A stretch of 64,000 nt of DNA from Pseudomonas fragi. GTDB taxonomy: Bacteria > Pseudomonadota > Gammaproteobacteria > Pseudomonadales > Pseudomonadaceae. Below the pieces are notes generated by a model, which was given only the letters and a program-made list of their open reading frames with translations, made no database searches and was not told where the DNA came from. The stretch's first letter is position 1, and each line of letters begins with the position of its first letter. The stretch is from NCBI RefSeq assembly GCF_900105835.1, contig NZ_LT629783.1:682001-746000 (forward strand). Direction: 5' to 3'. Both the position numbers and the translations under genes were made by a program. Shown here piece by piece: positions 1 to 64,000 of this stretch.

Positions 1-1155
1 TCACCGATCCGTGGAGTGTGCGAGAGGGAGTGTCGGGTCATCGATTTGGACTTGTTCGCCCGGGCGGGCGTGTTGCAGACCTTCAGTGATAATCCGGTCA
101 CCGGCCTTGAGCCCCGACGTGACCGCCCAGCGATCATTTTGCGCGCCGCCCAGTTGTACCGGTTGCAACTGCACGCGGTTGTCGGCATCGATCAACAGCA
201 CTTGGGCGATACCGGCGCTGTCGCGCAGGATGGCCCGTTGCGGCACGCTGATGCCTTCCTTGTTGACGGCCTGCTCCAGCCGTACCCGCACAAAGCTACC
301 GGGCAGCAAGTCATAGTCGGGGTTGGGGAATTCGCTGCGCAGGATGATCTGCCCGGTGCTCGGGTCAACCGTCACATCAGTGAACAGCAATTTGCCCGGC
401 AACGGGTAAGCACTGCCGTTGTCGCGAATCAGGGAGGCCCTGGCCTGCTGCTTGCCGACTTGCTGCAGTTCGCCGGCGCGGAAGGATTCGCGCAGGTTGT
501 CCAGGTCGCGGGTGGATTGGGTGAGGTCGACATGGATCGGGTTCAGTTGCTGGATGCGCGCCATCGGCGTGACTTCGCCCTGGCCGACCAGGGCGCCTTC
601 GGTGACCAGCGCGCGGCCAATGCGCCCGGAAATCGGCGCGGTCACGGTGGCATAACCCAGGTTCAGTTTTGCGCGCTGCACGGCGGCCTTGTTGGCGGCC
701 ACATCGGCGTTGGCTTGCTGCGCTGCTGCGCGCGCGTTGTCATGGTCCTGGCGGCTGATGGCATTGATGCCGATCAGCTCGGCATAGCGCTGATCCTGCA
801 GTTTTGCCTGCAGGGCCACTGCCTCGGATTTGCGCAGTGCTGCACTGGCGCTGTCCAGATCGGCCTGAAACGGGGCAGGGTCGATCAGGAACAGGACATC
901 GCCCTGTTTGACTTCACTGCCTTCGGTGTACACGCGCTTGAGCACCACGCCTGCAACCCTGGCGCTGACTTGCGCCACACGCGGGGCGACCACGCGCCCG
1001 CTCAATTCGTTATTGACCGACAGGGGCGCCGTGGCGATGACTTCGGTGCGCACCTTGGCCAGAGGCGGCCGGGTTTCAGCGACCGGGCTTTTGTCACAGG
1101 CGCTGATGGCCAGGGCCAGGGCCGTTAGAAATAGAGGGGCGAAGAGCTTTTTCAA
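1..1155 (-). CDS. RND efflux periplasmic adaptor lipoprotein (MexC/AcrA type)
   Basis: Membrane-fusion subunit of a tripartite RND pump; it would bridge an inner-membrane permease to an outer-membrane channel. I place the start at a TTG (1155) preceded by AGAAGG eight bases upstream. This gives a 384-residue protein that opens with a short basic stretch, a hydrophobic segment and the lipobox AISAC, so it is probably a lipoprotein. An upstream ATG at 1212 would add 19 residues and spoil the signal peptide. Family landmarks: the lipoyl-like motif RVAGVV...VYTEGSEVKQGDVLFLIDP, a central alanine-rich coiled hairpin, then APISGRIGRALVTEGALVGQGE, which is close to MexC. The gene ends at the first base of the window; the permease is expected to follow, outside. 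It is divergent from a two-component pair that probably controls it. The precise pump is not identifiable here. Confidence 0.9.
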   Translation of the reverse strand: MKKLFAPLFLTALALAISACDKSPVAETRPPLAKVRTEVIATAPLSVNNELSGRVVAPRVAQVSARVAGVVLKRVYTEGSEVKQGDVLFLIDPAPFQADLDSASAALRKSEAVALQAKLQDQRYAELIGINAISRQDHDNARAAAQQANADVAANKAAVQRAKLNLGYATVTAPISGRIGRALVTEGALVGQGEVTPMARIQQLNPIHVDLTQSTRDLDNLRESFRAGELQQVGKQQARASLIRDNGSAYPLPGKLLFTDVTVDPSTGQIILRSEFPNPDYDLLPGSFVRVRLEQAVNKEGISVPQRAILRDSAGIAQVLLIDADNRVQLQPVQLGGAQNDRWAVTSGLKAGDRIITEGLQHARPGEQVQIDDPTLPLAHSTDR

Positions 1156-1223
1156 CGATCGTGCCTTCTGAAATATGCGGGATGTTTCTGTTTGGCATGC
1201 TAAGCGCAGCACGCAAGGGGCGT

Positions 1224-1260
1224 TGTGAAGCTATGTAGAGGGTGTGTGAAAAAGTGTGAA
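1224..1260. promoter_or_regulatory. Phased TGTGAA-like direct repeats in the divergent efflux/regulator promoter
   Basis: Hexamers TGTGAA (1224), TGTAGA (1234), TGTGAA (1245) and TGTGAA (1255) recur at 10, 11 and 10 bp, i.e. on one face of the helix. They lie between the efflux adaptor and the response regulator gene. OmpR-family regulators bind such phased direct repeats as dimers, so this is a candidate operator for the adjacent regulator. The assignment is inference. Confidence 0.5.
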
Positions 1261-1325
1261 GGTTATGCGGCTATCCCTGCCAGGTTGTATATCCTTCGGG
1301 TTTCCACCGGTTGTAAGCAGTTATT

Positions 1326-2027
1326 ATGCCCACTATTTTGCTGGTCGAAGACGATGCCGCACTTTCGGAGCTGATTGCCAGCTATCTGGAACGTAATGGC
1401 TATCAAGTCAGCGTGATTGCCCGCGGCGATCAAGTATGTGACAGAGCAAGAAGCAACCCCCCGGACCTGGTCATTCTTGACCTGATGTTGCCGGGCCTCG
1501 ATGGCCTGCAAGTCTGCCGATTGCTCCGTACCGAGTCGGCAAGCCTGCCGATCCTGATGTTGACGGCCCGCGACGATAGCCATGATCAGGTGCTGGGGCT
1601 AGAGATGGGTGCTGATGATTATGTGACAAAACCTTGCGAGCCCCGCGTCCTGCTGGCCCGTGTGCGCACTCTTTTGCGTCGCAGCAGCCTGGCCGAGCCG
1701 CAGATGGCCAGTGACCGCATCATTATCGGCAACCTGTGCATCGACCTGTCGGAGCGCACCGTCAACTGGCGCGGGCAGACCGTCGAGCTGTCCAGCGGCG
1801 AGTACAATCTGTTGGTGGTGCTGGCCCGCCACGCCGGTGAAGTGCTGAGCCGCGACCAGATTTTGCAGCGTCTGCGCGGTATCGAGTTCAATGGCACGGA
1901 CCGCTCGGTCGACGTGGCTATTTCCAAACTGCGGCGCAAGTTCGACGACTGCGCCGGTGAAGCGCGCAAGATCAAGACCGTATGGGGCAAGGGCTATCTG
2001 TTCAGCCGCTCCGAGTGGGAATGCTGA
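1326..2027 (+). CDS. OmpR-family response regulator (RstA/ParR-like)
   Basis: DNA-binding response regulator of 233 residues. The receiver domain (1-120) has the acidic pair E8/D9/D10, phosphoacceptor D52 in LDLMLPGLDG, T80 and K102 in YVTKP. The C-terminal winged helix (about 135-230) carries LSSGEYNLLVVLARHAGEVLSRDQIL and ends in the typical KTVWGKGYLFS. Overall it resembles E. coli RstA and the RstA-like ParR of Pseudomonas. The sensor kinase gene follows 4 bp downstream. Divergent placement to an RND adaptor gene suggests control of that pump, as is known for ParRS-type systems; the signal is unknown. Confidence 0.9.
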   Translation: MPTILLVEDDAALSELIASYLERNGYQVSVIARGDQVCDRARSNPPDLVILDLMLPGLDGLQVCRLLRTESASLPILMLTARDDSHDQVLGLEMGADDYVTKPCEPRVLLARVRTLLRRSSLAEPQMASDRIIIGNLCIDLSERTVNWRGQTVELSSGEYNLLVVLARHAGEVLSRDQILQRLRGIEFNGTDRSVDVAISKLRRKFDDCAGEARKIKTVWGKGYLFSRSEWEC

Positions 2028-2031
2028 GGCC

Positions 2032-3327
2032 ATGTTCAAGATCCTGATACGCCTCTATCTGGTGACCATCGTCACGTTTGCCATGGCCAGTTACCTGGTG
2101 CCCGGGGTGATCGTGTCGCTGTTTCACGAGCGTTTCATGAACTACAACATCGACATGTCGCGGGGCATGCAGGCCCTGCTGGTCAAACAGTTCCACCATC
2201 TGCCCGCTGAACAATGGCCCGACCTGGCCCGGGAAATCGACACGCAGTTCCAGCCGATAAGAGTCAACCTGCTGCCCATCACCGATGCCAAGTTCACTGC
2301 CGGCGAGCAACAACAGTTGAAGCAGGGGCAGGGCGTGTTGCGCATTGGCGAGTGGGGCTGGCGGACGCTGGTGGTTTCACCGCTGGACGATCAGGTGGCA
2401 ATCGAATGGGTCATGCCGCCTGATCCGTTTGACATGAATGTGCTGTACTGGAGCATCAACGTGCTGATCGGTGCCGCCATGCTCGGTGGCCTGCTGTTGT
2501 GGCTGCGGCCGCACTGGCGCGACCTGGAACGGCTCAAGCTGACGGCGGCACGCATCGGCCAGGGGCAGTTGAGCGAACGTACGCAGATCTCCCAGCGTTC
2601 CAATATTCATGGTCTGGCCACGGTGTTTGATGCTATGGCGCAGGATGTCGAGCATCTGCTCAACCAGCAGCGAGACTTGCTCAATGCGGTGTCCCATGAG
2701 CTGCGCACGCCTTTGACGCGCCTGGACTTCGGCCTGGCCCTGGTCTTGTGTGACGACTTGCCCGAAGCCAGTCGTGAACGCCTGCAAGTGCTGGTGGGGC
2801 ATATCCGCGAACTCGATGAGCTGGTGCTTGAGCTGTTGTCTTTCAGTCGCCTGCAGAACCCGGCGTTGCTGCCGGAACGGGTCGACGTGTCGCTGGATGA
2901 GTTTATCGACAGCATCCTCGGCAGTTTCGATGAGGAGCTGGAGGCCCCGGAAATCGTCCTGGATGTGCTGTTGCACGGTACTCAGGAGCGCTTTGCCCTT
3001 GATCCACGGCTGACCGCGCGGGCGCTGCAAAACCTGCTGCGCAATGCCATGCGTTACTGCGACCGGCGCATTCAGGTGGGGGTCAACGTCACTGCGCAGG
3101 GCTGCGAACTGTGGGTGGATGACGATGGTATCGGTATTCCCGAGCAGGAGCGCGAGCGCATCTTCGAGCCGTTTTACCGTCTGGACCGCAGCCGCGACCG
3201 GGCGACCGGCGGCTTTGGCCTGGGCCTGGCAATCAGCCGCCGTGCCTTGCAAGCACAGGGCGGCACGCTGAACGTCGAGCAATCGCCCCTGGGCGGTGCC
3301 CGCTTCAAACTCTGGTTACCGGTTTGA
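2032..3327 (+). CDS. Sensor histidine kinase (RstB/ParS-like)
   Basis: Membrane kinase of 431 residues. TM1 spans about residues 4-30, a periplasmic sensor of about 105 residues follows, TM2 is about 142-162, then HAMP, a HisKA domain with H222 in SHELRTPLTRLD, and an HATPase with the N-box LQNLLRNAM, the G1 box DDDGIGIP and the G2 box GGFGLGLAIS. I chose the ATG at 2032, four bases after the regulator stop; an open frame extends upstream but lies inside the regulator gene. The periplasmic part has no recognisable fold by eye. It phosphorylates the preceding regulator. Confidence 0.9.
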   Translation: MFKILIRLYLVTIVTFAMASYLVPGVIVSLFHERFMNYNIDMSRGMQALLVKQFHHLPAEQWPDLAREIDTQFQPIRVNLLPITDAKFTAGEQQQLKQGQGVLRIGEWGWRTLVVSPLDDQVAIEWVMPPDPFDMNVLYWSINVLIGAAMLGGLLLWLRPHWRDLERLKLTAARIGQGQLSERTQISQRSNIHGLATVFDAMAQDVEHLLNQQRDLLNAVSHELRTPLTRLDFGLALVLCDDLPEASRERLQVLVGHIRELDELVLELLSFSRLQNPALLPERVDVSLDEFIDSILGSFDEELEAPEIVLDVLLHGTQERFALDPRLTARALQNLLRNAMRYCDRRIQVGVNVTAQGCELWVDDDGIGIPEQERERIFEPFYRLDRSRDRATGGFGLGLAISRRALQAQGGTLNVEQSPLGGARFKLWLPV

Positions 3328-3343
3328 AGCGGGATGTTGCGGC

Positions 3344-4225
3344 CTAGATGGAGCGGCGCTGGCGGCTCACGTGTTTCAAGCCTTCAATGATCAGTACCAC
3401 CACCGCCAGCCAGATCGGCCCGTAGGTCAGCCATTGACCGTCCTGCAGGCTGTCGCCCAGCAGCAGGGCGACGGCGACCAGCAGTACCGGTTCGACATAA
3501 CTGAGCAGGCCAAACAGGCTGAAGGGCAGCAGGCGGCTGGCCAGGATATACGAGAAGCCGGCGGCAGCACTGATGATGCCCATCAGCGGGACCAGCGCAT
3601 ACAGCGCCTGGCGTTGCTCGCCAAGGTCGATATGCGGCCCAGCCAGCACAAACCACAGGGACGCCGGAACCATCAGCAACATGTCCAGCCAGAGGCCACC
3701 CAGGTTGTCGATGCCGATCTTTTTGCGCAGCACGAAGTACATCGGGTAACCGATGGCGACCACCAGGGTCGTCCAGGAAAACCCGCCGGTGCGATACAGC
3801 TCATTGGCCACGCCGACCACGGCCAGGGCCGTGGCGATTTTTTGCAGGTGCGACAGGTGCTCGCCGTACACAATGCGCCCGGTGAGGATCATCGTCAGGG
3901 GTAACAGGAAGTAACCCAGCGATACATCCAGGCCGTGCCCGTTGAGCGGCCCCCACATAAACATCCAAAGCTGCAGACCCACCAGGAAACTGGTGAGCAG
4001 TACGCAAGGAATCAGTAGAGGTTTATCGCGTAAGCGCTTGAAAATGATAGGAACCCATTTCCAATCGCCAGAGAGGCAGATAAACAGGGTCATGAAAGGC
4101 AGCGAGATCAGTATTCGCCAGCCGAAGATTTCCTGGCCATCGAGGGGCCAGAGAAGGGAAGTGAACCAGTACAGGACGCCAAACAAGCAAGAAGCCAAAA
4201 TCGATAGAACAATGCCTTTAGACAC
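3344..4225 (-). CDS. RarD-type EamA-family permease, copy 1
   Basis: Inner-membrane drug/metabolite-transporter superfamily protein of 293 residues with about ten hydrophobic helices. It begins with a GTG behind GAGG (start 4225). RarD landmarks: MSKGIVLSILASCLFGVLYW, WR around residue 36, PLNGHGLDVSLGYFLLPL and SYVEPVLLVAVALLLG near the C terminus. A second, clearly paralogous gene lies upstream in the same orientation, so this is a tandem duplication. Substrate unknown; RarD was named for chloramphenicol sensitivity, which says little about its natural role. Confidence 0.88.
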   Translation of the reverse strand: MSKGIVLSILASCLFGVLYWFTSLLWPLDGQEIFGWRILISLPFMTLFICLSGDWKWVPIIFKRLRDKPLLIPCVLLTSFLVGLQLWMFMWGPLNGHGLDVSLGYFLLPLTMILTGRIVYGEHLSHLQKIATALAVVGVANELYRTGGFSWTTLVVAIGYPMYFVLRKKIGIDNLGGLWLDMLLMVPASLWFVLAGPHIDLGEQRQALYALVPLMGIISAAAGFSYILASRLLPFSLFGLLSYVEPVLLVAVALLLGDSLQDGQWLTYGPIWLAVVVLIIEGLKHVSRQRRSI

Positions 4226-4446
4226 AACAACCTCAATGGATCTACAACGTTACTCATGTGAGTGGGCACATAGCTTGAGGCTGTTGGAGGCCATTGGCAA
4301 ACGCCTTTTAAACCAGTTACTTGGGAGTGATTCTTGTTGGTGATGTTTAAGTTTAAAAAACGCAAGCAATTACTGGGCCAAAGTCGTTTAAAACGTGCGT
4401 TCGTGTTTTTCAAAAAAACTGATTAACGGTGTGTTTTGCGGCTGAT

Positions 4447-4533
4447 TGTGGGAGCGGGCTTGCTCGCGATCGGAGCGACGGGGTGCATCGGGCAGACCCC
4501 ATTGCCTGAATCGCGGGCAAGCCCGCTCCCACA
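4447..4533. repeat. REP pair (REPIN-like) between rarD paralogues
   Basis: An 87-bp element bounded by TGTGGGAGCGGGCTTGCTCG and its inverted partner CGGGCAAGCCCGCTCCCACA. It can fold as a long hairpin. It is of the TGTGGGAGC class found at several other places in this window. The rest of the 4226-4547 interval is AT-richer and holds no gene that I can support. Confidence 0.9.
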
Positions 4534-4547
4534 TGGAAACCGGGTCG

Positions 4548-5432
4548 CTACACCGATCGGCGCTGACGCACCAGGTGCTTGAACCCCTCATAAATCAGTA
4601 CCAGCACCGCCAGCCAGATGGGCAGGTAGGTCAGCCATTGCCCCGCGCTGATGCTTTCACCCAGCAGCAGCGCCACCAGTACCAGCAGCACCGGCTCAAC
4701 GTAACTGAGCAAGCCGAACAGGCTGAAAGCCAACATTCGGCTGGCGAGGATGTAGCTGATCAGTGCCAGGGCACTGATGCCTCCCAGCATCGGGATCAGC
4801 GCATACAGCGCCGGGCGATGGCTGGCCACGTCAAAGCCTTGCTCACCGCTTTGCACAAACCACCAGGCCACCGGCATCAGCAGCAACATGTCGACCCACA
4901 GGCCGCCGAGGTTGTCGGTGCCTGCGCGTTTGCGCAGCACAAAGTACAAGGGATAGCCGATGGCCACCACCAACGTCGTCCAGGAGAACCCGCCAACCCG
5001 GTACACCTCGTTGGCGACCCCGAGCGTGGCCAGTGCCGCAGCGATTTTTTGCAAGTGGGACAGTTGCTCGCCATACACCAGGCGCCCGGTGAGCAGCATG
5101 GTCAGCGGCAACAGGAAATACCCCAGGGATACGTCAAGGCTGTGGCCATTGAGTGGCGCCCAGAGGAACAGCCAGAGCTGCACACCCACCAGTGCACTGG
5201 ATGCCACCAGCACTGCAGCGAACCGGGGTTGCTGGCGCAGCCGCGAGAAAATCGCCGGAATCAATCGCCAATCGCCGGAAAAGCACATGAACAGGGTCAT
5301 GCAGGGCAGGGTCAGGAGCATCCGCCAGCCGAAGATCTCGGCGCCGCTCAAGGGCCAGAGCAGGGATGTGAAGTAATACATGACACCGAACAGGCTCGAT
5401 GCCAGAACAGACAGAACAATACCTTTGGACAC
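4548..5432 (-). CDS. RarD-type EamA-family permease, copy 2
   Basis: Paralogue of the neighbouring permease, 294 residues, with the same GTG start context (GAGGCTGTTGTG). I set the start at 5432 because VSKGIVLSVLASSLFGVMYY aligns with the N terminus of copy 1; the open frame upstream runs through non-conserved sequence. It shares WAPLNGHSLDVSLGYFLLPLT and SYVEPVLLVLVALLLGES. The two copies agree in most positions but differ enough to suggest an old duplication and perhaps distinct substrates. A REP pair separates them, so they are probably transcribed independently. Confidence 0.88.
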   Translation of the reverse strand: MSKGIVLSVLASSLFGVMYYFTSLLWPLSGAEIFGWRMLLTLPCMTLFMCFSGDWRLIPAIFSRLRQQPRFAAVLVASSALVGVQLWLFLWAPLNGHSLDVSLGYFLLPLTMLLTGRLVYGEQLSHLQKIAAALATLGVANEVYRVGGFSWTTLVVAIGYPLYFVLRKRAGTDNLGGLWVDMLLLMPVAWWFVQSGEQGFDVASHRPALYALIPMLGGISALALISYILASRMLAFSLFGLLSYVEPVLLVLVALLLGESISAGQWLTYLPIWLAVLVLIYEGFKHLVRQRRSV

Positions 5433-5535
5433 AACAGCCTCGTTGAAACACGCATTTTGATTATTAGAAGTGCGTAGCTTGAGGCTCGGCGGGCTGTAGG
5501 GCAAATCCTTGATTGATTGTGGGCGCCAGAGCATC

Positions 5536-5623
5536 TGTGGGAGCTGGCTTGCCTGCGATGCAGACGCCGCGGTCTGTCTGTCAGACCACGGTGTTGCCAT
5601 CGCGGGCAAGCCCGGCTCCCACA
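5536..5623. repeat. REP pair (REPIN-like)
   Basis: TGTGGGAGCTGGCTTGCCTG at the left end is matched in inverted order by CGGGCAAGCCCGGCTCCCACA at the right end. It sits in the 5433-5635 gap between the second RarD gene and the MFS gene and may end transcription or stabilise the MFS mRNA. Confidence 0.85.
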
Positions 5624-5635
5624 GGTTGTGCTTGA

Positions 5636-6949
5636 TTAAGCGTTCTTGATCCCGCGGGTCATGCGCAGTGCCAGCAGGCTGCCACCCACGATCACCGCCG
5701 CCAGCAGGTACAGGGCCACATCAGTGGAGCCTGTAGCGTCTTTGACAAAACCCACCAGGTACGGGCTAAGAAAGCCGGCCATCTGCCCCATTGAGTTGAT
5801 CAGTGCTAGCCCGCCGGCTGCCGCGCCAGCGCTGAGCATCGCTGTGGGCACGGGCCAGAACATCGGCAAACCGGTCAGTGCGCCCATAGTCGCAATGGTC
5901 AGGCCGAGAATCGCAATGGCCGGTTGGGTGGCGAAGTTCACCGCAATCACCAGCCCCAGCGCGCCCATCAGCATCGGCACCACCAGGTGCCAGCGGCGTT
6001 CCTTGTGCAAGTCGGCCGAGCGCCCGACCAGCAGCATGAATACCGCTGCCAGCAGGTAGGGAATGGCGCTGATCCAGCCAATCACCAGGGTGTCGCTAAA
6101 GCCCAGGTTCTTGATGATCGACGGCAGCCAGAAGTTGATCGCATACACGCCACTCTGGATGCAGAAGTAAATCAGGCCAAAGGCCCAGATGGCCGGGTTC
6201 TTGAATACCGCCAGCAGGGAATCGGTGGAAGAGGCCGGTTTGCTCGCCGCATCCAGCCGGTGGTCAGCTTCCAGTACCGCCCGCTCGTGGGCGCCCAGCC
6301 ATTTGGCATTGGCAAAACTGTCACTGAGCAGGTAGATCGCCAGCACGCCCAGCAGTACGGTAGGCACGCCTTGCAGCAGGAACATCCACTGCCAGCCGGC
6401 CAGACCGCCCTGGCCGGCAGCGAAATGGCTGAGGATCCAGCCGGAGAACGGCCCGCCAATCAGGCCTGAAACCGGAATGGCGCACATGAACAGGGCCATG
6501 ATCCGGCCACGGCGAAAGGTCGGGAACCACTGCGACAGATACAGCACCACACCCGGGAAAAACCCCGCCTCGGCGGCGCCGGTCAGCAGGCGCAGCAGGT
6601 AGAAGCCGGTGGGGGTGGTGACAAACATCAGGCAGGTCGACAGCGTGCCCCAGGCGATCATCATCAGCGCGATCCAGCGCCGCGGACCGAACCGGGTCAG
6701 GGCCAGGTTGCTCGGCACGCCGCACAGCACATAGCCGATAAAGAAGATCCCGGCACCGAGGCCGTAGACGGTTTCGCTGAACTTGAGTGCGTCGAGCATC
6801 TGCAGTTTGGCAAAGCCGACGTTTACCCGGTCAAGGTAATTGAACAGATAGCAGATAAAAATAAACGGGATCAAACGCAGGGTGATGCGCTTGTAGATGG
6901 CGTTTTTATCGTCATCGCTGATCAGCGATGCGGTGGCGCTCTGTGACAT
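5636..6949 (-). CDS. MFS transporter, anion:cation symporter (ACS) family
   Basis: Twelve-helix major-facilitator permease of 437 residues. The start is the ATG at 6949 after AGAGAG; an open frame further upstream runs into the promoter. The motif FNYLDRVNVGFAKLQM in TM1 and the DxxGRR-like loop after TM2 (LTRFGPRR) are typical of ACS carriers for organic or sugar acids such as tartrate, glucarate and phthalate. It is divergent from a CdaR-type regulator and near a glycerate kinase, so uptake of a C4/C6 sugar acid degraded through glycerate is the best guess. Substrate not proven. Confidence 0.88.
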   Translation of the reverse strand: MSQSATASLISDDDKNAIYKRITLRLIPFIFICYLFNYLDRVNVGFAKLQMLDALKFSETVYGLGAGIFFIGYVLCGVPSNLALTRFGPRRWIALMMIAWGTLSTCLMFVTTPTGFYLLRLLTGAAEAGFFPGVVLYLSQWFPTFRRGRIMALFMCAIPVSGLIGGPFSGWILSHFAAGQGGLAGWQWMFLLQGVPTVLLGVLAIYLLSDSFANAKWLGAHERAVLEADHRLDAASKPASSTDSLLAVFKNPAIWAFGLIYFCIQSGVYAINFWLPSIIKNLGFSDTLVIGWISAIPYLLAAVFMLLVGRSADLHKERRWHLVVPMLMGALGLVIAVNFATQPAIAILGLTIATMGALTGLPMFWPVPTAMLSAGAAAGGLALINSMGQMAGFLSPYLVGFVKDATGSTDVALYLLAAVIVGGSLLALRMTRGIKNA

Positions 6950-7037
6950 CTTATGTCTCTCTTTATTATGTTTTTTCACGATCCAGGGGTAACGTTGACC
7001 GCAGCTTGAGTCTCGGTCACCACAACGCCGCTGTCTT

Positions 7038-7051
7038 TGTGCTGTCGCACA
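7038..7051. promoter_or_regulatory. Palindrome TGTGC-N4-GCACA in the MFS/CdaR divergent promoter
   Basis: A perfect 5-bp inverted repeat with a 4-bp spacer lies about midway between the two divergent start codons (6949 and 7108). It is a candidate operator for the CdaR-type regulator encoded next to it. The short arm length keeps confidence low. Confidence 0.35.
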
Positions 7052-7107
7052 GCATTTTGCTCCGTCGACTGTGCCCGTGAACAAATGTATCCAAGGATAG
7101 TCACCCC

Positions 7108-8205
7108 ATGTTTGAACTGGACCACGATTTGGCGCAGGACATCGTTGACCGCGCCATGGCCATCTTGCCTTACAACGTAAACGTTATGGACAGCCAGGGC
7201 TTGATCCTGGGCAGTGGTGAACCTGAGCGTATCAATACCCGGCACGAAGGGGCGCAATTGGTGCTGGCCAATGGACGGGTGGTGGAAATCGACGCGCAAA
7301 CCGCCAAGTGCCTCAAGGGTGTGCAGCCGGGTATCAATTTACCGTTGCTGCTCGACCAGCGCCTGATCGGGGTGCTGGGCCTGACCGGCGAGCCCGAGCT
7401 GCTGCGCACCTATGCCGAACTGGTGCGCATGACTGCTGAAATGCTGGTGGGCCAGCGCTTCCAGCAGGCCGAGCAACAATGGCGACGCCAGCGTTGTGAT
7501 GATCTGGTGGCGTTGCTGCTTAGCGAGGGCGGTGACTCCCCGCGGCTGATCGATGAAGCGCAGCAATTGGGGCTCAAGCCGCAGTTGTCGCGCATTCCCT
7601 ATCTGTTTGAATTGGGCCAGGGGCAGAGTGCCGAGGCCCTGAGTGCCTGGCTGCAATCGCGCTACCCCGACAGCTGGTGTGTGTGCCCTGCAACCGGATC
7701 CCTGCTGTGGTGTCGGCCTGCAACGGCTGCACTGGATGATCTGCGTTTGCTGGAGAGGCTCGACGGACACGGCTGGAAGGTGTTGCGCATTGCTGCAGGC
7801 GGGCAGGCTGATGCCCTAAAGGGCTTGCGCCGCTGTTACCGCCGCGTGGGTGACTTGTTGGCCTATGGCCGTGATGTGCTGCCGCAGACCCGCTTGCTGA
7901 CCCTCAATCGTTATCGCTTGCCGGTGATGCTGTGGCGCCATCGTAATGACGACGCCCTCGAAGAGCTGCTCGGGCCGCTGCACAAAGTGGTGGCCAAGGA
8001 TGCTAACGGGCAACTGATCGCCACGCTGCGCAGCTGGTGTGAGCACGACGGCCAGAGCCAGGCCTGCGCCGATGCGCTGGGGATCCATCGCAACAGCCTG
8101 CGTTATCGCATGGAGCGTATCGCGGAACTGAGCGGGGTTGATCCGTTGAGCCTCAATGGCATGCTGGCCTTGTATCTGGGGGTGCAGTTGCTGCCCCAGG
8201 GTTGA
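7108..8205 (+). CDS. CdaR-family sugar-diacid regulator
   Basis: Transcription factor of 365 residues. The N-terminal putative sugar-diacid recognition domain (about 1-135) opens with LDHDLAQDIVDRAMAILPYNVNVMD and contains GSGEPERINTRHEGA and GVLGLTGEPE, as in E. coli CdaR. The C-terminal PucR-type helix-turn-helix (about 300-360) reads CADALGIHRNSLRYRMERIAE. CdaR activates uptake and breakdown of glucarate, galactarate and glycerate. Here it faces an ACS-family carrier and is followed, 110 bp later, by glycerate kinase, which fits a glycerate-linked regulon. Confidence 0.88.
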   Translation: MFELDHDLAQDIVDRAMAILPYNVNVMDSQGLILGSGEPERINTRHEGAQLVLANGRVVEIDAQTAKCLKGVQPGINLPLLLDQRLIGVLGLTGEPELLRTYAELVRMTAEMLVGQRFQQAEQQWRRQRCDDLVALLLSEGGDSPRLIDEAQQLGLKPQLSRIPYLFELGQGQSAEALSAWLQSRYPDSWCVCPATGSLLWCRPATAALDDLRLLERLDGHGWKVLRIAAGGQADALKGLRRCYRRVGDLLAYGRDVLPQTRLLTLNRYRLPVMLWRHRNDDALEELLGPLHKVVAKDANGQLIATLRSWCEHDGQSQACADALGIHRNSLRYRMERIAELSGVDPLSLNGMLALYLGVQLLPQG

Positions 8206-8315
8206 GCGTCTTGTCCAAATGAACAACAAAGCCCGTGATTGCTTGTGCGCCCGACTGGCGTGTTTTCGCCCCGTTGCTGGCAGCATGGAAGGCATAAGAA
8301 CTGGAGATTCGCCCC

Positions 8316-9452
8316 ATGAAAATCGTGATTGCCCCCGACTCGTTCAAAGACAGCCTGAGCGCCGAAAAAGTCGCCGACGCGATCGCCGCAGGCCTGGCTG
8401 ATGTCATGCCCCACGCGCAGTTGGTTAAATGCCCGATGGCCGATGGTGGTGAAGGCACGGTGGAAGCGATTGTCGCTGCCGGTAATGGCCAGTTGCGCCG
8501 CAATCATGTGCAAGGCCCGCTGGGCGCACCGGTAGAGGCCCATTGGGGCTGGTTGCCGGACAGCCACACGGCCATTATCGAAATGGCTGAAGCCAGTGGC
8601 CTGCAGCTGCTCAAACCGGAGCAGCGCAATGCCTGCATCACCAGCACCTTTGGCACCGGCGAACTGATCAAGGCCGCGCTGGATGCCGGCGCTCGCCGGG
8701 TGATCCTGGCCATCGGCGGCAGTGCCACCAATGACGCCGGGGCCGGCGCGCTACAGGCCCTGGGCCTGGGGTTGTTCGACGCCCAGGGCAACAGCCTGCC
8801 GCGCGGCGGCCTGGCACTGGCCCATGTGGCGCGTATCGAACTGGCGGGCCTGGACCCGCGCCTGGCCGAAGTACGCTTTGAAATTGCCGCCGACGTGAAC
8901 AACCCGCTGTGCGGCGAACACGGTGCCTCGGCGATTTTCGGCCCGCAAAAGGGCGCATCGGCCGAACAGGTGCGCTTGCTGGATCAGGCGCTTGGGCACT
9001 TTGCCGATCACTGCGCAAATGTGCTGCCCAAGGATGTGCGCCACGAGCCGGGCTCGGGCGCTGCCGGAGGTTTGGGTTTTGCTGCCAAGGCGTTTTTTGG
9101 CGCGCAGTTCCGCGCTGGGGTTGAAGTAGTGGCCGAGCTTGTGGGGTTGGCAGAAGCGGTGAAGGGCGCTGACCTGGTGATCACCGGGGAGGGCCGTTTT
9201 GATGCCCAGACCCTGCGCGGCAAAACCCCCTTTGGCGTGGCGAGCATCGCCCGCGCTGAAGGTGTCCCGGTGGTGGTATTGGCCGGCACGTTGGGCGAGG
9301 GTTATCAGGCGTTGTACGAGCACGGGATCAACGCTGCGTTTGCAATTGCCAGCGGCCCGATGACCCTGCAGGATGCCTGCACCCGGGCGGCGCCATTGCT
9401 CACCGACCGGGCGCGGGACATTGCCCGGTTGCTGATCCTGGCCCGGGGTTAA
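8316..9452 (+). CDS. Glycerate kinase (GarK/GlxK family)
   Basis: Phosphorylates D-glycerate to phosphoglycerate (the GarK/GlxK enzymes form 2-phosphoglycerate), feeding sugar-diacid or glyoxylate carbon into glycolysis. At 378 residues it has the usual family length. Visible signatures: IAPDSFKDSLSAEKVADAI at the N terminus, CPMADGGEGT near 40, ILAIGGSATNDAGAGALQALG near 130, and ITGEGRFDAQTLRGKTPFGV in the C-terminal half. A ribosome site GGAG lies before the ATG. It is collinear with the CdaR-type regulator and followed by a REP array. Garate/glucarate dehydratase and aldolase genes are not in the window. Confidence 0.92.
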   Translation: MKIVIAPDSFKDSLSAEKVADAIAAGLADVMPHAQLVKCPMADGGEGTVEAIVAAGNGQLRRNHVQGPLGAPVEAHWGWLPDSHTAIIEMAEASGLQLLKPEQRNACITSTFGTGELIKAALDAGARRVILAIGGSATNDAGAGALQALGLGLFDAQGNSLPRGGLALAHVARIELAGLDPRLAEVRFEIAADVNNPLCGEHGASAIFGPQKGASAEQVRLLDQALGHFADHCANVLPKDVRHEPGSGAAGGLGFAAKAFFGAQFRAGVEVVAELVGLAEAVKGADLVITGEGRFDAQTLRGKTPFGVASIARAEGVPVVVLAGTLGEGYQALYEHGINAAFAIASGPMTLQDACTRAAPLLTDRARDIARLLILARG

Positions 9453-9465
9453 ATAAACCTCCCCC

Positions 9466-10072
9466 TGTGGGAGCGGGCTTGCTCGCGAAGGCATCGCTGC
9501 GGTTTACCAGACAGACCGCGTCGCGCGCATCGCAGGCAAGCCAGCTCCCACAGTTTCAGCGGCGTACTCAAGGTCTGATGCTGACCTGATTCCCCTGTGG
9601 GAGCGGGCTTGCTCGCGAAGGCATCGCTGCGGTTTGCCAGACAGACCGCGTCGCGCGCATCGCAGGCAAGCCAGCTCCCACAGTTTCAGCGGCGTACTCA
9701 AGGTCTGATGCTGACCTGATTCCCCTGTGGGAGCGGGCTTGCTCGCGAAGGCATCGCTGCGGTTTACCAGACAGACCGCGTCGCGCGCATCGCAGGCAAG
9801 CCAGCTCCCACAGTTTCAGCGGCGTACTCAAGGTCTGATGCTGACCTGATTCCCCTGTGGGAGCGGGCTTGCTCGCGAAGGCATCGCTGCGGTTTACCAG
9901 ACAGACCGCGTCGCGCGCATCGCAGGCAAGCCAGCTCCCACAGTTTCAGCGGCGTACTCAAGGTCTGATGCTGATCTGATTCCCCTGTGGGAGCGGGCTT
10001 GCTCGCGAAGGCATCGCTGCGGTTTGCCAGACAGACCACGTAGCCTGCATCGCAAGCAAGCCAGCTCCCACA
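9466..10072. repeat. Five REP pairs in a tandem array with a 130-bp period
   Basis: TGTGGGAGCGGGCTTGCTCG recurs at 9466, 9596, 9726, 9856 and 9986, exactly 130 bp apart. Each copy ends in GCTCCCACA and is followed by an identical spacer (GTTTCAGCGGCGTACTCAAG...). The first four units are nearly identical; the fifth has several changes and ends at the junction with the pssA leader. Short open frames across the array are products of the repeat and not genes. Confidence 0.95.
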
Positions 10073-10139
10073 TTGAGGTCACTTATCACAGAATCGTGTA
10101 AGCTTTGCGGCTCTTCGCATTCGACCCTTAGCGAGCCCT

Positions 10140-11483
10140 ATGCCGTCGCTCTTCAAACGCTCCTTGCTGCCTAAACTGCGCAGCTTTCCGTTGTCCGCCG
10201 ATGCGCTAAGCATCCTGCCCAGCCCTGCGGACTTTCGTCGCTGCCTGCTGGAGCACATTGCAGGTGCACGCCATCGCATCACGCTGGTGGCCTTGTACCT
10301 GCAACAGGACGAAGCCGGGCAGGAAATCCTCGATGCCCTGCACGCGGCCAAGGCTGCACGCCCCGAGCTGGAGATTGCAGTGGTGGTTGACTGGCTGCGC
10401 GCCCAGCGCGGGCTGATCGGTGCCGGTAAACAGCCCGGCAACGCGGCCTGGTACCAGGCACAGACCGCAGCACACCCGACCCAGGTACCCATTTATGGTG
10501 TGCCGGTACAAACCCGGGAACTGTTCGGGGTGTTGCACCTCAAGGGCTTCATTGTCGACGACTGTGTGATCTACAGCGGCGCCAGCCTGAACAACGTGTA
10601 CCTGCACAAGCTCGACAAGTATCGCTTCGACCGTTACCACCTGCTGCACAACAAGCAGCTGGCCGACACCATGCAGCGTTTTGTCGAGCACGACCTGATC
10701 GCCAGCAAGGCCGTGCATCGTCTCGACCTGCCCACATTGCCGACCACCCGCAGCCTGCGCAGCGCCATCGGGGATTTTCGCAGCCACCTGAAAAAAGCCA
10801 GCTACGACACCAGCGCCGGAACGGTCGGCCACTTTGGCCTGTCGGTCAGCCCGCTACTGGGGGTAGGCAAGAATAATCAACTGAGCCGGGTGATTTGCGA
10901 ACTGATTGCCAGCAGCCAGCAACAGCTGACCATCTGCACGCCGTATTTCAACTTGCCCTTGCCGGTTACCCGGGAAATCAATCGCGCCCTGGAGCGTGGG
11001 GTGCGCATTGATATCGTGGTCGGTGACAAGACCGCCAACGACTTCTATATCCCGCCGAGCGAGCCGTTCCGGGTTATCGCGGCGTTGCCGTACCTGTATG
11101 AAATGAGCTTGCGCCGGTTTGCCAAGAGCCATCAGCGGATGATCGACAATGGCCTGCTTAACCTGCATCTGTGGCGCGAAGGTGACAACACCTACCACCT
11201 CAAAGGCATGTGGGTGGATGACCGCTACACCTTGCTGACCGGCAATAACCTCAATCCACGCGCATTCCGTCTGGATCTGGAAAACGGCCTGCTGATCGAC
11301 GACCCGCGCCGTGAATTGCTGGAACCGCGCCGCAAGGAGCTGGAGGCGATCTTCGCCCACACGCAGCGTATCGACAGCTTCAAGAACCTGGAAACCCTGG
11401 TCGATTACCCGCCAGCGGTGGCCAAGTTCCTGCGTCGCGTAAGCCGGGTGCGAATCGAACGCCTGCTTTACCGGATTCTCTAA
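10140..11483 (+). CDS. pssA: CDP-diacylglycerol-serine O-phosphatidyltransferase
   Basis: Makes phosphatidylserine, the precursor of phosphatidylethanolamine, from CDP-diacylglycerol and serine at the inner face of the membrane. It is the phospholipase-D-type (E. coli-like) enzyme: 447 residues, close to the 451 of E. coli, with two HxKxxxxD motifs, HLKGFIVDD near residue 140 and HLKGMWVDD near 358. Other conserved stretches are YSGASLNNVYLH and LTGNNLNPRAFRLDLENGLLI. The start ATG at 10140 follows the REP array with about 65 bp of leader. REP pairs flank the gene on both sides, suggesting a monocistronic unit. Confidence 0.95.
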   Translation: MPSLFKRSLLPKLRSFPLSADALSILPSPADFRRCLLEHIAGARHRITLVALYLQQDEAGQEILDALHAAKAARPELEIAVVVDWLRAQRGLIGAGKQPGNAAWYQAQTAAHPTQVPIYGVPVQTRELFGVLHLKGFIVDDCVIYSGASLNNVYLHKLDKYRFDRYHLLHNKQLADTMQRFVEHDLIASKAVHRLDLPTLPTTRSLRSAIGDFRSHLKKASYDTSAGTVGHFGLSVSPLLGVGKNNQLSRVICELIASSQQQLTICTPYFNLPLPVTREINRALERGVRIDIVVGDKTANDFYIPPSEPFRVIAALPYLYEMSLRRFAKSHQRMIDNGLLNLHLWREGDNTYHLKGMWVDDRYTLLTGNNLNPRAFRLDLENGLLIDDPRRELLEPRRKELEAIFAHTQRIDSFKNLETLVDYPPAVAKFLRRVSRVRIERLLYRIL

Positions 11484-11488
11484 ATATC

Positions 11489-11575
11489 TGTGGGAGCGGG
11501 CTTGCTCGCGATTCAAACGGCGCGGTCTGTAAGGTAAACCGCGTCGATGCCATCGCGAGCAAGCCCGCTCCCACA
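11489..11575. repeat. REP pair after pssA
   Basis: TGTGGGAGCGGGCTTGCTCG and its inverse CGAGCAAGCCCGCTCCCACA bound an 87-bp element located between the convergent ends of pssA and the PMT-family gene. It probably acts as a shared 3' hairpin. Confidence 0.92.
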
Positions 11576-11590
11576 GTATGCCGAGTCGGG

Positions 11591-13117
11591 TCAGGGCGTT
11601 TGCGGGATATACACCACGCTGCCACCCTCACGCTGGTGCAATAACCGGTCGCCGTTGTCCGGCTGGCTGGTGAGGGTTTGGTGATCCACGCTCAAATAGC
11701 CAAGGGGCAGGGGATCGCCACTGCGATATTGGGCAAAGATCAGCGTGCGCTGCGGGTTGAAATGCTGGCCGCTGGTTTTGTCCAGCCAGGCCATCAAGCC
11801 GGCACTGTCGCCAGTGCGGGGGTAATCCTGGCTCTGGTCGACATAGAAAAACGGTTCGCCGCCGTTCTGCACATACATCGGCAGCTTGTTGTCCACATCG
11901 ATCATCACCATGCGCCATTGGTCCCAGGGCGCCTGCTTGCTGGCCTGCGCCTTCACGTCCTGGCCAAACTGCACAACTCCGCCGCCACCGTTGGACCACG
12001 GATAGAACACCCCCAGCACCAGCAGCAGTAACGTCGCACTCATGCCGAAACCGATGTTCCAGCGGCGCGGGGAGGTTTTGCCTTGCGCCAGGCGCCGGGT
12101 CACCCACCAGGCGGCCAACAACTGCGCAAAAGGCACCAGCGGCAACACGTAATAACTGCGCCGACTGCCGCTGGCGGTAAAGAACACAAACAACAAACCC
12201 AGCCCCCATACCAGCCAGCGCGTATTGGGCTCGATATGGCGCCACTGACGCAGGGCAACCCACAGCCCGATCATCCAGAACGGCGCCCAGGGCAAGGTGT
12301 ACGCCGGCAGGTAAATCAGGTACGTGTAAATCGGCCCCATATGGTCAAAGGGGTTGAAGAAACGCACCACGTTTTCACGCAGCACCAGCCCCAGCCCGCT
12401 CTCGCCATAGGTGGGCGCGCCATACAGGCGCGATAGCGCGAAGGGCAGCATGTACACGGCCCCGGCAATGACCAGGGCCAGCAACAGTCGCCCGTTGAGA
12501 TGGCGTTTCCAGCGTTGTTCGCTCAGCAGATGAGGCAACAGCACCAGCCCTGGCAGGATAAAACCGATCAGGCCCTTGAGCAGCGAAGTCAGGGACAGCA
12601 ACAGGAAAAATACACAGTAGCGACTCAAACGCGTGTCATCAGGTCCGCGCCAGTACCACCAGACGGCCGCAAGCAGGCCGAACACGGTAAGGATGTCCGC
12701 CGTGGCCACCCGTGCCCAGAATACAAAGTAGAAGGTCGTGGCCAGCATCCAGCCAGCGATCAGCCCGGTACCCTTGCGAAACAACTGTTCGCCGATCAGG
12801 TACACCAGCCATACGCTCAGCCAGGCGGCAAGCACTGAAGACAGGCGCAGTGACCAATGCCCCAGCCCGCCCATCAGCCCGGCACTGGCCGTGATCAGCC
12901 AGTACGAGGGCAGGGGCTTGTCGTAGTAGGGCGAGCCCTTGAGATAAGGGTCCAGGTAATCACCGCTTTGCAGCATCTGCAGGGCGATATTGGCCCAGCG
13001 GGTTTCCGGCCCCCACAGCTCCCGTGAACCCAGGCCCAGCAACAAGAGCAGGGCAGACACGGCTAACAACACCAGCAAGGCTTTTTGCTCGCTGTTCCAG
13101 CGTTTGATCAGAGTCAT
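11591..13117 (-). CDS. ArnT/PMT-type (GT83-like) membrane glycosyltransferase
   Basis: Polytopic membrane enzyme of 508 residues with roughly a dozen helices, resembling polyprenyl-phosphate-sugar transferases. The first periplasmic loop has the acidic motif [14 protein letters not shown], and DKPLPSYW and SLLKGLIGF follow, matching the order of motifs in ArnT. Its start overlaps the stop of the upstream ArnT-like gene by ATGA, so the two are translationally coupled. The substrate may be a lipid-linked sugar added to lipid A or another periplasmic glycan; I cannot tell which. Confidence 0.82.
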
Positions 13118-14814
13118 TCAGGCTGAACCTTGGGGAAGATAAAAATCGCCAGATCGCCGCGTTCGTAGCGCTTGCCGCCCTGCGGCAGCAACTCGACTTC
13201 GTGGGTTTCCAACGCCGAATGAACCCGCATGACCACGCCGACCGAGCCGCGTAAACGTGCCTCCTTCATCCAGCGATCGATGTTATCCATATCAACCTGA
13301 CGCCCGGCTGAATCGGCATAACCCAAACCATATTTAAGCTCGCCGGTGGTGTTATAGAGCGTAATTTCAGGCCGGCCCAGGCGCCAGGACAGGGCCGATG
13401 CCGCACCCAGGTCATTGCTGAGCAGCGTGCCGGCCTGGCTCAGCTCCTGCACATGCTCGGCAATAAACTGATCGGGCATTTTGCTGTTGACGATCACCCC
13501 GGGCATCGCGGCGGGCAACAGCGCCACCAGCACTCCCATGCCCACCGCAGGTGCAGCCCACAGCAGCAGCGGGCGCAAAGCTTGCAAGGCATTGCTCAGC
13601 AGCCAGCCCAGCAACACGATATAGGCCAGCGACAGGCTGAACACCTCGGTGTTCGCATACACCGCACGACTCAATTGCAGGTAAGCCAGCCCCACCAGCC
13701 CGGCCACCGCCAACAGCACATTCAACAGGCCGTTGATACGCAGGATGCGGCCCTTTGCCTGCTCCCTCCACGAAACCACGGCATGGCCCATCAGCAGCGC
13801 CAAAGGCAGCAGGCACGGCATGATGTAGGTGGGCAGCTTGCCCTTGCTGAGGCTGAAGATCGCCAGTGGCAGCAGCAGCCACAGCAACAGAAAACCTGTC
13901 ACCGGTTCGCGCCTTTGCTTGCAGGCATCGATCAGCGTGTTGGGTAGCAGGGCAGCCCAGGGCAAGCTGGCGGCCAGCAGGATCGGCAGGTAGAACCACC
14001 AGGGCTGGGTGTGTTGCGCATCGGCCGCGCTAAAACGACGGATATGTTCGTTCCAGAAAAAGAACTGCCAGAAGTCCGGCTCCTGATGATGGATCGCCAG
14101 CGCCCACGGCAGGCAGATCGCCACTGCCACAAGGATCGCCAGCGGGCCATAGCTCAGCACCTCCTTGATGCGCCGCTGCCACAAGGCATAGGGCACGGCG
14201 ATCAATACGGGCAGTAACCAGGCCAGAAACCCCTTGGTCATAAAGCCCATACCGCAGGCCAGTCCCAGTACGGCCCATGCGCACAGGCGCGCACGCCGAG
14301 CGCTGCTGTCGAAGGCGAACCACACGGCCACCAGGCTGAGGTTGACCCAAAAAGTGAACTGCGGGTCGAGGTTGGCATACCCGGCTTGCCCGGCCACCAG
14401 GCCGAAGCTCATATAGATCAGGGTACTGGCGAAACGCTTGCGCGGGTCGCGCCATAACCGCCCGGCGATCAGCCAGACCAGCCACACGCTCAGCCCGGTA
14501 CTCAGCGCCGAAGCGATACGCACACCGAACAGGTTGTCACCGAATACGGCTTGCCCGATGGCGATCATCCAGTAACCGGCAATGGGCTTTTCGAAATAGC
14601 GCAGGCCCATAAAGTGCGGGGCCACCCAGTTGCCGCTATGGAGCATGTCCTGGCCGATCTGGGCGTAGCGGGTTTCGTCAGGAATCCACAAGCCGTGGAT
14701 CATCAGGGGCAACAGGTAAAACACCACAAACGCAAGGATCAATCCGGGTATTGCCCAGCGTTCAAGACCTTGAGTGCGGGTAGTGTGAGGTACAACGCCA
14801 GCCATGCTTTCCAT
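13114..14814 (-). CDS. ArnT-like lipid A glycosyltransferase
   Basis: Polytopic glycosyltransferase of 566 residues, somewhat longer than the approximately 550 of ArnT. The family motif [13 protein letters not shown] is near residue 45, followed by [28 protein letters not shown] and [11 protein letters not shown]. ArnT moves 4-amino-4-deoxy-L-arabinose from undecaprenyl phosphate to lipid A, giving polymyxin resistance. The other arn genes (arnB, C, A, D, E, F) are absent around it, so this is a stand-alone second copy or a transferase for another sugar. The start is uncertain by three codons (a second ATG lies at codon 4). It forms a unit with the following PMT-type gene. Confidence 0.82.
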
Positions 14815-14904
14815 CTGCGCGCCTGTTATCGACGTAAGTTATGGCCGGCACGTTAATCGGGAGGAGGTGGCAGGGAGGTGAAGCCGATGTGAAAAAAATG
14901 CGGG

Positions 14905-15564
14905 TCAAGCGGGGGTTACCCGATACACGCAACGGCGACTGCCGGCGATCATGTGTTCTGTGCGCTCAACCTGCCCGTAGTCACCGATGGCCGCCTGGAA
15001 CACTTGTAGCTCTGCCCGGCAAAAACCCTGGCATTGCTGCGCCGCAACACAGATCGGGCAGTGGTTTTCGATGATCAGCCAGTTGTCGCCTTCAGCCTCC
15101 ATGCTCGCCATATACCCGGCGGTGTCGCGTATGGCCACCAGTAATTGAACCTTTTCTTGCAGAGTTCGCCCTTGCTCACAGGCGGCAACGTATTCGCGGG
15201 TATTGGCCAGCTCCATGCTCTCGACCACTTTGTCGATCCCTTCATTGCCGTAGATCAGCTTGATTGAGTCAATCAACTGCGCCGTGAGCTGTGCATGGGT
15301 GTTGGGGAATCTGGCTTGAGCGGCATCGGTCAAAACCCATTTTTGCGAAGGGCGCCCGGCCCCAACCGGCGGCATCAGGCAGCCAACGATCATGGCGCCG
15401 TCTACCAGCTTCTGGACCTGCTGGCGCGCAGCTTCCGGGGTGATATTGAGCATGGCCCCAAGATCCGCGGTTTTCAGCGGCCCGCGGGTTTTGAGCAGAA
15501 ACAGGATGCGCTCGGCAGTGGCGCCGGTGTTGCGTGCGGCATCAGGGGAGTCGGTCACGGGCAT
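14905..15564 (-). CDS. HTH transcriptional regulator with a four-cysteine cluster (COG2345-like)
   Basis: A 219-residue predicted regulator. The N-terminal winged helix (about 15-75) reads ERILFLLKTRGPLKTADLGA and TPEAARQQVQKLVDGAMI. The C-terminal part has C169, C172, C178 and C182 in HCPICVAAQQCQGFC, a pattern likely to hold zinc or an iron-sulfur cluster. It is related to the ArsR/SufR-like group that senses iron-sulfur status or redox. It is divergent from an MFS exporter gene, which it may repress. The true effector is unknown. Confidence 0.75.
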   Translation of the reverse strand: MPVTDSPDAARNTGATAERILFLLKTRGPLKTADLGAMLNITPEAARQQVQKLVDGAMIVGCLMPPVGAGRPSQKWVLTDAAQARFPNTHAQLTAQLIDSIKLIYGNEGIDKVVESMELANTREYVAACEQGRTLQEKVQLLVAIRDTAGYMASMEAEGDNWLIIENHCPICVAAQQCQGFCRAELQVFQAAIGDYGQVERTEHMIAGSRRCVYRVTPA

Positions 15565-15648
15565 AGAACAAAGCCACCAGGGTCATAAGGTTTGTGGGCT
15601 GGGATCATACCGCCCGGATGATAAATTAATTACCAAAGACTTTCCTTT

Positions 15649-15654
15649 TATAAT
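15649..15654 (+). promoter_or_regulatory. Candidate -10 element TATAAT before the MFS gene
   Basis: A consensus TATAAT lies 37 bp before the MFS start in an AT-rich stretch of the 15565-15691 divergent gap. A convincing -35 is not visible (weak TTAATT at about 15626), which would fit a promoter that depends on a regulator. Confidence 0.35.
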
Positions 15655-15691
15655 AGGCTGATTGCAATAAAATGGCATTCAAGGAAGGCAA

Positions 15692-17095
15692 ATGACAACG
15701 GCATCGGGATGGTCTGCATTGCTATGGGGCAGTAACGGGCTGCGCTCAGCGGCACTGGCAGGCGGGGTGGCGCTGCATGCCATCAACGTCTATCTGGTGA
15801 CAACCATTTTGCCCTCGGTGGTCAAGGATATCGGCGGGCTGGACTATTACGCATGGAACACCACGCTGTTTGTGGTGGCCTCGATCATCGGCTCGGTATT
15901 ATCGGCCAAATGCCTCTCGGCCCTTGGCCCCAGGCTCGCGTACAGCCTCGCCGGGCTGGTGTTTGCGTTGGGTTGCGGGGTTTGCAGCAGTGCTCCGGAC
16001 ATGGCCGTGCTGGTGTTGGGGCGAACCATACAAGGCTTGGGTGGCGGGCTGTTGTTTGCCCTGCCGTATTCAATGATTCGCCTGGTGTTCGACGAAGGCC
16101 TGTGGCCTAGGGCAATGGCCCTGATTTCAGGTATGTGGGGCGCCGCGACCTTGATTGGTCCGGCCGTGGGCGGGGTATTTGCGCAGTACGATGCCTGGCG
16201 TGCAGCATTCTGGGCGCTGATCCCGGTGACCCTGCTGTTTATGCTGCTGGCCTGGGCCATGCTGTCCGGCAAAAGCGTCGAGGCCCCCCCTCGTCTGGTC
16301 TTGCCCTGGCTGCAACTGGTGCTGTTGACCGGCGTGGTGCTGGCGATTGCCCTGGGCAGCATCACGCCATCGCCGCTGTATAACGCGCTCGGCCTGATGT
16401 GCGGGCTGGTGCTGTTGTATGCCGTGTACCGTGTCGAAGGCAGCGACAGGCATCGCATGTTGCCCAAACACAGCTTGACCCCTGGCAGTGCCCTGTTGCC
16501 GATCTATCTGTCGATGAGCCTGATGGTCATTGGCATGACCAGCGAAGTGTTTGTGCCGTACTTCTTGCAGGTCCTGCATCTGCAAACGCCGCTGGTGGCG
16601 GGCTATATTGCAGCGTTGATGGCGGCGGGCTGGACCTTGGGCGCGCTGTACAGCAGCGGCCTGGCACCGGCATCCGCGAATCGGGCCATCCGTTGCGGCC
16701 CGCTCTTTGTGGCGTCGGGGTTGGCACTGGCAGCTCTCAGCGTGCCGCAAATTGGCAGTTCATTGCTCAGCCTGGCCGGTGTATGCCTGGCAATGATGGC
16801 CGTCGGTACAGGTATCGGGCTGGCGTGGCCGCATTTGCTCACTCGCGTATTGGCCAATGTGCCAGACAGTGAAAAGGACATTGCCGGTGCGTCCATTACC
16901 ACCGTGCAACTGATCGCCACGGCGATCGGTGCAGCATTGGCGGGGATGATTGCCAATATGGCCGGTTTAACCACGCCGGGTGGCGTGACAGGGGCCGCCA
17001 GGGCTGCCGCCTGGCTCTTTGGCCTGTATGCCGTGTTGTCGGCGTTGCTGTTTATTACGGTACGGCAGGTGATTGCCCATAGCGCAAAGCGCTAA
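15692..17095 (+). CDS. MFS exporter (EmrB/QacA-like)
   Basis: Major-facilitator protein of 467 residues with about 14 predicted helices. It has the drug-exporter signature LGRTIQGLGGGLLFALPYSMIR near 105-125 and LIGPAVGGVFAQYDAWRAAFW near 155, typical of motif C in antiporters. A ribosome site AAGGAAGG precedes the ATG. The divergent four-cysteine regulator probably controls it. Exported compound unknown. Confidence 0.85.
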   Translation: MTTASGWSALLWGSNGLRSAALAGGVALHAINVYLVTTILPSVVKDIGGLDYYAWNTTLFVVASIIGSVLSAKCLSALGPRLAYSLAGLVFALGCGVCSSAPDMAVLVLGRTIQGLGGGLLFALPYSMIRLVFDEGLWPRAMALISGMWGAATLIGPAVGGVFAQYDAWRAAFWALIPVTLLFMLLAWAMLSGKSVEAPPRLVLPWLQLVLLTGVVLAIALGSITPSPLYNALGLMCGLVLLYAVYRVEGSDRHRMLPKHSLTPGSALLPIYLSMSLMVIGMTSEVFVPYFLQVLHLQTPLVAGYIAALMAAGWTLGALYSSGLAPASANRAIRCGPLFVASGLALAALSVPQIGSSLLSLAGVCLAMMAVGTGIGLAWPHLLTRVLANVPDSEKDIAGASITTVQLIATAIGAALAGMIANMAGLTTPGGVTGAARAAAWLFGLYAVLSALLFITVRQVIAHSAKR

Positions 17096-17373
17096 ATCCG
17101 CCAGAAATCAGACCTGTGTCGATTTGTCGCAGGCCTTGCTGTACCCCGCGGTTTTACGGGCTGGCGACGTGGCCATGCACCATTGAGGGGCATGGCTGCC
17201 GTGCGACAGACCTGCGACAGTGGTAAATTCCATGCCCATGCAACACGTCTACCCCACAGCAATCGTGCGCACTGAGCCGGTCACTCCAGGCATCGGGCAG
17301 CGTACACACCTGCCTGACAGTGCGCAGGTTAAAGGCCTTGTTCGTTGGAAAAGGCCGCTTAAAGGAACCTGAC
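17096..17373. other. Leader region of the SCO-PCuAC pair with repeated TGCGACAG
   Basis: This 278-bp gap holds no gene. TGCGACAG occurs at 17202 and 17213, one helical turn apart, and the inverse TTGTCGCAGG is at 17124. These may be binding sites for the regulator of the copper genes. A short hairpin GCCATG...CATGGC also lies at 17172-17196. Confidence 0.35.
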
Positions 17374-17979
17374 ATGAATGATTTACTGACTCGCCGCCGC
17401 GTAGTCACCGGTCTTGGCTTGCTCAGCCTGGGGCTGATCGCAGGTTGCGACCCCGGCAGCGGTTTGTCATACAAATACGGCAAAGACCTCAGCAATGAAA
17501 TCCTCGGGCGTAAGTTCAAGCTCAGGGATGCGCAAGGCAACGAAATGATGCTGGGCAGCTTTCGCGGGATGATGCCGATGATTTTCTTCGGCTTTACCCA
17601 GTGCCCGGCCGTGTGCCCGACAGCGCTGGCCCGTGCCGCCCAGGCGAAGAAAATGATGGGCCCCGACGGTGACCGCCTGCAGGTGGTGTTTATCACCCTG
17701 GATCCTGAGCGCGACAAGCCGGCGATGCTTGATGCCTATGTAAAAGCCTTCGACCCGAGTTTTATCGCCTTGTCCGGCACCCTGGAAGAAACCGCGGCTA
17801 CGGCCAAGGAATTCAAGGTGTTTTACGAGAAAATCCCGACCGGCGATTCGTACACCCTGTCGCACACCGCGACCAGTTTCGTTTTCGATTCCCGTGGTGT
17901 ATTGCGCCTTGGCCTGTCGCCTTCGCTGTCCGCCAAGCAGTGTGCCGAAGACCTGCTGACAGTGATGTCAGTCTGCTGA
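17374..17979 (+). CDS. SCO1/SenC/PrrC-family copper chaperone lipoprotein
   Basis: Thioredoxin-fold copper protein, 201 residues, that helps build the CuA site of cytochrome c oxidase on the periplasmic face. The ATG at 17374 follows AAGGAA and gives a signal with RRR at 7-9 and a lipobox LIAGC (C25); longer in-frame starts upstream lack a signal. The metal site is C77 and C81 in QCPAVCP, with the distal histidine in LSHTATSF. A PCuAC gene follows 29 bp later, a usual partner in copper delivery. Confidence 0.92.
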   Translation: MNDLLTRRRVVTGLGLLSLGLIAGCDPGSGLSYKYGKDLSNEILGRKFKLRDAQGNEMMLGSFRGMMPMIFFGFTQCPAVCPTALARAAQAKKMMGPDGDRLQVVFITLDPERDKPAMLDAYVKAFDPSFIALSGTLEETAATAKEFKVFYEKIPTGDSYTLSHTATSFVFDSRGVLRLGLSPSLSAKQCAEDLLTVMSVC

Positions 17980-18008
17980 TCCTGTGCCCTTTGGAATGAG
18001 CCAACCCT

Positions 18009-18473
18009 ATGAAACCTGTTAAGTATCTGTTGTTGTCACTGCTGGGCATGAGCCTGCATGTTTCTGCGCAAACCGTAGTGGACGATGCCTGGGTGCGTGC
18101 CACCGTGGCCGGCCAGCCTTCGACCGGTGCCTTTATGCACATTACTTCGAGCACCGACAGCAAGCTGGTTGAAGTCCGCTCGCCGGTGGCCAGGACGGTG
18201 CAGATCCACGAGTCGAAAATGCAAAACGATGTGATGAGCATGAAGCCGGTGGCAGCGGTAGCGTTGCCTGCAGGCAAGAGCGTGGCCATCGAACCTGAGG
18301 GCTACCATGTGATGCTGATTGACCTGGTGAACCAGGTTAAAGCCGGTGATCAAGTGCCCTTGACCCTGATTGTTGAAGACAGCAAAGGGGTCAAGGAGCT
18401 GATTGAGGTCAAGGCCGAGGCGCGGGCACTCAACAGCATGCCGATGCACCACGACCATGGTGCGATGCACTGA
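18009..18473 (+). CDS. PCu(A)C periplasmic copper(I) chaperone
   Basis: Secreted 154-residue protein with an N-terminal signal ending near VSA/Q21. It fits the H-x10-M-x21-H-x-M copper motif exactly: H67, M78, H100, M102. The C terminus adds a histidine/methionine tail (MPMHHDHGAMH) that can also hold copper. PCuAC passes Cu(I) to SCO or directly to the oxidase CuA site; here it is in a two-gene unit behind SCO. Confidence 0.93.
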   Translation: MKPVKYLLLSLLGMSLHVSAQTVVDDAWVRATVAGQPSTGAFMHITSSTDSKLVEVRSPVARTVQIHESKMQNDVMSMKPVAAVALPAGKSVAIEPEGYHVMLIDLVNQVKAGDQVPLTLIVEDSKGVKELIEVKAEARALNSMPMHHDHGAMH

Positions 18474-18489
18474 AACACGGTTAAAAGCC

Positions 18490-18628
18490 TGTAGCCGCTG
18501 CCGAGGGACGAAGGCTGCGACCGGGTGCGTAGCGCCCGTGAACCCTGAGCACTCGGTGTACCGCACTGCCCGATCTTACGGGCGCTGCGCACCCGATCGC
18601 AGCCTCGCTTCGCTCCTCAGCGACTACA
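18490..18628. repeat. Long inverted repeat of a second REP class
   Basis: The left part (TGTAGCCGCTGCCGAGG...GGCTGCGA) is repeated in inverted order at the right (TCGCAGCCTCG...CAGCGACTACA), giving a 139-bp element with internal CGGGTGCGTAGCGCCCGTGA and its partner. It differs in sequence from the TGTGGGAGC class elsewhere in this window. It lies between the converging PCuAC and OprD genes and may stop transcription from both sides. Confidence 0.85.
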
Positions 18629-18648
18629 GTTTTATAGGCCGTTAATCA

Positions 18649-19992
18649 TCAAAACCGCCCCGTCAGCGGGTATTCGACCGCAAGGCGAATCTGGTCCGCA
18701 TCCAGTTCGGCCTGTGCAGTGTTGCCACGATGCACATTGTGTCGCAATGACATGATGGTGCCCTTGGCCACACCACTCTGCACCACATAGCGCGCTTCCA
18801 GATCCCGTTCCCAGTGTTTCCCGCCTTTGCCATAGCCCAGATACGCATAGCCGCCCCGCGGGTCAACGTGCGTACCGTCAATCTGGCTGCCTCGTACATA
18901 CGCAGCGCTGAACACCAGCCCCGGCATGCCCCAGGGGGTCATCGCCAGGTCGTAGCGCGCTTGCCATGATTGTTCGTTGGGGGCGTTGAAGTCAGACAAT
19001 TGCACCGCGTTGGTCAGGAAAATCGCGCCCCGCGTCACATAGTCAAATGGCGTGTCGCCATGCACTTTCTGATACCCCAGGCTGAAGCTGTGCGGGCCCT
19101 GGGCGTAGGTGCTCAACAAGCTCCAGGTGGTGTTGTCGATAGTGCCCGACAGCGCCTTGCCTTCATCGGTGGTGCGGTACAGGTTGAGGTTCAGCGACAG
19201 CGAGCGGTTTTCATCCAGCGCGTGGCTGAAGACGGCGCCCAGGTAATGCTGGTTCCAGGTGTTCTCGTAGCGCGAGGTGTAGAGGCTGGCGCTGAGGTTT
19301 TTGCTCGGGGTGTACACCAGCCCGGCCAGGTCGAATGCATCGCCCTTGGGGCCATTGGAATAATTGACCACGAACCCCTGGTCGTGGCTGCTGGCATTGC
19401 GGTCGGTGCTTTCGGTGAAATGCCCACCGACCATTTTCAGGGCGTTGAACTCGTTGCTGGTGAGGAACACCCCGGTGGCAGTCTCCGGCAGCAAGCGGCT
19501 GTCGGATGAACTGAACACCGGGGTCTTGACCCGTTGTTCGCCCCAGGACAGCACCGTATTGGACATCCGCAGCTTGAGGGCCGCGCCGCCGCGGCCGTAG
19601 TTGTCCTTGGGGTAGCCGTCGTTATCCAGGCCCAGCAGGCGAGCCTTGCCGGCGCGACCACCACCGCTGTCCAGCTTGAGGCCTATATAGGCATGGGCAT
19701 CCACCCCGACACCGATCAGGCCCTGGGTAAAACCGGACTGCAAGGTGCCCATCAGGCCGTAGGCCCATTCTTCGGCATAGCCATTGCGTTCGGCGCGTGG
19801 TTTGTATGCATTGCGAGCGCCGCTGTTGCTGGCGCCGTGGCGATACTCACGATTGTCGTAGACCGTACGGTTGACCAGGCTCCAGGTACTGTCTTCGATC
19901 AAGCCCTTGGCCTGCTCCTGGGCCGACTCCGCCAACGCCAGGGGGCTGGCGAGGGCGATCAGGATCGCGGAGCGCGTGCTTACGGCACTCAT
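18649..19992 (-). CDS. OprD-family outer-membrane porin
   Basis: A 447-residue porin with signal peptide (ALASPLALAES). OprD features: GLIEDSTWSLVNRTVYDNREYR at the mature N terminus, GFTQGLIGVGVDAHAYIGLKLD, RLLPETATGVFLTSNEF and alternating amphipathic strands to a C-terminal F. These channels take up small acids, peptides or amino acids. Its ATG overlaps the stop of the upstream pseudoazurin gene (ATGA), so the two are coupled and probably part of the cobalamin-riboswitch unit. Substrate unknown. Confidence 0.9.
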   Translation of the reverse strand: MSAVSTRSAILIALASPLALAESAQEQAKGLIEDSTWSLVNRTVYDNREYRHGASNSGARNAYKPRAERNGYAEEWAYGLMGTLQSGFTQGLIGVGVDAHAYIGLKLDSGGGRAGKARLLGLDNDGYPKDNYGRGGAALKLRMSNTVLSWGEQRVKTPVFSSSDSRLLPETATGVFLTSNEFNALKMVGGHFTESTDRNASSHDQGFVVNYSNGPKGDAFDLAGLVYTPSKNLSASLYTSRYENTWNQHYLGAVFSHALDENRSLSLNLNLYRTTDEGKALSGTIDNTTWSLLSTYAQGPHSFSLGYQKVHGDTPFDYVTRGAIFLTNAVQLSDFNAPNEQSWQARYDLAMTPWGMPGLVFSAAYVRGSQIDGTHVDPRGGYAYLGYGKGGKHWERDLEARYVVQSGVAKGTIMSLRHNVHRGNTAQAELDADQIRLAVEYPLTGRF

Positions 19993-20426
19993 TTCGCCAC
20001 CTGCTGTTGCAGTGCTGCATTCAAGCGGTCAAGTGCGCGTTTGGGCAGCGTGGCGGGCAGTACCGGGGGCTCGGCAGCAGGCTCGCCCACCTGGATCAGC
20101 ATGACCATGCCCATGGCCAGGTGCGGAGTACATTGAATGCCGTAGAGGCCGGGCACGCTGAAGGTTTGCTCCACCTCCTGATTGATCTTGCCCTTGAACG
20201 GTTGTGCGCCTTCAGGCAGCAGCCCGGGCAGGGTCGCAGCATTGTGGCCGCTTTGCGTGGGGATGAACTTGACCGTGTCACCGGGGGCAATCCGCAGGTA
20301 ATCCGGTTCATAGACCATTCCCGCATTGGCGCTGCGGGTGAGCATTTTGACTTCGTGGGTTTGTGCCAGTGCCGAGGTGCAGAGCAGGGCAGTGGTCAGT
20401 AGCAGTGTCAGGGATGAAATACGCAT
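19989..20426 (-). CDS. Pseudoazurin-type cupredoxin
   Basis: Periplasmic blue-copper electron carrier, 145 residues, signal peptide ending at ALA/Q22. Type-1 copper ligands are readable: H61 in SGHNA, C99 and H102 in QCTPHLAMGM, and M107. The start ATG at 20426 has AAGAGAA upstream. Pseudoazurins donate electrons to nitrite or nitrous-oxide reductases in denitrifiers; no such reductase is in the window. A C-terminal extension after about residue 115 is longer than in classical pseudoazurin. The gene starts 22 bp after btuD and overlaps the porin gene. Confidence 0.88.
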   Translation of the reverse strand: MRISSLTLLLTTALLCTSALAQTHEVKMLTRSANAGMVYEPDYLRIAPGDTVKFIPTQSGHNAATLPGLLPEGAQPFKGKINQEVEQTFSVPGLYGIQCTPHLAMGMVMLIQVGEPAAEPPVLPATLPKRALDRLNAALQQQVAK

Positions 20427-20448
20427 GTTGGGTTCTCTTAAATAGTGT

Positions 20449-21210
20449 TCAAACGCGCATGCGCAGGATCTGCGCGCCGTCAAAAGGGTCAGTCAGGTAG
20501 TGCGCCTGTACCCCGAATGTGGCCTGCAGCCGTTGCGGGGTCAGGACTTCAAGGGGTTTGCCAAGCGCCATCAGGCGGCCCCGCTCAAGAATTGCCAGGC
20601 GATCACAGCTCAAGGCCTGGTTGAGATCGTGCAGGGCAATCAGGGTGGTCACGGGCAGGGCCTGTACGGTTTTTAAAATGCTCAGCTGATGCTGGATGTC
20701 CAGGTGATTGGTGGGTTCATCCAGCAACAGTATTTGCGGGCGCTGCGCCAGGGCCCGGGCGATATGCACGCGTTGGCGCTCACCCCCCGACAGCCCGCGC
20801 CAGCTGCGGTCGCGCAGGTGAGTGGCATCCACATCGGCCAGTGCCTGCTCGACGATGGCTGTGTCCTTGGCCGACCACGGGCTTAGCGCCGACAGCCAGG
20901 GTGTCCGGCCCAGGGCAACAGCATCGAACACGCCAATGGCGTCATGGGTGTCGGCATGCTGTTCGACCACCGCCAGTGTTTGCGCAATAGTGCGCTGGCT
21001 TATTTTGCGCAGCGCCTGGTCGTGCAGTAACACCAGGCCCTCGCCGGGCACCCGCAAGTTGGCCAGCAACTTGAGCAATGTGGACTTGCCCGAGCCATTG
21101 GGTCCGACAATCCCCAGGGTCTCGCCGCGCTGCACGCTGAGGGTGATGCCTTGCAACAGGTTTGCATCACCCACGCGGTAACCCAGATCGCTACAGCTAA
21201 GTACCGTCAT
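20449..21210 (-). CDS. btuD: Cobalamin-type ABC transporter ATPase
   Basis: FecE/BtuD-type ATP-binding subunit of 253 residues. The Walker A GPNGSGKST is at 36-44, the signature [15 protein letters not shown] near 139, Walker B ILLLDEPTNHLD near 160 and the H-loop LIALHDLNQAL. It powers import through the permease encoded immediately upstream, with a 4-bp ATGA overlap. The vitamin B12 assignment rests on the upstream riboswitch; FecE and FepC sequences look alike. Confidence 0.85.
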   Translation of the reverse strand: MTVLSCSDLGYRVGDANLLQGITLSVQRGETLGIVGPNGSGKSTLLKLLANLRVPGEGLVLLHDQALRKISQRTIAQTLAVVEQHADTHDAIGVFDAVALGRTPWLSALSPWSAKDTAIVEQALADVDATHLRDRSWRGLSGGERQRVHIARALAQRPQILLLDEPTNHLDIQHQLSILKTVQALPVTTLIALHDLNQALSCDRLAILERGRLMALGKPLEVLTPQRLQATFGVQAHYLTDPFDGAQILRMRV

Positions 21211-22223
21211 CGTGCATGTCTCCTGCCGATCAGGATCAGTGCAAATACCGGCGCGCCCACCAGGGCGGTGACCACGCCGACAGGAATCACCTGGCCTTTT
21301 ATCAGGGTGCGCGACAGTACATCGGCGGCGATCAGGAACAACGCCCCGCCCAGTGCGCTGGCGGGCAACAGGCGACCATGCCCGGTACCTGCCAGCAAAC
21401 GCACGGCGTGGGGTATGACCAGCCCGACAAAGCCGATGGAGCCGACAATCGACACCATCACCGCCGTGACCAGCGCCGCACAACTGATCAGCAACAGCTG
21501 TACCCGGCGCACCGGGATGCCCAGTGACGCCGCCGAGTCCGCACCAAAGGTGAAGGCATCCAGCGCCCGCCGATGCCACAGGCACACGGCCAGCCCCGCC
21601 ACGGCCACGGGAACCGCCAGCCACACTGCAGGCCAGCGCACGCCACTGAGGTTGCCGAGCAACCAGAACATGATCCCGCGGGCCTGCTCGGAGCTGGCCG
21701 ACTTGGTGATCAGGAAGGCCGTGATTGCGTTGAACAACTGCGAGCCAGCGATGCCTGCCAGGATGATCTGGGCACTGGCGCCGGTGGGCCCGCTGGCGCG
21801 TGCCAGCAAAATAACCAGGGCGAAGGCGCAAATCGCTCCGGCAAAGGCCCCGGCCGAGAGTGATACCGCCCCCGCGCCCAACCCCAGCACCGCCACCAGC
21901 ACGGCACCGGTCGAAGCACCGGCGGATATCCCCAACAGGTAAGGGTCGGCCAGCGGGTTGCGCAGCAACGACTGCAACACCACGCCACAGGTGGCCAGCC
22001 CCGCACCGCAGGCAGCAGCCACCAGGGCTCGGGTCAGGCGGTAGCTCCAGACAATCCCTTCGTCGATCGGGTCCAGCACATGCCCGGCGGCCCACAGCTT
22101 GTTGGCCAGAACCTGCAGCACGACCCCGGGTGCGATCGGAGTTTCACCGATGGCCACTCCGGCGAGCACTGCCAGTAACAGTGCAACACAGGCTGCCAAG
22201 GCCAGTAGCGAGCGTGCAGTCAT
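21207..22223 (-). CDS. btuC: Cobalamin-type ABC permease (FecCD family)
   Basis: Inner-membrane permease of 338 residues with about ten helices. Family signatures include WSYRLTRALVAAACGAGLATCGVVLQSLLRNPLADPYLLG (around 55-95) and GSIGFVGLVIPHAVRLLAG near 265, the loop that contacts the ATPase. It overlaps the genes on both sides by 4 bp. The riboswitch ahead of the operon indicates cobalamin or a related corrinoid as cargo. Confidence 0.86.
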   Translation of the reverse strand: MTARSLLALAACVALLLAVLAGVAIGETPIAPGVVLQVLANKLWAAGHVLDPIDEGIVWSYRLTRALVAAACGAGLATCGVVLQSLLRNPLADPYLLGISAGASTGAVLVAVLGLGAGAVSLSAGAFAGAICAFALVILLARASGPTGASAQIILAGIAGSQLFNAITAFLITKSASSEQARGIMFWLLGNLSGVRWPAVWLAVPVAVAGLAVCLWHRRALDAFTFGADSAASLGIPVRRVQLLLISCAALVTAVMVSIVGSIGFVGLVIPHAVRLLAGTGHGRLLPASALGGALFLIAADVLSRTLIKGQVIPVGVVTALVGAPVFALILIGRRHAR

Positions 22224-23233
22224 TTAGGCAGGTCGTGTTGGCGGATGGCAGTGGCGAGTGTTTCGATCCCGTCGAACAGACGCAGGCTGGCCTGCATCGC
22301 ATGGGCATCGAGGACGATGATGCGGTTGTTTTTTACGGCATCCATAGTGCGGGTTACCGGGTCGGTGCGCAGGAATTCGAGTTTTTTCTCGACGTCATCC
22401 GCCGGGAAACGTCGGCGGTCCATACGCGCGATCACCAGAAACGTCGGGTTGGCCTTGGCCAGGGTTTCCCAGCCAACAGTTGGCCATTCCTCATCGGACT
22501 CCACGACATTACGTACACCAAGGGTGTTGAGCATAAAGTCGGGGATGCCTTTGCGCCCGGCAACATAGGGGTCGATATCCATGTCCGCACTGGAGAACCA
22601 GAACAATGCGCTGGTGGAACTCAGGTCCTTGCCCTTGAGTGAGGCGATGGATTTTTCCAGGCTGGCCTTGAGCTGATTGTTGAGTTGTTCGCCGCGCTGC
22701 TGCACATCGAAGATCTCGGCCAGCTGGCTGATGCTCTTGTAGACGCTGTCTATGCTGAACGGCTGCAGGCGTGTGCCGTCGGCCCCGACCAGGTTGTCCT
22801 TGCCTTCGCAATCCGAAGGCATCAGGTAGGTGGGGATGTTCAGTTCGTGAAACTGCTCACGGGTACCCACAACCCCCTGCGGCCCCACCATCCACTCCAG
22901 TTGCACGGCCACCAGCTCCGGGCGCTTGGCAATGACGGCTTCAAAGCTCGGGTCGTTGTCGGCCAGGCGTTCAACCTTGTCGTTCTGTGCCTGGTATTGC
23001 ACGGGGACATCGTTGAACCACAGCGAAGTGCCCACCAGCCTGTCGCCCAGCCCCAGGGCATAGAACATTTCGGTGCCGGCCTGGCCGATGGTTACCGCGC
23101 TTTTCGGGGCATGTTGAAATGTCAGCGGGCTGGCGCAGTTCTGCAGGGTCAGGGGGTAGTGTGTGGGGGCGGCATGGGCCAGTGCCGGCAACGCCAGGGT
23201 GGTGATGAGGGTAACAACACGGTGCAACAGCAT
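22220..23233 (-). CDS. btuF: Periplasmic corrinoid-binding protein (BtuF-like)
   Basis: Class III solute-binding protein of 337 residues with a signal peptide ending LAHA/A. It has the TroA/BtuF fold features GQAGTEMFYALGLGDRLVGTS near 47-67 and RPELVAVQLEW. The start ATG at 23233 follows GGAG eight bases upstream. First gene of the unit below the cobalamin riboswitch, delivering substrate to the permease. The sequence also resembles iron-complex binding proteins, so the cargo is assigned from regulation more than from residues. Confidence 0.82.
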   Translation of the reverse strand: MLLHRVVTLITTLALPALAHAAPTHYPLTLQNCASPLTFQHAPKSAVTIGQAGTEMFYALGLGDRLVGTSLWFNDVPVQYQAQNDKVERLADNDPSFEAVIAKRPELVAVQLEWMVGPQGVVGTREQFHELNIPTYLMPSDCEGKDNLVGADGTRLQPFSIDSVYKSISQLAEIFDVQQRGEQLNNQLKASLEKSIASLKGKDLSSTSALFWFSSADMDIDPYVAGRKGIPDFMLNTLGVRNVVESDEEWPTVGWETLAKANPTFLVIARMDRRRFPADDVEKKLEFLRTDPVTRTMDAVKNNRIIVLDAHAMQASLRLFDGIETLATAIRQHDLPK

Positions 23234-23344
23234 GGTGCAATCTCCATTTGATCGTACACGGGGCACAGGTGCACGGTCGGGAATGCATCATCGGGTACTG
23301 CTGCAGCAACAGTACTAAGCAGGATGCCTCCCCGGACACCCCGC

Positions 23345-23535
23345 CGGTTAGTTTTTGGACTTTGCCGGCAGGTCTCCTGACTGATGGGTCATCGCCTGCA
23401 CCAGCCTTCCCGGGGGGCTCCCAGTGGCAATTTTGGTGCAGGCTCGTCATCTACAGTTGCGGGGGCAGTTCCGTTGGGTGCTGTAACAGCACTGCGGATT
23501 CCCTTTTAACCCCCCGCGTGGGGGGACCGGCGGCG
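23345..23535 (-). promoter_or_regulatory. Cobalamin (adenosylcobalamin) riboswitch
   Basis: On the minus strand the leader of btuF has, in order, AAAAGGGAA, a stem-loop around CAGTGCTGTTACAGCACC, CTGCCCCCGCAACTGT, GCCACTGGGAGCC, GGGAAGGC and the B12 box AGTCAGGAGACCTGCC (23367-23382). This is the standard cobalamin aptamer order. About 110 bp separate it from the btuF start, room for an expression platform that hides the ribosome site or ends transcription when B12 is abundant. Confidence 0.93.
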
Positions 23536-23578
23536 GGATGATAATCGATCTTGTTTGCTAATGGGGCCGCCGTCAGAA

Positions 23579-24736
23579 TCAGAAATACTTAAGCCAGGTG
23601 ATATCCCGGCGTCGGGCTTTCAGGTTGGCGAACCAGCGAACCGGCAAGTACAGCGAAATGGCCAGCAGCACTGCCGTTAGCCACACCGCACCGATGCTGT
23701 CGAAGCCGAAATAGGTGGTCTGATTCAGGCCAAACAGGGCGACGCAGGCCAGGTACAGTACTTTGAGTGCATACAGATGCAACAAATAGAAAAACATCGG
23801 CGCCGCGCCAAATACGGCGAGTGTGCTGATCCACTTGCGTTGTTGTACCCGCTCAAAAGCCAGTAGCAGCAACAGGCCCACGCCCAGGGTCAGGGTCAGA
23901 AACAGCAGGGAAGGCGGGTACTTGGTGATATTGAAAAAGCTCATCAAGGTTTGTGTGGTATCGGCATGGCTGGCCCAGGGCGCCTCGCCGTAACCGTTGA
24001 GCAAACGCAGCGCAACAAAGCCGAGCAGGGCACCGCTGCCTGCCAGCAATAAATAACGCTGGCGCAAGGCCGCCGGAGCGGAGCGGGCAAACCAGGGCCC
24101 CAGGCAATAGCCCAGTGCGATAACGCCGATCCACGGCAACACCGGGTAGGAGGTGCGCATGCGCAAGCTGTCACCCACTTCAATCCAGCCGCGATCATGC
24201 AAAATCGCCCAGGGCACATGCATCACTGACCCCCGGGCAAAATGCAGGGTGTCGAGCAGGTTGTGCCCGGCGATGATCACCAGGCCGAGTACCAGCAGTA
24301 CCGGGCGCGGCAGCCACACCAGGGCAGCAAGGGCGATCATGCTGACGCCAATGGCCCAGATCACCTGCATGTAGATCACCGACGGCGGCAACTGGAAAGT
24401 CCAGGCAAAGTTGACCAGGGTGAATTCCAGCACCACCAGAAACAGCCCGCGCTTGAACAGGAACGCCGAGACATCGCGTTTGCCCTGATACTTTTCGCCA
24501 TACAGATAAGCCGACAGGCCAGTGAGCAATACAAACACCGGCGCGCACAGGTGGGCCAAGGTACGGCTGAAAAACAGGGCAGGGTCGGTGATCTCGATAT
24601 TCATCGGGTCAGCCACCTGGCGGTGCAGGAAAAACGTTTCGCGCACGTGGTCCAGCAGCATAAACAGGATAACCAGCCCGCGCAGGGCATCGATGGACAG
24701 CAGGCGCTGGTGTGAGGGAGGGGCAGTGGCAGTCAT
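23579..24736 (-). CDS. HGSNAT/DUF1624-like integral membrane protein
   Basis: Polytopic protein of 385 residues, about ten helices. The N terminus RLLSIDALRGLVILFMLLDHVRETFFLH is the hallmark of the heparan-alpha-glucosaminide N-acetyltransferase/DUF1624 group, with the conserved histidine in LDHVRE. FAHLCAPVFVLLTGLSAYLYG-like helices follow (TLAHLCAPVFVLLTGL). Such proteins may transfer acyl groups across the membrane; the substrate is unknown. A strong palindrome lies 18 bp before the start. Confidence 0.8.
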   Translation of the reverse strand: MTATAPPSHQRLLSIDALRGLVILFMLLDHVRETFFLHRQVADPMNIEITDPALFFSRTLAHLCAPVFVLLTGLSAYLYGEKYQGKRDVSAFLFKRGLFLVVLEFTLVNFAWTFQLPPSVIYMQVIWAIGVSMIALAALVWLPRPVLLVLGLVIIAGHNLLDTLHFARGSVMHVPWAILHDRGWIEVGDSLRMRTSYPVLPWIGVIALGYCLGPWFARSAPAALRQRYLLLAGSGALLGFVALRLLNGYGEAPWASHADTTQTLMSFFNITKYPPSLLFLTLTLGVGLLLLLAFERVQQRKWISTLAVFGAAPMFFYLLHLYALKVLYLACVALFGLNQTTYFGFDSIGAVWLTAVLLAISLYLPVRWFANLKARRRDITWLKYF

Positions 24737-24754
24737 TGAGGGATCGCTGGCAAG

Positions 24755-24790
24755 GGAATGTTATATAGTATTGATACTGTATAACATTCC
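24755..24790. promoter_or_regulatory. 36-bp near-perfect palindrome (operator candidate)
   Basis: Arms GGAATGTTATATAGTAT (24755-24771) and ATACTGTATAACATTCC (24774-24790) pair over 17 bp with one mismatch and a TG centre. It lies just upstream of the DUF1624-like gene and after the end of the MFS gene. The AT-rich ATAC...GTAT core is like operators of GntR-type regulators. No T-run follows, so a terminator is less likely. Confidence 0.65.
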
Positions 24791-24841
24791 TCTTTGCCCT
24801 GTCATCCCTTCGAGAAACATTCGCAAATGTCGGCGGGGTGT

Positions 24842-26140
24842 CTAGTGCCGCACTTTCACCCATGCCATCAGCAGTGCTGAAGACAGCACCCCGGCGGTCA
24901 TAAAGATATAGGCTGCGCCCGGATTGCCGGTCAGACCGATCAGATAGCCCACGATCCACGAACCGACAAAAGCCCCCAGCGCACCGCAGGCGTTGATCAG
25001 GCCGATGGCGCCGCCAAACACGTTGGCCGGCAAAATCTCCGGGATCAGCGCGAAAAACGGCCCGTAGGGTGCGTACAACGCGCCCCCTGCCAGGGTCAGC
25101 AGGGCGAACGACAGCCAGAAGTGCGAAGACCCCAGCAGGTACGAGCAAAAGAACGCCAGAGCCCCCAGTGCCAGCAGCGGCCATACAAAATGCTTGCGCT
25201 GCTGGGTCTTGTCGGAGGCCCATGACACCACCAGCATGGCTGCCACCGCCGCCACATAAGGCACCGCACTCAACCAGCCAACGGTGACGATATCCGCAGC
25301 GGCCGCCTGTTTGATAATGCTCGGCAGCCACATGATAAAACCGTACACGCCGATGCTCCACAGCGCATGCACGCAGCACAACTGCACCACCACCGGGCTG
25401 GTGAAGGCCTGGCGGTAATTGCGCACCTGCTTCATGCCTTTCTGTTCATCGGCCAGGGTGGCAGCTAGCCGGGCTTTTTCCTGTGCGCTCAGCCAGTTGA
25501 CCTGCTCGGGCTTGTCCCGCGCCATGCGCCACCAGACGAAGGCCCAGAGCACCGCCGGCGCGCCTTCAATAACAAACATCTCGCGCCAGCCCCAGGCCTG
25601 GATCAGGTAGCCGGACACCACCGACATCCACAGCACGGTCACCGGGTTGCCCAGCACCAGAAAGGTATTGGCCCGCGAACGCTCTTTGCGGGTGAACCAG
25701 TTGCTGATAAAGATCAGCATGGCCGGCATCACGGCCGCCTCGACAATCCCCAGCGACACGCGGATAACCATCAGCATCGGGATATTGGTCACCAACCCTG
25801 TGGCCATGGCGCAAAAGCCCCACAGGATCAGGCTCCAGAACACCAGTTTGCGCACGCTGTACTTCTGCGCGTAGATCGCCCCCGGGACCTGGAAGAAAAA
25901 GTAGCCCAGGAAAAACAGCGCGCCGATCAGCGAGGACATGCCCTTGGTAATACCCAGGTCCTGCTCGATGCCCGCCGCACTGGCGAAGCCGTAGTTGGCC
26001 CGGTCGAGGTAGGCGAGGCTGTAGGTAATGAAAATCAGCGGGATCAGGTACAGCCAGCGCTTGGTCGCGAAGCCCTTGCCCGTTGCTTGTGCGCTGCCAG
26101 GGTCGAGTGCCGGCAGGGCCTGTTCGTTAAGGTTGCTCAT
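24842..26140 (-). CDS. MFS transporter for a sugar acid (KguT-like, ACS family)
   Basis: Twelve-helix permease of 432 residues. FITYSLAYLDRANYGFASAAG and LGITKGMSSLIGALFFLGYFFFQVPGAIYAQK, plus SRANTFLVLGNPVTVLWMSVVSGYLIQAWGWREMF, closely match the 2-ketogluconate carrier KguT of Pseudomonas as I remember it. It starts 36 bp after a gluconate-5-dehydrogenase-like SDR gene and is likely co-transcribed with it. A hexonate or ketohexonate is therefore the probable substrate. Confidence 0.85.
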   Translation of the reverse strand: MSNLNEQALPALDPGSAQATGKGFATKRWLYLIPLIFITYSLAYLDRANYGFASAAGIEQDLGITKGMSSLIGALFFLGYFFFQVPGAIYAQKYSVRKLVFWSLILWGFCAMATGLVTNIPMLMVIRVSLGIVEAAVMPAMLIFISNWFTRKERSRANTFLVLGNPVTVLWMSVVSGYLIQAWGWREMFVIEGAPAVLWAFVWWRMARDKPEQVNWLSAQEKARLAATLADEQKGMKQVRNYRQAFTSPVVVQLCCVHALWSIGVYGFIMWLPSIIKQAAAADIVTVGWLSAVPYVAAVAAMLVVSWASDKTQQRKHFVWPLLALGALAFFCSYLLGSSHFWLSFALLTLAGGALYAPYGPFFALIPEILPANVFGGAIGLINACGALGAFVGSWIVGYLIGLTGNPGAAYIFMTAGVLSSALLMAWVKVRH

Positions 26141-26176
26141 GGGTGTTCCTTGTTATTGTTTTTTTGCCGGTGCGGG

Positions 26177-26950
26177 TCAAACAACGCTGGTCAGGCCTCC
26201 GTCCACAAACAGGGTTTGACCGTTGATAAAGTCAGAGGCAGGGGAGGCCAGAAACACAGCTGCGCCGCACAGTTCGTCAACCCGCCCCCAGCGACCTGCC
26301 GGCGTGCGTTTGCACAGCCACTCGGAAAACTCCTGGTTATCGACCAGGGCGCGGTTCATTTCGGTGGCGAAATAGCCGGGAGCCAGGCCATTGGCTTGAA
26401 TACCGTGGCGGGCCCATTCGGCGCACATGCCCTTGGTAAGCATCTTTACCGCCCCTTTGGAGGCGGCATAAGGGGCGATGGTGGGGCGTGCCAGCTGGCT
26501 TTGCACCGAGCAGATATTAATGATCTTGCCGCGACCACGGGCGATCATGTGCCGCGCCACGGCCTGGGACACATGGAAGACCCCGTCCAGGTTGGTGCGC
26601 ATCACATCGTGCCAGTCGCTGGCGCTGAAGTCCTCCAGCGGCGCGCGGCGCTGAATACCGGCGTTGTTGACCAGAATATCGATGGCACCGATATCGGCCT
26701 CGAACCTGTTGATCGCAGCCAGCAATTGTTCGCGGTCGGTGACATCGAAGGCCACGGATTCAGCCTTCAGGCCTTCATCGCGCAATTGAGCGGCAACCGC
26801 CAGGGATTTTTCGATATTGCGAGTGTTGATCACCACGGTAGCGCCCGCAGCGCCCAGTCCACGGGCCAGCTCCAGCCCGATACCCTGGCCTGAACCGGTA
26901 ATCAGGGCACGGCGACCCTCCAGCTGAAAGCTGCTGATATTGAATGACAT
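26177..26950 (-). CDS. SDR oxidoreductase, gluconate 5-dehydrogenase (IdnO)-like
   Basis: Short-chain dehydrogenase of 257 residues. Cofactor motif TGSGQGIG at about 17-24, NNAGIQ near 93, catalytic S in INICSVQSQ, and Y-x3-K in YAASKGAVK; the C terminus INGQTLFVDGGLTSVV is classical. The ATG at 26950 follows GGAG; a GTG four codons upstream is less likely. IdnO-type enzymes interconvert gluconate and 5-ketogluconate with NAD(P)H. Its pairing with a KguT-like carrier supports ketogluconate use. Confidence 0.85.
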   Translation of the reverse strand: MSFNISSFQLEGRRALITGSGQGIGLELARGLGAAGATVVINTRNIEKSLAVAAQLRDEGLKAESVAFDVTDREQLLAAINRFEADIGAIDILVNNAGIQRRAPLEDFSASDWHDVMRTNLDGVFHVSQAVARHMIARGRGKIINICSVQSQLARPTIAPYAASKGAVKMLTKGMCAEWARHGIQANGLAPGYFATEMNRALVDNQEFSEWLCKRTPAGRWGRVDELCGAAVFLASPASDFINGQTLFVDGGLTSVV

Positions 26951-27132
26951 GTTGTTCTCCACATACGGCCGCTTATTATTTTGACCGGCCCTATGGTTAC
27001 TTCACCCCAGGCTGGCGGTGCAGTCCAATCGTCATTGCTGATATGGTGATCAATATTTTTGATTATCGCGGTGGAACGTACTGCAGCGCCCGCTTGTCCA
27101 TTGAGCCTGTACTCCCATACGTTGAGGTGAAC

Positions 27133-27468
27133 ATGCGCAGCTTGATTTCTGCATCGATAGTGGCTGGTTTCCTGTGTGTCGCGCCTTATGCCGCGCAGGC
27201 TGATGATGCCAAACCCGCAGACTGCAACCCCGGGCAGATCCTGGCCGAATCAATGGACCTGAGCAGTTGCTATGGTCACGGCGACAAGGCACCTGATCAA
27301 TACACGCGGGACGATGTTGCGATCAGCGACTGGAAGGCCAAAGGGCTGCCCCAGCCCGATGAGCATGAACAATGGGTGCAAATCAGCGGGCATTATGTGC
27401 TGGTCAATCGGGTCAATGCCGTGATCAAGGAAATCCGTACCCGGGACGGCAAAGTACTGGGTAAATAG
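27133..27468 (+). CDS. RcnB-family periplasmic protein
   Basis: Secreted protein of 111 residues, signal peptide ending AAQA/D. The C-terminal part WVQISGHYVLVNRVNAVIKEIR matches the RcnB fold (nickel/cobalt homeostasis in E. coli), and the DDVAISDWKAKGLPQPDEHEQW linker is typical of the wider family. It stands alone downstream of the divergent SDR gene. Metal binding in this copy is not evident from residues; the role is inferred. Confidence 0.75.
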   Translation: MRSLISASIVAGFLCVAPYAAQADDAKPADCNPGQILAESMDLSSCYGHGDKAPDQYTRDDVAISDWKAKGLPQPDEHEQWVQISGHYVLVNRVNAVIKEIRTRDGKVLGK

Positions 27469-27529
27469 TCACAGCGCGGCGCGTTCTTGCTCGCGATGGC
27501 CGGAACGCGCCGTACCTGCCAGTTTGCGC

Positions 27530-28033
27530 TTAACCCGCCTCGCGGCCGTGGGCAGCAGTGGCCAGTTGCCCGGTATCGACGCGCACAAAAATCGAGTCGC
27601 CCAGCGCTGTCAGCACATCCCCGGCATACACTTCGCAGAGGATCCGCGTCTTGCGCCCGACATCGCCCTCGACCCTGGCCCGCAGGGTCAGCGGCACGCC
27701 CATCGGCGTCGGCTTGATAAACTTGATCCCCAGATTCCCCGTGACACAACTGATGCGTGGCAAGCTGGCCACTTCGCGGTGCTCCATGCGGTAGTGATAG
27801 GCCATTGCCGTCCAGTTGGAGTGGCAGTCGACCAGCATGGCGACCAGGCCGCCATACACCAGCTCGGGCCAGCCGCAGTACTTGGGGTCGGGCAGGTACT
27901 CGGCGCGCACATGCACGCCGTCTTCATCCCAGAAGCTCTTGATATGCAGGCCGTCGGGGTTGCTGCTGCCGCAGCCGTAGCACACGCCATCCGGCGCAGC
28001 GGTGTCTTGTAGCGAAGGGGTAAGCTCAGGCAT
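27530..28033 (-). CDS. PaaI-family hotdog thioesterase
   Basis: A 167-residue protein of the 4HBT/PaaI group. Landmarks: CYGCGSSNPDGLHIKSFWDEDG near 18-39 and PELVYGGLVAMLVDCHSNWTAMA near 55-77, the helix that holds the active-site region. These enzymes cleave acyl-CoA thioesters; the acyl chain is unknown. A 14-bp palindrome 31 bp upstream of the start may be its operator. Confidence 0.85.
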   Translation of the reverse strand: MPELTPSLQDTAAPDGVCYGCGSSNPDGLHIKSFWDEDGVHVRAEYLPDPKYCGWPELVYGGLVAMLVDCHSNWTAMAYHYRMEHREVASLPRISCVTGNLGIKFIKPTPMGVPLTLRARVEGDVGRKTRILCEVYAGDVLTALGDSIFVRVDTGQLATAAHGREAG

Positions 28034-28063
28034 GGCGTGATCGTCCGTGGAATGAAGGATGCC

Positions 28064-28077
28064 TTACGTTAACGTAA
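28064..28077. promoter_or_regulatory. Perfect palindrome TTACGTTAACGTAA (LiuR-like operator candidate)
   Basis: A 14-bp perfect palindrome sits 31 bp before the thioesterase start and 191 bp before hemB. From memory it resembles the ACGT-N2-ACGT pattern of MerR-type LiuR operators that control branched-chain amino-acid and fatty-acid catabolic genes. The rest of the 28034-28267 gap shows no gene. Confidence 0.5.
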
Positions 28078-28267
28078 ACGTTGGTATGAGTGCACGGCTT
28101 TGATGTGTGTCAGGCAGGGGCAGGGCAAGCGGGGCCATACTGCGCAAACCCGGCGTGACAAGCGGCCGCAGATAGGCCAGATCTTTTGCAATTGCAGGAT
28201 CAATCCTGTATTTGTTGCGCCATAGAGCCAAGGCTCGTCTGTTTTTTGAATCTGCCCATCAGGAACC

Positions 28268-29245
28268 ATGATGCCTAACCAGTTCCCCGCTGTACGCCCG
28301 CGCCGCCTGCGCCGTTCCCAGACCCTTCGCGACATGTTCCAGGAAACCGAATTCAGCCTCAACGACCTGGTGCTGCCGATTTTCGTCGAAGAAGAAATCG
28401 ACGACTTCGTGCCTATCACCAGTATGCCGGGGGTGATGCGTATACCTGAGTCGAAACTGGCGGGTGAGATCGAGCGTTATGCGCGGGCGGGGCTCAAGTC
28501 GGTGATGCTGTTCGGCGTGTCCCATCATCTGGACGCCACTGGCAGCGATGCCATGCGCGAAGACGGCCTGGTGTCGCGTATGGTGCGCATCAGCAAGGAT
28601 GCCGCGCCTGACATGGTGGTGATGAGCGATACCTGCTTCTGCGAGTACACCTCTCACGGCCATTGCGGCGTGATGCATGACCACGGTGTCGACAACGACG
28701 CGACCCTGATCAACTTGGGCAAGCAGGCGGTCGCCGCCGCGGCGGCAGGTGCCGACTTTATCTCGCCTTCGGCAGCAATGGACGGCCAGGTGCAGGCCAT
28801 TCGCAGCGCCCTGGACGGTGCCGGCTTTAGCGACACGTCGATCATGGCGTACTCGACCAAATTCGCCTCGGCTCTCTATGGCCCGTTCCGTGAAGCGGGC
28901 GGCAGTGCGCTCAAGGGCGACCGCAAGTCCTACCAGATGAACCCGATGAACCGCCGCGAGGCCATCCGCGAGTCGCTGCTGGACGAGCAGGAAGGTGCAG
29001 ATGTGCTGATGGTCAAGCCCGCCGGTGCTTACCTGGACATCATCCGCGACATTCGCCAGGCCTCGCACCTGCCATTGGCGGCTTACCAGGTCAGCGGTGA
29101 GTACGCAATGATCAAGTTCGGTGCCCAGGCCGGTGCCATTGACGAGGCCCGCGTAGTACGCGAGAGCCTGGGTTCGATCAAGCGTGCAGGTGCCGACATG
29201 ATCCTCACCTACTTTGCGATGGATCTGGCGCTGCAGGGCATCTAA
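28268..29245 (+). CDS. hemB: Porphobilinogen synthase, zinc (cysteine) type
   Basis: Condenses two 5-aminolevulinate molecules to porphobilinogen in tetrapyrrole synthesis. The 325-residue sequence has the triple-cysteine zinc site C123, C125 and C133 in [14 protein letters not shown], with Schiff-base lysines in MAYSTKFAS and [11 protein letters not shown]. The long stretch [20 protein letters not shown] through [15 protein letters not shown] is nearly that of the E. coli enzyme. Known P. aeruginosa HemB instead has aspartates (DVALDPFTTHGQDG) and uses magnesium, so this is probably a second, acquired-type copy. A surE gene follows 59 bp later. Confidence 0.95.
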
Positions 29246-29304
29246 GCTGCAGGCGGCAAGCAATCTCGTGCTGGCTTGCCGCCCCTCTTCCAAAGGAGAA
29301 CTCC

Positions 29305-30081
29305 ATGCCCCACGCCCGACTCGAACGCATCCTGATTACCAACGACGACGGGATTGACGCCCCGGGTCTGGCCGCACTTGAGGCCGTGGCCCACGAGCTG
29401 GCGGACGAAGTCTGGGTAGTGGCACCGGACCATGACCAAAGCGGTATCTCCACGGCCATCAGCATTCACCACCCGTTGCGCGTCACCCAGCGCGGCGAGC
29501 GCCGCTTCTCGGTTTCCGGAACCCCGGCCGACTGTGTGGCGATGGCCTTGCAGCAGCTGCTGGACAAACCGCCGCAACTGCTGCTGTCAGGTATCAACAA
29601 AGGCGCCAACCTGGGGGTTGAAACCTTGTTTTCCGGTACCGTAGGCGCGGCCATGACCGGTTTGTTGATGGGCGTGCCGTCCATCGCCTTGAGCCAGTAC
29701 TTTACCCGTCGCAGTGCCGTGCGCTGGGATACCGCCCGCACCCTGGCCCCCGGCGTGATCCGGCAGTTGCTCGGCAAGGGCTGGGAACAAAGGGCCTGCC
29801 TGAATATCAACTTTCCCGACGTACCAGCCGATGACGCCGGGCCGATCCAGATCACCCGCCAGGGTGCCGGGCGCATGGACGGTGTGGAAGCCATCGAGCG
29901 CACCGACTTTCGCGAGGCCAAGTACTACTGGCTCAGCATCACCCGCCATCAGCACGCCGAAGCCATCGACACCGAAACCCAGGTGGTAACCCAGGGCGGG
30001 ATCTCGGTCACGCCACTGGAGTTCGATCGCACCGCCATGCCCCTGCGCGAGCAACTGCGCAGCGCGCTGCAAGCCAGTTAA
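29305..30081 (+). CDS. surE: 5'/3'-nucleotidase SurE
   Basis: Survival protein E, a metal-dependent phosphatase on nucleoside monophosphates and short polyphosphate. Length 258 residues, usual for the family. ILITNDDGIDAPGLAAL holds the acidic metal pair (NDDG near 13-16), with APDHDQSGIS, GTPADCVAMAL and SGINKGANLG following in order. The canonical Pseudomonas surE sits in the pcm-nlpD-rpoS region; none of these genes is here, so this is probably a paralogue. It ends tail-to-tail with a LysR gene, sharing 4 bp. Confidence 0.92.
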   Translation: MPHARLERILITNDDGIDAPGLAALEAVAHELADEVWVVAPDHDQSGISTAISIHHPLRVTQRGERRFSVSGTPADCVAMALQQLLDKPPQLLLSGINKGANLGVETLFSGTVGAAMTGLLMGVPSIALSQYFTRRSAVRWDTARTLAPGVIRQLLGKGWEQRACLNINFPDVPADDAGPIQITRQGAGRMDGVEAIERTDFREAKYYWLSITRHQHAEAIDTETQVVTQGGISVTPLEFDRTAMPLREQLRSALQAS

Positions 30082-31013
30082 GCCCAATGGGCCGGGTCAT
30101 CGACGATGGCCTGGTGCCCTTCAAGCACCTTGGGGATTTCCTGCTTGAGGAACTCCACCCAGGTCTTGACCTTGGCATCCAGAAACCGCCGTGAAGGGTA
30201 GAGCGCGTAGATGCTTTTTTCGTGCAGGCGGTAATGTGGCAGCAGACGCACCAGCGAGCCGCGCTGATAAGAGCCTACCGCCACATAATCGGGCAACAGG
30301 CACACCCCGAGCCCGGCCTCGGCCGCTTTGGCCATCGCTTCCGCCACGTTGACCTGGAACACGTTGCCGGGGCGGATCACTTGTTCGCCCTGATCATCGC
30401 GAAAGGTCCAGCTGTCGGTAAACAACGGGTCGACCAGGTGCAGGCAGCGGTGCTGGTGCAGATCGTCAGGTACCGTCGGGATGTCCCGGCCCTTGAGGTA
30501 GGAGGGGGCTGCACTGATGACACTGAAGATGCTGCCCAGCGGCTGGCCGATCAGCTCCGAATCCGGCAGATGGGCCGACAGGGTAATCACCAGGTCATGC
30601 CCCTCTTCAAGCAGATCGGGCTGGCGTTGTGACAGGGTGAGGTCGACATGTACCTGCGGATACAGCTCGGTGTAGCGGGCCACCAACGGTGCCAGCAGCT
30701 GGATGCCCAACCCGGTGGTGGACTGCACACGCAAATGGCCACGGGGGATCAGGTGCGCACCCGCCGCTTCGGCATTGGCATCCTCGATCTCGCCCAGAAT
30801 CATCCGGCAGCGTTCCAGATAACGCGCACCCACCTCGGTCAGGGCCAGGCGCCGTGTGCTGCGTTGCAACAGCCGGGCTTGCAGCGAAGACTCCAGCTCG
30901 GACAGCAGCCGCGAGGTTTGCGCCGTTGAATAACCCAGCGCCTGCGCCGCCGCGGTGAAGCTGCCGGTTTCGACTACGCGGACAAACACCCGCATCGCCT
31001 GAAAAATATCCAT
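30078..31013 (-). CDS. LysR-family transcriptional regulator
   Basis: A 311-residue regulator. The N-terminal winged helix reads MDIFQAMRVFVRVVETGSFTAAAQALGYSTAQTSRLLSELE-like, with the helix-turn-helix at about 18-40, and the substrate-binding domain follows (GHLRVQSTTGLGIQLL...). The ATG at 31013 was chosen since it opens exactly at the HTH; the upstream open frame lacks homology. It may control surE/hemB or a distant target; its own divergent neighbour, a wzz-like gene, is over 300 bp away. Confidence 0.88.
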   Translation of the reverse strand: MDIFQAMRVFVRVVETGSFTAAAQALGYSTAQTSRLLSELESSLQARLLQRSTRRLALTEVGARYLERCRMILGEIEDANAEAAGAHLIPRGHLRVQSTTGLGIQLLAPLVARYTELYPQVHVDLTLSQRQPDLLEEGHDLVITLSAHLPDSELIGQPLGSIFSVISAAPSYLKGRDIPTVPDDLHQHRCLHLVDPLFTDSWTFRDDQGEQVIRPGNVFQVNVAEAMAKAAEAGLGVCLLPDYVAVGSYQRGSLVRLLPHYRLHEKSIYALYPSRRFLDAKVKTWVEFLKQEIPKVLEGHQAIVDDPAHWA

Positions 31014-31361
31014 CCTGATTATTACCCCACACGTAAGCGTGCTTTCTTGTGGCGGCAATAATTACACAGTCCGGGCCACTGTGCCGTGGTGACGTGTGCT
31101 TTCCAGGAAAGCGGCGCAAATACGTTGTGACTTTACCCTGTTTTTTGTGAGGTAATTCTCATTAGAGCGCAGGAGATATCCTATTTTAAATAAAGTAGTT
31201 GGATATCATTTTCTAATTACTTGCTTTTGTTGTTCTATGTGCTTGATTTATATAGAAGCGAATTTTCCTAGGAATAGCCTGTCAAACACATTGCGTCATC
31301 ATGTGGTCGATACGCCCTCAGCAGCCAGCTTGACTAAGCTTTATTTACAAGGTGCATTCAT
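31014..31361. promoter_or_regulatory. AT-rich intergenic region with inverted repeat GATATCC...GGATATC
   Basis: This 348-bp gap between the LysR and wzz-like genes is markedly AT-richer than its surroundings. It holds an inverted repeat, GATATCC (31175) and GGATATC (31201), with a 19-bp spacer, and several poly-T and TATA-like stretches. No gene is supported. It likely carries the wzz promoter and perhaps sites for a silencer such as MvaT, which favours AT-rich DNA. Confidence 0.4.
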
Positions 31362-32660
31362 TTGACTATTCATCAGTACCCAAAAGGACGAAAAGTTGAC
31401 GCTGAGATCGATTTGTTTGAATTGATCCATTCTTTTTGGCGACAAAAAAAACTGATTGCAGCCACTGCGGTAATTACCGGATTAGTGGCAATTGGCTATG
31501 TTTCCTTTGCGCAAAAAATCTATCAAACCAGCAGCCTGCTGCGCCCTGCAGCCATCAACGAACTGGATGCCCTGAATCGTTCCGAGGTCTACACCCTGCC
31601 TGCGGCAGAGGCTTTAGGTAAAGTAGGGCTGGCACTTGATTCCTATGAAAACCGCTTGAATTTTTTTCGCGATCACCCGGAGTTATTCAAACCCCTGGAA
31701 CAGCCCGGCAGATCACTGGAGCAAAGCTTCGAAATGTTTAACCGGGATGCCATTACCCTGGTACAGCCTGCTGCGAACAAGGGTGATTCAACCAATCCTT
31801 ATATAAGGCTGGAACTTACTTACCCTTCCTCGCTTGATGGGGTGGCGATTCTCAATGGTTTTGTTGACTACGCGATCAATAACCAACGTGAGCAAATTAG
31901 TGCCGACCTCAAGGTTATTATCAGTAACCGGCTCAGGGAACTGGATACCCAGATAAATGCTGCGCGATCAAGCTATCACTCTGAAAAAGAAGGAAAAATC
32001 GCAACTTTGGTCGAAGCTGACACGCTGCAAAAAGCCCGTCTGGAAGATGAGCTGAAGGCGTTGCGCCTGCAGCTTAAAATGGAGCGCGAATCGCGAATCC
32101 AACAGCTCAACGAGGCCATTTCGATTGCCAAGTCACTGGGCATTACCCGCCCGACCACGCCGGCAGCTATGGCCGATGCGGCACAGGGCGCCTCATCGAG
32201 AGTAGTGCGCACCGAAATCACGTCGCAAAGCACGCCCTTGTATTTTATGGGCTCCCAGGCCCTGGAAGCCGAGCGCGCAGCCCTGCTCAAGCGTACGACC
32301 GATGACTTTACCGACAACCGCATTTCGCAGATTCATAAAAAGATGCAGTTGCTTGAGGTCAATCGCCAGGTCGAAATGCTCGGTAAGCGCTCGAACGAAG
32401 ATGTGTTCCTCAAGGATATCGAGCCATTGCGTGCCGAAGTGGTACGCCTTGGCCGGCTCAATACGGACATGAGCCATCTTGGCCTGGTCAGCATTGACCG
32501 CAAGGCCCAGGCCCCGACGGAAGCGGTCAAGCCGAAAAAGGCACTGATTGTCGGGCTGGCCGTGGTGCTGGGCCTGTTGCTGGGGCTGACGATTGCGACC
32601 GTGCGCTTCCTGATCCAGCGCCGCCAGCAAGGGGTCAAGCCAGCACTGCCACCGACTTGA
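31362..32660 (+). CDS. Wzz-type polysaccharide chain-length determinant
   Basis: Polysaccharide co-polymerase of 432 residues, longer than standard Wzz (about 330-370) and closer to FepE/Wzz2 types. A cytoplasmic N-terminus with [16 protein letters not shown] precedes TM1 (about 30-50); the periplasmic domain has long coiled-coil stretches (about 185-270); TM2 is near 393-412 ([21 protein letters not shown]). It starts with TTG after AAGGTG. There are no O-antigen or capsule assembly genes beside it, so it is an orphan; base composition at its 5' end is AT-rich. Its last 26 bp overlap the end of modC in the opposite strand. Confidence 0.85.
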
Positions 32661-33723
32661 TCTGTGCCCATAGCCATTGCCCGGGGTGCAGGCCCAGTTG
32701 GTCCCGGGAATAGCGGGTTATCCGGGCCAGCAGGGGAGTGCCGTCGGCATCCAGGCGTATCAGCACATGGGCCTGGTTGTCGGCGACAGTTTCGCTGACC
32801 ACCGTTACCCGCAAGCTATTGAGGATGCTGCTGTGTTCGGCCGGGGTCAGGCTCAGGCTGATATCCCGGGCCTGTACCTTGACGCGTAGCGGCCGGCCAA
32901 CGGCCATTGAGGCATGGGTCACCCTCAGATGCTGGGCGCTGCCAGGCAACTGCAGGGTCAACAGCTGATAATTGAGGTTATAAGCACCCACTTGCCCCTC
33001 AATCACCACCCCGGCGTCATCCCCTCGCGCCAGGGGCAGGTCGAGCCTGGCCAGGGTCTCGCCAATCGGGCCGCTTGCTATTACTTTGCCTTCACTCAGC
33101 AGCACTATATGGTCCGCCAGCCGCGCCACCTCGTCCTGGGAATGACTGACGTAGAGCACGGGTATGTCCAGCTCGGCGTGCAGGCGCTCGAGATACGGCA
33201 AGATCTCGCTCTTGCGCTGGCTGTCGAGCGCAGCCAGGGGCTCATCCATCAACAGCAGCCTGGGGCTGGTGAGCAAGGCCCGGGCGATACCGACCCGCTG
33301 GCGCTCGCCACCGGACAAGTTGTGCGGCGCCCGTTGCAGCAGGTGGGTGATGCCCAGCAGCTCGCTGGCATGGGCCAGGTCCACCCGCCGCTCCTGGCGG
33401 GCGATGCGCTTGAGGCCGAACTCCAGGTTGGCCCGCACCGACAGGTGCGGGAACAGGCTGGCTTCCTGGAATATATAGCCCAGCGCCCGCTGGTGTACCG
33501 GCACAAAGTGCTTACGCTGGCTGTCTTGCCAAACCTCGTCATTGATCTGGACATAGGCCTGGCTGGCCCGTTCGAGCCCGGCGATACAGCGCAGGCAGGT
33601 GGTCTTGCCCGAGCCCGAATGACCGTAGAGCGCAGTCACCCCTTTGCCTGGCAGTTGCAGGTCGAGGTCCAGGGCAAAACCTGGATAGTGATGCTGCAAG
33701 CGAAGGTTGATCTGCGACGTCAT
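32635..33723 (-). CDS. modC: Molybdate ABC transporter ATPase
   Basis: ATP-binding subunit, 362 residues. Walker [10 protein letters not shown] (34-42), signature [16 protein letters not shown], Walker [13 protein letters not shown], and a C-terminal MOP/TOBE oxyanion-binding domain (about 290-360) ending [19 protein letters not shown]. It imports molybdate with ModB and ModA for molybdopterin enzymes. Start 2 bp after the modB stop. Its 3' end overlaps the convergent wzz-like gene by 26 bp. Confidence 0.95.
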
Positions 33724-33725
33724 CT

Positions 33726-34406
33726 TCAGCTCCAGCTGGTTTGCGATTTGCGACTGGAATACAACGCCAGCAACACCAGAAAGGAAAACACCACCATTGC
33801 CCCCGCCAACCAGTGTGCCTGGGCATACTCCAGCGCCTCGACGTGGTCGTAGATCTGCACCGAGACCACGCGGGTTTTTTCCGGGATATTGCCGCCAATC
33901 ATCAGCACCACCCCAAATTCACCCACCGTATGGGCAAAGCCGAGAATCGCGGCCGTGATAAACCCGGGCCGGGCCAGGGGCAGGATTACGTTGAAAAAAC
34001 TGTCCCAGGGGGTTGCCCGCAGGGTGGCAGCGACTTCCAGCGGCCTGGGGCCGATGGCGGTAAATGCGTTCTGCAAAGGCTGGACGACAAAGGGCATGGA
34101 ATAGATCACCGAGCCAATCACCAGCCCGGCAAAACTGAAGGTCAGTGTGCCCAGGCCCAGAGACTGGGTGAGCTGGCCGATATAACCGTGCGGGCCCATC
34201 GCCAGCAGCAAATAAAAACCGATAACGGTGGGCGGCAGCACCAGGGGCAGGGCGACGATCGCCCCGACCGGCCCACGCAACCGCGAACGCGTATGGGCCA
34301 GCCACAGGGCAATGGGAGTGCCGACAATCAGCAGAATCACTGTTGTCAGTGACGCCAGTTGCAGGGTCAGCCAGATGGCAGCGAAGTCAGCACTGGTGAG
34401 CGGCAT
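33726..34406 (-). CDS. modB: Molybdate ABC transporter permease
   Basis: Inner-membrane permease of 226 residues with five to six helices. [19 protein letters not shown] N terminus ([18 protein letters not shown]), [22 protein letters not shown] and the EAA-loop region [27 protein letters not shown] are diagnostic for ModB. Two bases separate it from modA upstream and modC downstream, so all three are one unit. Confidence 0.95.
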
Positions 34407-34408
34407 GG

Positions 34409-35191
<783 letters not shown>

Positions 35192-35222
35192 TTATTGGTG
35201 TGTCGGGCGCAGGGAAGATAGC

Positions 35223-35246
35223 CGCTATATATAAATATTTACAGCG
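35223..35246. promoter_or_regulatory. ModE-like operator upstream of modA
   Basis: CGCTATATAT-AAAT-ATTTACAGCG: the arms agree at 8 of 10 positions as an inverted repeat. From memory the E. coli ModE box is CGTTATATA-N-TATATAACG-like (the E. coli mod site begins CGCTATATA). The position fits a repressor site in the modABC promoter. Confidence 0.6.
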
Positions 35247-35294
35247 CTTTGTAAACCTGTGGCCGTAGAGGAGGGGGCAACGATCAACGTTGGC

Positions 35295-35945
35295 TCAGCC
35301 AGCCTGGCGCAAGGTGATATTGATTCGCTGCTCGCCCAGCAACCCGTGCCGCGCTGGCTTGATCGGCATTACGCCGTGAAAACGCAAGCGGTCAACACCG
35401 CCCCAGACCATCACATCACCATGAAACAGGGAAATACGTTGGGTCGGGTCGCTGCGCGCGAAGCCGCCAAACTGAAAGATCGCGGGCAGGCCCAGGGACA
35501 CGGAGACAATGGGGGCGGTATAAGAACGCTCGTTTTTGTCCTGGTGCAGGGACATTTTGGCGCCCGGGGCATAGGCATTGATCAGGCAGGCATCGGGCAC
35601 AAAGTCACTGAAGCCAGCCACGCTCGCCGCGGCGTCTGCCAGGCTCAGGAACACCTCGGGCATGGCCGGCCAGGGCCGGGTACTAAGGGGGTCGAGGGGG
35701 CTGTAGCGGTAACCGTCGCGGTCTGTGGTCCAGCCCAGGGTGCCACAGCTGCTCAAGCGGGCAGACATGGCAAGGCCGCCCGGGGTGTGCATCTGGCGCA
35801 AGGGGGATTGCTGTAAAACACCCCTCAGGGCTGCCAGCAGTTCGTCGACCCGGGGCAAGGCAAACCCGCGCAACACAAACCCCTGGGCGCTGATACGCTC
35901 GACGCGAGCGGGCTGCTGCAGGTCCTGCTCGGTGAACAGGTCCAC
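35295..35945 (-). CDS. alkB: Alpha-ketoglutarate-dependent DNA dioxygenase AlkB
   Basis: Repairs 1-methyladenine and 3-methylcytosine by oxidative demethylation. It is 216 residues, as in E. coli. The Fe(II) facial triad is visible as H and D in SLHQDKNE (near 133-137) and H in LRFHGV, and the oxoglutarate-binding arginines are in RINITLRQ at the C terminus. DACLINAYAPGAKMSLHQD matches the family core. It stands downstream of two small genes in the same orientation; no ada gene is nearby. Confidence 0.93.
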   Translation of the reverse strand: MDLFTEQDLQQPARVERISAQGFVLRGFALPRVDELLAALRGVLQQSPLRQMHTPGGLAMSARLSSCGTLGWTTDRDGYRYSPLDPLSTRPWPAMPEVFLSLADAAASVAGFSDFVPDACLINAYAPGAKMSLHQDKNERSYTAPIVSVSLGLPAIFQFGGFARSDPTQRISLFHGDVMVWGGVDRLRFHGVMPIKPARHGLLGEQRINITLRQAG

Positions 35946-35947
35946 TG

Positions 35948-36115
35948 TTACAGCGCCTTGCTGGCCTTGATCTCAGTGATCACATCATCGGCATCGCCGT
36001 GAATCTTCTCCAGGGCGGCGCGGGCCTCTTCTTCCGAGCCCGACTGCAACTGGGCAAACTCGAAGCGACGCTCGCCGTTGAGCTTGTACTTGATGACGTA
36101 CTTGGTGGTTTGCAC
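35948..36115 (-). CDS. Small conserved-looking protein (55 residues)
   Basis: A short gene starting at GTG (36115) after AGGAATTACC and ending at a TAA two bases before alkB. The product begins MQTTKYVIKYKLNGERRFEF and ends TEIKASKAL; it is charged, with an acidic SEEEAR segment in the middle. It has no signal or membrane segment. The good ribosome site and tight packing between DUF1883 and alkB support it. No function can be assigned. Confidence 0.65.
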   Translation of the reverse strand: MQTTKYVIKYKLNGERRFEFAQLQSGSEEEARAALEKIHGDADDVITEIKASKAL

Positions 36116-36134
36116 GGTAATTCCTGCCTGAGGT

Positions 36135-36437
36135 TTAGCGAAGTTTGGAGCTGGAGCGGCGCACGATCTTGATCGTCGGCTTGAAGCTGGGCTTGCGGGT
36201 GACGCTGATGGCCCGGGTGGTCACGGTATCAATGGTGATGTTCCAGAAACCGGTGCTCGGCGCCGTGATACGGGCCGGGAAGTCCTTGAAGGCACCGCCA
36301 TGATAGGAGTGGCGGCCACCATTTTTAAAGCTGCGAAAGTGCGCATCGCTCATCAGGCGGATGTTGCAAGGCTGGGAGCACTCGATGACGACAATGTCGT
36401 CTTCGTTGAGGTGCTCGCGCTGGTGAATAAATTTCAT
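36135..36437 (-). CDS. DUF1883 domain protein
   Basis: A 100-residue protein, start ATG at 36437 after GGAGACACC. MKFIHQREHLNEDDIVVIECS followed by NIRLMSDAHFRSFKNGGRHSYHGG matches the DUF1883 family, which is also found in TIR-domain proteins and phage-linked loci. The C terminus is basic (KPTIKIVRRSSSKLR). It may form a unit with the 55-residue gene and alkB. The function is unknown. Confidence 0.75.
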   Translation of the reverse strand: MKFIHQREHLNEDDIVVIECSQPCNIRLMSDAHFRSFKNGGRHSYHGGAFKDFPARITAPSTGFWNITIDTVTTRAISVTRKPSFKPTIKIVRRSSSKLR

Positions 36438-36486
36438 GGTGTCTCCAAAAACGTGAATCTGCTGAATAATCAGCACGATAGCATGT

Positions 36487-36513
36487 GCTTTAGCCCTGTC
36501 AGGGGGCTAAAGC
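36487..36513. other. Perfect 10-bp hairpin in the divergent gap
   Basis: GCTTTAGCCC and GGGCTAAAGC pair perfectly around a short loop. It lies between the divergent DUF1883 and lipoprotein genes. It lacks a T-run and could be an operator or a 5' leader hairpin of the DUF1883 mRNA. Confidence 0.45.
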
Positions 36514-36646
36514 CGGGTATTATGCCGTGATGCGGGTGAGTTTGACGTAAAACGTGGATAATCCGCCACTATTGAGTATTTATTCACGATGGCCCGGGAG
36601 AAATTTCGGATATCCATTGTCGTAGTGTCTTTAACGGAGAATGTCT

Positions 36647-37000
36647 ATGAAGTGGGGCTTATTGGCGGCGTTGCTGGCCTTGGGTGGCTGTGCATCAGTG
36701 ACGGATATTGAGCAGACGCTGCCGACCATGAGTGTGATTTCGGGCAAGAAACCCGATGCCTATGCACAATGCGTGGTGCAACAACTGTCCAGCACACGCA
36801 GGGCGCCGCAGATTGAACCGCATAAAGACGGTTTTCGGATTATCGTGCCGCAAAAGCTGACCTCCAATCCAACGGCGGTCATTGATATTGAAGAACGTTC
36901 CGGCGGCAGCAGCATCAAGGTCTACGAAAGCATGTCCAATGTACCGGTGCGCCCGGGCGATATTCGCAAAGCCGCCACACACTGCATTTCCGGTGACTGA
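36647..37000 (+). CDS. Small lipoprotein of unknown function
   Basis: A 117-residue predicted lipoprotein: MKWGLLAALLALGGCAS with the lipobox at C15. I prefer the ATG at 36647, seven bases after GGAG, over the one at 36641. The mature part has DAYAQCVVQQL, a basic patch, and a later cysteine in THCISGD, suggesting a possible disulfide. A clear terminator follows. Not recognised beyond this. Confidence 0.75.
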   Translation: MKWGLLAALLALGGCASVTDIEQTLPTMSVISGKKPDAYAQCVVQQLSSTRRAPQIEPHKDGFRIIVPQKLTSNPTAVIDIEERSGGSSIKVYESMSNVPVRPGDIRKAATHCISGD

Positions 37001-37023
37001 CGCTTATCTCGGTCACCCCCCGA

Positions 37024-37059
37024 CCTGACGATTGCCCTGCGCAACGTCAGGTTTTTTTT
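37024..37059 (+). terminator. Rho-independent terminator
   Basis: CCTGACG pairs with CGTCAGG (inner bases also pair: TTG with CAA) and is followed by eight T. It ends the lipoprotein gene. Confidence 0.88.
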
Positions 37060-37173
37060 CGCCCCGATATCGGTATCGGATCCAAAGTAGTGTTGTGACC
37101 GAGTGGGAATTCTCCTAGGATCTATAGGCTTATATTTTATAGGCCTAAGCATATAACAATAATGGAGCTGGTC

Positions 37174-37824
37174 ATGATTCCACTCAAGCGAACGCTATTG
37201 AGCAGCCTTGTGCTGCTCGCCGTGAGCAACGCCCAAGCGCAGCCTTCCCCCAACATCTACCTGCAAGGCGGGGCGCAGCCTGGCGCCACGGCCTGCGTGG
37301 CGTGCCACGGGGCAGATGGCATGGGGCTGGCACCCGCCGGGTTTCCGCGATTAGCCGGTATTTCTGCCGATTACCTGAGCAAGCAGCTGCACGACTTTCA
37401 AAGTGGCAAGCGGGTCAGCCCGGTGATGCAACCGCTGGCCAAGGCGCTTTCCGATCAGGAAATTGCCTCGGTCACGGCCACCATTGCCGCCATGCCGGCC
37501 CCAGCAGTGCCAGCCATCAACCGCAGCAGCCTGCCCGCAGGCCTGGGTGAAAAGCTGGCCCTGCGCGGCGCCTGGGATCGCCAGATCCCCGAGTGCGTCA
37601 GCTGTCATGGCCCGGGCGGGGTGGGCGTGGGGAGCGCCTTCCCGCCACTGGCCAATCAACCGACCCTGTACCTGACGGCGCAGCTCAATGCGTGGCGCGA
37701 CGGCACCCGGCACAACGATCCCAATGACCTGATGGGGCATATCGCCAAGGCCATGACCGAGGATGAAGTCAAGGCGGTTGCTGACTATTTCAGCACTGTG
37801 GGGCACACGGAGGCCAAGCCATGA
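37174..37824 (+). CDS. tsdB: Diheme cytochrome c4-like protein (TsdB)
   Basis: Exported cytochrome of 216 residues with signal peptide ending AQA/Q. Two haem sites: C41-V-A-C44-H45 and C141-V-S-C144-H145, in the two-domain layout of cytochrome c4 (methionine ligands likely M85 and a later M). The ATG at 37174 follows GGAG. Its stop overlaps the start of a TsdA-like gene by ATGA. In Pseudomonas stutzeri and others TsdB is the electron acceptor of the TsdA thiosulfate dehydrogenase, which fits here. Without the neighbour it would be called a generic cytochrome c4. Confidence 0.82.
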   Translation: MIPLKRTLLSSLVLLAVSNAQAQPSPNIYLQGGAQPGATACVACHGADGMGLAPAGFPRLAGISADYLSKQLHDFQSGKRVSPVMQPLAKALSDQEIASVTATIAAMPAPAVPAINRSSLPAGLGEKLALRGAWDRQIPECVSCHGPGGVGVGSAFPPLANQPTLYLTAQLNAWRDGTRHNDPNDLMGHIAKAMTEDEVKAVADYFSTVGHTEAKP

Positions 37825-38744
37825 AGCGTCTGATACTTACCTGCGCGGCGTCCGTGCTCCTCAGTGGCGCAGTTCATGCGGCGACCATCGCGATGGAAGA
37901 CCAATCGCAGATAAAAGTGCCTGCGCCTGCCGAGCACATCACCTACTTTCAGCCACCGCAACAAAGTGATTTGCCTGACAACGCCTACGGCAAAATGGTG
38001 CTGGATGGCTACGCCCTGTTTGTCGACACCAAGCGCCAGGCGCCACAGTTTGTCGGCAATGGCCTCAACTGCACCAATTGCCATCTGGATCAGGGTCGGC
38101 TGGCCAACTCGGCCCCGCTGTGGGGGGCGTACCCCATGTACCCGGCATACCGCAAGAAAAACGACAAGGTCAATACCTTTGCCGAGCGTCTGCAGGGCTG
38201 CTTTCAGTTCAGCATGAATGGCGGCACCCCACCGGCTGCCGATAGCCGTGAGATTACGGCGCTCTCATCCTATGCCTATTGGTTGTCGACCAAGGCGCCT
38301 ACAGGGGTTGAGTTGCCGGGACGGGGCTATCCCGATGTGCCCGCACCCAAGGGTGGCTACAACCTGACCCGTGGTGCGGCGCTGTACAAGGATCAGTGTG
38401 CCATCTGTCATGGCGACAACGGGCAGGGGCAAAAGGCGGGGGCGGATTACGTAATGCCGCCGCTGTGGGGCAAGGATTCCTACAACTGGGGCGCCGGCAT
38501 GCACCGGATCAACACAGCTGCATCGTTTATCAAACACAACATGCCACTGGGTAAGGCCAACAGCTTGAGTGATGAGCAGGCGTGGGATGTGGCGGCCTAC
38601 GTCAACACCCACGAACGGCCACAGGACCCGCGACTGGTCGAGGGTTCAGTGGAAAAAACCCGGGTGAAGTTCCACGCCAATGACGGCGTCAACGTCTACG
38701 GGCAAACCGTTAATGGAGTGTTGATCGGCCAGGGCACCGAGTAA
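37821..38744 (+). CDS. tsdA: Thiosulfate dehydrogenase (tetrathionate-forming) TsdA
   Basis: Periplasmic diheme enzyme of 307 residues, signal peptide ending VHA/A. Haem sites C84-T-N-C87-H88 and C193-A-I-C196-H197. The diagnostic TsdA feature is the cysteine in QGCFQFSMNG (C127), matching the position of the cysteine axial ligand of the active-site haem. M241 in KHNMPLGK is the likely ligand of haem 2. The enzyme joins two thiosulfates to tetrathionate and passes electrons to TsdB. ATGA coupling to the upstream gene supports the pair. Confidence 0.85.
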   Translation: MKRLILTCAASVLLSGAVHAATIAMEDQSQIKVPAPAEHITYFQPPQQSDLPDNAYGKMVLDGYALFVDTKRQAPQFVGNGLNCTNCHLDQGRLANSAPLWGAYPMYPAYRKKNDKVNTFAERLQGCFQFSMNGGTPPAADSREITALSSYAYWLSTKAPTGVELPGRGYPDVPAPKGGYNLTRGAALYKDQCAICHGDNGQGQKAGADYVMPPLWGKDSYNWGAGMHRINTAASFIKHNMPLGKANSLSDEQAWDVAAYVNTHERPQDPRLVEGSVEKTRVKFHANDGVNVYGQTVNGVLIGQGTE

Positions 38745-38750
38745 CCGTCT

Positions 38751-38781
38751 ATACCGCTAAAGCCAAGCACTTTAGCGGTAT
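38751..38781. terminator. 12-bp perfect hairpin between converging genes
   Basis: ATACCGCTAAAG and CTTTAGCGGTAT flank a 7-base loop. It lies 6 bp after tsdA and 5 bp before the end of the opposing lipoprotein gene. It probably ends both transcripts although neither strand has a T-run. Confidence 0.55.
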
Positions 38782-38785
38782 CCAC

Positions 38786-39067
38786 TTACTTGCAGGCCAC
38801 CACGATCGTGCGGCTTTTGAAATTGCCTACATCTGCACCCAGGGTTTTCTCGCTGTCTGCAAGCGCAGGCGTGCCATCGGTGGCAATGATGTTGTAGCCC
38901 GTACCGGCACAAGACGCTTCAGCTTTCTCGTAGCACTTGGCCCAGGACATGGCCTCGCCCGAACAGTCTATGCTCAACCCTTGTTTGCCGTCGGCCAGGT
39001 AAGTATTGGAAGCAGTCGCGCAGCCACCCAAGGTTACCAATGCGAGCAGTGTCAGAACTTTGTTCAT
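38786..39067 (-). CDS. Small lipoprotein of unknown function
   Basis: A 93-residue protein starting MNKVLTLLALVTLGGCATAS with a lipobox (C16). The mature part contains four more cysteines (IDCSGEAMSW, AKCYEKAEASCAGTGYNI, VVACK), which could form disulfides. GTGYNII is reminiscent of small envelope lipoproteins of Pseudomonas. An ATG four codons upstream is an alternative start. Function unknown. Confidence 0.7.
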   Translation of the reverse strand: MNKVLTLLALVTLGGCATASNTYLADGKQGLSIDCSGEAMSWAKCYEKAEASCAGTGYNIIATDGTPALADSEKTLGADVGNFKSRTIVVACK

Positions 39068-39098
39068 CGGGGTAACCATTACATAAGTGGAGTTGAAA

Positions 39099-39281
39099 TT
39101 AGTTTTTACCGCGGCGTGCTGCTGGCTCAGGTTGGTCCTGAAACACCGAGGCAACTTCTGCTGCGGCCTGTTGCGAACTGAAAGGCCCGGCAACGTTTTC
39201 GCCGCTGGCTGAAAATACGCACCATTGGCCCGATGCATCGGGTTTGATCTCGTAACCGTTAACGCTGATTGTTGCTGACAT
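39099..39281 (-). CDS. Small hypothetical protein (60 residues)
   Basis: Starts MSATISVNGYEIKPDASGQW and has AAAEVASVFQDQ in a helical second half; the C-terminal RRGKN is basic. No signal. It lies 31 bp ahead of the lipoprotein in the same orientation. The ribosome site is weak. Codon pattern looks coding, but the call rests on little. Confidence 0.5.
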   Translation of the reverse strand: MSATISVNGYEIKPDASGQWCVFSASGENVAGPFSSQQAAAEVASVFQDQPEPAARRGKN

Positions 39282-39507
39282 CGAAAAGCTGCCTGATTGG
39301 CTGGATTAATGGCGTGATAATAGCGCAAGGGCATCACGGGTAGTGCTAAACACGATGGAGTACCCATCAAATTCAATCGCCAAGGAACTAACGGGCAAAA
39401 TATTTATCTAGGTTGGCATCAGTTTGCTATCGAGAAGCATTGTAACGTCGATGCTGCCTGATTAGACTGCGCCAAATTTGGAACGTACAGCCCTTTAAAG
39501 GACTCAT

Positions 39508-40347
39508 ATGATCAAGAAATGCTTGTTCCCAGCAGCCGGTTACGGCACTCGCTTTTTGCCAGCGACCAAGGCCATGCCAAAAGAAATGCTGCCGGTGGTG
39601 AACAAGCCACTGATCCAGTACGGGGTTGAAGAAGCACTGGACGCTGGCTTGACTGAAATTTCCATCGTAACGGGCCGCGGCAAGCGCGCCTTGGAAGACC
39701 ACTTTGACATCAGCTACGAGCTGGAAAACCAGATCAAGGGTACTGACAAAGAGAAGTACCTGGTTGGTATTCGCCGTCTGCTGAGCGAGTGCTCGTTCTC
39801 CTACACTCGCCAGACCGAAATGAAAGGCCTGGGCCACGCGATCCTGACTGGCCGCCCGCTGATCGGTGACGAACCCTTTGCCGTAGTTCTGGCAGACGAC
39901 CTGTGCGTCAACCTGGAAGGCGACGGCGTGCTGACGCAAATGGTCAAGCTGTACAACCAGTACCGCTGCACCATCATCGCGATCCAGGAAGTTGACCCGG
40001 CTGAAACCAACAAGTACGGCGTGATCGCTGGCGACCTGATTGGCGACGATCTCTACCGTGTACGCAACATGGTGGAAAAACCGGCTCCGGAAGATGCACC
40101 TTCCAACCTGGCCATCATCGGCCGTTACATCCTGACCCCGGACATCTTCGACCTGATCAAGCAGACCGAACCGGGCAAAGGCGGCGAAATCCAGATCACC
40201 GACGCGCTGATGAAACAGGCGCAAAACGGTTGCGTGATTGCCTACAAGTTCAAGGGCAAGCGCTTTGACTGCGGCGGCGCCGAAGGCTACATCGAAGCAA
40301 CTAACTTCTGCTTCGAAAACTTCTACAAAACCGGCAAAGCTTACTGA
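39508..40347 (+). CDS. galU: UTP-glucose-1-phosphate uridylyltransferase
   Basis: Makes UDP-glucose from UTP and glucose-1-phosphate; the product feeds lipopolysaccharide, exopolysaccharides and the cellulose synthase encoded in this window. Length 279 residues, normal for pseudomonads. Nucleotide-binding motif FPAAGYGTRFLPATKAMPKEMLPV at 7-30, then KPLIQYGVEEA and LADDLCVN. The ribosome site AAAGGA precedes ATG, and a terminator follows. Confidence 0.96.
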   Translation: MIKKCLFPAAGYGTRFLPATKAMPKEMLPVVNKPLIQYGVEEALDAGLTEISIVTGRGKRALEDHFDISYELENQIKGTDKEKYLVGIRRLLSECSFSYTRQTEMKGLGHAILTGRPLIGDEPFAVVLADDLCVNLEGDGVLTQMVKLYNQYRCTIIAIQEVDPAETNKYGVIAGDLIGDDLYRVRNMVEKPAPEDAPSNLAIIGRYILTPDIFDLIKQTEPGKGGEIQITDALMKQAQNGCVIAYKFKGKRFDCGGAEGYIEATNFCFENFYKTGKAY

Positions 40348-40377
40348 TAGCAGCCCGTTGTAGAACGCTTCAAGACA

Positions 40378-40400
40378 AAGCCACCCTCGGGTGGCTTTTT
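40378..40400 (+). terminator. Rho-independent terminator of galU
   Basis: AAGCCACCC pairs with GGGTGGCTT around a two-base loop and is followed by a T-run. It lies about 30 bp after galU. Confidence 0.88.
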
Positions 40401-40481
40401 CGTTTTTTTGCTGTCGGCAACCTCCTGTGCTGGTCAATCGCGCTGGAGCGATTATGCTGATGGCCTGCTTAGGAGAGTGAA

Positions 40482-41840
40482 ATGGCCTACGAATTTGATC
40501 TATTTGTAATTGGTGCGGGTTCCGGTGGCGTGCGTGCTGCACGTTTTGCCGCTGGTTTTGGCGCAAAAGTGGCCGTAGCCGAAAGCCGTTACTTGGGTGG
40601 CACCTGCGTCAACGTGGGTTGCGTGCCGAAAAAGCTATTGGTGTACGGCGCACACTTTGCCGAAGACTTCGAACAGGCTTCGGGTTTTGGCTGGAGCCTG
40701 GGGGAGGCCGATTTCGACTGGGCGACCCTGATCGCCAACAAGGACCGCGAGATCAACCGTCTCAACGGTATTTATCGCAACCTGCTGGTCAATAGCGGCG
40801 TCAGCCTGATCGAGGGCCACGCGAAAATTACCGGCCCCCATGAAGTTGAAATCAACGGTCAGCGCCATACTGCCAAGCATATCCTGATCGCGACTGGCGG
40901 CTGGCCGCAGATCCCGGAAATCCCGGGCCATGAACACGCCATCAGCTCCAACGAGGCGTTTTTCCTCAAGGAACTGCCCAAGCGTGTGCTGGTGGTGGGC
41001 GGTGGCTATATTGCCGTCGAATTCGCCGGTATTTTCCACGGCCTGGGTGCCAAAACATCCTTGCTGTATCGCGGCGAAATGTTCCTGCGCGGCTTCGACG
41101 GTGCGGTGCGCAAGCATTTGCACGAAGAGCTGGTCAAACGCGGCATGGACGTGCAATTCAACGCCGATATCGAGCGGATCGACAAGCAGCCCGATGGCAG
41201 CCTGAAAGCCACGCTCAAGGACGGTCGCGAGCTGATCGCCGATTGCGTGTTCTACGCCACCGGGCGCCGGCCGATGCTCGACAACCTGGGCCTGGAAAAC
41301 ACCGGGGTCAAACTCGACAAGCGCGGTTTTGTCGAAGTGGATGATTTGTACCAGAGCGCCGAGCCGTCGATCCTGGCCATTGGCGATGTGATTGGTCGTG
41401 TGCAGCTGACGCCGGTGGCGCTGGCTGAAGGTATGGCCGTGGCCCGTCGCCTGTTCAAGCCCGAGCAATATCGCCCAGTGGATTACCGGATGATCCCAAC
41501 GGCAGTGTTCAGCCTGCCCAACATTGGCACCGTAGGCCTGAGCGAAGAGCAGGCTGTTGAAGCGGGGCACAAGGTGCAGATTTTCGAAAGCAGCTTCCGG
41601 CCGATGAAACTGACACTCACCGAGTGCCAGGAGCGTACGCTGATGAAACTGGTGGTGGATGCTGACACCGACAAGGTGCTCGGTTGCCATATGGTCGGCC
41701 CGGAGGCGGGGGAGATCGTGCAAGGGCTGGCGATTGCCCTGAAGGCCGGGGCGACCAAACAGCACTTCGACGAAACCATCGGGGTTCACCCGACGGCAGC
41801 CGAAGAACTCGTGACCATGCGCACACCGGTCAAACGCTGA
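40482..41840 (+). CDS. gor: Glutathione-disulfide reductase
   Basis: NADPH- and FAD-dependent flavoenzyme of 452 residues that keeps glutathione reduced. FAD motif [11 protein letters not shown] at 11-21, redox cysteines C42 and C47 in [18 protein letters not shown] motif [13 protein letters not shown], and the catalytic histidine in GVHPTAAEE near the C terminus. The ribosome site GGAG precedes ATG. Its last 81 bp are present in two further copies immediately downstream, each combined with a REP pair. Confidence 0.95.
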
Positions 41841-41937
41841 CTTTCACTGTGGGAGCGGGCTTGCTCGCGATACAGGCGGCGTGGTCTATCGATAAAACCG
41901 CGTCGATCCAATCGCGGGCAAGCCCGCTCCCACACTG

Positions 41938-42018
41938 CAGCAATTCGACAAAGCCATCGGGGTACTCCCGACGGCTGCCGAAGAATTTGTGACCATGCGC
42001 ACACCGGTCAAACGCTGA
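41938..42018 (+). pseudogene. gor 3' fragment, copy 1
   Basis: Encodes [20 protein letters not shown] and the same RTPVKR end as gor, in frame, with no start or ribosome site. It differs from the gor end at 8 of 81 bases; the last 30 bp are identical. The active-site histidine equivalent is leucine. Duplication remnant. Confidence 0.88.
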
Positions 42019-42115
42019 CTTTCACTGTGGGAGCGGGCTTGCTCGCGATACAGGCGGCGTGGTCTATCGATAAAACCGCGTCGATCCAATCGCGGGCAAG
42101 CCCGCTCCCACACTG

Positions 42116-42196
42116 CAGCAATTCGACAAAGCCATCGGGGTACACCCGACGGCTGCCGAAGAATTTGTGACCATGCGCACACCGGTCAAACGCTGA
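42116..42196 (+). pseudogene. gor 3' fragment, copy 2
   Basis: Identical to copy 1 except for one base, which restores the histidine (GVHPTAAEE). It differs from gor at 7 of 81 bases. It was evidently amplified together with the adjacent REP pair. Confidence 0.88.
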
Positions 42197-42298
42197 CTTT
42201 CACTGTGGGAGCGGGCTTGCTCGCGATGCAGGCGGCGCGGTCTATCGGTTAAACCGCGTCGATCCAATCGCGGGCGAGCCCGCTCCTACAGTTAACGA

Positions 42299-45200
42299 TT
42301 ACCTGAAATCCGCATACGGGATCAAAGGCTGCACCGGCATCGGCAAGTTGCCTTGCCACACGTCGAAAGTGTAACGCAGATACAGCATGGCCCTGCTTGG
42401 CGCGTAGTCATCACTGTGTTGATAGAGCACTCCGCCGCCCAGTACCAGGTGATCCGACAGCCTGCGCTCTACCAGTCCCTGTACGCGATAACCGATGCCC
42501 GTGCTGCTGCCGCTGGAGGTCTGCCCCAGACCGTCGGACAACTGGTAGCCAGCATCATCGAGGCGTTGCAACAGTTTGCTGTTCAGCCCGTCCAGCGGGT
42601 AGAGGTCGTTGGCATCGGTTTTCGCATACGACCAACTGACCGAGCTTTCCAGTGCCACTGACCAGTTAGCGGTGCGGAAGGCGTAGTTGAGCGGTACACC
42701 AATCGAGTAGTACTTCTGCGGGCTGTAGTAACCACCCTGGCCCAAGGTGTATTCACTTGAGTCCTTGTCATACCCCCAGTACATCAGCGTCAGACCGGTG
42801 CGCAAACGTTCGTCGGCGCGCTCCACCAAGCGATAGTAGTAACCGGCCATGGCCGTACTCTTGTGGTTGTCTTCGACGTTCTTGCCGCACAACCAGTGCT
42901 GACCGAAACTGGCCCATACACCGTCCACGCCACCTTCGTCGTGGCTCAGGCTCAGGGTCACGCCGTTGGAGGTGACACCGCCCCAGGTGACGCCGGTATT
43001 GAGATCGGTGGCACCGGCATAGGACAGAATCGAATTGCTCAAAGGCCGACGTGAACCGGTCAGGGTCCAGCCCAGTGAGCCGATCTTGCTGCTGTAGGCT
43101 ACGCCACCGAGCCAGTTGGGCACTTTGAAGTTGTCCGGGGTGCGGCCGATATCGACATTCCATACCTCGTTTTTCCAGCCCGCAGCCATCATCGTGCCGT
43201 TGACCGATTGCGAGCGGTCTTCACAGCCTGAAAAGTCCGGGCCATCGGTGCCCTTGCGTTTGACCGCTACTGCACAGGTACCGTAGTTCTCGCGCACCAG
43301 CCCGTCAGGATCCGCATCGAACTTGCCCGCATCCATATTCAGCTGTTCTGCACGCAGAAACCCGGTGCCATCGGCCACCGGCAAGTCCAGTTGCAGAATG
43401 GTGGTGCGGGTGTCGGTGTCCGACGTACCGGCCGAAGCGTTGTCCGAGCGCCAGCCATAGTCGGTATACAGATGCAGGGTCGGGGTTTGCCGCTGATAAA
43501 GCTCGTCCACGTCACTGCGCAGACTGCGGGCCAGCCACTGGTCATCGTCTTTTTCGCGACTGGCCAGGGTCATGGCACGGTTGTCCCGGGGGTTGGCCTG
43601 CCCGGGCTCGATCAGGCCGGCGGCAGCCATGCTTTTGGCGTAGTAATCCAGAGCTTGTTGCGGGTCCTTGGCGGCATTGAGCCGCGCGGCATCGCGGTAC
43701 ATCAGCGGGTCAACCTGGGGTGACTGCAGCAGCTGAGCGTAGATGGCCTGAGCTTTGTCGGGTTCGCCTACGCCAGCCCAGGCATTGGCCACGCGCCGTT
43801 GCTGGGACGGGGTCAACGGCGTGGCGGGGGCAGGGCTGAACTGCACCAACTGCTGGCGCGCTGCAGGCAACTGCTTGCTGGCAATCAGGGTTTCGATCTG
43901 CCCCAGTTGCGCCTCGGTATTGCCCGGGTCTTTTTTCAGCACCTGGCTGTACAGGCTTTGCGCCTGAACATAGTCACCGCGCTCCTGGGCCCAGCCGGCA
44001 ATGGTCATCTGGTCGTCGGGGCTGTTGTCCTGCATCAGCAAGGCAATGGCCTGGGGTTCCTGGCCAGCGGCGCGCAGGCTTTCGGCACGGGCCACCAGAA
44101 CGTTGCGCTGCAGGCGCGCGTCCAGTTCACGCATGGAGTCGGTCCATTGCGCCCGGGGCAGTTGCGCCATTACGTTAAGGGCGCTGGCATCGCGGTCGCT
44201 GGAAGACAGGTAAAGGGCGTAGGCATACACCGCTTCAGGGTTTTTCCCCTGGCGGGCCATCAGTTGCTTGAAGCTGTCGTCGGCAGCTGCGGGCTGGTTG
44301 ATCTGGCGCTGGGCGTTGGCCAGGCGGTAGGTCACCCAGGGCTCGTCGGGGCTCAGGTTGCGAATCTTGCCAAGCAAGGCCACTACTTGCGGCCAGTCCT
44401 TGCGCTCGGTGGCGGCGTCGGCTTGCTTGTTCAGGTCGTCCAGTTCCATGCTCTGGCGCAGCCCGGCGAATTCCTTCTGGCTGGAGGCGGGCAGGCTGGC
44501 GAGAAATGCCTTGGCCTTCTGCGGGTCTTGCGCGCTATACAAGCGCACCAGGCCACGCACGGCACTGCCATTGTTCGGCTCCAGGCGCCGGGCCTGCAAC
44601 AGCAGGGCTTCGGCCTGGATATCGTCGTGTTCGGCGCGAGCGACACCGGCCAGGCCGATCAGCGGGTCGGCATCGCCAGGCTTGGCCTTGCGGGCCTGGG
44701 CAAATGCGTTGCGCGCCGCCGTCAGGTTGTTCTGCTCCAGGGCCTTGTCACCCTGGCTGAGCAGCATGCGGTAGCGGCTAGCGTCCATCAGGTCTTGCCA
44801 CTTGCTGATATTGGAGGTGTCCTGCTCCTTGGCGCGTGCCGTGGTGAAGTTGGCGTTGGCTTCGGCATAGCGGCTCTGGCGGAACTGGGCCATGCCCAGG
44901 GCACCGTAGAGGGTCGGGTCGTCGGGGTATTGCTTGAGGGCGCGGCGCAACTGCACCTCGGCTGCGGCCGGGTTGCGCGACTGATCGATCATCTGTTTGC
45001 CCTGGGCCCCGGCGGTCCACGCCGGGTCATTGAGCAACTGCTCCTGCTTTTTCAGGTTCTGATTGGCCTGGGCGATCAGTGGCGAGTTCGGGTAGCGGTC
45101 GATAAAACCCTTCCAGGCCTGCGCCGAGCTGCGGTCCACCGGCAGGGTGCTGAGGTAGGTGAACTCACGCTCGGCTGCCTGGTTGCTGGCGACCGGGTCT

Positions 45201-45829
45201 TTGGCCAGTTGCTGCAGGACGACCAGGGCTTCTGGCGCCCGGTCTTCGCGAAACAGCAGGTCGGCCAGGGTTTGACGCAGGCCGGGATTGCCCGGGTACT
45301 GCTTGTCGAGGGTACGCAATTGCTCGATAACCTGCGGCCGTTGGCCCTGGATATTGCTGCGAATACGCAGGTATTCCAGTGCCGTGGCGAAATCCGGCGG
45401 GGCATTGCCAAACAGGCGCTCGAAGATCGCGGCGGCTTCTTCAGGGCGGCCGGCAGCGGCAAACAGGCGCGCCTGTTGCAGGTCTTTCTGGCTTTGCGGG
45501 TCCTGCAGCTTCATCAGGCTCTGGGCCTGACGCAATGCCGCCGACTCCGGGGCGACACTTTGCAGCTGGGCCAGGCGCTGCTTGGCCAGCTCGGGATTTT
45601 TCTCCAGCAAGGCCTGGCGTATGGACGCCACCAGCGCTTGCGGGTTGTTGGGTGAGATCAATTGCAGGCGTGCCAGCGAGTCACGTACCAGATCTTCGCG
45701 GTACATGGCTTCGCCGATGCGCACCTGCTCCAGTAGCCATTGTTGCTGTTCCTGCACCGTGGTCGGTTGTGCAATGGCTGCAGTGGACAATCCACCGAGC
45801 AGGAACGCCCAAGTTGTTATTTTTGGCAT
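42299..45829 (-). CDS. bcsC: Cellulose synthase outer-membrane export subunit
   Basis: Exports the glucan across the periplasm and outer membrane. 1176 residues, similar to the 1157 of E. coli. Signal peptide ending AIA/Q, then about 19 TPR-like repeats (for example AEREFTYLSTLPVDRSSAQAW region) to about residue 780, and a C-terminal beta-barrel ending MLYLRYTFDVW...PYADFR. Start taken at the ATG 45829; a GTG four codons upstream is possible. It overlaps the bcsZ end by 13 bp and is the last gene of the operon. Confidence 0.93.
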   Translation of the reverse strand: MPKITTWAFLLGGLSTAAIAQPTTVQEQQQWLLEQVRIGEAMYREDLVRDSLARLQLISPNNPQALVASIRQALLEKNPELAKQRLAQLQSVAPESAALRQAQSLMKLQDPQSQKDLQQARLFAAAGRPEEAAAIFERLFGNAPPDFATALEYLRIRSNIQGQRPQVIEQLRTLDKQYPGNPGLRQTLADLLFREDRAPEALVVLQQLAKDPVASNQAAEREFTYLSTLPVDRSSAQAWKGFIDRYPNSPLIAQANQNLKKQEQLLNDPAWTAGAQGKQMIDQSRNPAAAEVQLRRALKQYPDDPTLYGALGMAQFRQSRYAEANANFTTARAKEQDTSNISKWQDLMDASRYRMLLSQGDKALEQNNLTAARNAFAQARKAKPGDADPLIGLAGVARAEHDDIQAEALLLQARRLEPNNGSAVRGLVRLYSAQDPQKAKAFLASLPASSQKEFAGLRQSMELDDLNKQADAATERKDWPQVVALLGKIRNLSPDEPWVTYRLANAQRQINQPAAADDSFKQLMARQGKNPEAVYAYALYLSSSDRDASALNVMAQLPRAQWTDSMRELDARLQRNVLVARAESLRAAGQEPQAIALLMQDNSPDDQMTIAGWAQERGDYVQAQSLYSQVLKKDPGNTEAQLGQIETLIASKQLPAARQQLVQFSPAPATPLTPSQQRRVANAWAGVGEPDKAQAIYAQLLQSPQVDPLMYRDAARLNAAKDPQQALDYYAKSMAAAGLIEPGQANPRDNRAMTLASREKDDDQWLARSLRSDVDELYQRQTPTLHLYTDYGWRSDNASAGTSDTDTRTTILQLDLPVADGTGFLRAEQLNMDAGKFDADPDGLVRENYGTCAVAVKRKGTDGPDFSGCEDRSQSVNGTMMAAGWKNEVWNVDIGRTPDNFKVPNWLGGVAYSSKIGSLGWTLTGSRRPLSNSILSYAGATDLNTGVTWGGVTSNGVTLSLSHDEGGVDGVWASFGQHWLCGKNVEDNHKSTAMAGYYYRLVERADERLRTGLTLMYWGYDKDSSEYTLGQGGYYSPQKYYSIGVPLNYAFRTANWSVALESSVSWSYAKTDANDLYPLDGLNSKLLQRLDDAGYQLSDGLGQTSSGSSTGIGYRVQGLVERRLSDHLVLGGGVLYQHSDDYAPSRAMLYLRYTFDVWQGNLPMPVQPLIPYADFR

Positions 45830-46941
45830 GTTTTGATCCACGAAGGTAGAAGCTGTCCATCCTTGTCAAAGCGATAGCGTTGTTCATCCCAGCCCTGGCC
45901 AAACAGCAGCAGCGACTGGTTGTAATAAGCATCGGCCGCAGGCGGCTGTTGCTCAATCCTGGCTTTTTGTGTGGCCAGGGCGGGAGACTCCAGGCTGGCC
46001 AGCAGTGGCAGCATGGCGGCAGAGAACCCTACCGGCCCCGTGCCGGTGTATTTGCCGGTGACGGCATTGACGCTTTCCGGCACATACCCCAGGGTCTGGG
46101 TGAGGCTGGCCATCGGTGCAAAGTGCTGTTGCAGGGTCTGGCGATTAGCCGCGTCCTGGGCCAGCATGCCAACCCACAGGTAGACACGAATGGCATCGTA
46201 GTCGCCCAGCGAACCTTCCTTGCTGTCCGCAGCCCAACCGCCAGCGGCTTTCCACACCAGCCAGTCCGGGGCAAAGCCCTTGGGTGAGGTCTCGATCAAC
46301 ATGCGTTGCTGGTTGCTCGCCAGTTCGGCCCAGATCGGTGAGATCCGGGCAAAGCGGGCCAGCAGTTGCGGTGGCAAATAACTGGGGTTCAGGCGCCAGC
46401 CCTTGGTGTTGTCAAAGCCAACATCGCCGGGCAACAGCATCAGGCCCAGCCCGGGCAGTTTGCGCAGGCTTTGTGCCGCGCTGCGCCAGAGCATGTTCTG
46501 CCCCAGTGCCACATATTCGGGCCACTGCCACAGCCGCCCGGCTTCGAGCAGGCTATAGGCGATCCACAGGTCGGCATCGCTGGCATTGTTGCTGTCCAGG
46601 ATCTGCCACTTGCCGTTTTTCGCCAGGCCCCATTGCCAGGCCGGCAGGTGTGCCTCCAGGCTGCCACCGGCAAGGTTGTTGCGGGTCCATTCGAGAATGC
46701 GGGCAAAGCTTTTTTTGTCATTGCCCAGCAAGGCAAAAAACAACCCGTAACTCTGACCTTCCGAGGTGGTGATCATTTGCGCCGACGAGCCATCGATAAT
46801 GCGCCCGTCGCTGCTCATCATGGCTTTCTTGTAGCTGTCCCAGGCGGGCCAGTTACAGGATTGTGCACTCGCACCCTGGGGCAAAAGCCCCAGGGTGGAG
46901 GTGATGGCGAGTACCGCCAGCCGCTTCATGGCCTTAGTCAT
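45817..46941 (-). CDS. bcsZ: Periplasmic endo-1,4-beta-glucanase (GH8)
   Basis: Cellulase that trims nascent cellulose in the periplasm. 374 residues, signal peptide ending ASA/Q. The GH8 signature TTSEGQSYGLFFALL has the catalytic acid E61, and later SLGDYDAIRVYLWVGML carries the conserved aspartate region. Typical for bcs operons between bcsB and bcsC. The start overlaps the bcsB stop by 8 bp; an ATG four codons downstream is the alternative. Confidence 0.93.
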   Translation of the reverse strand: MTKAMKRLAVLAITSTLGLLPQGASAQSCNWPAWDSYKKAMMSSDGRIIDGSSAQMITTSEGQSYGLFFALLGNDKKSFARILEWTRNNLAGGSLEAHLPAWQWGLAKNGKWQILDSNNASDADLWIAYSLLEAGRLWQWPEYVALGQNMLWRSAAQSLRKLPGLGLMLLPGDVGFDNTKGWRLNPSYLPPQLLARFARISPIWAELASNQQRMLIETSPKGFAPDWLVWKAAGGWAADSKEGSLGDYDAIRVYLWVGMLAQDAANRQTLQQHFAPMASLTQTLGYVPESVNAVTGKYTGTGPVGFSAAMLPLLASLESPALATQKARIEQQPPAADAYYNQSLLLFGQGWDEQRYRFDKDGQLLPSWIKTCQK

Positions 46942-49261
46942 GCTTGTTCAGACGACGGTTGGCTGCCCAGCTCAGGGCACGCCACAGCAGGAAGGCGCTG
47001 AGCAGAACGCTGATCACGGCCAGTACGGTGAGCAGTACCGGGTGCTCGGACAGTTGGTACCACAGCAGCAGGTACCACGGCAGGTTACCGACAAAGTACT
47101 GATCACCGACCAGTTGGCTGTACACACCGCTGCTGCGGATCAGGGCCGCCGAGCCCGCCACGGCATCCAGCTTGCCGCTGTCGGACAGGACTTCGCGCAG
47201 CAGGTTGTAGTCCGCATCATCATTGGCCAGCAGTGCCACGACACTGCGCTGGTTATGGGTGGGCGACTGCATGCCCAAGATAGCGGCAATCGGCGCCTGG
47301 GCGGTGACTTCCACTTTGTTGGCAGGCACGTTGCGCGCGTCGGTTGACGGCGTGCGACGGTTGTTGGCGTCAATCCCGCTGGTGCCATGAGGTTGAACCA
47401 GCATGTCGCGCTGACGTTGCAGCAGCACGCTCAAGTCCGGGTTGTCACGCAGGTCAGGCGCCATTTGTCCCAGTACCAGCAGGTCGGCATCGGCCTTGGA
47501 GGCTGCTTGCCAGTCATCGGTCAGGCGCAGGCCGAAAGCCGGGTAGCCGGAGCGTGCAGAAATGCTGGCCACGGTTTCCAGCAGGGTGCTGATTTGCGTC
47601 GGCGTGGTGTCTTTGGGGACGACCACGATGGATTCAGACATGTCGGCCATGCGGCTGAACGGGAAACCACTGCGGGCAAAGGCCTTGAGGTCGGGCATGC
47701 TGATGTAGTGGTAGTAGCCGGACATATCGATGGTGGAGTCTTCATCGATAATTGCCTGGGTATTGGCCGGCAGGATGGTCTGGCAGCGATCTTTCTGCGA
47801 ACTGCCCATGGTGCTGGCAAAGTTGAAGTCAAAGCGCAGGCGGTTACGGTCGCCAATTTTCAGCGAAGGCACGATCAGCTTGTCGTTGACGTTGGCCGAG
47901 TCATTGGACAGGACCGCCAGGCGCAGTTCTTCCAGGTTGCTGGTGTCTTTGCGCAGCAACGGCAGGCTGGTGAGGAACTGGTCGTTGAGGCTGATATTCA
48001 GGCGCGAATCATCATTGGCCGACGGTGCGGTGTAGCGGTACTGGGTGCGCAGCGGGATGCCCTGGTTGCGCCAGACAAACAGGTCAGGCGGCAGGTTGAC
48101 GTCCAGGGTGATGGCGCGTGGCACCAGCCCGCTGACTTGCAGTTGTTGCGGGTAACTGACCAGTTCGGCAAAACGAACCGGGCGGTCGGTACGCATCCAG
48201 GCCGGTGCATCGTAGGGTTTGCGTGGCTGCAGCTCCTGGACCTTGTCGATGGTCACGCGCGAACCGCGCAGCAGGTTGCCGCCCAGGGCCAGGGCCTTGG
48301 CGGCCGTGGCCAGGTCTTCTTCGTTGCGGCCCATGACCAGCAGGATTTTGCTGTAAGGCGCATCCGGGTGGTTGATCATCTCCACTACCGGCGCAGTCAC
48401 GGCCGGGAATTTCTCCAGATCGCTCATGAACGCAGGGCGGTGATCGTTGGTGGCAAATACTACAGTGGGCTGGACGGCGTCCTTGTCCTGCACGTTGGGC
48501 AGGGTATCGAACACTACCGGGAAATTGGCCCCGCGCCAGTTGGACTGGCTACCGAAGTAGGAGGCCAGGATCGCAGCGGCTTTCTGCTCGCCCAGGGTCG
48601 GGTTGGCAGCGAAGACAAACGGCAGTTCCAGCTTGCCGCTGTTACGCGGGTCGAAAAACGGCAGCGGGAAAAACGCCAGGTCGTTTTGCAGGCTCAGCGC
48701 CTGCTCTTGCAGGGTGATGCTGCTGCCACGGCTGATATTGACCCACAGGGTGCTGTTGGCCGGGTCTTCGCAGAATTCGGTGTAATGGCCGACAAACTCC
48801 AGGCGCACGCGGTTGAAGTCCGAAATCAGTCGCGGATCAAGGGCCATCTTTTGCGTGGTTTTACGCCCCAGCTGGTCCTTCTCGATCGGCAGCACGCCCA
48901 TCAGCACATCGTTAAGGTAGACCCGGATATGGGAAACCGTCGGGATCAGCGAAGGCGAAGGCGTGTATTCCAGCTGCAGGCTGGCGTCGCTGGCAATGCG
49001 GTCGCGACGCATGCCGAATTCCACCTGGTCGGCGCTGTTGATACCCAGCAGCAATGAATCGCCGGGGCGCCCCAGTTGCTCAAAGGTATAGGTCACCGGC
49101 CAGCTTGGCAGCACCTGATCGGTTTGGGCGAACGCAGGCTTGGGTAGCGTTTCGGCCACCGGCGAACTCCCTGGTAAAGGCAGGGTGGCCGACATCAGCT
49201 GTGAGGCAAAGGTCATCAGCGCAAGGCTGGCGAATATAGTTTTTTTGGTTATACGACTCAT
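46934..49261 (-). CDS. bcsB: Cellulose synthase periplasmic subunit BcsB
   Basis: Periplasmic partner of BcsA, anchored by one C-terminal helix that completes the active complex. 775 residues (E. coli 779). Signal peptide MSRITKKTIFASLALMTFAS..., carbohydrate-binding and flavodoxin-like domains through the middle (FGMRRDRIASDASLQLEY, NHPDAPYSKILLVMGRNEEDL), and the final TM near 740-765. The ATG overlaps the bcsA stop as ATGA; a longer upstream frame lies within bcsA. Confidence 0.95.
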   Translation of the reverse strand: MSRITKKTIFASLALMTFASQLMSATLPLPGSSPVAETLPKPAFAQTDQVLPSWPVTYTFEQLGRPGDSLLLGINSADQVEFGMRRDRIASDASLQLEYTPSPSLIPTVSHIRVYLNDVLMGVLPIEKDQLGRKTTQKMALDPRLISDFNRVRLEFVGHYTEFCEDPANSTLWVNISRGSSITLQEQALSLQNDLAFFPLPFFDPRNSGKLELPFVFAANPTLGEQKAAAILASYFGSQSNWRGANFPVVFDTLPNVQDKDAVQPTVVFATNDHRPAFMSDLEKFPAVTAPVVEMINHPDAPYSKILLVMGRNEEDLATAAKALALGGNLLRGSRVTIDKVQELQPRKPYDAPAWMRTDRPVRFAELVSYPQQLQVSGLVPRAITLDVNLPPDLFVWRNQGIPLRTQYRYTAPSANDDSRLNISLNDQFLTSLPLLRKDTSNLEELRLAVLSNDSANVNDKLIVPSLKIGDRNRLRFDFNFASTMGSSQKDRCQTILPANTQAIIDEDSTIDMSGYYHYISMPDLKAFARSGFPFSRMADMSESIVVVPKDTTPTQISTLLETVASISARSGYPAFGLRLTDDWQAASKADADLLVLGQMAPDLRDNPDLSVLLQRQRDMLVQPHGTSGIDANNRRTPSTDARNVPANKVEVTAQAPIAAILGMQSPTHNQRSVVALLANDDADYNLLREVLSDSGKLDAVAGSAALIRSSGVYSQLVGDQYFVGNLPWYLLLWYQLSEHPVLLTVLAVISVLLSAFLLWRALSWAANRRLNKHD

Positions 49262-51858
49262 GATCTGCTCACTGGCCGGGAAGTAAGAGGGGTGGAGGTG
49301 GGCATGCGCGGCAGGAAGCTGCCCAGCCACTGAAAGATGTGCAAAAAGGGTTTTGCCAATACGCGGATCCACGCCGGCAGGTATTCATACAAGCGGTAAT
49401 AGCCCTTGATGCCCAGGGCCAGGATTTCCTTGAGGCTCTGGATCGGCTTGTCGGCTTCAAATCCGCTGTTGTGATCAAGCCATGCATCGGCGCGGCCAAA
49501 GGTGCATTGCACAAAGGCAATCTTTTCTTCAGCCGGCAACTGGGCAAAGCTCAAGCCGATAAAGCGCTCGTTGGCCCGGGTCAGGGTGCCGGTGAACACA
49601 AACTCGCGATTGCCGCGTTGCAGAATCAGCGACACCGGGCTGCCGACCGGCAGTTGCAGGGCCTGGCTCAATTGCAGGCCGACGCCGCCGTCGGAGTAGT
49701 CCACCAGTTCACAGGGGTAGCTGTGCCCGTCAGCCAGTTTCACCGCCCCCGGCAAGCGCGCGAGTACGCGGTGGGTGTTGCGTACCTGGCGCACCTCGGC
49801 GGCCACCGCCACCGCGGCACCGATGATCAGCAGGTTGTAGATGACCCACAGCACGCTGACGATCACGGTGAAGATTTCATCCCGGGGGCCATAGAACAGG
49901 CGCCAGACGGCAAAGCCCAGGCCGAGCACGTTCAGCACTGACAAAATCAGGTACGGCTTGGCGGTCTGCCAGTCGAACTGGTTTTCTTCCATCATGCCGC
50001 CCTTGGCGGTGACGTTGAACTTGCCCCGTGACGGGCTGAACAAGGCCACCGTGGTGGGCCGGGCGATATACCAGGCCAGTACGGTTTCATACACTTCGCC
50101 CCAGAAGGTCTGGCGATAGGCGCCTTGCATCCGCGAGTTGGTCAGGCTGGCGTGGATCATGTGCGGCAACACGTAGAGCAGGATCATCACGGCCGGGGCG
50201 TAGATGATATAGGCGTGAAAGAACAGAAAGGCCAGGGGCGCGGTGAGGAACACCAGCCGCGGCAGCCCCACCAGAAAGTGCATCATGGCGTTGGTGTAGC
50301 AGATACGCTGGAAGATCGTCAGGCCCTTGCCCAGCAGCGGGTTGTCGGTGCGGAAAATCTGCACCATGCCCCGCGCCCAGCGGATGCGCTGGCCGATATG
50401 CGCCGACAGGCTCTCGGTCGCCAGCCCTGCTGCCTGCGGAATGCGCAGATAGGCCGAAGTCCAGCCATTCCGGTGCAGGCGCAGGGCGGTGTGGGCATCT
50501 TCGGTCACGGTTTCCACCGCAAAACCGCCAATCGAGTCAATCGCGGTACGCCGCAAAATGGCGCAAGAGCCGCAGAAGAACGCTGCGTTCCACATGTCGT
50601 TGCCGTCCTGGATCAGGCCGTAGAACAGCTCGCCTTCATTGGGACGGTTACGGAAAGTGCCCAGGTTACGCTCGAAAGGGTCCGGCGAAAGGAAGTGGTG
50701 CGGGGTTTGCACCAGCGCCAGTTTCGGGTCACGCAGAAACCAGCCCACGGTCAGTTGCAGGAAGGAGCGGGCGGGCATGTGGTCGCAGTCAAAAATCGCC
50801 ACCAGATCGCCGTCGAGCAATTTCAGCGCATGGTTGAGGTTACCTGCCTTGGCGTGACGGTTGTCGGTGCGGGCGATGTAGTTGATGCCCACTTCCTCGG
50901 CAAACGTCTTGAAGCTTGGACGGTTGCCGTCATCGAGCAAATGGATGCGCAGCTTGTCTTTAGGCCAGTCGATGCCCAGCGCCGCATACACCGTGCCACG
51001 GGTTACGGACAACTCTTCGTTGTAGGTGGGAATCAGCAGGTCGACCACCGGCCACTGGCTGGTGTCTGCCGGCAGTTGGGCCGGTTTGCGATTGAGCGGC
51101 CATGAGGTTTGCACATACCCCAGCAGCAGGATCAGCCAGGTGTAGGTTTCAGCCACCAACAAGGTCAGGCCGCAAACCAGGTCGAACGTGTCGTTCCAGT
51201 TCAGGGTCGAGGTGTAGCGCCACCACAGATAACGGCACGACACGATGACCGACAACACGATCAGCAACAGGGTCGGGAAGCGCCCCGGCATGCGCCGCAC
51301 CAGCATCGCCAGCATCCACAGCAACACCACAAACACCAGTTGCGCGAGGAAACCGAAGGGTTCGGTAATGCACAGCACAATCAGCGCCAGGGCCAGCACG
51401 CCCATGGCGATATACAGGCCCTTGCGCAGCGGCCAGTGAATGTTGTCCCACCAGTGCGAGCCTTTGGTCACTTGCGGGCTGAGGGTGGTGGGCAAATGGG
51501 CAAAGGCATTGGACAGCAGGTTCCACGGCCGTTGCACGATCATCAGCAAGGCCGAGAAGAAGCTGGCTGTACGCTGGCGAAAGCGTTGGCGGCCGATCTG
51601 GTTCTGGTTGGGCGTGCGCACCAGCAGCAGCCACAGGGTTTGCACCGTGTAGCGCAGCGGGTCACCAATGGTCGAGGGCTTGTCGGCCAGGTGCGGATAC
51701 AGGCGCCGATGCTGTGCCCGCAAGGCTTGCCAGCGGGGCGATTCCAGGCGCAAAAACATCCAGCCCAGCGCTTGAATCAAGGCCAGGGTGAAGGCGGTAA
51801 AACGGGTGCAGTTCTGCTCACGGCGCAAGCGTGTATAGGGGAACCAGTGCCTGATCAT
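49258..51858 (-). CDS. bcsA: Cellulose synthase catalytic subunit (UDP-forming)
   Basis: GT2 processive synthase adding glucose from UDP-glucose and pushing the chain through its own membrane channel. 866 residues (E. coli 872). Catalytic motifs appear in order: LLDDGNRP, DCDHMP (DxD), TED in VTEDAHTAL, and QRIRW (QxxRW). The C-terminal PilZ domain binds cyclic di-GMP through RNTHR (RxxxR) and DYSDGG (DxSxxG). The start has an excellent ribosome site AGGAGG. The extended N-terminal region is like type II BcsA. Confidence 0.96.
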   Translation of the reverse strand: MIRHWFPYTRLRREQNCTRFTAFTLALIQALGWMFLRLESPRWQALRAQHRRLYPHLADKPSTIGDPLRYTVQTLWLLLVRTPNQNQIGRQRFRQRTASFFSALLMIVQRPWNLLSNAFAHLPTTLSPQVTKGSHWWDNIHWPLRKGLYIAMGVLALALIVLCITEPFGFLAQLVFVVLLWMLAMLVRRMPGRFPTLLLIVLSVIVSCRYLWWRYTSTLNWNDTFDLVCGLTLLVAETYTWLILLLGYVQTSWPLNRKPAQLPADTSQWPVVDLLIPTYNEELSVTRGTVYAALGIDWPKDKLRIHLLDDGNRPSFKTFAEEVGINYIARTDNRHAKAGNLNHALKLLDGDLVAIFDCDHMPARSFLQLTVGWFLRDPKLALVQTPHHFLSPDPFERNLGTFRNRPNEGELFYGLIQDGNDMWNAAFFCGSCAILRRTAIDSIGGFAVETVTEDAHTALRLHRNGWTSAYLRIPQAAGLATESLSAHIGQRIRWARGMVQIFRTDNPLLGKGLTIFQRICYTNAMMHFLVGLPRLVFLTAPLAFLFFHAYIIYAPAVMILLYVLPHMIHASLTNSRMQGAYRQTFWGEVYETVLAWYIARPTTVALFSPSRGKFNVTAKGGMMEENQFDWQTAKPYLILSVLNVLGLGFAVWRLFYGPRDEIFTVIVSVLWVIYNLLIIGAAVAVAAEVRQVRNTHRVLARLPGAVKLADGHSYPCELVDYSDGGVGLQLSQALQLPVGSPVSLILQRGNREFVFTGTLTRANERFIGLSFAQLPAEEKIAFVQCTFGRADAWLDHNSGFEADKPIQSLKEILALGIKGYYRLYEYLPAWIRVLAKPFLHIFQWLGSFLPRMPTSTPLTSRPVSRS

Positions 51859-52577
51859 TCGAGCCTCCTGCCGCGCAGCAGGCACCAACTGGCCAGGCTG
51901 ATGATATCCAGGGCTATCAGGCTGGCGGGCGCATAACGCCCGGCAGGCTCGCTTCTGGCCAGGGCTTCGCCCATCGCTTCATCGGCATGCAGGTTGACGG
52001 GTACCAGGGCGTGGGCGTAACGCTGTTGCCAGATCAGCAGCAGATCGCGTTGCAACTGGCTGGCGGCATCGAAGCGATTGACCAGAAACAGCGGGGTCTG
52101 CGCCAGTTGCGGTTGCAACAGCACATGGCAGGCCGCGTCCGCGTTGATTACCATCATCGCGAGGCTGCAGTGCGGGTTGCTCATATGGCCAGGCAAGCGT
52201 TGTGGCAAGTCGAAGATAATCCAGTCGAAGCCGTTCGCCAGCGCAGCCTTGCGCTGGGTCCAGAGTTTGGGCTGCTCGATCAGCAGGGCATCGAGGGCAA
52301 ACACTTCGCTGGGCTTCAATTGCCCATAGGGCAGCACGCACAGGCCTGGTTCCACCACCCAGGCATGTTCGTGCCAGGATTGCTGGTCCAGGGTCGCTCG
52401 TGCCCAGCCTTCGCGGGGGGCAAGGTCCATATTGAAGTGCAGGCCCAGGGAGTTCTCCGGGCACATATCCACCAGCAGCACTTTCTGCCCCAGCGCATGC
52501 AGCGCATGGCCCAGGGCCGCCACCGTGGAGCTGGTGCCCACGCCACCTCGAACACCACGCAAACTCATGGCGATCAT
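51855..52577 (-). CDS. bcsQ: BcsQ (YhjQ) ParA/MinD-like ATPase
   Basis: SIMIBI-class ATPase of 240 residues needed for cellulose secretion and pole localisation in E. coli. A deviant Walker A RGVRGGVGTSS is at 7-17, LLVDMCPENSLGLHFN follows, and IIFDLPQRLPG is Walker B. DEAMGEALARSEPAGRYAP matches the E. coli protein. It overlaps bcsR and bcsA by ATGA at both ends. Confidence 0.92.
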   Translation of the reverse strand: MIAMSLRGVRGGVGTSSTVAALGHALHALGQKVLLVDMCPENSLGLHFNMDLAPREGWARATLDQQSWHEHAWVVEPGLCVLPYGQLKPSEVFALDALLIEQPKLWTQRKAALANGFDWIIFDLPQRLPGHMSNPHCSLAMMVINADAACHVLLQPQLAQTPLFLVNRFDAASQLQRDLLLIWQQRYAHALVPVNLHADEAMGEALARSEPAGRYAPASLIALDIISLASWCLLRGRRLE

Positions 52578-52810
52578 GGGGTTTGCTCCGGGTCTTTGGC
52601 CAGATCCAGGGGCTGCTTGTACTGCGCCTCAAGATAAGCCAGCAACGGCCAGCGCTCGAAGGCCTGCAACAGCTCCATATGTGCCGACACATCGACATAT
52701 TCCAGAGCGTGCAGCTCCATCATGGATTTAAGCCGGGCAATATCATCGGCCCGCTCTTTGCGCGAAAGGATATCGGCGCTTATTTGAACCGCTGTGGGTA
52801 AGGCAGCCAT
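52574..52810 (-). CDS. bcsR: BcsR-like cellulose biosynthesis protein
   Basis: Small protein of 78 residues. The second half VDVSAHMELLQAFERWPLLAYLE corresponds to the E. coli BcsR pattern of D-x-S, then KRWPLLAE. In E. coli BcsR and BcsQ form a regulatory complex with BcsE. The ATG follows GGAG and overlaps the end of bcsG by 31 bp. Longer than E. coli BcsR (62). Confidence 0.82.
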   Translation of the reverse strand: MAALPTAVQISADILSRKERADDIARLKSMMELHALEYVDVSAHMELLQAFERWPLLAYLEAQYKQPLDLAKDPEQTP

Positions 52811-54426
52811 CCGCCGTTCTCCTTGATTCGCACATAGGGTTTGCCGTTGTAATCGAGTACCACGGTCCCTGAGTTTTCCGAGACTTTCGGGGTTTTGGGC
52901 AGATCGGTCAGCAGTTTCGACCAGTCCACGGTCTGCCCATTGCTCAGCGCCGGGTCGGCATACAGGCGGGCAATGATCTCTGCCACGGCCAGGTAGCTGC
53001 TTGGCTCGCTGACATGAATCGGCTGGGTTTGCGCGTTGTCGCCCATATTGATCAGCTTGATGCCCACCGGTACATGGGTGATGGAGTCACTGGGGATTTC
53101 GCGCATGCCGGCGATCTGCATGCGGTCACCGTGCAGCGCTGCGCCGTGTTCGGGCACGATGGCAACCACCACGCGACGGCCGCTTTTTTCCAGCTCTTTA
53201 AGGAAGGCATTAAGGTCGTCGAGCAGGACCTGTGCCCGGCTGCGGTAGTCCGCCGCCTGGGTGCCGCCGTCGGACTGCACCTGGCGGTTGCCGTCGTGCA
53301 GGCTGGTGGTGTTGTAGAACAACGCCATATTGGGTGTGTCTTCAGCCATGCGGTGTTGCCACCACTTGCTCAATACATCCCGGTCGCGCCAGATCGGTGA
53401 ACCGTCAAAACCGACATAGGTGCGTGGCAGCCCGGCGGGCACCACTCCCAGGGCAGGGGGCGGCAACTGGCCCTGTTCGCGCACTTCCTGCAGGAAGCCG
53501 TCGAATTCGCCGGTGTGGTTGAGCATCAGTTCATTGGCAAAGCCCAGCTTGCGCAAGTCATCGAACAACAGGCACTGGTCGGCCGGTTGCTTGTACAGCT
53601 GCGTATGGGACGTCTGGCCGCAACTGGCGCGCAGCAAACGAATCGCTGCCGGGCCGCTGTAGGCCGTGGCCGAGTTGAAGTTGTCGAAGATCACATCCAT
53701 CTGGCTGAACAATGGATTGTCACGCAGGCCCACGGCATCCAGGTCATCCCAGGCCATCGAGCAGATATTGATTACCAGCAGATCGAACGGCGGCGGCTTG
53801 ACGGCCGGCTCCTTGAACTCGACCTTGCGCGTGGATTCGTTGAGATAGAACTTCTCCAGGTAGCCATTGAGCGTTGCATCGTCCGGCTCGCCCACGCTGG
53901 TAGCTGGCCCGCCCGTGGCAGTCTGCGTGCCGGCCATTTGCGGTTGCACGGAAGGTGGCAACAGCCATTGCAGATTGCCCATGCCCAGCCAGGCAAAACC
54001 CAGCAGGGTGAGGGTGGTCAGGCGCAGCCACTGGTTAAGGAACAGATAGGCGACAAACAACAGCAGCAACAGGGCGCACACTTGCCAGTCGATAAACCGC
54101 CCCAGCAGCTCGACGATATAGTCGAACGAAAAGTTCAGCACACCCGGTTGTGCCAGCAGGCGGCTGAAGGGCGGGAACCAGGTGTCCTGATACAGCAGGG
54201 CCACGGCCACCGGGATGGCAATCAAGGTGCGCAGGCGGCGCAGCGCCGGGCTGGCGATCGGGATCAGCAACACGGCAGCAAAGATCAGGTTGGGCAAAAT
54301 CTGGATATTCAGATGGCCCGTCCAGGCCAGCAGGAACTTGGCCAGGAAATACAGGTTCCAGGCGCCCAGGCCGCTCCAGGATCCGGCAACTTTTTGCGCC
54401 GGTGCGTCGGACTTAAACAGACTCAT
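52780..54426 (-). CDS. bcsG: Cellulose phosphoethanolamine transferase BcsG
   Basis: Inner-membrane enzyme that adds phosphoethanolamine to cellulose. 548 residues (E. coli 559): four to five N-terminal TM helices (to about 165) and a periplasmic alkaline-phosphatase-type domain. VINICSMAWDDLDAVGL and NFNSATAYSGPAAIRLLRASCGQTSH hold the nucleophile serine and metal-site cysteine region; VVAIVPEHGAALHGDRMQIAGMREIP near the C terminus holds the metal histidine. Start ATG 54426 overlaps bcsF by 14 bp. Confidence 0.92.
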   Translation of the reverse strand: MSLFKSDAPAQKVAGSWSGLGAWNLYFLAKFLLAWTGHLNIQILPNLIFAAVLLIPIASPALRRLRTLIAIPVAVALLYQDTWFPPFSRLLAQPGVLNFSFDYIVELLGRFIDWQVCALLLLLFVAYLFLNQWLRLTTLTLLGFAWLGMGNLQWLLPPSVQPQMAGTQTATGGPATSVGEPDDATLNGYLEKFYLNESTRKVEFKEPAVKPPPFDLLVINICSMAWDDLDAVGLRDNPLFSQMDVIFDNFNSATAYSGPAAIRLLRASCGQTSHTQLYKQPADQCLLFDDLRKLGFANELMLNHTGEFDGFLQEVREQGQLPPPALGVVPAGLPRTYVGFDGSPIWRDRDVLSKWWQHRMAEDTPNMALFYNTTSLHDGNRQVQSDGGTQAADYRSRAQVLLDDLNAFLKELEKSGRRVVVAIVPEHGAALHGDRMQIAGMREIPSDSITHVPVGIKLINMGDNAQTQPIHVSEPSSYLAVAEIIARLYADPALSNGQTVDWSKLLTDLPKTPKVSENSGTVVLDYNGKPYVRIKENGGWLPYPQRFK

Positions 54427-54613
54427 CAGGCGTTCTCTGAGCAGGGCTGGCTGGCATGCGACGGCGAACGCCACACGATTTCAAATAGCGGGGTGACAGG
54501 TACTGCTCGAAATGATTTTTCAAGTACAGGCGCATGCGCTGCCAGAACAGCGTCAGCAGCACGGTCACCACACAGGTCAATGCAATGACATCGAGTAGCT
54601 CAAGGAACGTCAT
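54413..54613 (-). CDS. bcsF: BcsF small membrane protein
   Basis: 66 residues with one N-terminal TM helix (LLDVIALTCVVTVLLTLFW) and a basic cytoplasmic tail containing LSPRYLKSCGVRRR, comparable to E. coli BcsF (63 residues). In E. coli BcsF recruits BcsE to the membrane and helps BcsG. It overlaps the bcsE stop by ATGA. Confidence 0.85.
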   Translation of the reverse strand: MTFLELLDVIALTCVVTVLLTLFWQRMRLYLKNHFEQYLSPRYLKSCGVRRRMPASPAQRTPDESV

Positions 54614-56211
54614 GACTGTGGCTCACTGATAGGCAGGATGAATCTTTGCGGGTTTAACGGCGCACGTTCGCCCGTAGCCGATACCGCCTGCGTGGCATGG
54701 GTCTCGACGGGGATATGCAGGTGTGCAGGCACGGCGCCTGCTTTCATAAAGGCCTCGGCCGGCAGATCGGACAAGCCGCTGAGCATGCGCCGCTGGCTGA
54801 ACATGTCGCGCCAGGGCAGGCGGCACACATTGCCCAGCGCCGGTTCCAGGCCGTCAGCGCGGCAGGCAAACAGAAACAGATACAGCTCACCGTCCAGCAG
54901 GCAGGCAAAATCGCCGAAGCGGCGCAGGCACATCTGATTGAGGAACAGTTCTTCGCTGATGCCAGGCATCGGTTCGAACTTCATTAACTGGTGGGTCACT
55001 TCGCCCGAGCTGTCCCGGTAGATCTGCGCCACCGCTTCGAAGAACTCACGGGGGCTTACCAGCCCGCGAATTTGCGGTGGCCGCTGGCGTTCAAGGAGTG
55101 TCTTGAAATCAATGTTCTGGGTGTACTGCCAGCGCTGGCCCTGGATGCTTTCGATCATGCTCAGGAAGCGTGAGAGCAGGGTGCCGTCGGGCACGATCAG
55201 GTTGGCCCCGCACGCCAGCAGCAGGCGTTCATCGCGGTAACGCACCGAGGGCTCCATTTCACGCATCACGATCTTCAATTGCGGGCCGCAATGCTCGCGC
55301 AAATCGTGCAACTGCTGGGCAAGCTCAAGTAACTGGTAGCTGTTGTCGATGCCCACAATCACGGTCGCGGCGCTGGCGGACTGAGCCGCTTCGAGCAATG
55401 CATCACGGTTTTCGAACAGGTACCAATGCTTGGACATTGACGGCGCGCCTTCCAGCACGGCGCGTTCGGCCAGGTAGACGTGCTGATCGTCGGCCACCCG
55501 CGGTTGGGTGTCGACCTCGGATTGCGGGATCAGGCGCAAGGTGGCGCCCTGGTCCGACAGCTTGAATTCCTGGCCGGCAGAAACCCCCAGGTCACTGTGC
55601 CAAAAGTGCAACTGATAGCGCAGGTCACCGTTATAGCGATACAAGCGGCTTAAGCCGCTGAGCGTCTGATTGATTTGCAACAACTGCGCGTGCAACAGCG
55701 CCGCTTCGTCGTGGATGATCACCAGCAAGGTTGCATTGCGCTCCTGCAACCAGGCGCGCATGCGCTCGACCCAGCGTTGCAGTTGCGCGGCCGTGGTGGT
55801 TTCGGCCCAGCTGCTTGCAGGCAGGAACAACAGGATCTGGCTGGAGGGGGCGACGCCGGCACGGGCAAAGTCGCGGGTCAAGGTGGCCAACCCGGGCTCG
55901 ATGACGCGTGGCGCGATCTCGAACAACTTGAGTTTTTCCGGCCCGCGATCCGGAGCCATCTCGCTGACCAGATCTTGCACGCAACCGCTGCTGGCAATCA
56001 GCGTGGCCGGCACGCTGGCGGGTATGGATTCAAGAAATTGCCGGGCAAGCAGTTTTGCATCAGCACAGTGGTCGACCGTGACCCAATACAAGCCGCCTGC
56101 GCGCAACACGATGTGTTGATCCGGCAATCCGCCTATGGCCAAACTGATATGAACCAAGCGTAACGTCCCCCCCTGGGTAAAGCTTGTCGTAAGGCGTTTG
56201 GGTGCTGTCAT
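54610..56211 (-). CDS. bcsE: BcsE cyclic di-GMP-binding regulator
   Basis: Cytosolic protein of 533 residues (E. coli 523) that boosts cellulose output when c-di-GMP is high. The C-terminal GIL domain has R431-F-G-D434, matching the RxGD motif that binds c-di-GMP; the preceding domain has the REC-like/P-loop-like fold seen in E. coli BcsE (VIVGIDNSYQLLELAQQL). First gene of the nine-gene operon. Upstream lies a nearly 490-bp gap with a FleQ-like site. Confidence 0.92.
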   Translation of the reverse strand: MTAPKRLTTSFTQGGTLRLVHISLAIGGLPDQHIVLRAGGLYWVTVDHCADAKLLARQFLESIPASVPATLIASSGCVQDLVSEMAPDRGPEKLKLFEIAPRVIEPGLATLTRDFARAGVAPSSQILLFLPASSWAETTTAAQLQRWVERMRAWLQERNATLLVIIHDEAALLHAQLLQINQTLSGLSRLYRYNGDLRYQLHFWHSDLGVSAGQEFKLSDQGATLRLIPQSEVDTQPRVADDQHVYLAERAVLEGAPSMSKHWYLFENRDALLEAAQSASAATVIVGIDNSYQLLELAQQLHDLREHCGPQLKIVMREMEPSVRYRDERLLLACGANLIVPDGTLLSRFLSMIESIQGQRWQYTQNIDFKTLLERQRPPQIRGLVSPREFFEAVAQIYRDSSGEVTHQLMKFEPMPGISEELFLNQMCLRRFGDFACLLDGELYLFLFACRADGLEPALGNVCRLPWRDMFSQRRMLSGLSDLPAEAFMKAGAVPAHLHIPVETHATQAVSATGERAPLNPQRFILPISEPQS

Positions 56212-56457
56212 GAATAAACAATCACTCTTTGCCGCCCTCAGGTTTAACCTTTTAGGGCGCCAATAGAATGACTGTCAACATCTAACCCTTCACGTCCCGG
56301 CTGTTTATTCTTGTACTGTGCGGTCTGCATCATCTAGAACAAGCGTAGTACTACACTAGAATGCATGTAAGAAAGTGCGCAGCTTATCACCGGAAAATTG
56401 CCAAACACATGGCATTCAGCGAATAAATGTCAAAAAAATAGCACCAGCTCGATACTA

Positions 56458-56471
56458 GTCATTAAATTGGC
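56458..56471. promoter_or_regulatory. FleQ-like box upstream of the bcs operon
   Basis: GTCATTAAATTGGC matches the FleQ consensus GTCAnTAAATTGAC (from memory) at all but one position. It is 247 bp ahead of bcsE within the 56212-56699 gap. FleQ with c-di-GMP is known to control pel and bcs genes in pseudomonads. The same gap contains a palindrome GTAGTACTAC (56345) and no convincing gene. Confidence 0.55.
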
Positions 56472-56699
56472 ACGCAGGCGGGAGAGGGCGACGCAAAAGG
56501 GCCGGGCACTTGGCCCCAGGTGTCGGACCTGTAAAACCCATGAGAAAACCGCCGGCAGGAGCAGGAAAGTACACGCCTGGCTTTCTGATAAACCCATTGC
56601 GTGCTATTGCTTACGGGTGTTCATAGTGAACTGAGCAGTTTTGATCAGGTTCGCCCTCAGAACCTGACCCCGCCACTGAACTATCCATGAGGTGCAGAT

Positions 56700-56936
56700 A
56701 TGCCAGTCAAGCACGACTTGTTACAGGACTTGGGGCTCACTAAAGAGGCCGTCAGCAAGTTTCGCAGCGAAAACCCGCATCTGAATCAGTTGTTTGTCCA
56801 GTACGGCGAAAAAGATGCCGAAGTCGTTGAAGCAGAAGCCAACGATGCCATCGGCGTACCGGATGATGCATTGCGCGCGCTCAAGGAGCAGCGGTTGCAG
56901 ATCAAGGATAAGATTGCGCAAATCTTGAGCGCCTAA
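56700..56936 (+). CDS. YdcH/DUF465 family small protein
   Basis: A 78-residue protein after an excellent GAGGTG ribosome site. MPVKHDLLQDLGLTKEAVSKFR, NPHLNQLFVQYGEKDAEVVEAE and LKEQRLQIKDKIAQIL fit DUF465 (YdcH), a short helical hairpin of unknown function. A monooxygenase-like gene follows 26 bp later. Confidence 0.82.
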   Translation: MPVKHDLLQDLGLTKEAVSKFRSENPHLNQLFVQYGEKDAEVVEAEANDAIGVPDDALRALKEQRLQIKDKIAQILSA

Positions 56937-56962
56937 GTCACCGCAAGCTGCAGGAAGTCGAT

Positions 56963-57259
56963 ATGTCCCAAATCATCAAAATTGTTGCCACATTGCGTGC
57001 CAAGCCAGGCCAGGGCAAAACCGTCGAGCAGGCCCTGCGCGCCTGTGTCGAAGGTTCGCGAGCCGAGCCGGGCTGCCGCTTCTATGACTTGCACGTGGAT
57101 CGTACCGACCCCGAGCGCTTTGTGTTTATTGAAGGTTGGGCCGACATGGAGGCCATTGAACATCACAAAACCACCCCGCACTACCAGGCAATGGCCCAGG
57201 CCGTGGGTGATCTTCTGGCGCATCGCGAAGTGTTGCTGCTGGACGAAGTGAGCGTTTAA
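56963..57259 (+). CDS. Antibiotic-biosynthesis-monooxygenase (ABM) domain protein
   Basis: A 98-residue dimeric alpha-beta barrel protein of the YgiN/ABM type. KIVATLRAKPGQGKTVEQAL, EPGCRFYDLHVDRTDPERFVFIEGWADMEAIEHHKTTPHYQ are typical of putative quinol monooxygenases. Start ATG follows AGGA. A terminator follows 27 bp later. Confidence 0.87.
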   Translation: MSQIIKIVATLRAKPGQGKTVEQALRACVEGSRAEPGCRFYDLHVDRTDPERFVFIEGWADMEAIEHHKTTPHYQAMAQAVGDLLAHREVLLLDEVSV

Positions 57260-57286
57260 GCCACGGTTCCCAAGTGCAACAGCCTG

Positions 57287-57315
57287 CGGCGGCCCTGAAC
57301 GGGCCGCCGTTTTTT
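57287..57315 (+). terminator. Rho-independent terminator
   Basis: CGGCGGCCC pairs with GGGCCGCCG around TGAAC, followed by six T. It ends the small-gene pair and may serve the opposing dehydrogenase gene as well. Confidence 0.9.
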
Positions 57316-57325
57316 ATGGGCGGGT

Positions 57326-59098
57326 TTAAAAGTGGCTGGCGTCCAGTTCGAACAGTGATTCGCTGCCAGCCCGTATCCCTTGCTCCAGGCTCAAGGTGCG
57401 GGGCAACAGGCGACTGAAGTAGAACTGTGCGGTGGCCAGCTTGGCGCCATAAAATCCGGGGTCGGTGCTGTGCGAGCGCTGCGCCACATCGGCCATGCGT
57501 GCCCATAGCCAGGCATATGCCACATAACCGAACAGGTGCAGGTACTCGACGCAGGCAGCACCCGTTTCGTTGGGGTTGGCCTTGGCCCGCACCTGCAACC
57601 AGTCGCTGACCTGTTCAAGACGCGCTACGGCGTCCAGCAGTTCGCTGGCGTAAGGTTTGCCGGGCTGGCTGGCGAACTCACGGATTTGCCCGGTAAACAG
57701 GCGCAGGCTCTCACCGCCATTGGCGATGACTTTTCGGCCCAGCAAATCCAGAGCCTGAATGCCGTTGGTGCCTTCATAGATCTGCGCAATGCGCACATCG
57801 CGCACCAGTTGTTCCTGGCCCCATTCGCGGATATAGCCGTGGCCACCGAACACCTGCTGGCCCAGCACACAACTGTCAAACCCGGTATCGGTAAAAAAGG
57901 CCTTGGCCACAGGGGTGAGCAAGGCCACCAGCGCCGCGGCGTGCTGTTGTTCCTGTGGCTCGGTCGAGAACTTGGCCAGATCCAGTTGCTGGCCCACATA
58001 ACTGGCAAAGGCCCGGCCCCCTTCGGTCATGGCCTTGATGCTGAGCAACATGCGCCGTACATCGGCATGCACGATAATCGGGTCGGCGACTTTGTCAGTT
58101 GCCACCGCCCCGGTGGCGGCGCGACCTTGCAGGCGTTCGCGGGCGTAGCTGCGTGCATTCTGATAGGAGGCCTCGGCGCAGCCGATACCCTGGATACCGA
58201 TCGACAGGCGTTCGTAATTCATCATGGTAAACATCGCGGCCAGGCCTTTATTGGCCTCACCAATCAGCCAGCCCCGGGCACCGTCAAAATTGATCACGCA
58301 GGTGGCCGAGGCCTTGATCCCCATCTTGTGCTCGATGGAGCCGCAGTTCACGGCATTGTTCTGGCCGAGCGAGCCATCGTCATTGACCAGCACCTTGGGC
58401 ACCAGGAACAGTGAGATACCGCGTGGCCCGGGTGGCGCATCCGGCAGTTTGGCCAGCACCAGGTGGATGATGTTGGCGGTCAGGTCCTGATCACCTCCGG
58501 TGATGAAAATCTTGCTGCCAGTGATATTGAAACAGCCGTCCGCCTGCGGCTCGGCACGGGTACGGATAATTCCCAGGTCAGTGCCGGAATGCGCCTCGGT
58601 CAGGCACATGGAACCGGCCCAGCGGCCTTCATACAGGGGCGGCAGGTAGCGGCTTTTAAGCTCTTCGCTGGCATGGGCGTCGATGGCCAGGCAAGCACCG
58701 CTAGTTAGCGCTGAATACAGGGCAAAGCTTGAGTTGGCACCGTAGAGCATTTCTTCAAATTGCACAGCGAGCATTTTCGGCATGCCCATGCCGCCGAACT
58801 CGGGATTGCCCGACAGACCGACCCAGCCACCTTCGATATAGGTGTGGTAGGCCGCCTTGAAACCTTCGGGAGTGGTGACCTTGCCGGCATGCCACTGCGC
58901 GCCTTGCTCGTCGCCGCTGCGGTTGAGCGGGGCGATCAGTTGGCCGGTGACCTTGGCGGCTTCTTCGAGAATGGCGTCGGCGGTATCGGCATCCACATGA
59001 TCGGCAAGTGCCGGCAGCCGGGCCCACAGTGCCGGGGCCTCGAAAACTTCGTGCAGGACAAAGCGCATATCGCGCAGGGGAGCGTTGAATTCAGGCAT
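57326..59098 (-). CDS. Acyl-CoA dehydrogenase (DmdC/590-residue type)
   Basis: FAD-dependent dehydrogenase that introduces a 2,3-double bond into acyl-CoA. 590 residues, the long form with an extra C-terminal domain. Landmarks: CLTEAHSGTDLGIIRTRAEPQADG, KIFITGGDQDLTANI, GFDSCVLGQQVFGGHGYIREWGQEQLVRD. The ATG at 59098 follows GAGG. It lies behind an acyl-CoA ligase gene separated by a REP pair. The long form is seen in 3-methylmercaptopropionyl-CoA dehydrogenase DmdC and in FadE paralogues; the acyl substrate is unknown. Confidence 0.9.
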   Translation of the reverse strand: MPEFNAPLRDMRFVLHEVFEAPALWARLPALADHVDADTADAILEEAAKVTGQLIAPLNRSGDEQGAQWHAGKVTTPEGFKAAYHTYIEGGWVGLSGNPEFGGMGMPKMLAVQFEEMLYGANSSFALYSALTSGACLAIDAHASEELKSRYLPPLYEGRWAGSMCLTEAHSGTDLGIIRTRAEPQADGCFNITGSKIFITGGDQDLTANIIHLVLAKLPDAPPGPRGISLFLVPKVLVNDDGSLGQNNAVNCGSIEHKMGIKASATCVINFDGARGWLIGEANKGLAAMFTMMNYERLSIGIQGIGCAEASYQNARSYARERLQGRAATGAVATDKVADPIIVHADVRRMLLSIKAMTEGGRAFASYVGQQLDLAKFSTEPQEQQHAAALVALLTPVAKAFFTDTGFDSCVLGQQVFGGHGYIREWGQEQLVRDVRIAQIYEGTNGIQALDLLGRKVIANGGESLRLFTGQIREFASQPGKPYASELLDAVARLEQVSDWLQVRAKANPNETGAACVEYLHLFGYVAYAWLWARMADVAQRSHSTDPGFYGAKLATAQFYFSRLLPRTLSLEQGIRAGSESLFELDASHF

Positions 59099-59130
59099 GA
59101 GAAACCTCGTTGTTACAGCGGCAGGCATCC

Positions 59131-59217
59131 TGTGGGAGCGAGCTTGCTCGCGATTTGGGCGCCGCGGTCTGTCTGGGTAACCGAGGCGATACCTTCGCGA
59201 GCAAGCTCGCTCCCACA
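59131..59217. repeat. REP pair between ligase and dehydrogenase
   Basis: TGTGGGAGCGAGCTTGCTCG is mirrored by CGAGCAAGCTCGCTCCCACA. It separates two genes probably in one transcript and may affect their relative mRNA stability. Confidence 0.9.
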
Positions 59218-59236
59218 GTGGGTCTATAGGGGGCAG

Positions 59237-60859
59237 TTACAGCGCTTTGGCCATATCTCGCAGCACGAACTTCTGGATCTTGCCCGTGGAGGTCTTGGGC
59301 AACAGGGTAAACACCACGGTGCGCGGCACTTTGAACCCGGCCAGGTGATCGCGGCAAAAAGCGATGATTTCGGCCTCGCGCACCTGCTGGTGGTCGGCCT
59401 TGAGGGTGATAAAGGCACAGGGGGTTTCGCCCCATTTTTCGCAGGGCCGCGCCACCACGGCCGCTTCCATCACGCCGGGGTGGCGATAGAGGACGCCCTC
59501 GACCTCAATGGTGGAAATGTTCTCGCCACCGGAAATGATGATGTCCTTGAGCCGGTCGCGAATTTCCACATAACCGTCCGGGTGGCATACGGCCAGGTCC
59601 CCGGTATGGAACCAGCCGCCTTCGAAGGCTTCGGCCGTGGCACTGGGGTTCTTCAGGTAACCCTTCATTACCGTGTTGCCGCGCATGAATATCTCGCCCA
59701 TGGTTTCGCCGTCGCGCGGGGTGGGCTGCAGGGTTTTCGGGTCGGCCACCATCACGCCTTCCAGCGTCGGGTAGCGCACACCCTGGCGGGATTTGATCTG
59801 TGCGCGTTCGGCCAGAGGCTGCTCATCCCACTTGGCATGCCAGGCGCAGATGGTCACCGGGCCATAGACCTCGGTCAGGCCATACACATGGGTGACCTTG
59901 ATACCCATTTCCTCTACCGCACCAATCACCTTGGCCGGCGGCGCCGCGCCTGCGACCATCGCATGCACCGGGTGGTCGATGGCGGCCTTGGCGGACTCGG
60001 GCATATTGACCAGGGCATTGAGCACAATCGGCGCACCGCACAGGTGGGTGACCTGGTGCTCGCGGATCAGTGTGAGGATTTTTTGCGGGTCAACCCGGCG
60101 CAGGAACACATGCACACCGGCCAGCGCCGTGATAATCCACGGGTAGCACCAGCCGTTGCAGTGGAACATCGGCAAGGTCCACAGATACACCGGGTGATTG
60201 CCGATGGCCCAGACCATCTGGTTGCCCAGGGAATTGAGGTAAGCACCGCGATGGTGATACACCACACCCTTGGGGTTGCCGGTGGTACCGGAGGTGTAGT
60301 TCAGGGCAATGGCCTGCCACTCATCTGCGGGCCATTGCCAGTCATAGTCGGGGTCGCCTTCACCCAGCAGCGCTTCATAGTCCAGCTGGCTCACCGGTAG
60401 GCCTTCACCGTACTCGGGGTCATCCACATCGATGATCAGCGGCGGGTGATCGAGCATGGCCACGGCGGCATGCACCACATCATGGAATTCACGGTCGGCA
60501 ATCAGTACCTTAGCTTCGCCGTGGGCGAGCATAAAGGCGATGGCTTCGGCATCGAGGCGCACATTGAGGGCATTGAGCACCGCACCGATCATGGGTACGG
60601 CAAAGTGGGCTTCGAGCATGGCCGGGATATTAGGCAGCATCACCGCCACCGTGTCGCCCTGGCCAATCCCGCGTCCGGCCAGGGCACAGGCCAGGCGGCG
60701 GCAACGGCTGTAGGTCTGTGCCCAGGTGCGGCGAATGGAACCATGAATCACGGCAGGGTAATCAGGGTAGACGCTGGCCGTGCGCTCAATAAAGCTCAGC
60801 GGGGACAGGGCAATATGGTTTACGGCAGTCGGCTCAAGGCCGTGCTCAAAAATCGACAT
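59237..60859 (-). CDS. Acyl-CoA synthetase (AMP-binding family)
   Basis: ATP-dependent ligase of 540 residues activating a carboxylic acid as its CoA thioester. P-loop ALNYTSGTTGNPKGVVYHHRGAYL near 175-200, then HVYGLTEVYGP, FHTGDLAV, DRLKDIIISGGENIS, and catalytic lysine in KTSTGKIQKF. The start could be the ATG at 60868 or 60859; the latter has GGA nine bases upstream. It resembles medium-chain or DmdB-type ligases. Likely feeds the acyl-CoA dehydrogenase encoded next. Confidence 0.88.
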   Translation of the reverse strand: MSIFEHGLEPTAVNHIALSPLSFIERTASVYPDYPAVIHGSIRRTWAQTYSRCRRLACALAGRGIGQGDTVAVMLPNIPAMLEAHFAVPMIGAVLNALNVRLDAEAIAFMLAHGEAKVLIADREFHDVVHAAVAMLDHPPLIIDVDDPEYGEGLPVSQLDYEALLGEGDPDYDWQWPADEWQAIALNYTSGTTGNPKGVVYHHRGAYLNSLGNQMVWAIGNHPVYLWTLPMFHCNGWCYPWIITALAGVHVFLRRVDPQKILTLIREHQVTHLCGAPIVLNALVNMPESAKAAIDHPVHAMVAGAAPPAKVIGAVEEMGIKVTHVYGLTEVYGPVTICAWHAKWDEQPLAERAQIKSRQGVRYPTLEGVMVADPKTLQPTPRDGETMGEIFMRGNTVMKGYLKNPSATAEAFEGGWFHTGDLAVCHPDGYVEIRDRLKDIIISGGENISTIEVEGVLYRHPGVMEAAVVARPCEKWGETPCAFITLKADHQQVREAEIIAFCRDHLAGFKVPRTVVFTLLPKTSTGKIQKFVLRDMAKAL

Positions 60860-60982
60860 GAAGGTCATTCCGGTGGCTGATTGTTAGCTCTATGGCTGCC
60901 TGCTCTGCCGGTGGCGAGCGGGTCAGTTTTATGTCCGGTCTGACTTATAGCTCACTCAGTGTTTGATATGGAAGTAATACCT

Positions 60983-60998
60983 AAGCACTATAGTGCTT
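60983..60998. promoter_or_regulatory. Perfect 16-bp palindrome AAGCACTATAGTGCTT
   Basis: It lies in the divergent gap between the acyl-CoA ligase and the sensor kinase gene, 41 bp before the latter. ACTATA occurs inside and again at 61001. A candidate site for the FixJ-like regulator of the same locus, which could control the catabolic genes. Confidence 0.55.
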
Positions 60999-61039
60999 GT
61001 ACTATATGAAAAAACCTTGCCCAAACGCCTGGATACCGA

Positions 61040-62845
61040 ATGTCGCTTGCACTGCTCACGCATGACCCACAACCCACTGCAGTGCTCGACGCAGACGGCT
61101 CGCCGCGTATGGTAAACCCTGCGCTGAGCCGTTTACTGGGCGGCAAGGCGCTGGATCACGCCCGTGCGTTACTGCCCGGCAATTTGCCGGAGCTGGTGCG
61201 TGCCTGCCTCGGGCAGAACCGGGCAATCGAGCAGGTAGAGGCGCAATGCGGTCAGCAGGTGTGGCTCTGGACCCTGATCCCCGACCCCGACAGCCAATGC
61301 GTGGTGGCTCGCGGGCGTGAAGCGAGTGGCGAGCTGCTGGCCGGGCGTGAGGCGGCCAAGGCCCGGCGCCTGTACCGGTTGATTACCGAAAACACCACAG
61401 ACCTGATTTCGCGCCATACCCCTGACGGGCGTTTTCTGGATGCCTCGCCCGCGTCCTGGACCTTGCTCGGTTACTGGCCCGAAACCCTGCGCGGGACCCT
61501 GGCCCAGCGCCTGTTCCACGGCCATGACATGAAGCTGGCGCTGCGTCAGGCCCGTGATGCCTTGCAACTGGACGGCTATCACACCATGACGTACCGCATT
61601 CGCCATCAGGCGGGGCACTACCTGTGGTTTGAAACAGCCAGCCGGGCAATACGCGAAACCTATACCGGGGCGGTGGTCGAGGTGATCAGCGTATCTCGGG
61701 ATATCACCGCGCGTATCCAAGCTGAAGAGAACAAGCGGCGGCTGGCGGATGTGGTCGAGGCCAACCCGGATCCGGTGCTGTTTATCGACCCGGCTGGCGG
61801 GGTGTCGTATCTCAACCCGGCAGCACGCAGCCTGCTGGGCTTGCTGCCCGCACAGGGCATGCCGGCATTGGCCGATTTTTTCAGCGCGCAAGTCCTGGCC
61901 ACCCTGGAGAGCAGTGGCTGGCGCAGTGCCGAGGAGCAAGGCCTGTGGAGTCTCGAAACCCGCTTGCTGCCCATGAATGGCGAGCCTTCGGTGCCGGTGT
62001 CGTTACTGCTGCTGGCCCATCGTTCGACTGCGGGAGAGCGGTTTTTCTCACTGATGGCCAGGGATATGCGCGAACGCGAATTACGCGAAGCCCAGCAGCG
62101 CCATCACCAGGATGAAATGGCCCATACAGCGCGGTTGGTGACCTTGGGTGAGCTGGCTTCCGGGATTGCCCACGAAATCAATCAGCCGTTGGCGGCCGTG
62201 GTCAATTACGCCAATGCCAGCCAACGTTACTTGCAAACCCTGGGCAGTAATCCTGCGGCGGTCGAGCGCGTAGCCCAAGGGCTGGAGCGGATCAATCTGC
62301 ATGCCAATCACGCCTCGCAAGTGATCAAGCGCCTGCGCGGCTTTTTGCGCAAGGGACGGCGTAACCTGCAAGCGCTGGATATCAGTGAGGTGGCACGCCA
62401 GGCCGTCAGTCTGTGTGCCTGGGAGGCCGGGGAACGGCATGTCACCATTGAACTGCAATTACCCGGCTCCCTGCCACGGGTCTACGCCGACCGGGTGTTG
62501 CTGGAGCAGGTGCTGCTCAACTTGCTGCGTAATGCTATAGACGCCAATAACGAACAACTGCCGGGCCAGCCTTCACGGATCCTCCTGCAGGCTCAAGCCC
62601 TTGACGCCGTCACCCTGCAAATCAGCGTGCAGGATCAGGGCCCCGGGGTCAGCGCCGGGCAGCTTGAGCACTTGTTCACGCCGTTTTACACCAGCAAGGC
62701 CGATGGCCTCGGCCTGGGCTTGTCGATGAGCCGCAGCATCGTTGAAGGCTTTGGCGGTGAACTCAATGCCCGACCACAAGCCAGCGGCTTGCTGATGTGC
62801 TGCTGCCTGCCCGTGATGGCTTCACTCAACCCAACAAGAGAATAA
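61040..62845 (+). CDS. PAS-domain sensor histidine kinase (FixL/NtrB type)
   Basis: Soluble-looking kinase of 601 residues. It has two or three PAS segments (about 5-90, 110-225 and 235-330; FLDASPASWTLLGYWPETLRG and HYLWFETASRAIRETYTGAVVEVISVSRDIT are PAS/PAC), then HisKA with H378 in SGIAHEINQPLAAV, and HATPase with LLNLLRNAIDAN and DGLGLGLSMSRSIVEGFGGE. The histidine box is of the FixL/DctB class. No TM segment is evident, so the signal is likely cytoplasmic. Its regulator follows 2 bp later. Confidence 0.88.
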   Translation: MSLALLTHDPQPTAVLDADGSPRMVNPALSRLLGGKALDHARALLPGNLPELVRACLGQNRAIEQVEAQCGQQVWLWTLIPDPDSQCVVARGREASGELLAGREAAKARRLYRLITENTTDLISRHTPDGRFLDASPASWTLLGYWPETLRGTLAQRLFHGHDMKLALRQARDALQLDGYHTMTYRIRHQAGHYLWFETASRAIRETYTGAVVEVISVSRDITARIQAEENKRRLADVVEANPDPVLFIDPAGGVSYLNPAARSLLGLLPAQGMPALADFFSAQVLATLESSGWRSAEEQGLWSLETRLLPMNGEPSVPVSLLLLAHRSTAGERFFSLMARDMRERELREAQQRHHQDEMAHTARLVTLGELASGIAHEINQPLAAVVNYANASQRYLQTLGSNPAAVERVAQGLERINLHANHASQVIKRLRGFLRKGRRNLQALDISEVARQAVSLCAWEAGERHVTIELQLPGSLPRVYADRVLLEQVLLNLLRNAIDANNEQLPGQPSRILLQAQALDAVTLQISVQDQGPGVSAGQLEHLFTPFYTSKADGLGLGLSMSRSIVEGFGGELNARPQASGLLMCCCLPVMASLNPTRE

Positions 62846-62847
62846 CG

Positions 62848-63483
62848 ATGACAACCCCGACCCGCTCAGTGGTGTATGTGGTGGATGACGATCAGGGCAT
62901 GCTCGATTCGACTGTCTGGCTGCTGGAGTCCGTGGGCCTCAATGCGCTGGCGTTCACCAGCGGGCAGGCCTTTCTGGACGCTTGCGACCCGGCGCTCAGT
63001 GCCTGTGTGGTGCTGGATGTGCGCATGCCGGGCATGGGCGGCCTGAATGTGCAGCAGGCGCTGCAAGCACGCGGGGTCAAGATGCCAGTGATCTTTGTCA
63101 GCGGGCATGCCGATGTGCCCATCGTGGTGCGGGCCTTCAAGGCGGGGGCTTATGACTTTATCGAAAAGCCCTACAACCAGCAGTTACTGCTCGACAGCGT
63201 GCAGCAAGCCCTGAGCGGTGGCAGTACGCAGCACACGGCCAGCCAGGATCAGACTGAACTTGACGCCCGCCTGCACAGCCTGACCCCCCGCGAGCGCGAT
63301 GTATTGATGCCCTTGGTCAAGGGTTACACCACCCGGGAAATTGCGCTGTTGTTGGGGGTCAGTGTCAAGACCATCGATCTGTACCGCTCCCGGGTGATGA
63401 AACGCATGCAGGCCCAGCACTTGCCTGATCTGGTGGGCATGGCCATTGCTGCCGGACTGGTTGATCCACTCAGGTTGCGTTAG
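62848..63483 (+). CDS. FixJ/NarL-type response regulator
   Basis: 211 residues: receiver with D13-D15, phosphoacceptor D57 in VVLDVRMPGMGG, K near 107 in FIEKPYN, and a LuxR-type helix-turn-helix (about 148-205) with LTPRERDVLMPLVKGYTTREIALLLGVSVKTIDLYRSRVM. The ATG at 62848 is two bases after the kinase stop. It ends converging on the aminotransferase gene, overlapping by 14 bp. Likely targets are the divergent acyl-CoA genes. Confidence 0.9.
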   Translation: MTTPTRSVVYVVDDDQGMLDSTVWLLESVGLNALAFTSGQAFLDACDPALSACVVLDVRMPGMGGLNVQQALQARGVKMPVIFVSGHADVPIVVRAFKAGAYDFIEKPYNQQLLLDSVQQALSGGSTQHTASQDQTELDARLHSLTPRERDVLMPLVKGYTTREIALLLGVSVKTIDLYRSRVMKRMQAQHLPDLVGMAIAAGLVDPLRLR

Positions 63484-64000
63484 CCAGTAGCGCCTCGACG
63501 CCTGCCATGACGGCTGGGGTGTCAGTGTGGGCAACGTTGAAGCGCATGCAGTTGCGTAAATGGGGATCGAGGCCGAACAGGATCCCCGGCGCCAGTACCA
63601 GGCCACGGGCAAGCCCCTGCTGCGCCAATGTTTCGGCATCCAGCCCGGCAGGTAATGTGGCCCAGATAAACATGCCGCCGGTATAAGGCACATCCAGGGT
63701 GAAGCCCAGGCCCTGCAGCCAGCTCGACACCCGTGCGCCACTGGTCTGCAGGCCTTGCACCACGCGCTTGCGATGTTTGTGATAGGTGCCGTCAGTGAGC
63801 ATCGAACACACCACCTGTTCGAGCATCTCCGACGTAATCCCGCCACAGATCAGTTTCATCTGGGTCAGCTCGGCGGCCCGCTGCGGCGGTGCCACGACAA
63901 AGCTGACGCGCAGGTTGGCACTGAGGGTTTTCGAAAAACCGCTCAGATAAGTCACTTGCTCAACGCCTGCCAGCGCTACCAGCCGGGGTGGCGGCTCAGG
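63470..64000 (-). CDS. PLP-dependent aminotransferase-type protein, C-terminal part
   Basis: Only the last 176 residues are in the window; the frame is open past 64000. VTYLSGFSKTLSANLRVSFV contains the PLP lysine of fold-type I aminotransferases (SFSKTL-like). GGMFIWATLPAGLDAETLAQQGL, GLVLAPGILFGLDPHLRNCMRFNVAHTD are typical of the C-terminal domain of MocR/PdxR-type regulators and related 2-aminoadipate aminotransferases. Whether a GntR DNA-binding domain is present cannot be seen. Confidence 0.8.
   Translation of the reverse strand, partial: PEPPPRLVALAGVEQVTYLSGFSKTLSANLRVSFVVAPPQRAAELTQMKLICGGITSEMLEQVVCSMLTDGTYHKHRKRVVQGLQTSGARVSSWLQGLGFTLDVPYTGGMFIWATLPAGLDAETLAQQGLARGLVLAPGILFGLDPHLRNCMRFNVAHTDTPAVMAGVEALLANAT

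Follow-up and report, generated by a model that had tools for sequence, protein, structure and literature searches.

A pseudoazurin gene in a cobalamin riboswitch-led transporter unit of Pseudomonas points to a possible copper-protein role in vitamin B12 or cobalt supply

Why should a blue-copper protein and a porin be encoded behind a cobalamin riboswitch? The question is raised by a locus of Pseudomonas fragi (assembly GCF_900105835.1, contig NZ_LT629783.1) that lies in the window, i.e. the whole 64-kb stretch of DNA analysed here. B12 control of such a pair of proteins had been called unfamiliar in a preliminary description of the locus, and the literature that we searched indeed yielded no report linking a B12 riboswitch unit to a pseudoazurin. 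The following features were identified:

23350-23546, minus strand: cobalamin riboswitch aptamer (RF00174, 117.0 bits, E 1.1e-28)
22220-23233, minus strand: class III substrate-binding protein (SBP; Peripla_BP_2), EitA-like, not canonical BtuF
21207-22223, minus strand: FecCD-family permease (PF01032, 287.5 bits)
20449-21210, minus strand: ABC transporter ATPase (ABC_tran, PF00005, 120.2 bits)
20427-20448, minus strand: 22-bp gap between the ATPase and pseudoazurin genes, without promoter-like or terminator-like site
19989-20426, minus strand: pseudoazurin (PAZ), a blue-copper protein (TIGR02375, 125.9 bits)
18649-19992, minus strand: OprD-family porin (PF03573, 457.6 bits)
18655-18669, minus strand: weak terminator-like hairpin overlapping the end of the OprD gene (pattern match only)
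23579-24736, minus strand: HGSNAT_cat-like membrane protein, upstream neighbour (PF07786, 57.2 bits)
17320-17979, plus strand: SCO1/SenC copper chaperone, convergent neighbour (PF02630, 132.5 bits)
18009-18473, plus strand: PCuAC copper chaperone, convergent neighbour (PF04314, 122.3 bits)

The arrangement first proposed, a single B12 riboswitch followed by five minus-strand genes, was confirmed base for base, as were the junctions, with overlaps of 4 bp each between the SBP and permease, permease and ATPase, and PAZ and OprD genes (ORF coordinates). The aptamer is full length (1-189/189), its 117.0 bits compare with an RF00174 gathering score of 31.5, and it is one of four cobalamin riboswitches in the genome. 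Our pattern scan agrees with the earlier statement that no terminator is evident in the 22-bp gap. The corresponding statement on promoters also agrees with our scan and weighs little, because the whole region 17500-24500, scanned on both strands, gave no sigma-70-like promoter at all (shuffles, mean 2.1). In the riboswitch leader the pattern scan found no terminator-like site, and folding as an expression platform was no better than that of shuffles (z -1.12; 32/200 equally good). The HGSNAT_cat-like gene has its stop 32 bp ahead of the riboswitch, and its membership of the unit is not clear. The two copper chaperone genes said to end opposite the unit are those of SCO1/SenC and PCuAC, both on the plus strand and convergent on it.

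PAZ passes the TIGR02375 equivalog cut-off (125.9 vs 109.85 bits), and its residues H61, C99, H102 and M107, which we take to be the His-Cys-His-Met type-1 copper ligands, do not vary among the 14 unit PAZ sequences that were aligned. The porin scores 457.6 bits against a PF03573 gathering score of 25, and its closest solved chain is Porin D (359.4 bits). For the transporter, the names btuF, btuC and btuD proved too specific, since the cut-offs were missed throughout: the SBP reaches 29 bits on the BtuF equivalog, where 234 are required; two BtuC models give the permease 208.6 and 218.5 bits (cut-offs 334 and 461, respectively), and the ATPase obtains 126.6 bits from BtuD, against a cut-off of 281. 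Among NCBIfam models the SBP scores highest on EitA (257.2 bits, under the cut-off of 640), EitC is second best for the ATPase (265.3 bits, under 485), and the best family of both permease and ATPase is a putative F420-0 transporter, for whose models TIGR03868 (166.8 vs 392.4 bits), TIGR03869 (296.7 vs 437.35) and TIGR03873 (272.2 vs 372.4) all scores lie below the thresholds. Naming the SBP ligand by a fold search was abandoned, because the class III fold is shared by proteins that bind heme, siderophores and other ligands. The best-scoring structure, 4mlz, comes without a named ligand, and the absence of BtuF among the 50 fold matches listed carries no weight either way. No histidine is invariant in 37 aligned SBP sequences, and no SBP-PAZ fusion was seen among the 120 of 3367 SBP homologues listed (precomputed domain PF01497 only).

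The unit has the cobalamin riboswitch, class III SBP, FecCD permease and ATPase in common with BtuB-BtuFCD, but it misses the Btu cut-offs, has no TonB receptor and adds a pseudoazurin and OprD. The same genome encodes a BtuB-like receptor (412.7 bits, under the 599.7 cut-off) sited apart from the unit, where it adjoins a btuF-like gene (as judged from the sequence) in a locus with no riboswitch. EitABC(D), a putative iron transporter, resembles the unit through its EitA and EitC components, whereas the unit stands behind a cobalamin riboswitch. EitD is an MFS protein, and an MFS gene is likewise held by some Pseudomonas units. In P. syringae DC3000, riboswitch cobalamin-4 precedes PSPTO_3256-3258, an 'iron ABC transport system' that perhaps has cobalamin as its ligand (PMC2613906); this is probably a related unit, to judge by its description, and the passage on it names the three transporter genes and mentions neither a cupredoxin nor a porin. 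A likeness in working only, i.e. a copper protein within metal import, is offered by ferrous-iron uptake: FtrABCD contains the periplasmic copper protein FtrB (PMC11966278), and EfeUOB is also such an uptake system (PMC9174327). These systems handle iron, not cobalt, and FtrB is a cupredoxin of a different type. The permeases FtrC and EfeU are unrelated to FecCD ABC permeases.

PAZ is encoded in 34 of 298 Pseudomonas genomes, and in 31 of the 34 a cobalamin riboswitch and this SBP are located upstream on the same strand; one of the remaining three is cut by a contig end and two are devoid of both riboswitch and SBP. The contig scan for PAZ used peptide patterns from unit PAZ, which favours unit members. 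Permease and ATPase sit between SBP and PAZ in 29 of these 31 genomes (counts from tblastn; the gene caller missed some ATPase genes, outscored by antisense frames). The five-gene unit is therefore no local accident, and the survey of gene order in other pseudomonads that had been suggested for this locus finds the order recurring. Within a set of 80 named loci, which shares genomes with the genus set of 34 and is not summed with it, the riboswitch is present at all 64 SBP-linked PAZ loci (52 calls by sequence pattern, 12 by cmscan). The ATPase-PAZ spacing has a median of 17 bp (range -8 to 56; 93 loci) and the median PAZ-OprD junction is a 4-bp overlap (65 loci), both spacings pooling the two sets. 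Riboswitches were sought with R1, a sequence-only model, at 95 loci and with either cmscan (RF00174) or a sequence pattern at the others. Conserved order and spacing strongly support the assignment of the cupredoxin and the porin to the riboswitch-led unit, and we consider it very probable that the B12-controlled unit includes PAZ.

PAZ is dispensable for the transporter, since 48 of 64 genomes with a close SBP show none in the unit; the cobalamin riboswitch is found at 59 of the 64 loci. The count of 16/64 with PAZ takes in one genome (G076) with SBP and PAZ on separate contigs, and contig ends truncate two of the units without PAZ (L049, L075), whose genomes gave no PAZ match. The SBP tree fits PAZ as an old unit member that was lost several times in Pseudomonas (the PAZ and SBP trees were built by a quick method, and their support values are SH-aLRT alone). 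In five Pseudomonas genomes (L123, L126, L128, L129 and L241) PAZ-OprD is kept and the riboswitch, SBP and ABC genes are gone; the persistence of the pair indicates some value without the transporter, which argues against a pure uptake role. Conversely, in three genomes (L013, to which L144 also belongs, L173 and L230) SBP and PAZ directly adjoin, their genes overlapping by 4 bp, and neither permease nor ATPase intervenes. At the permease loci of these three split genomes a riboswitch was found at L261 only, and not at L262 or L263, the latter near a contig end; in the L173 genome, riboswitch, permease, ATPase and OprD are located at the HGSNAT site.

The order riboswitch-SBP-permease-ATPase-PAZ also occurs in Roseomonas, Paracoccus, Rhodobacter and Ensifer, and plasmids of Comamonas and Diaphorobacter carry it with OprD added (the plasmid PAZ search was not pattern-based; 9 of 302 PAZ records were chosen and opened, and 7 of 632 in the SBP record set). 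In Rhodobacter capsulatus SB1003 the unit, riboswitch included, is carried on pRCB133. The order of riboswitch, transporter and PAZ is shared across Gamma-, Alpha- and Betaproteobacteria, and this conservation points to an undescribed part played by a copper protein in supplying vitamin B12 or cobalt. B12 genes lie near several units (cobW-cobN; cobO and cobW; cobF; cobyric acid synthase; metF and riboswitch-metE). CobN is encoded in 49/49 genomes, so a cobalt need is present; with no CobN-negative genome for contrast, it was discarded as a discriminator between cobalt and corrinoid. The copper chaperones were rejected as unit members: of the 80 named loci, 11 have SCO1/PCuAC on the PAZ side, every one of them from a close relative of the window, and 13 have them on either side; in L127 and L130 the SCO1/PCuAC pair lies upstream and at a greater distance.

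The explanation that we prefer, tentatively, is that the five genes form one B12-repressed unit for the acquisition of a corrinoid or cobalt chelate, with its own periplasmic blue-copper partner. At low cobalamin the riboswitch would permit expression of the unit, and we infer that PAZ and OprD share this B12 response. OprD, where present (pseudomonads, some Betaproteobacteria), may let a small compound in; a pore of this kind leaves little room for an intact corrinoid. Once in the periplasm, an organic cobalt compound (corrinoid or cobalt chelate) would be captured by the SBP for import through the FecCD-type ABC transporter. PAZ would be a dedicated periplasmic one-electron partner of the SBP, most likely deciding whether the cobalt of an incoming or already bound compound is Co(II) or Co(III), and thereby promoting capture or release of that compound. 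That PAZ acts in acquisition together with the SBP has about an even chance of being correct; the redox step at cobalt is a less secure proposal, possible rather than probable. Of the three ideas first put forward, help in uptake is thus the favoured one, the others being a transporter ligand other than B12, which may hold, and replacement of a B12-dependent path.

That replacement role, in which PAZ would feed electrons to a periplasmic or respiratory B12-independent path and OprD admit its substrate, the transporter being merely co-regulated, appears unlikely. It would account for the five genomes that keep PAZ-OprD alone and for mesX-mesD behind PAZ in L173 and L179, these genes representing a B12-independent, oxygen-dependent methionine synthase (PMC7857596); however, mesX-mesD are limited to these 2 of 80 named loci, PAZ is tied to SBP-ABC genes in three classes, and an unsystematic reading of units revealed no recurring oxidoreductase gene. 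It is rather improbable that the ABC system moves a ligand that is neither corrinoid nor cobalt, with PAZ and OprD as co-transcribed passengers: the siderophore-type EitA and putative F420-0 scores and the permissive SBP fold would suit this reading, but the riboswitch at nearly all close-SBP loci and the recurring B12-gene neighbours speak against it, and passengers would hardly hold their position across three classes. Similarly doubtful is a guarding function, whereby PAZ made under B12 starvation would bind periplasmic copper and spare cobalt uptake from competition. All copper ligands are kept in PAZ, and relatives of the window have SCO1 and PCuAC next to the unit, yet this neighbourhood is confined to close relatives, and cupredoxins of the PAZ type serve in electron transfer, not in copper storage.

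Most improbable is a denitrification feedback, in which N2O inactivates B12, the riboswitch raises PAZ, and electrons pass to the N2O or nitrite reductase. Unit PAZ has its family and copper site in common with the pseudoazurin that serves NirK and NosZ, but the two form separate tree groups (support 84-99, one orphan excepted) in different gene neighbourhoods, and all nirK- or nos-linked pseudoazurins opened fall outside the unit side. The crystallised pseudoazurin 1adw, presumably from P. pantotrophus, was rejected as the unit copy of that organism (only 107.6 bits). Of 31 genomes with PAZ, 3 have NosZ and 5 have NirK over the cut-off, with 0/20 and 1/20, respectively, among Pseudomonas (the test covered NosZ of the TIGR04244 type and NirK); neither was over its cut-off in the P. 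fragi genome. A denitrification partner for PAZ is consequently unlikely in Pseudomonas, where the feedback is largely contradicted; it could hold in a few Paracoccaceae. Azurin is over its cut-off in 45/45 genomes (15 with PAZ, 30 with a PAZ-less unit), which makes the idea that it replaces lost PAZ uninformative. As a possible substitute carrier, azurin counts against the preferred explanation, and so do the lack of an invariant histidine in the SBP, the leader with no terminator-like site and a fold no better than shuffles, and the two permease loci of split genomes at which no riboswitch was found.

The known role of pseudoazurin is electron donation in denitrification; the branch described here stands apart and is linked to a B12 riboswitch, and most tested bacteria with PAZ are without NirK and NosZ (TIGR04244). 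Under our preferred explanation, this branch might represent a B12-repressed redox partner of a corrinoid- or cobalt-chelate-binding protein, transferring an electron from copper to cobalt before import, in a module carried across Alpha-, Beta- and Gammaproteobacteria; we put this forward cautiously, and it would be the first blue-copper protein in B12 or cobalt supply. It also suggests a possible function for an ABC family whose current annotation is iron, siderophore or F420-0 transport. If the link is true, B12 or cobalt uptake has a redox step that is missing from current models, and the copper dependence of B12 supply becomes testable.

The pseudoazurin (PAZ, a blue-copper protein) in the window is a member of a conserved unit led by a cobalamin riboswitch (RF00174), whose components are as follows:

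23350-23546, minus strand, cobalamin riboswitch, full-length (117 bits)
22220-23233, minus strand, class III substrate-binding protein (SBP)
21207-22223, minus strand, FecCD permease
20449-21210, minus strand, ATPase
19989-20426, minus strand, pseudoazurin (PAZ)
18649-19992, minus strand, OprD, an outer-membrane porin

The junctions given in the preliminary description (4-bp overlaps at the first, second and fourth, a 22-bp gap at the third) are exact, and two copper chaperone genes do lie convergent with the unit on its opposite side. A more divergent SCO1/PCuAC pair (identities of 74% and 57-59%) is located upstream of the HGSNAT_cat-like membrane protein gene in two other loci (L127:320-1404 and L130:241-1334; L numbers denote individual loci of other genomes or plasmids), unlike that of the window, which is downstream of OprD. 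As had been claimed, the 22-bp gap contains no promoter-like or terminator-like site, the promoter part being weak because the scan gave zero matches across the whole 7 kb. Only 32 bp (window 23547-23578) separate the stop of the HGSNAT-like gene from the riboswitch, and the unit promoter may therefore lie in this spacer, within the HGSNAT-like gene or further upstream.

The labels btuF, btuC and btuD were not borne out by family profile scoring. The SBP reached 29 bits on the BtuF model vs a cut-off of 234, and the permease and ATPase also fell under the BtuC and BtuD cut-offs; the top scores, all sub-cut-off, were EitA for the SBP and a putative F420-0 transporter for the other two. On these scores the transporter is not a canonical BtuFCD. 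According to passages of two earlier papers, BtuFCD is hard to distinguish from related transporters (PMC2667541), and a cobalamin riboswitch precedes PSPTO_3256-3258, named iron ABC transport, with cobalamin still possible as the ligand (PMC2613906). The genome of the window holds four RF00174 riboswitches including that of the unit, the other three preceding putative cobW, cbtAB and cobO (genes read by eye). A BtuB-like receptor (412.7 bits, under the family cut-off of 599.7) is encoded elsewhere (L198), convergent with a canonical-looking btuF gene, also read by eye; no riboswitch was found in this locus. The genome encodes CobN, and this P. fragi is therefore likely to make B12.

PAZ of this kind occurs in 34 of 298 Pseudomonas genomes (6 of 59 in an earlier draw), and its surroundings were examined in all 33 besides that of the window. 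The gene order described for the window recurs among them: a cobalamin riboswitch and the SBP gene lie upstream of PAZ on the same strand in 31/34 genomes (window counted), with the permease and ATPase genes in between in 29 of the 31 (missing in L013 and L230). By rough arithmetic (four riboswitches per 5 Mb), the chance of finding one a few kb from a given gene is well under 1%. In the other three genomes, one locus is cut by a contig end with permease, ATPase, PAZ and OprD still seen (L248), and two carry PAZ without riboswitch or transporter (L234, L241). OprD lies within about 3 kb behind PAZ in 28/34 genomes, window included, an MFS gene intervening in two of the 28 (L012, L098). Such a gene directly behind PAZ, ahead of any OprD, was also seen in L232, L133, L134, L137, L139, L141, L150, L153 and L172. 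Three Pseudomonas loci (L012:9309-9481, L133:1379-1545, L159:1646-1811) have a manganese (yybP-ykoY) riboswitch close to the unit.

The unit is also found beyond this genus. Named genome contigs were scanned with a PAZ alignment and the best 80 of 88 loci kept; the SBP gene is upstream of PAZ in 64 of these (62 with permease and ATPase), and all 64 have the riboswitch (52 by sequence pattern, 12 by cmscan). They include Pseudoroseomonas and Roseomonas (L164, L176, L180, L181, L183), Paracoccus (L170, L171, L182), Gemmobacter/Pseudogemmobacter (L175, L178) and a Paucimonas MAG (L197). The other 16 comprise 11 pseudoazurins without SBP or riboswitch nearby (L185-L195), four relatives whose unit has lost its front part (L123, L126, L128, L129) and one locus cut by a contig end (L131). 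Among plasmids, 7 of 632 SBP records were opened: all seven have the riboswitch, and in six PAZ follows the transporter (the exception being Pseudosulfitobacter, L269), with OprD behind PAZ in Comamonas endophytica and Diaphorobacter. Of 302 plasmid PAZ records nine were opened, five of them (R. capsulatus, C. sphaeroides, Thioclava, P. pantotrophus, P. kondratievae) containing units, each with a riboswitch. No riboswitch was found in the stretches of the remaining four: two near nirK, one adjoining nos genes, and one from Roseomonas mucosa with neither neighbour.

In a 50-row PAZ tree, 39 unit-type rows (four of them from loci that lost the unit front) split from 11 others with an SH-aLRT of 99, and Paracoccus sp. 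IB05 has one PAZ of each type. Addition of 15 plasmid sequences left the split in place but lowered its support to 84; a single non-unit sequence, that of the R. mucosa orphan (L275:4441-4887; plasmid, no transporter, no riboswitch), then fell on the unit side. Judged from these trees, unit PAZ is a distinct pseudoazurin branch, this orphan excepted. The P. pantotrophus unit PAZ is none of the crystallised pseudoazurins (best match 115 bits).

Among 149 Pseudomonas genomes, 64 encode a close SBP, at 66% identity or higher, and 16 of the 64 have PAZ. The riboswitch precedes this SBP gene at 59 of the 64 loci; none was found at L048, L078, L081 and L101, and L099 has a fragment only, all five being PAZ-less. 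At eight further loci without PAZ, OprD follows the ATPase directly (L074, L080, L084, L085, L091-L094). In the SBP tree (SH-aLRT support only), PAZ-bearing rows lie at the base of the close family, PAZ-less rows are scattered within Pseudomonas, and the distant outgroup rows are without PAZ. This placement fits an old presence of PAZ in the unit, followed by several losses.

B12-related genes adjoin several loci. Record annotation places cobW-cobN beside L264, cobO and cobW beside L270, cobA-cobF beside the PAZ-less L269, and cobyric acid synthase some 2 kb beyond the unit in L272. Our own reading of protein letters adds putative cobW-cobN at the distant relative L104, putative cobF at L230 and the distant relative L107, and putative metF with riboswitch-metE at L176. 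It also indicated putative mesX (DUF1852) and mesD, which we take to be a B12-independent methionine synthase pair, behind PAZ and under the same cobalamin riboswitch (L173:6516-8559, L179). In several Alphaproteobacteria, a class I SAM methyltransferase gene lies behind unit PAZ (L171:6387-7154, L175, L178, L267:7683-8489, L271:4863-5651), overlapping by 4 bp in L267 and L271.

In the library searched, we found no report linking a cobalamin riboswitch with pseudoazurin or a cupredoxin; an earlier mention may exist elsewhere. Excerpts on pseudoazurin and riboswitches concern denitrifying bacteria only and report no B12 link, and the relevant part of a review treats the B12 riboswitch and OprD separately, drawing no link.

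Natural REARRANGEMENTS bear on the role of PAZ. In three loci, L013 (whose genome is also that of L144), L173 and L230, the SBP and PAZ genes share 4 bp, and the permease and ATPase genes are missing from between them. A permease of 74-81% identity is encoded elsewhere in each genome: in that of L173 the other half of the unit, riboswitch-permease-ATPase-OprD (L261), is located at the HGSNAT site, and in the other two no riboswitch was found at the permease loci (L262; L263, near a contig end). SBP and PAZ can stay paired without transporter genes, and for this reason we assign PAZ to the periplasm as a companion of the SBP. Conversely, L123, L126, L128, L129 and L241 keep PAZ-OprD after loss of riboswitch and transporter: no cobalamin riboswitch was found in these loci, and their genomes gave no permease match above 45% identity. 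A short block directly ahead of the riboswitch in L122, L124 and L125 is retained in L126 and L129, there directly ahead of PAZ. PAZ-OprD thus has some value even where the transporter is absent, an argument against a role in uptake alone.

We infer a joint B12 response of the unit genes. Among 37 aligned SBP sequences W72, F73, W212, F213, W250 and W255 are invariant and no histidine is, so the pocket may be read as suiting an organic cobalt compound and not a bare ion; fold comparison of the SBP named no ligand. Blue-copper proteins are one-electron carriers near +0.3 V, a potential within reach of aquo-corrinoid Co(III)/Co(II) couples. Tentatively, and with somewhat less than even probability, we propose that PAZ sets the oxidation state of the cobalt, which would allow the SBP to capture or release the compound, and that OprD, where present, would serve as its port through the outer membrane.
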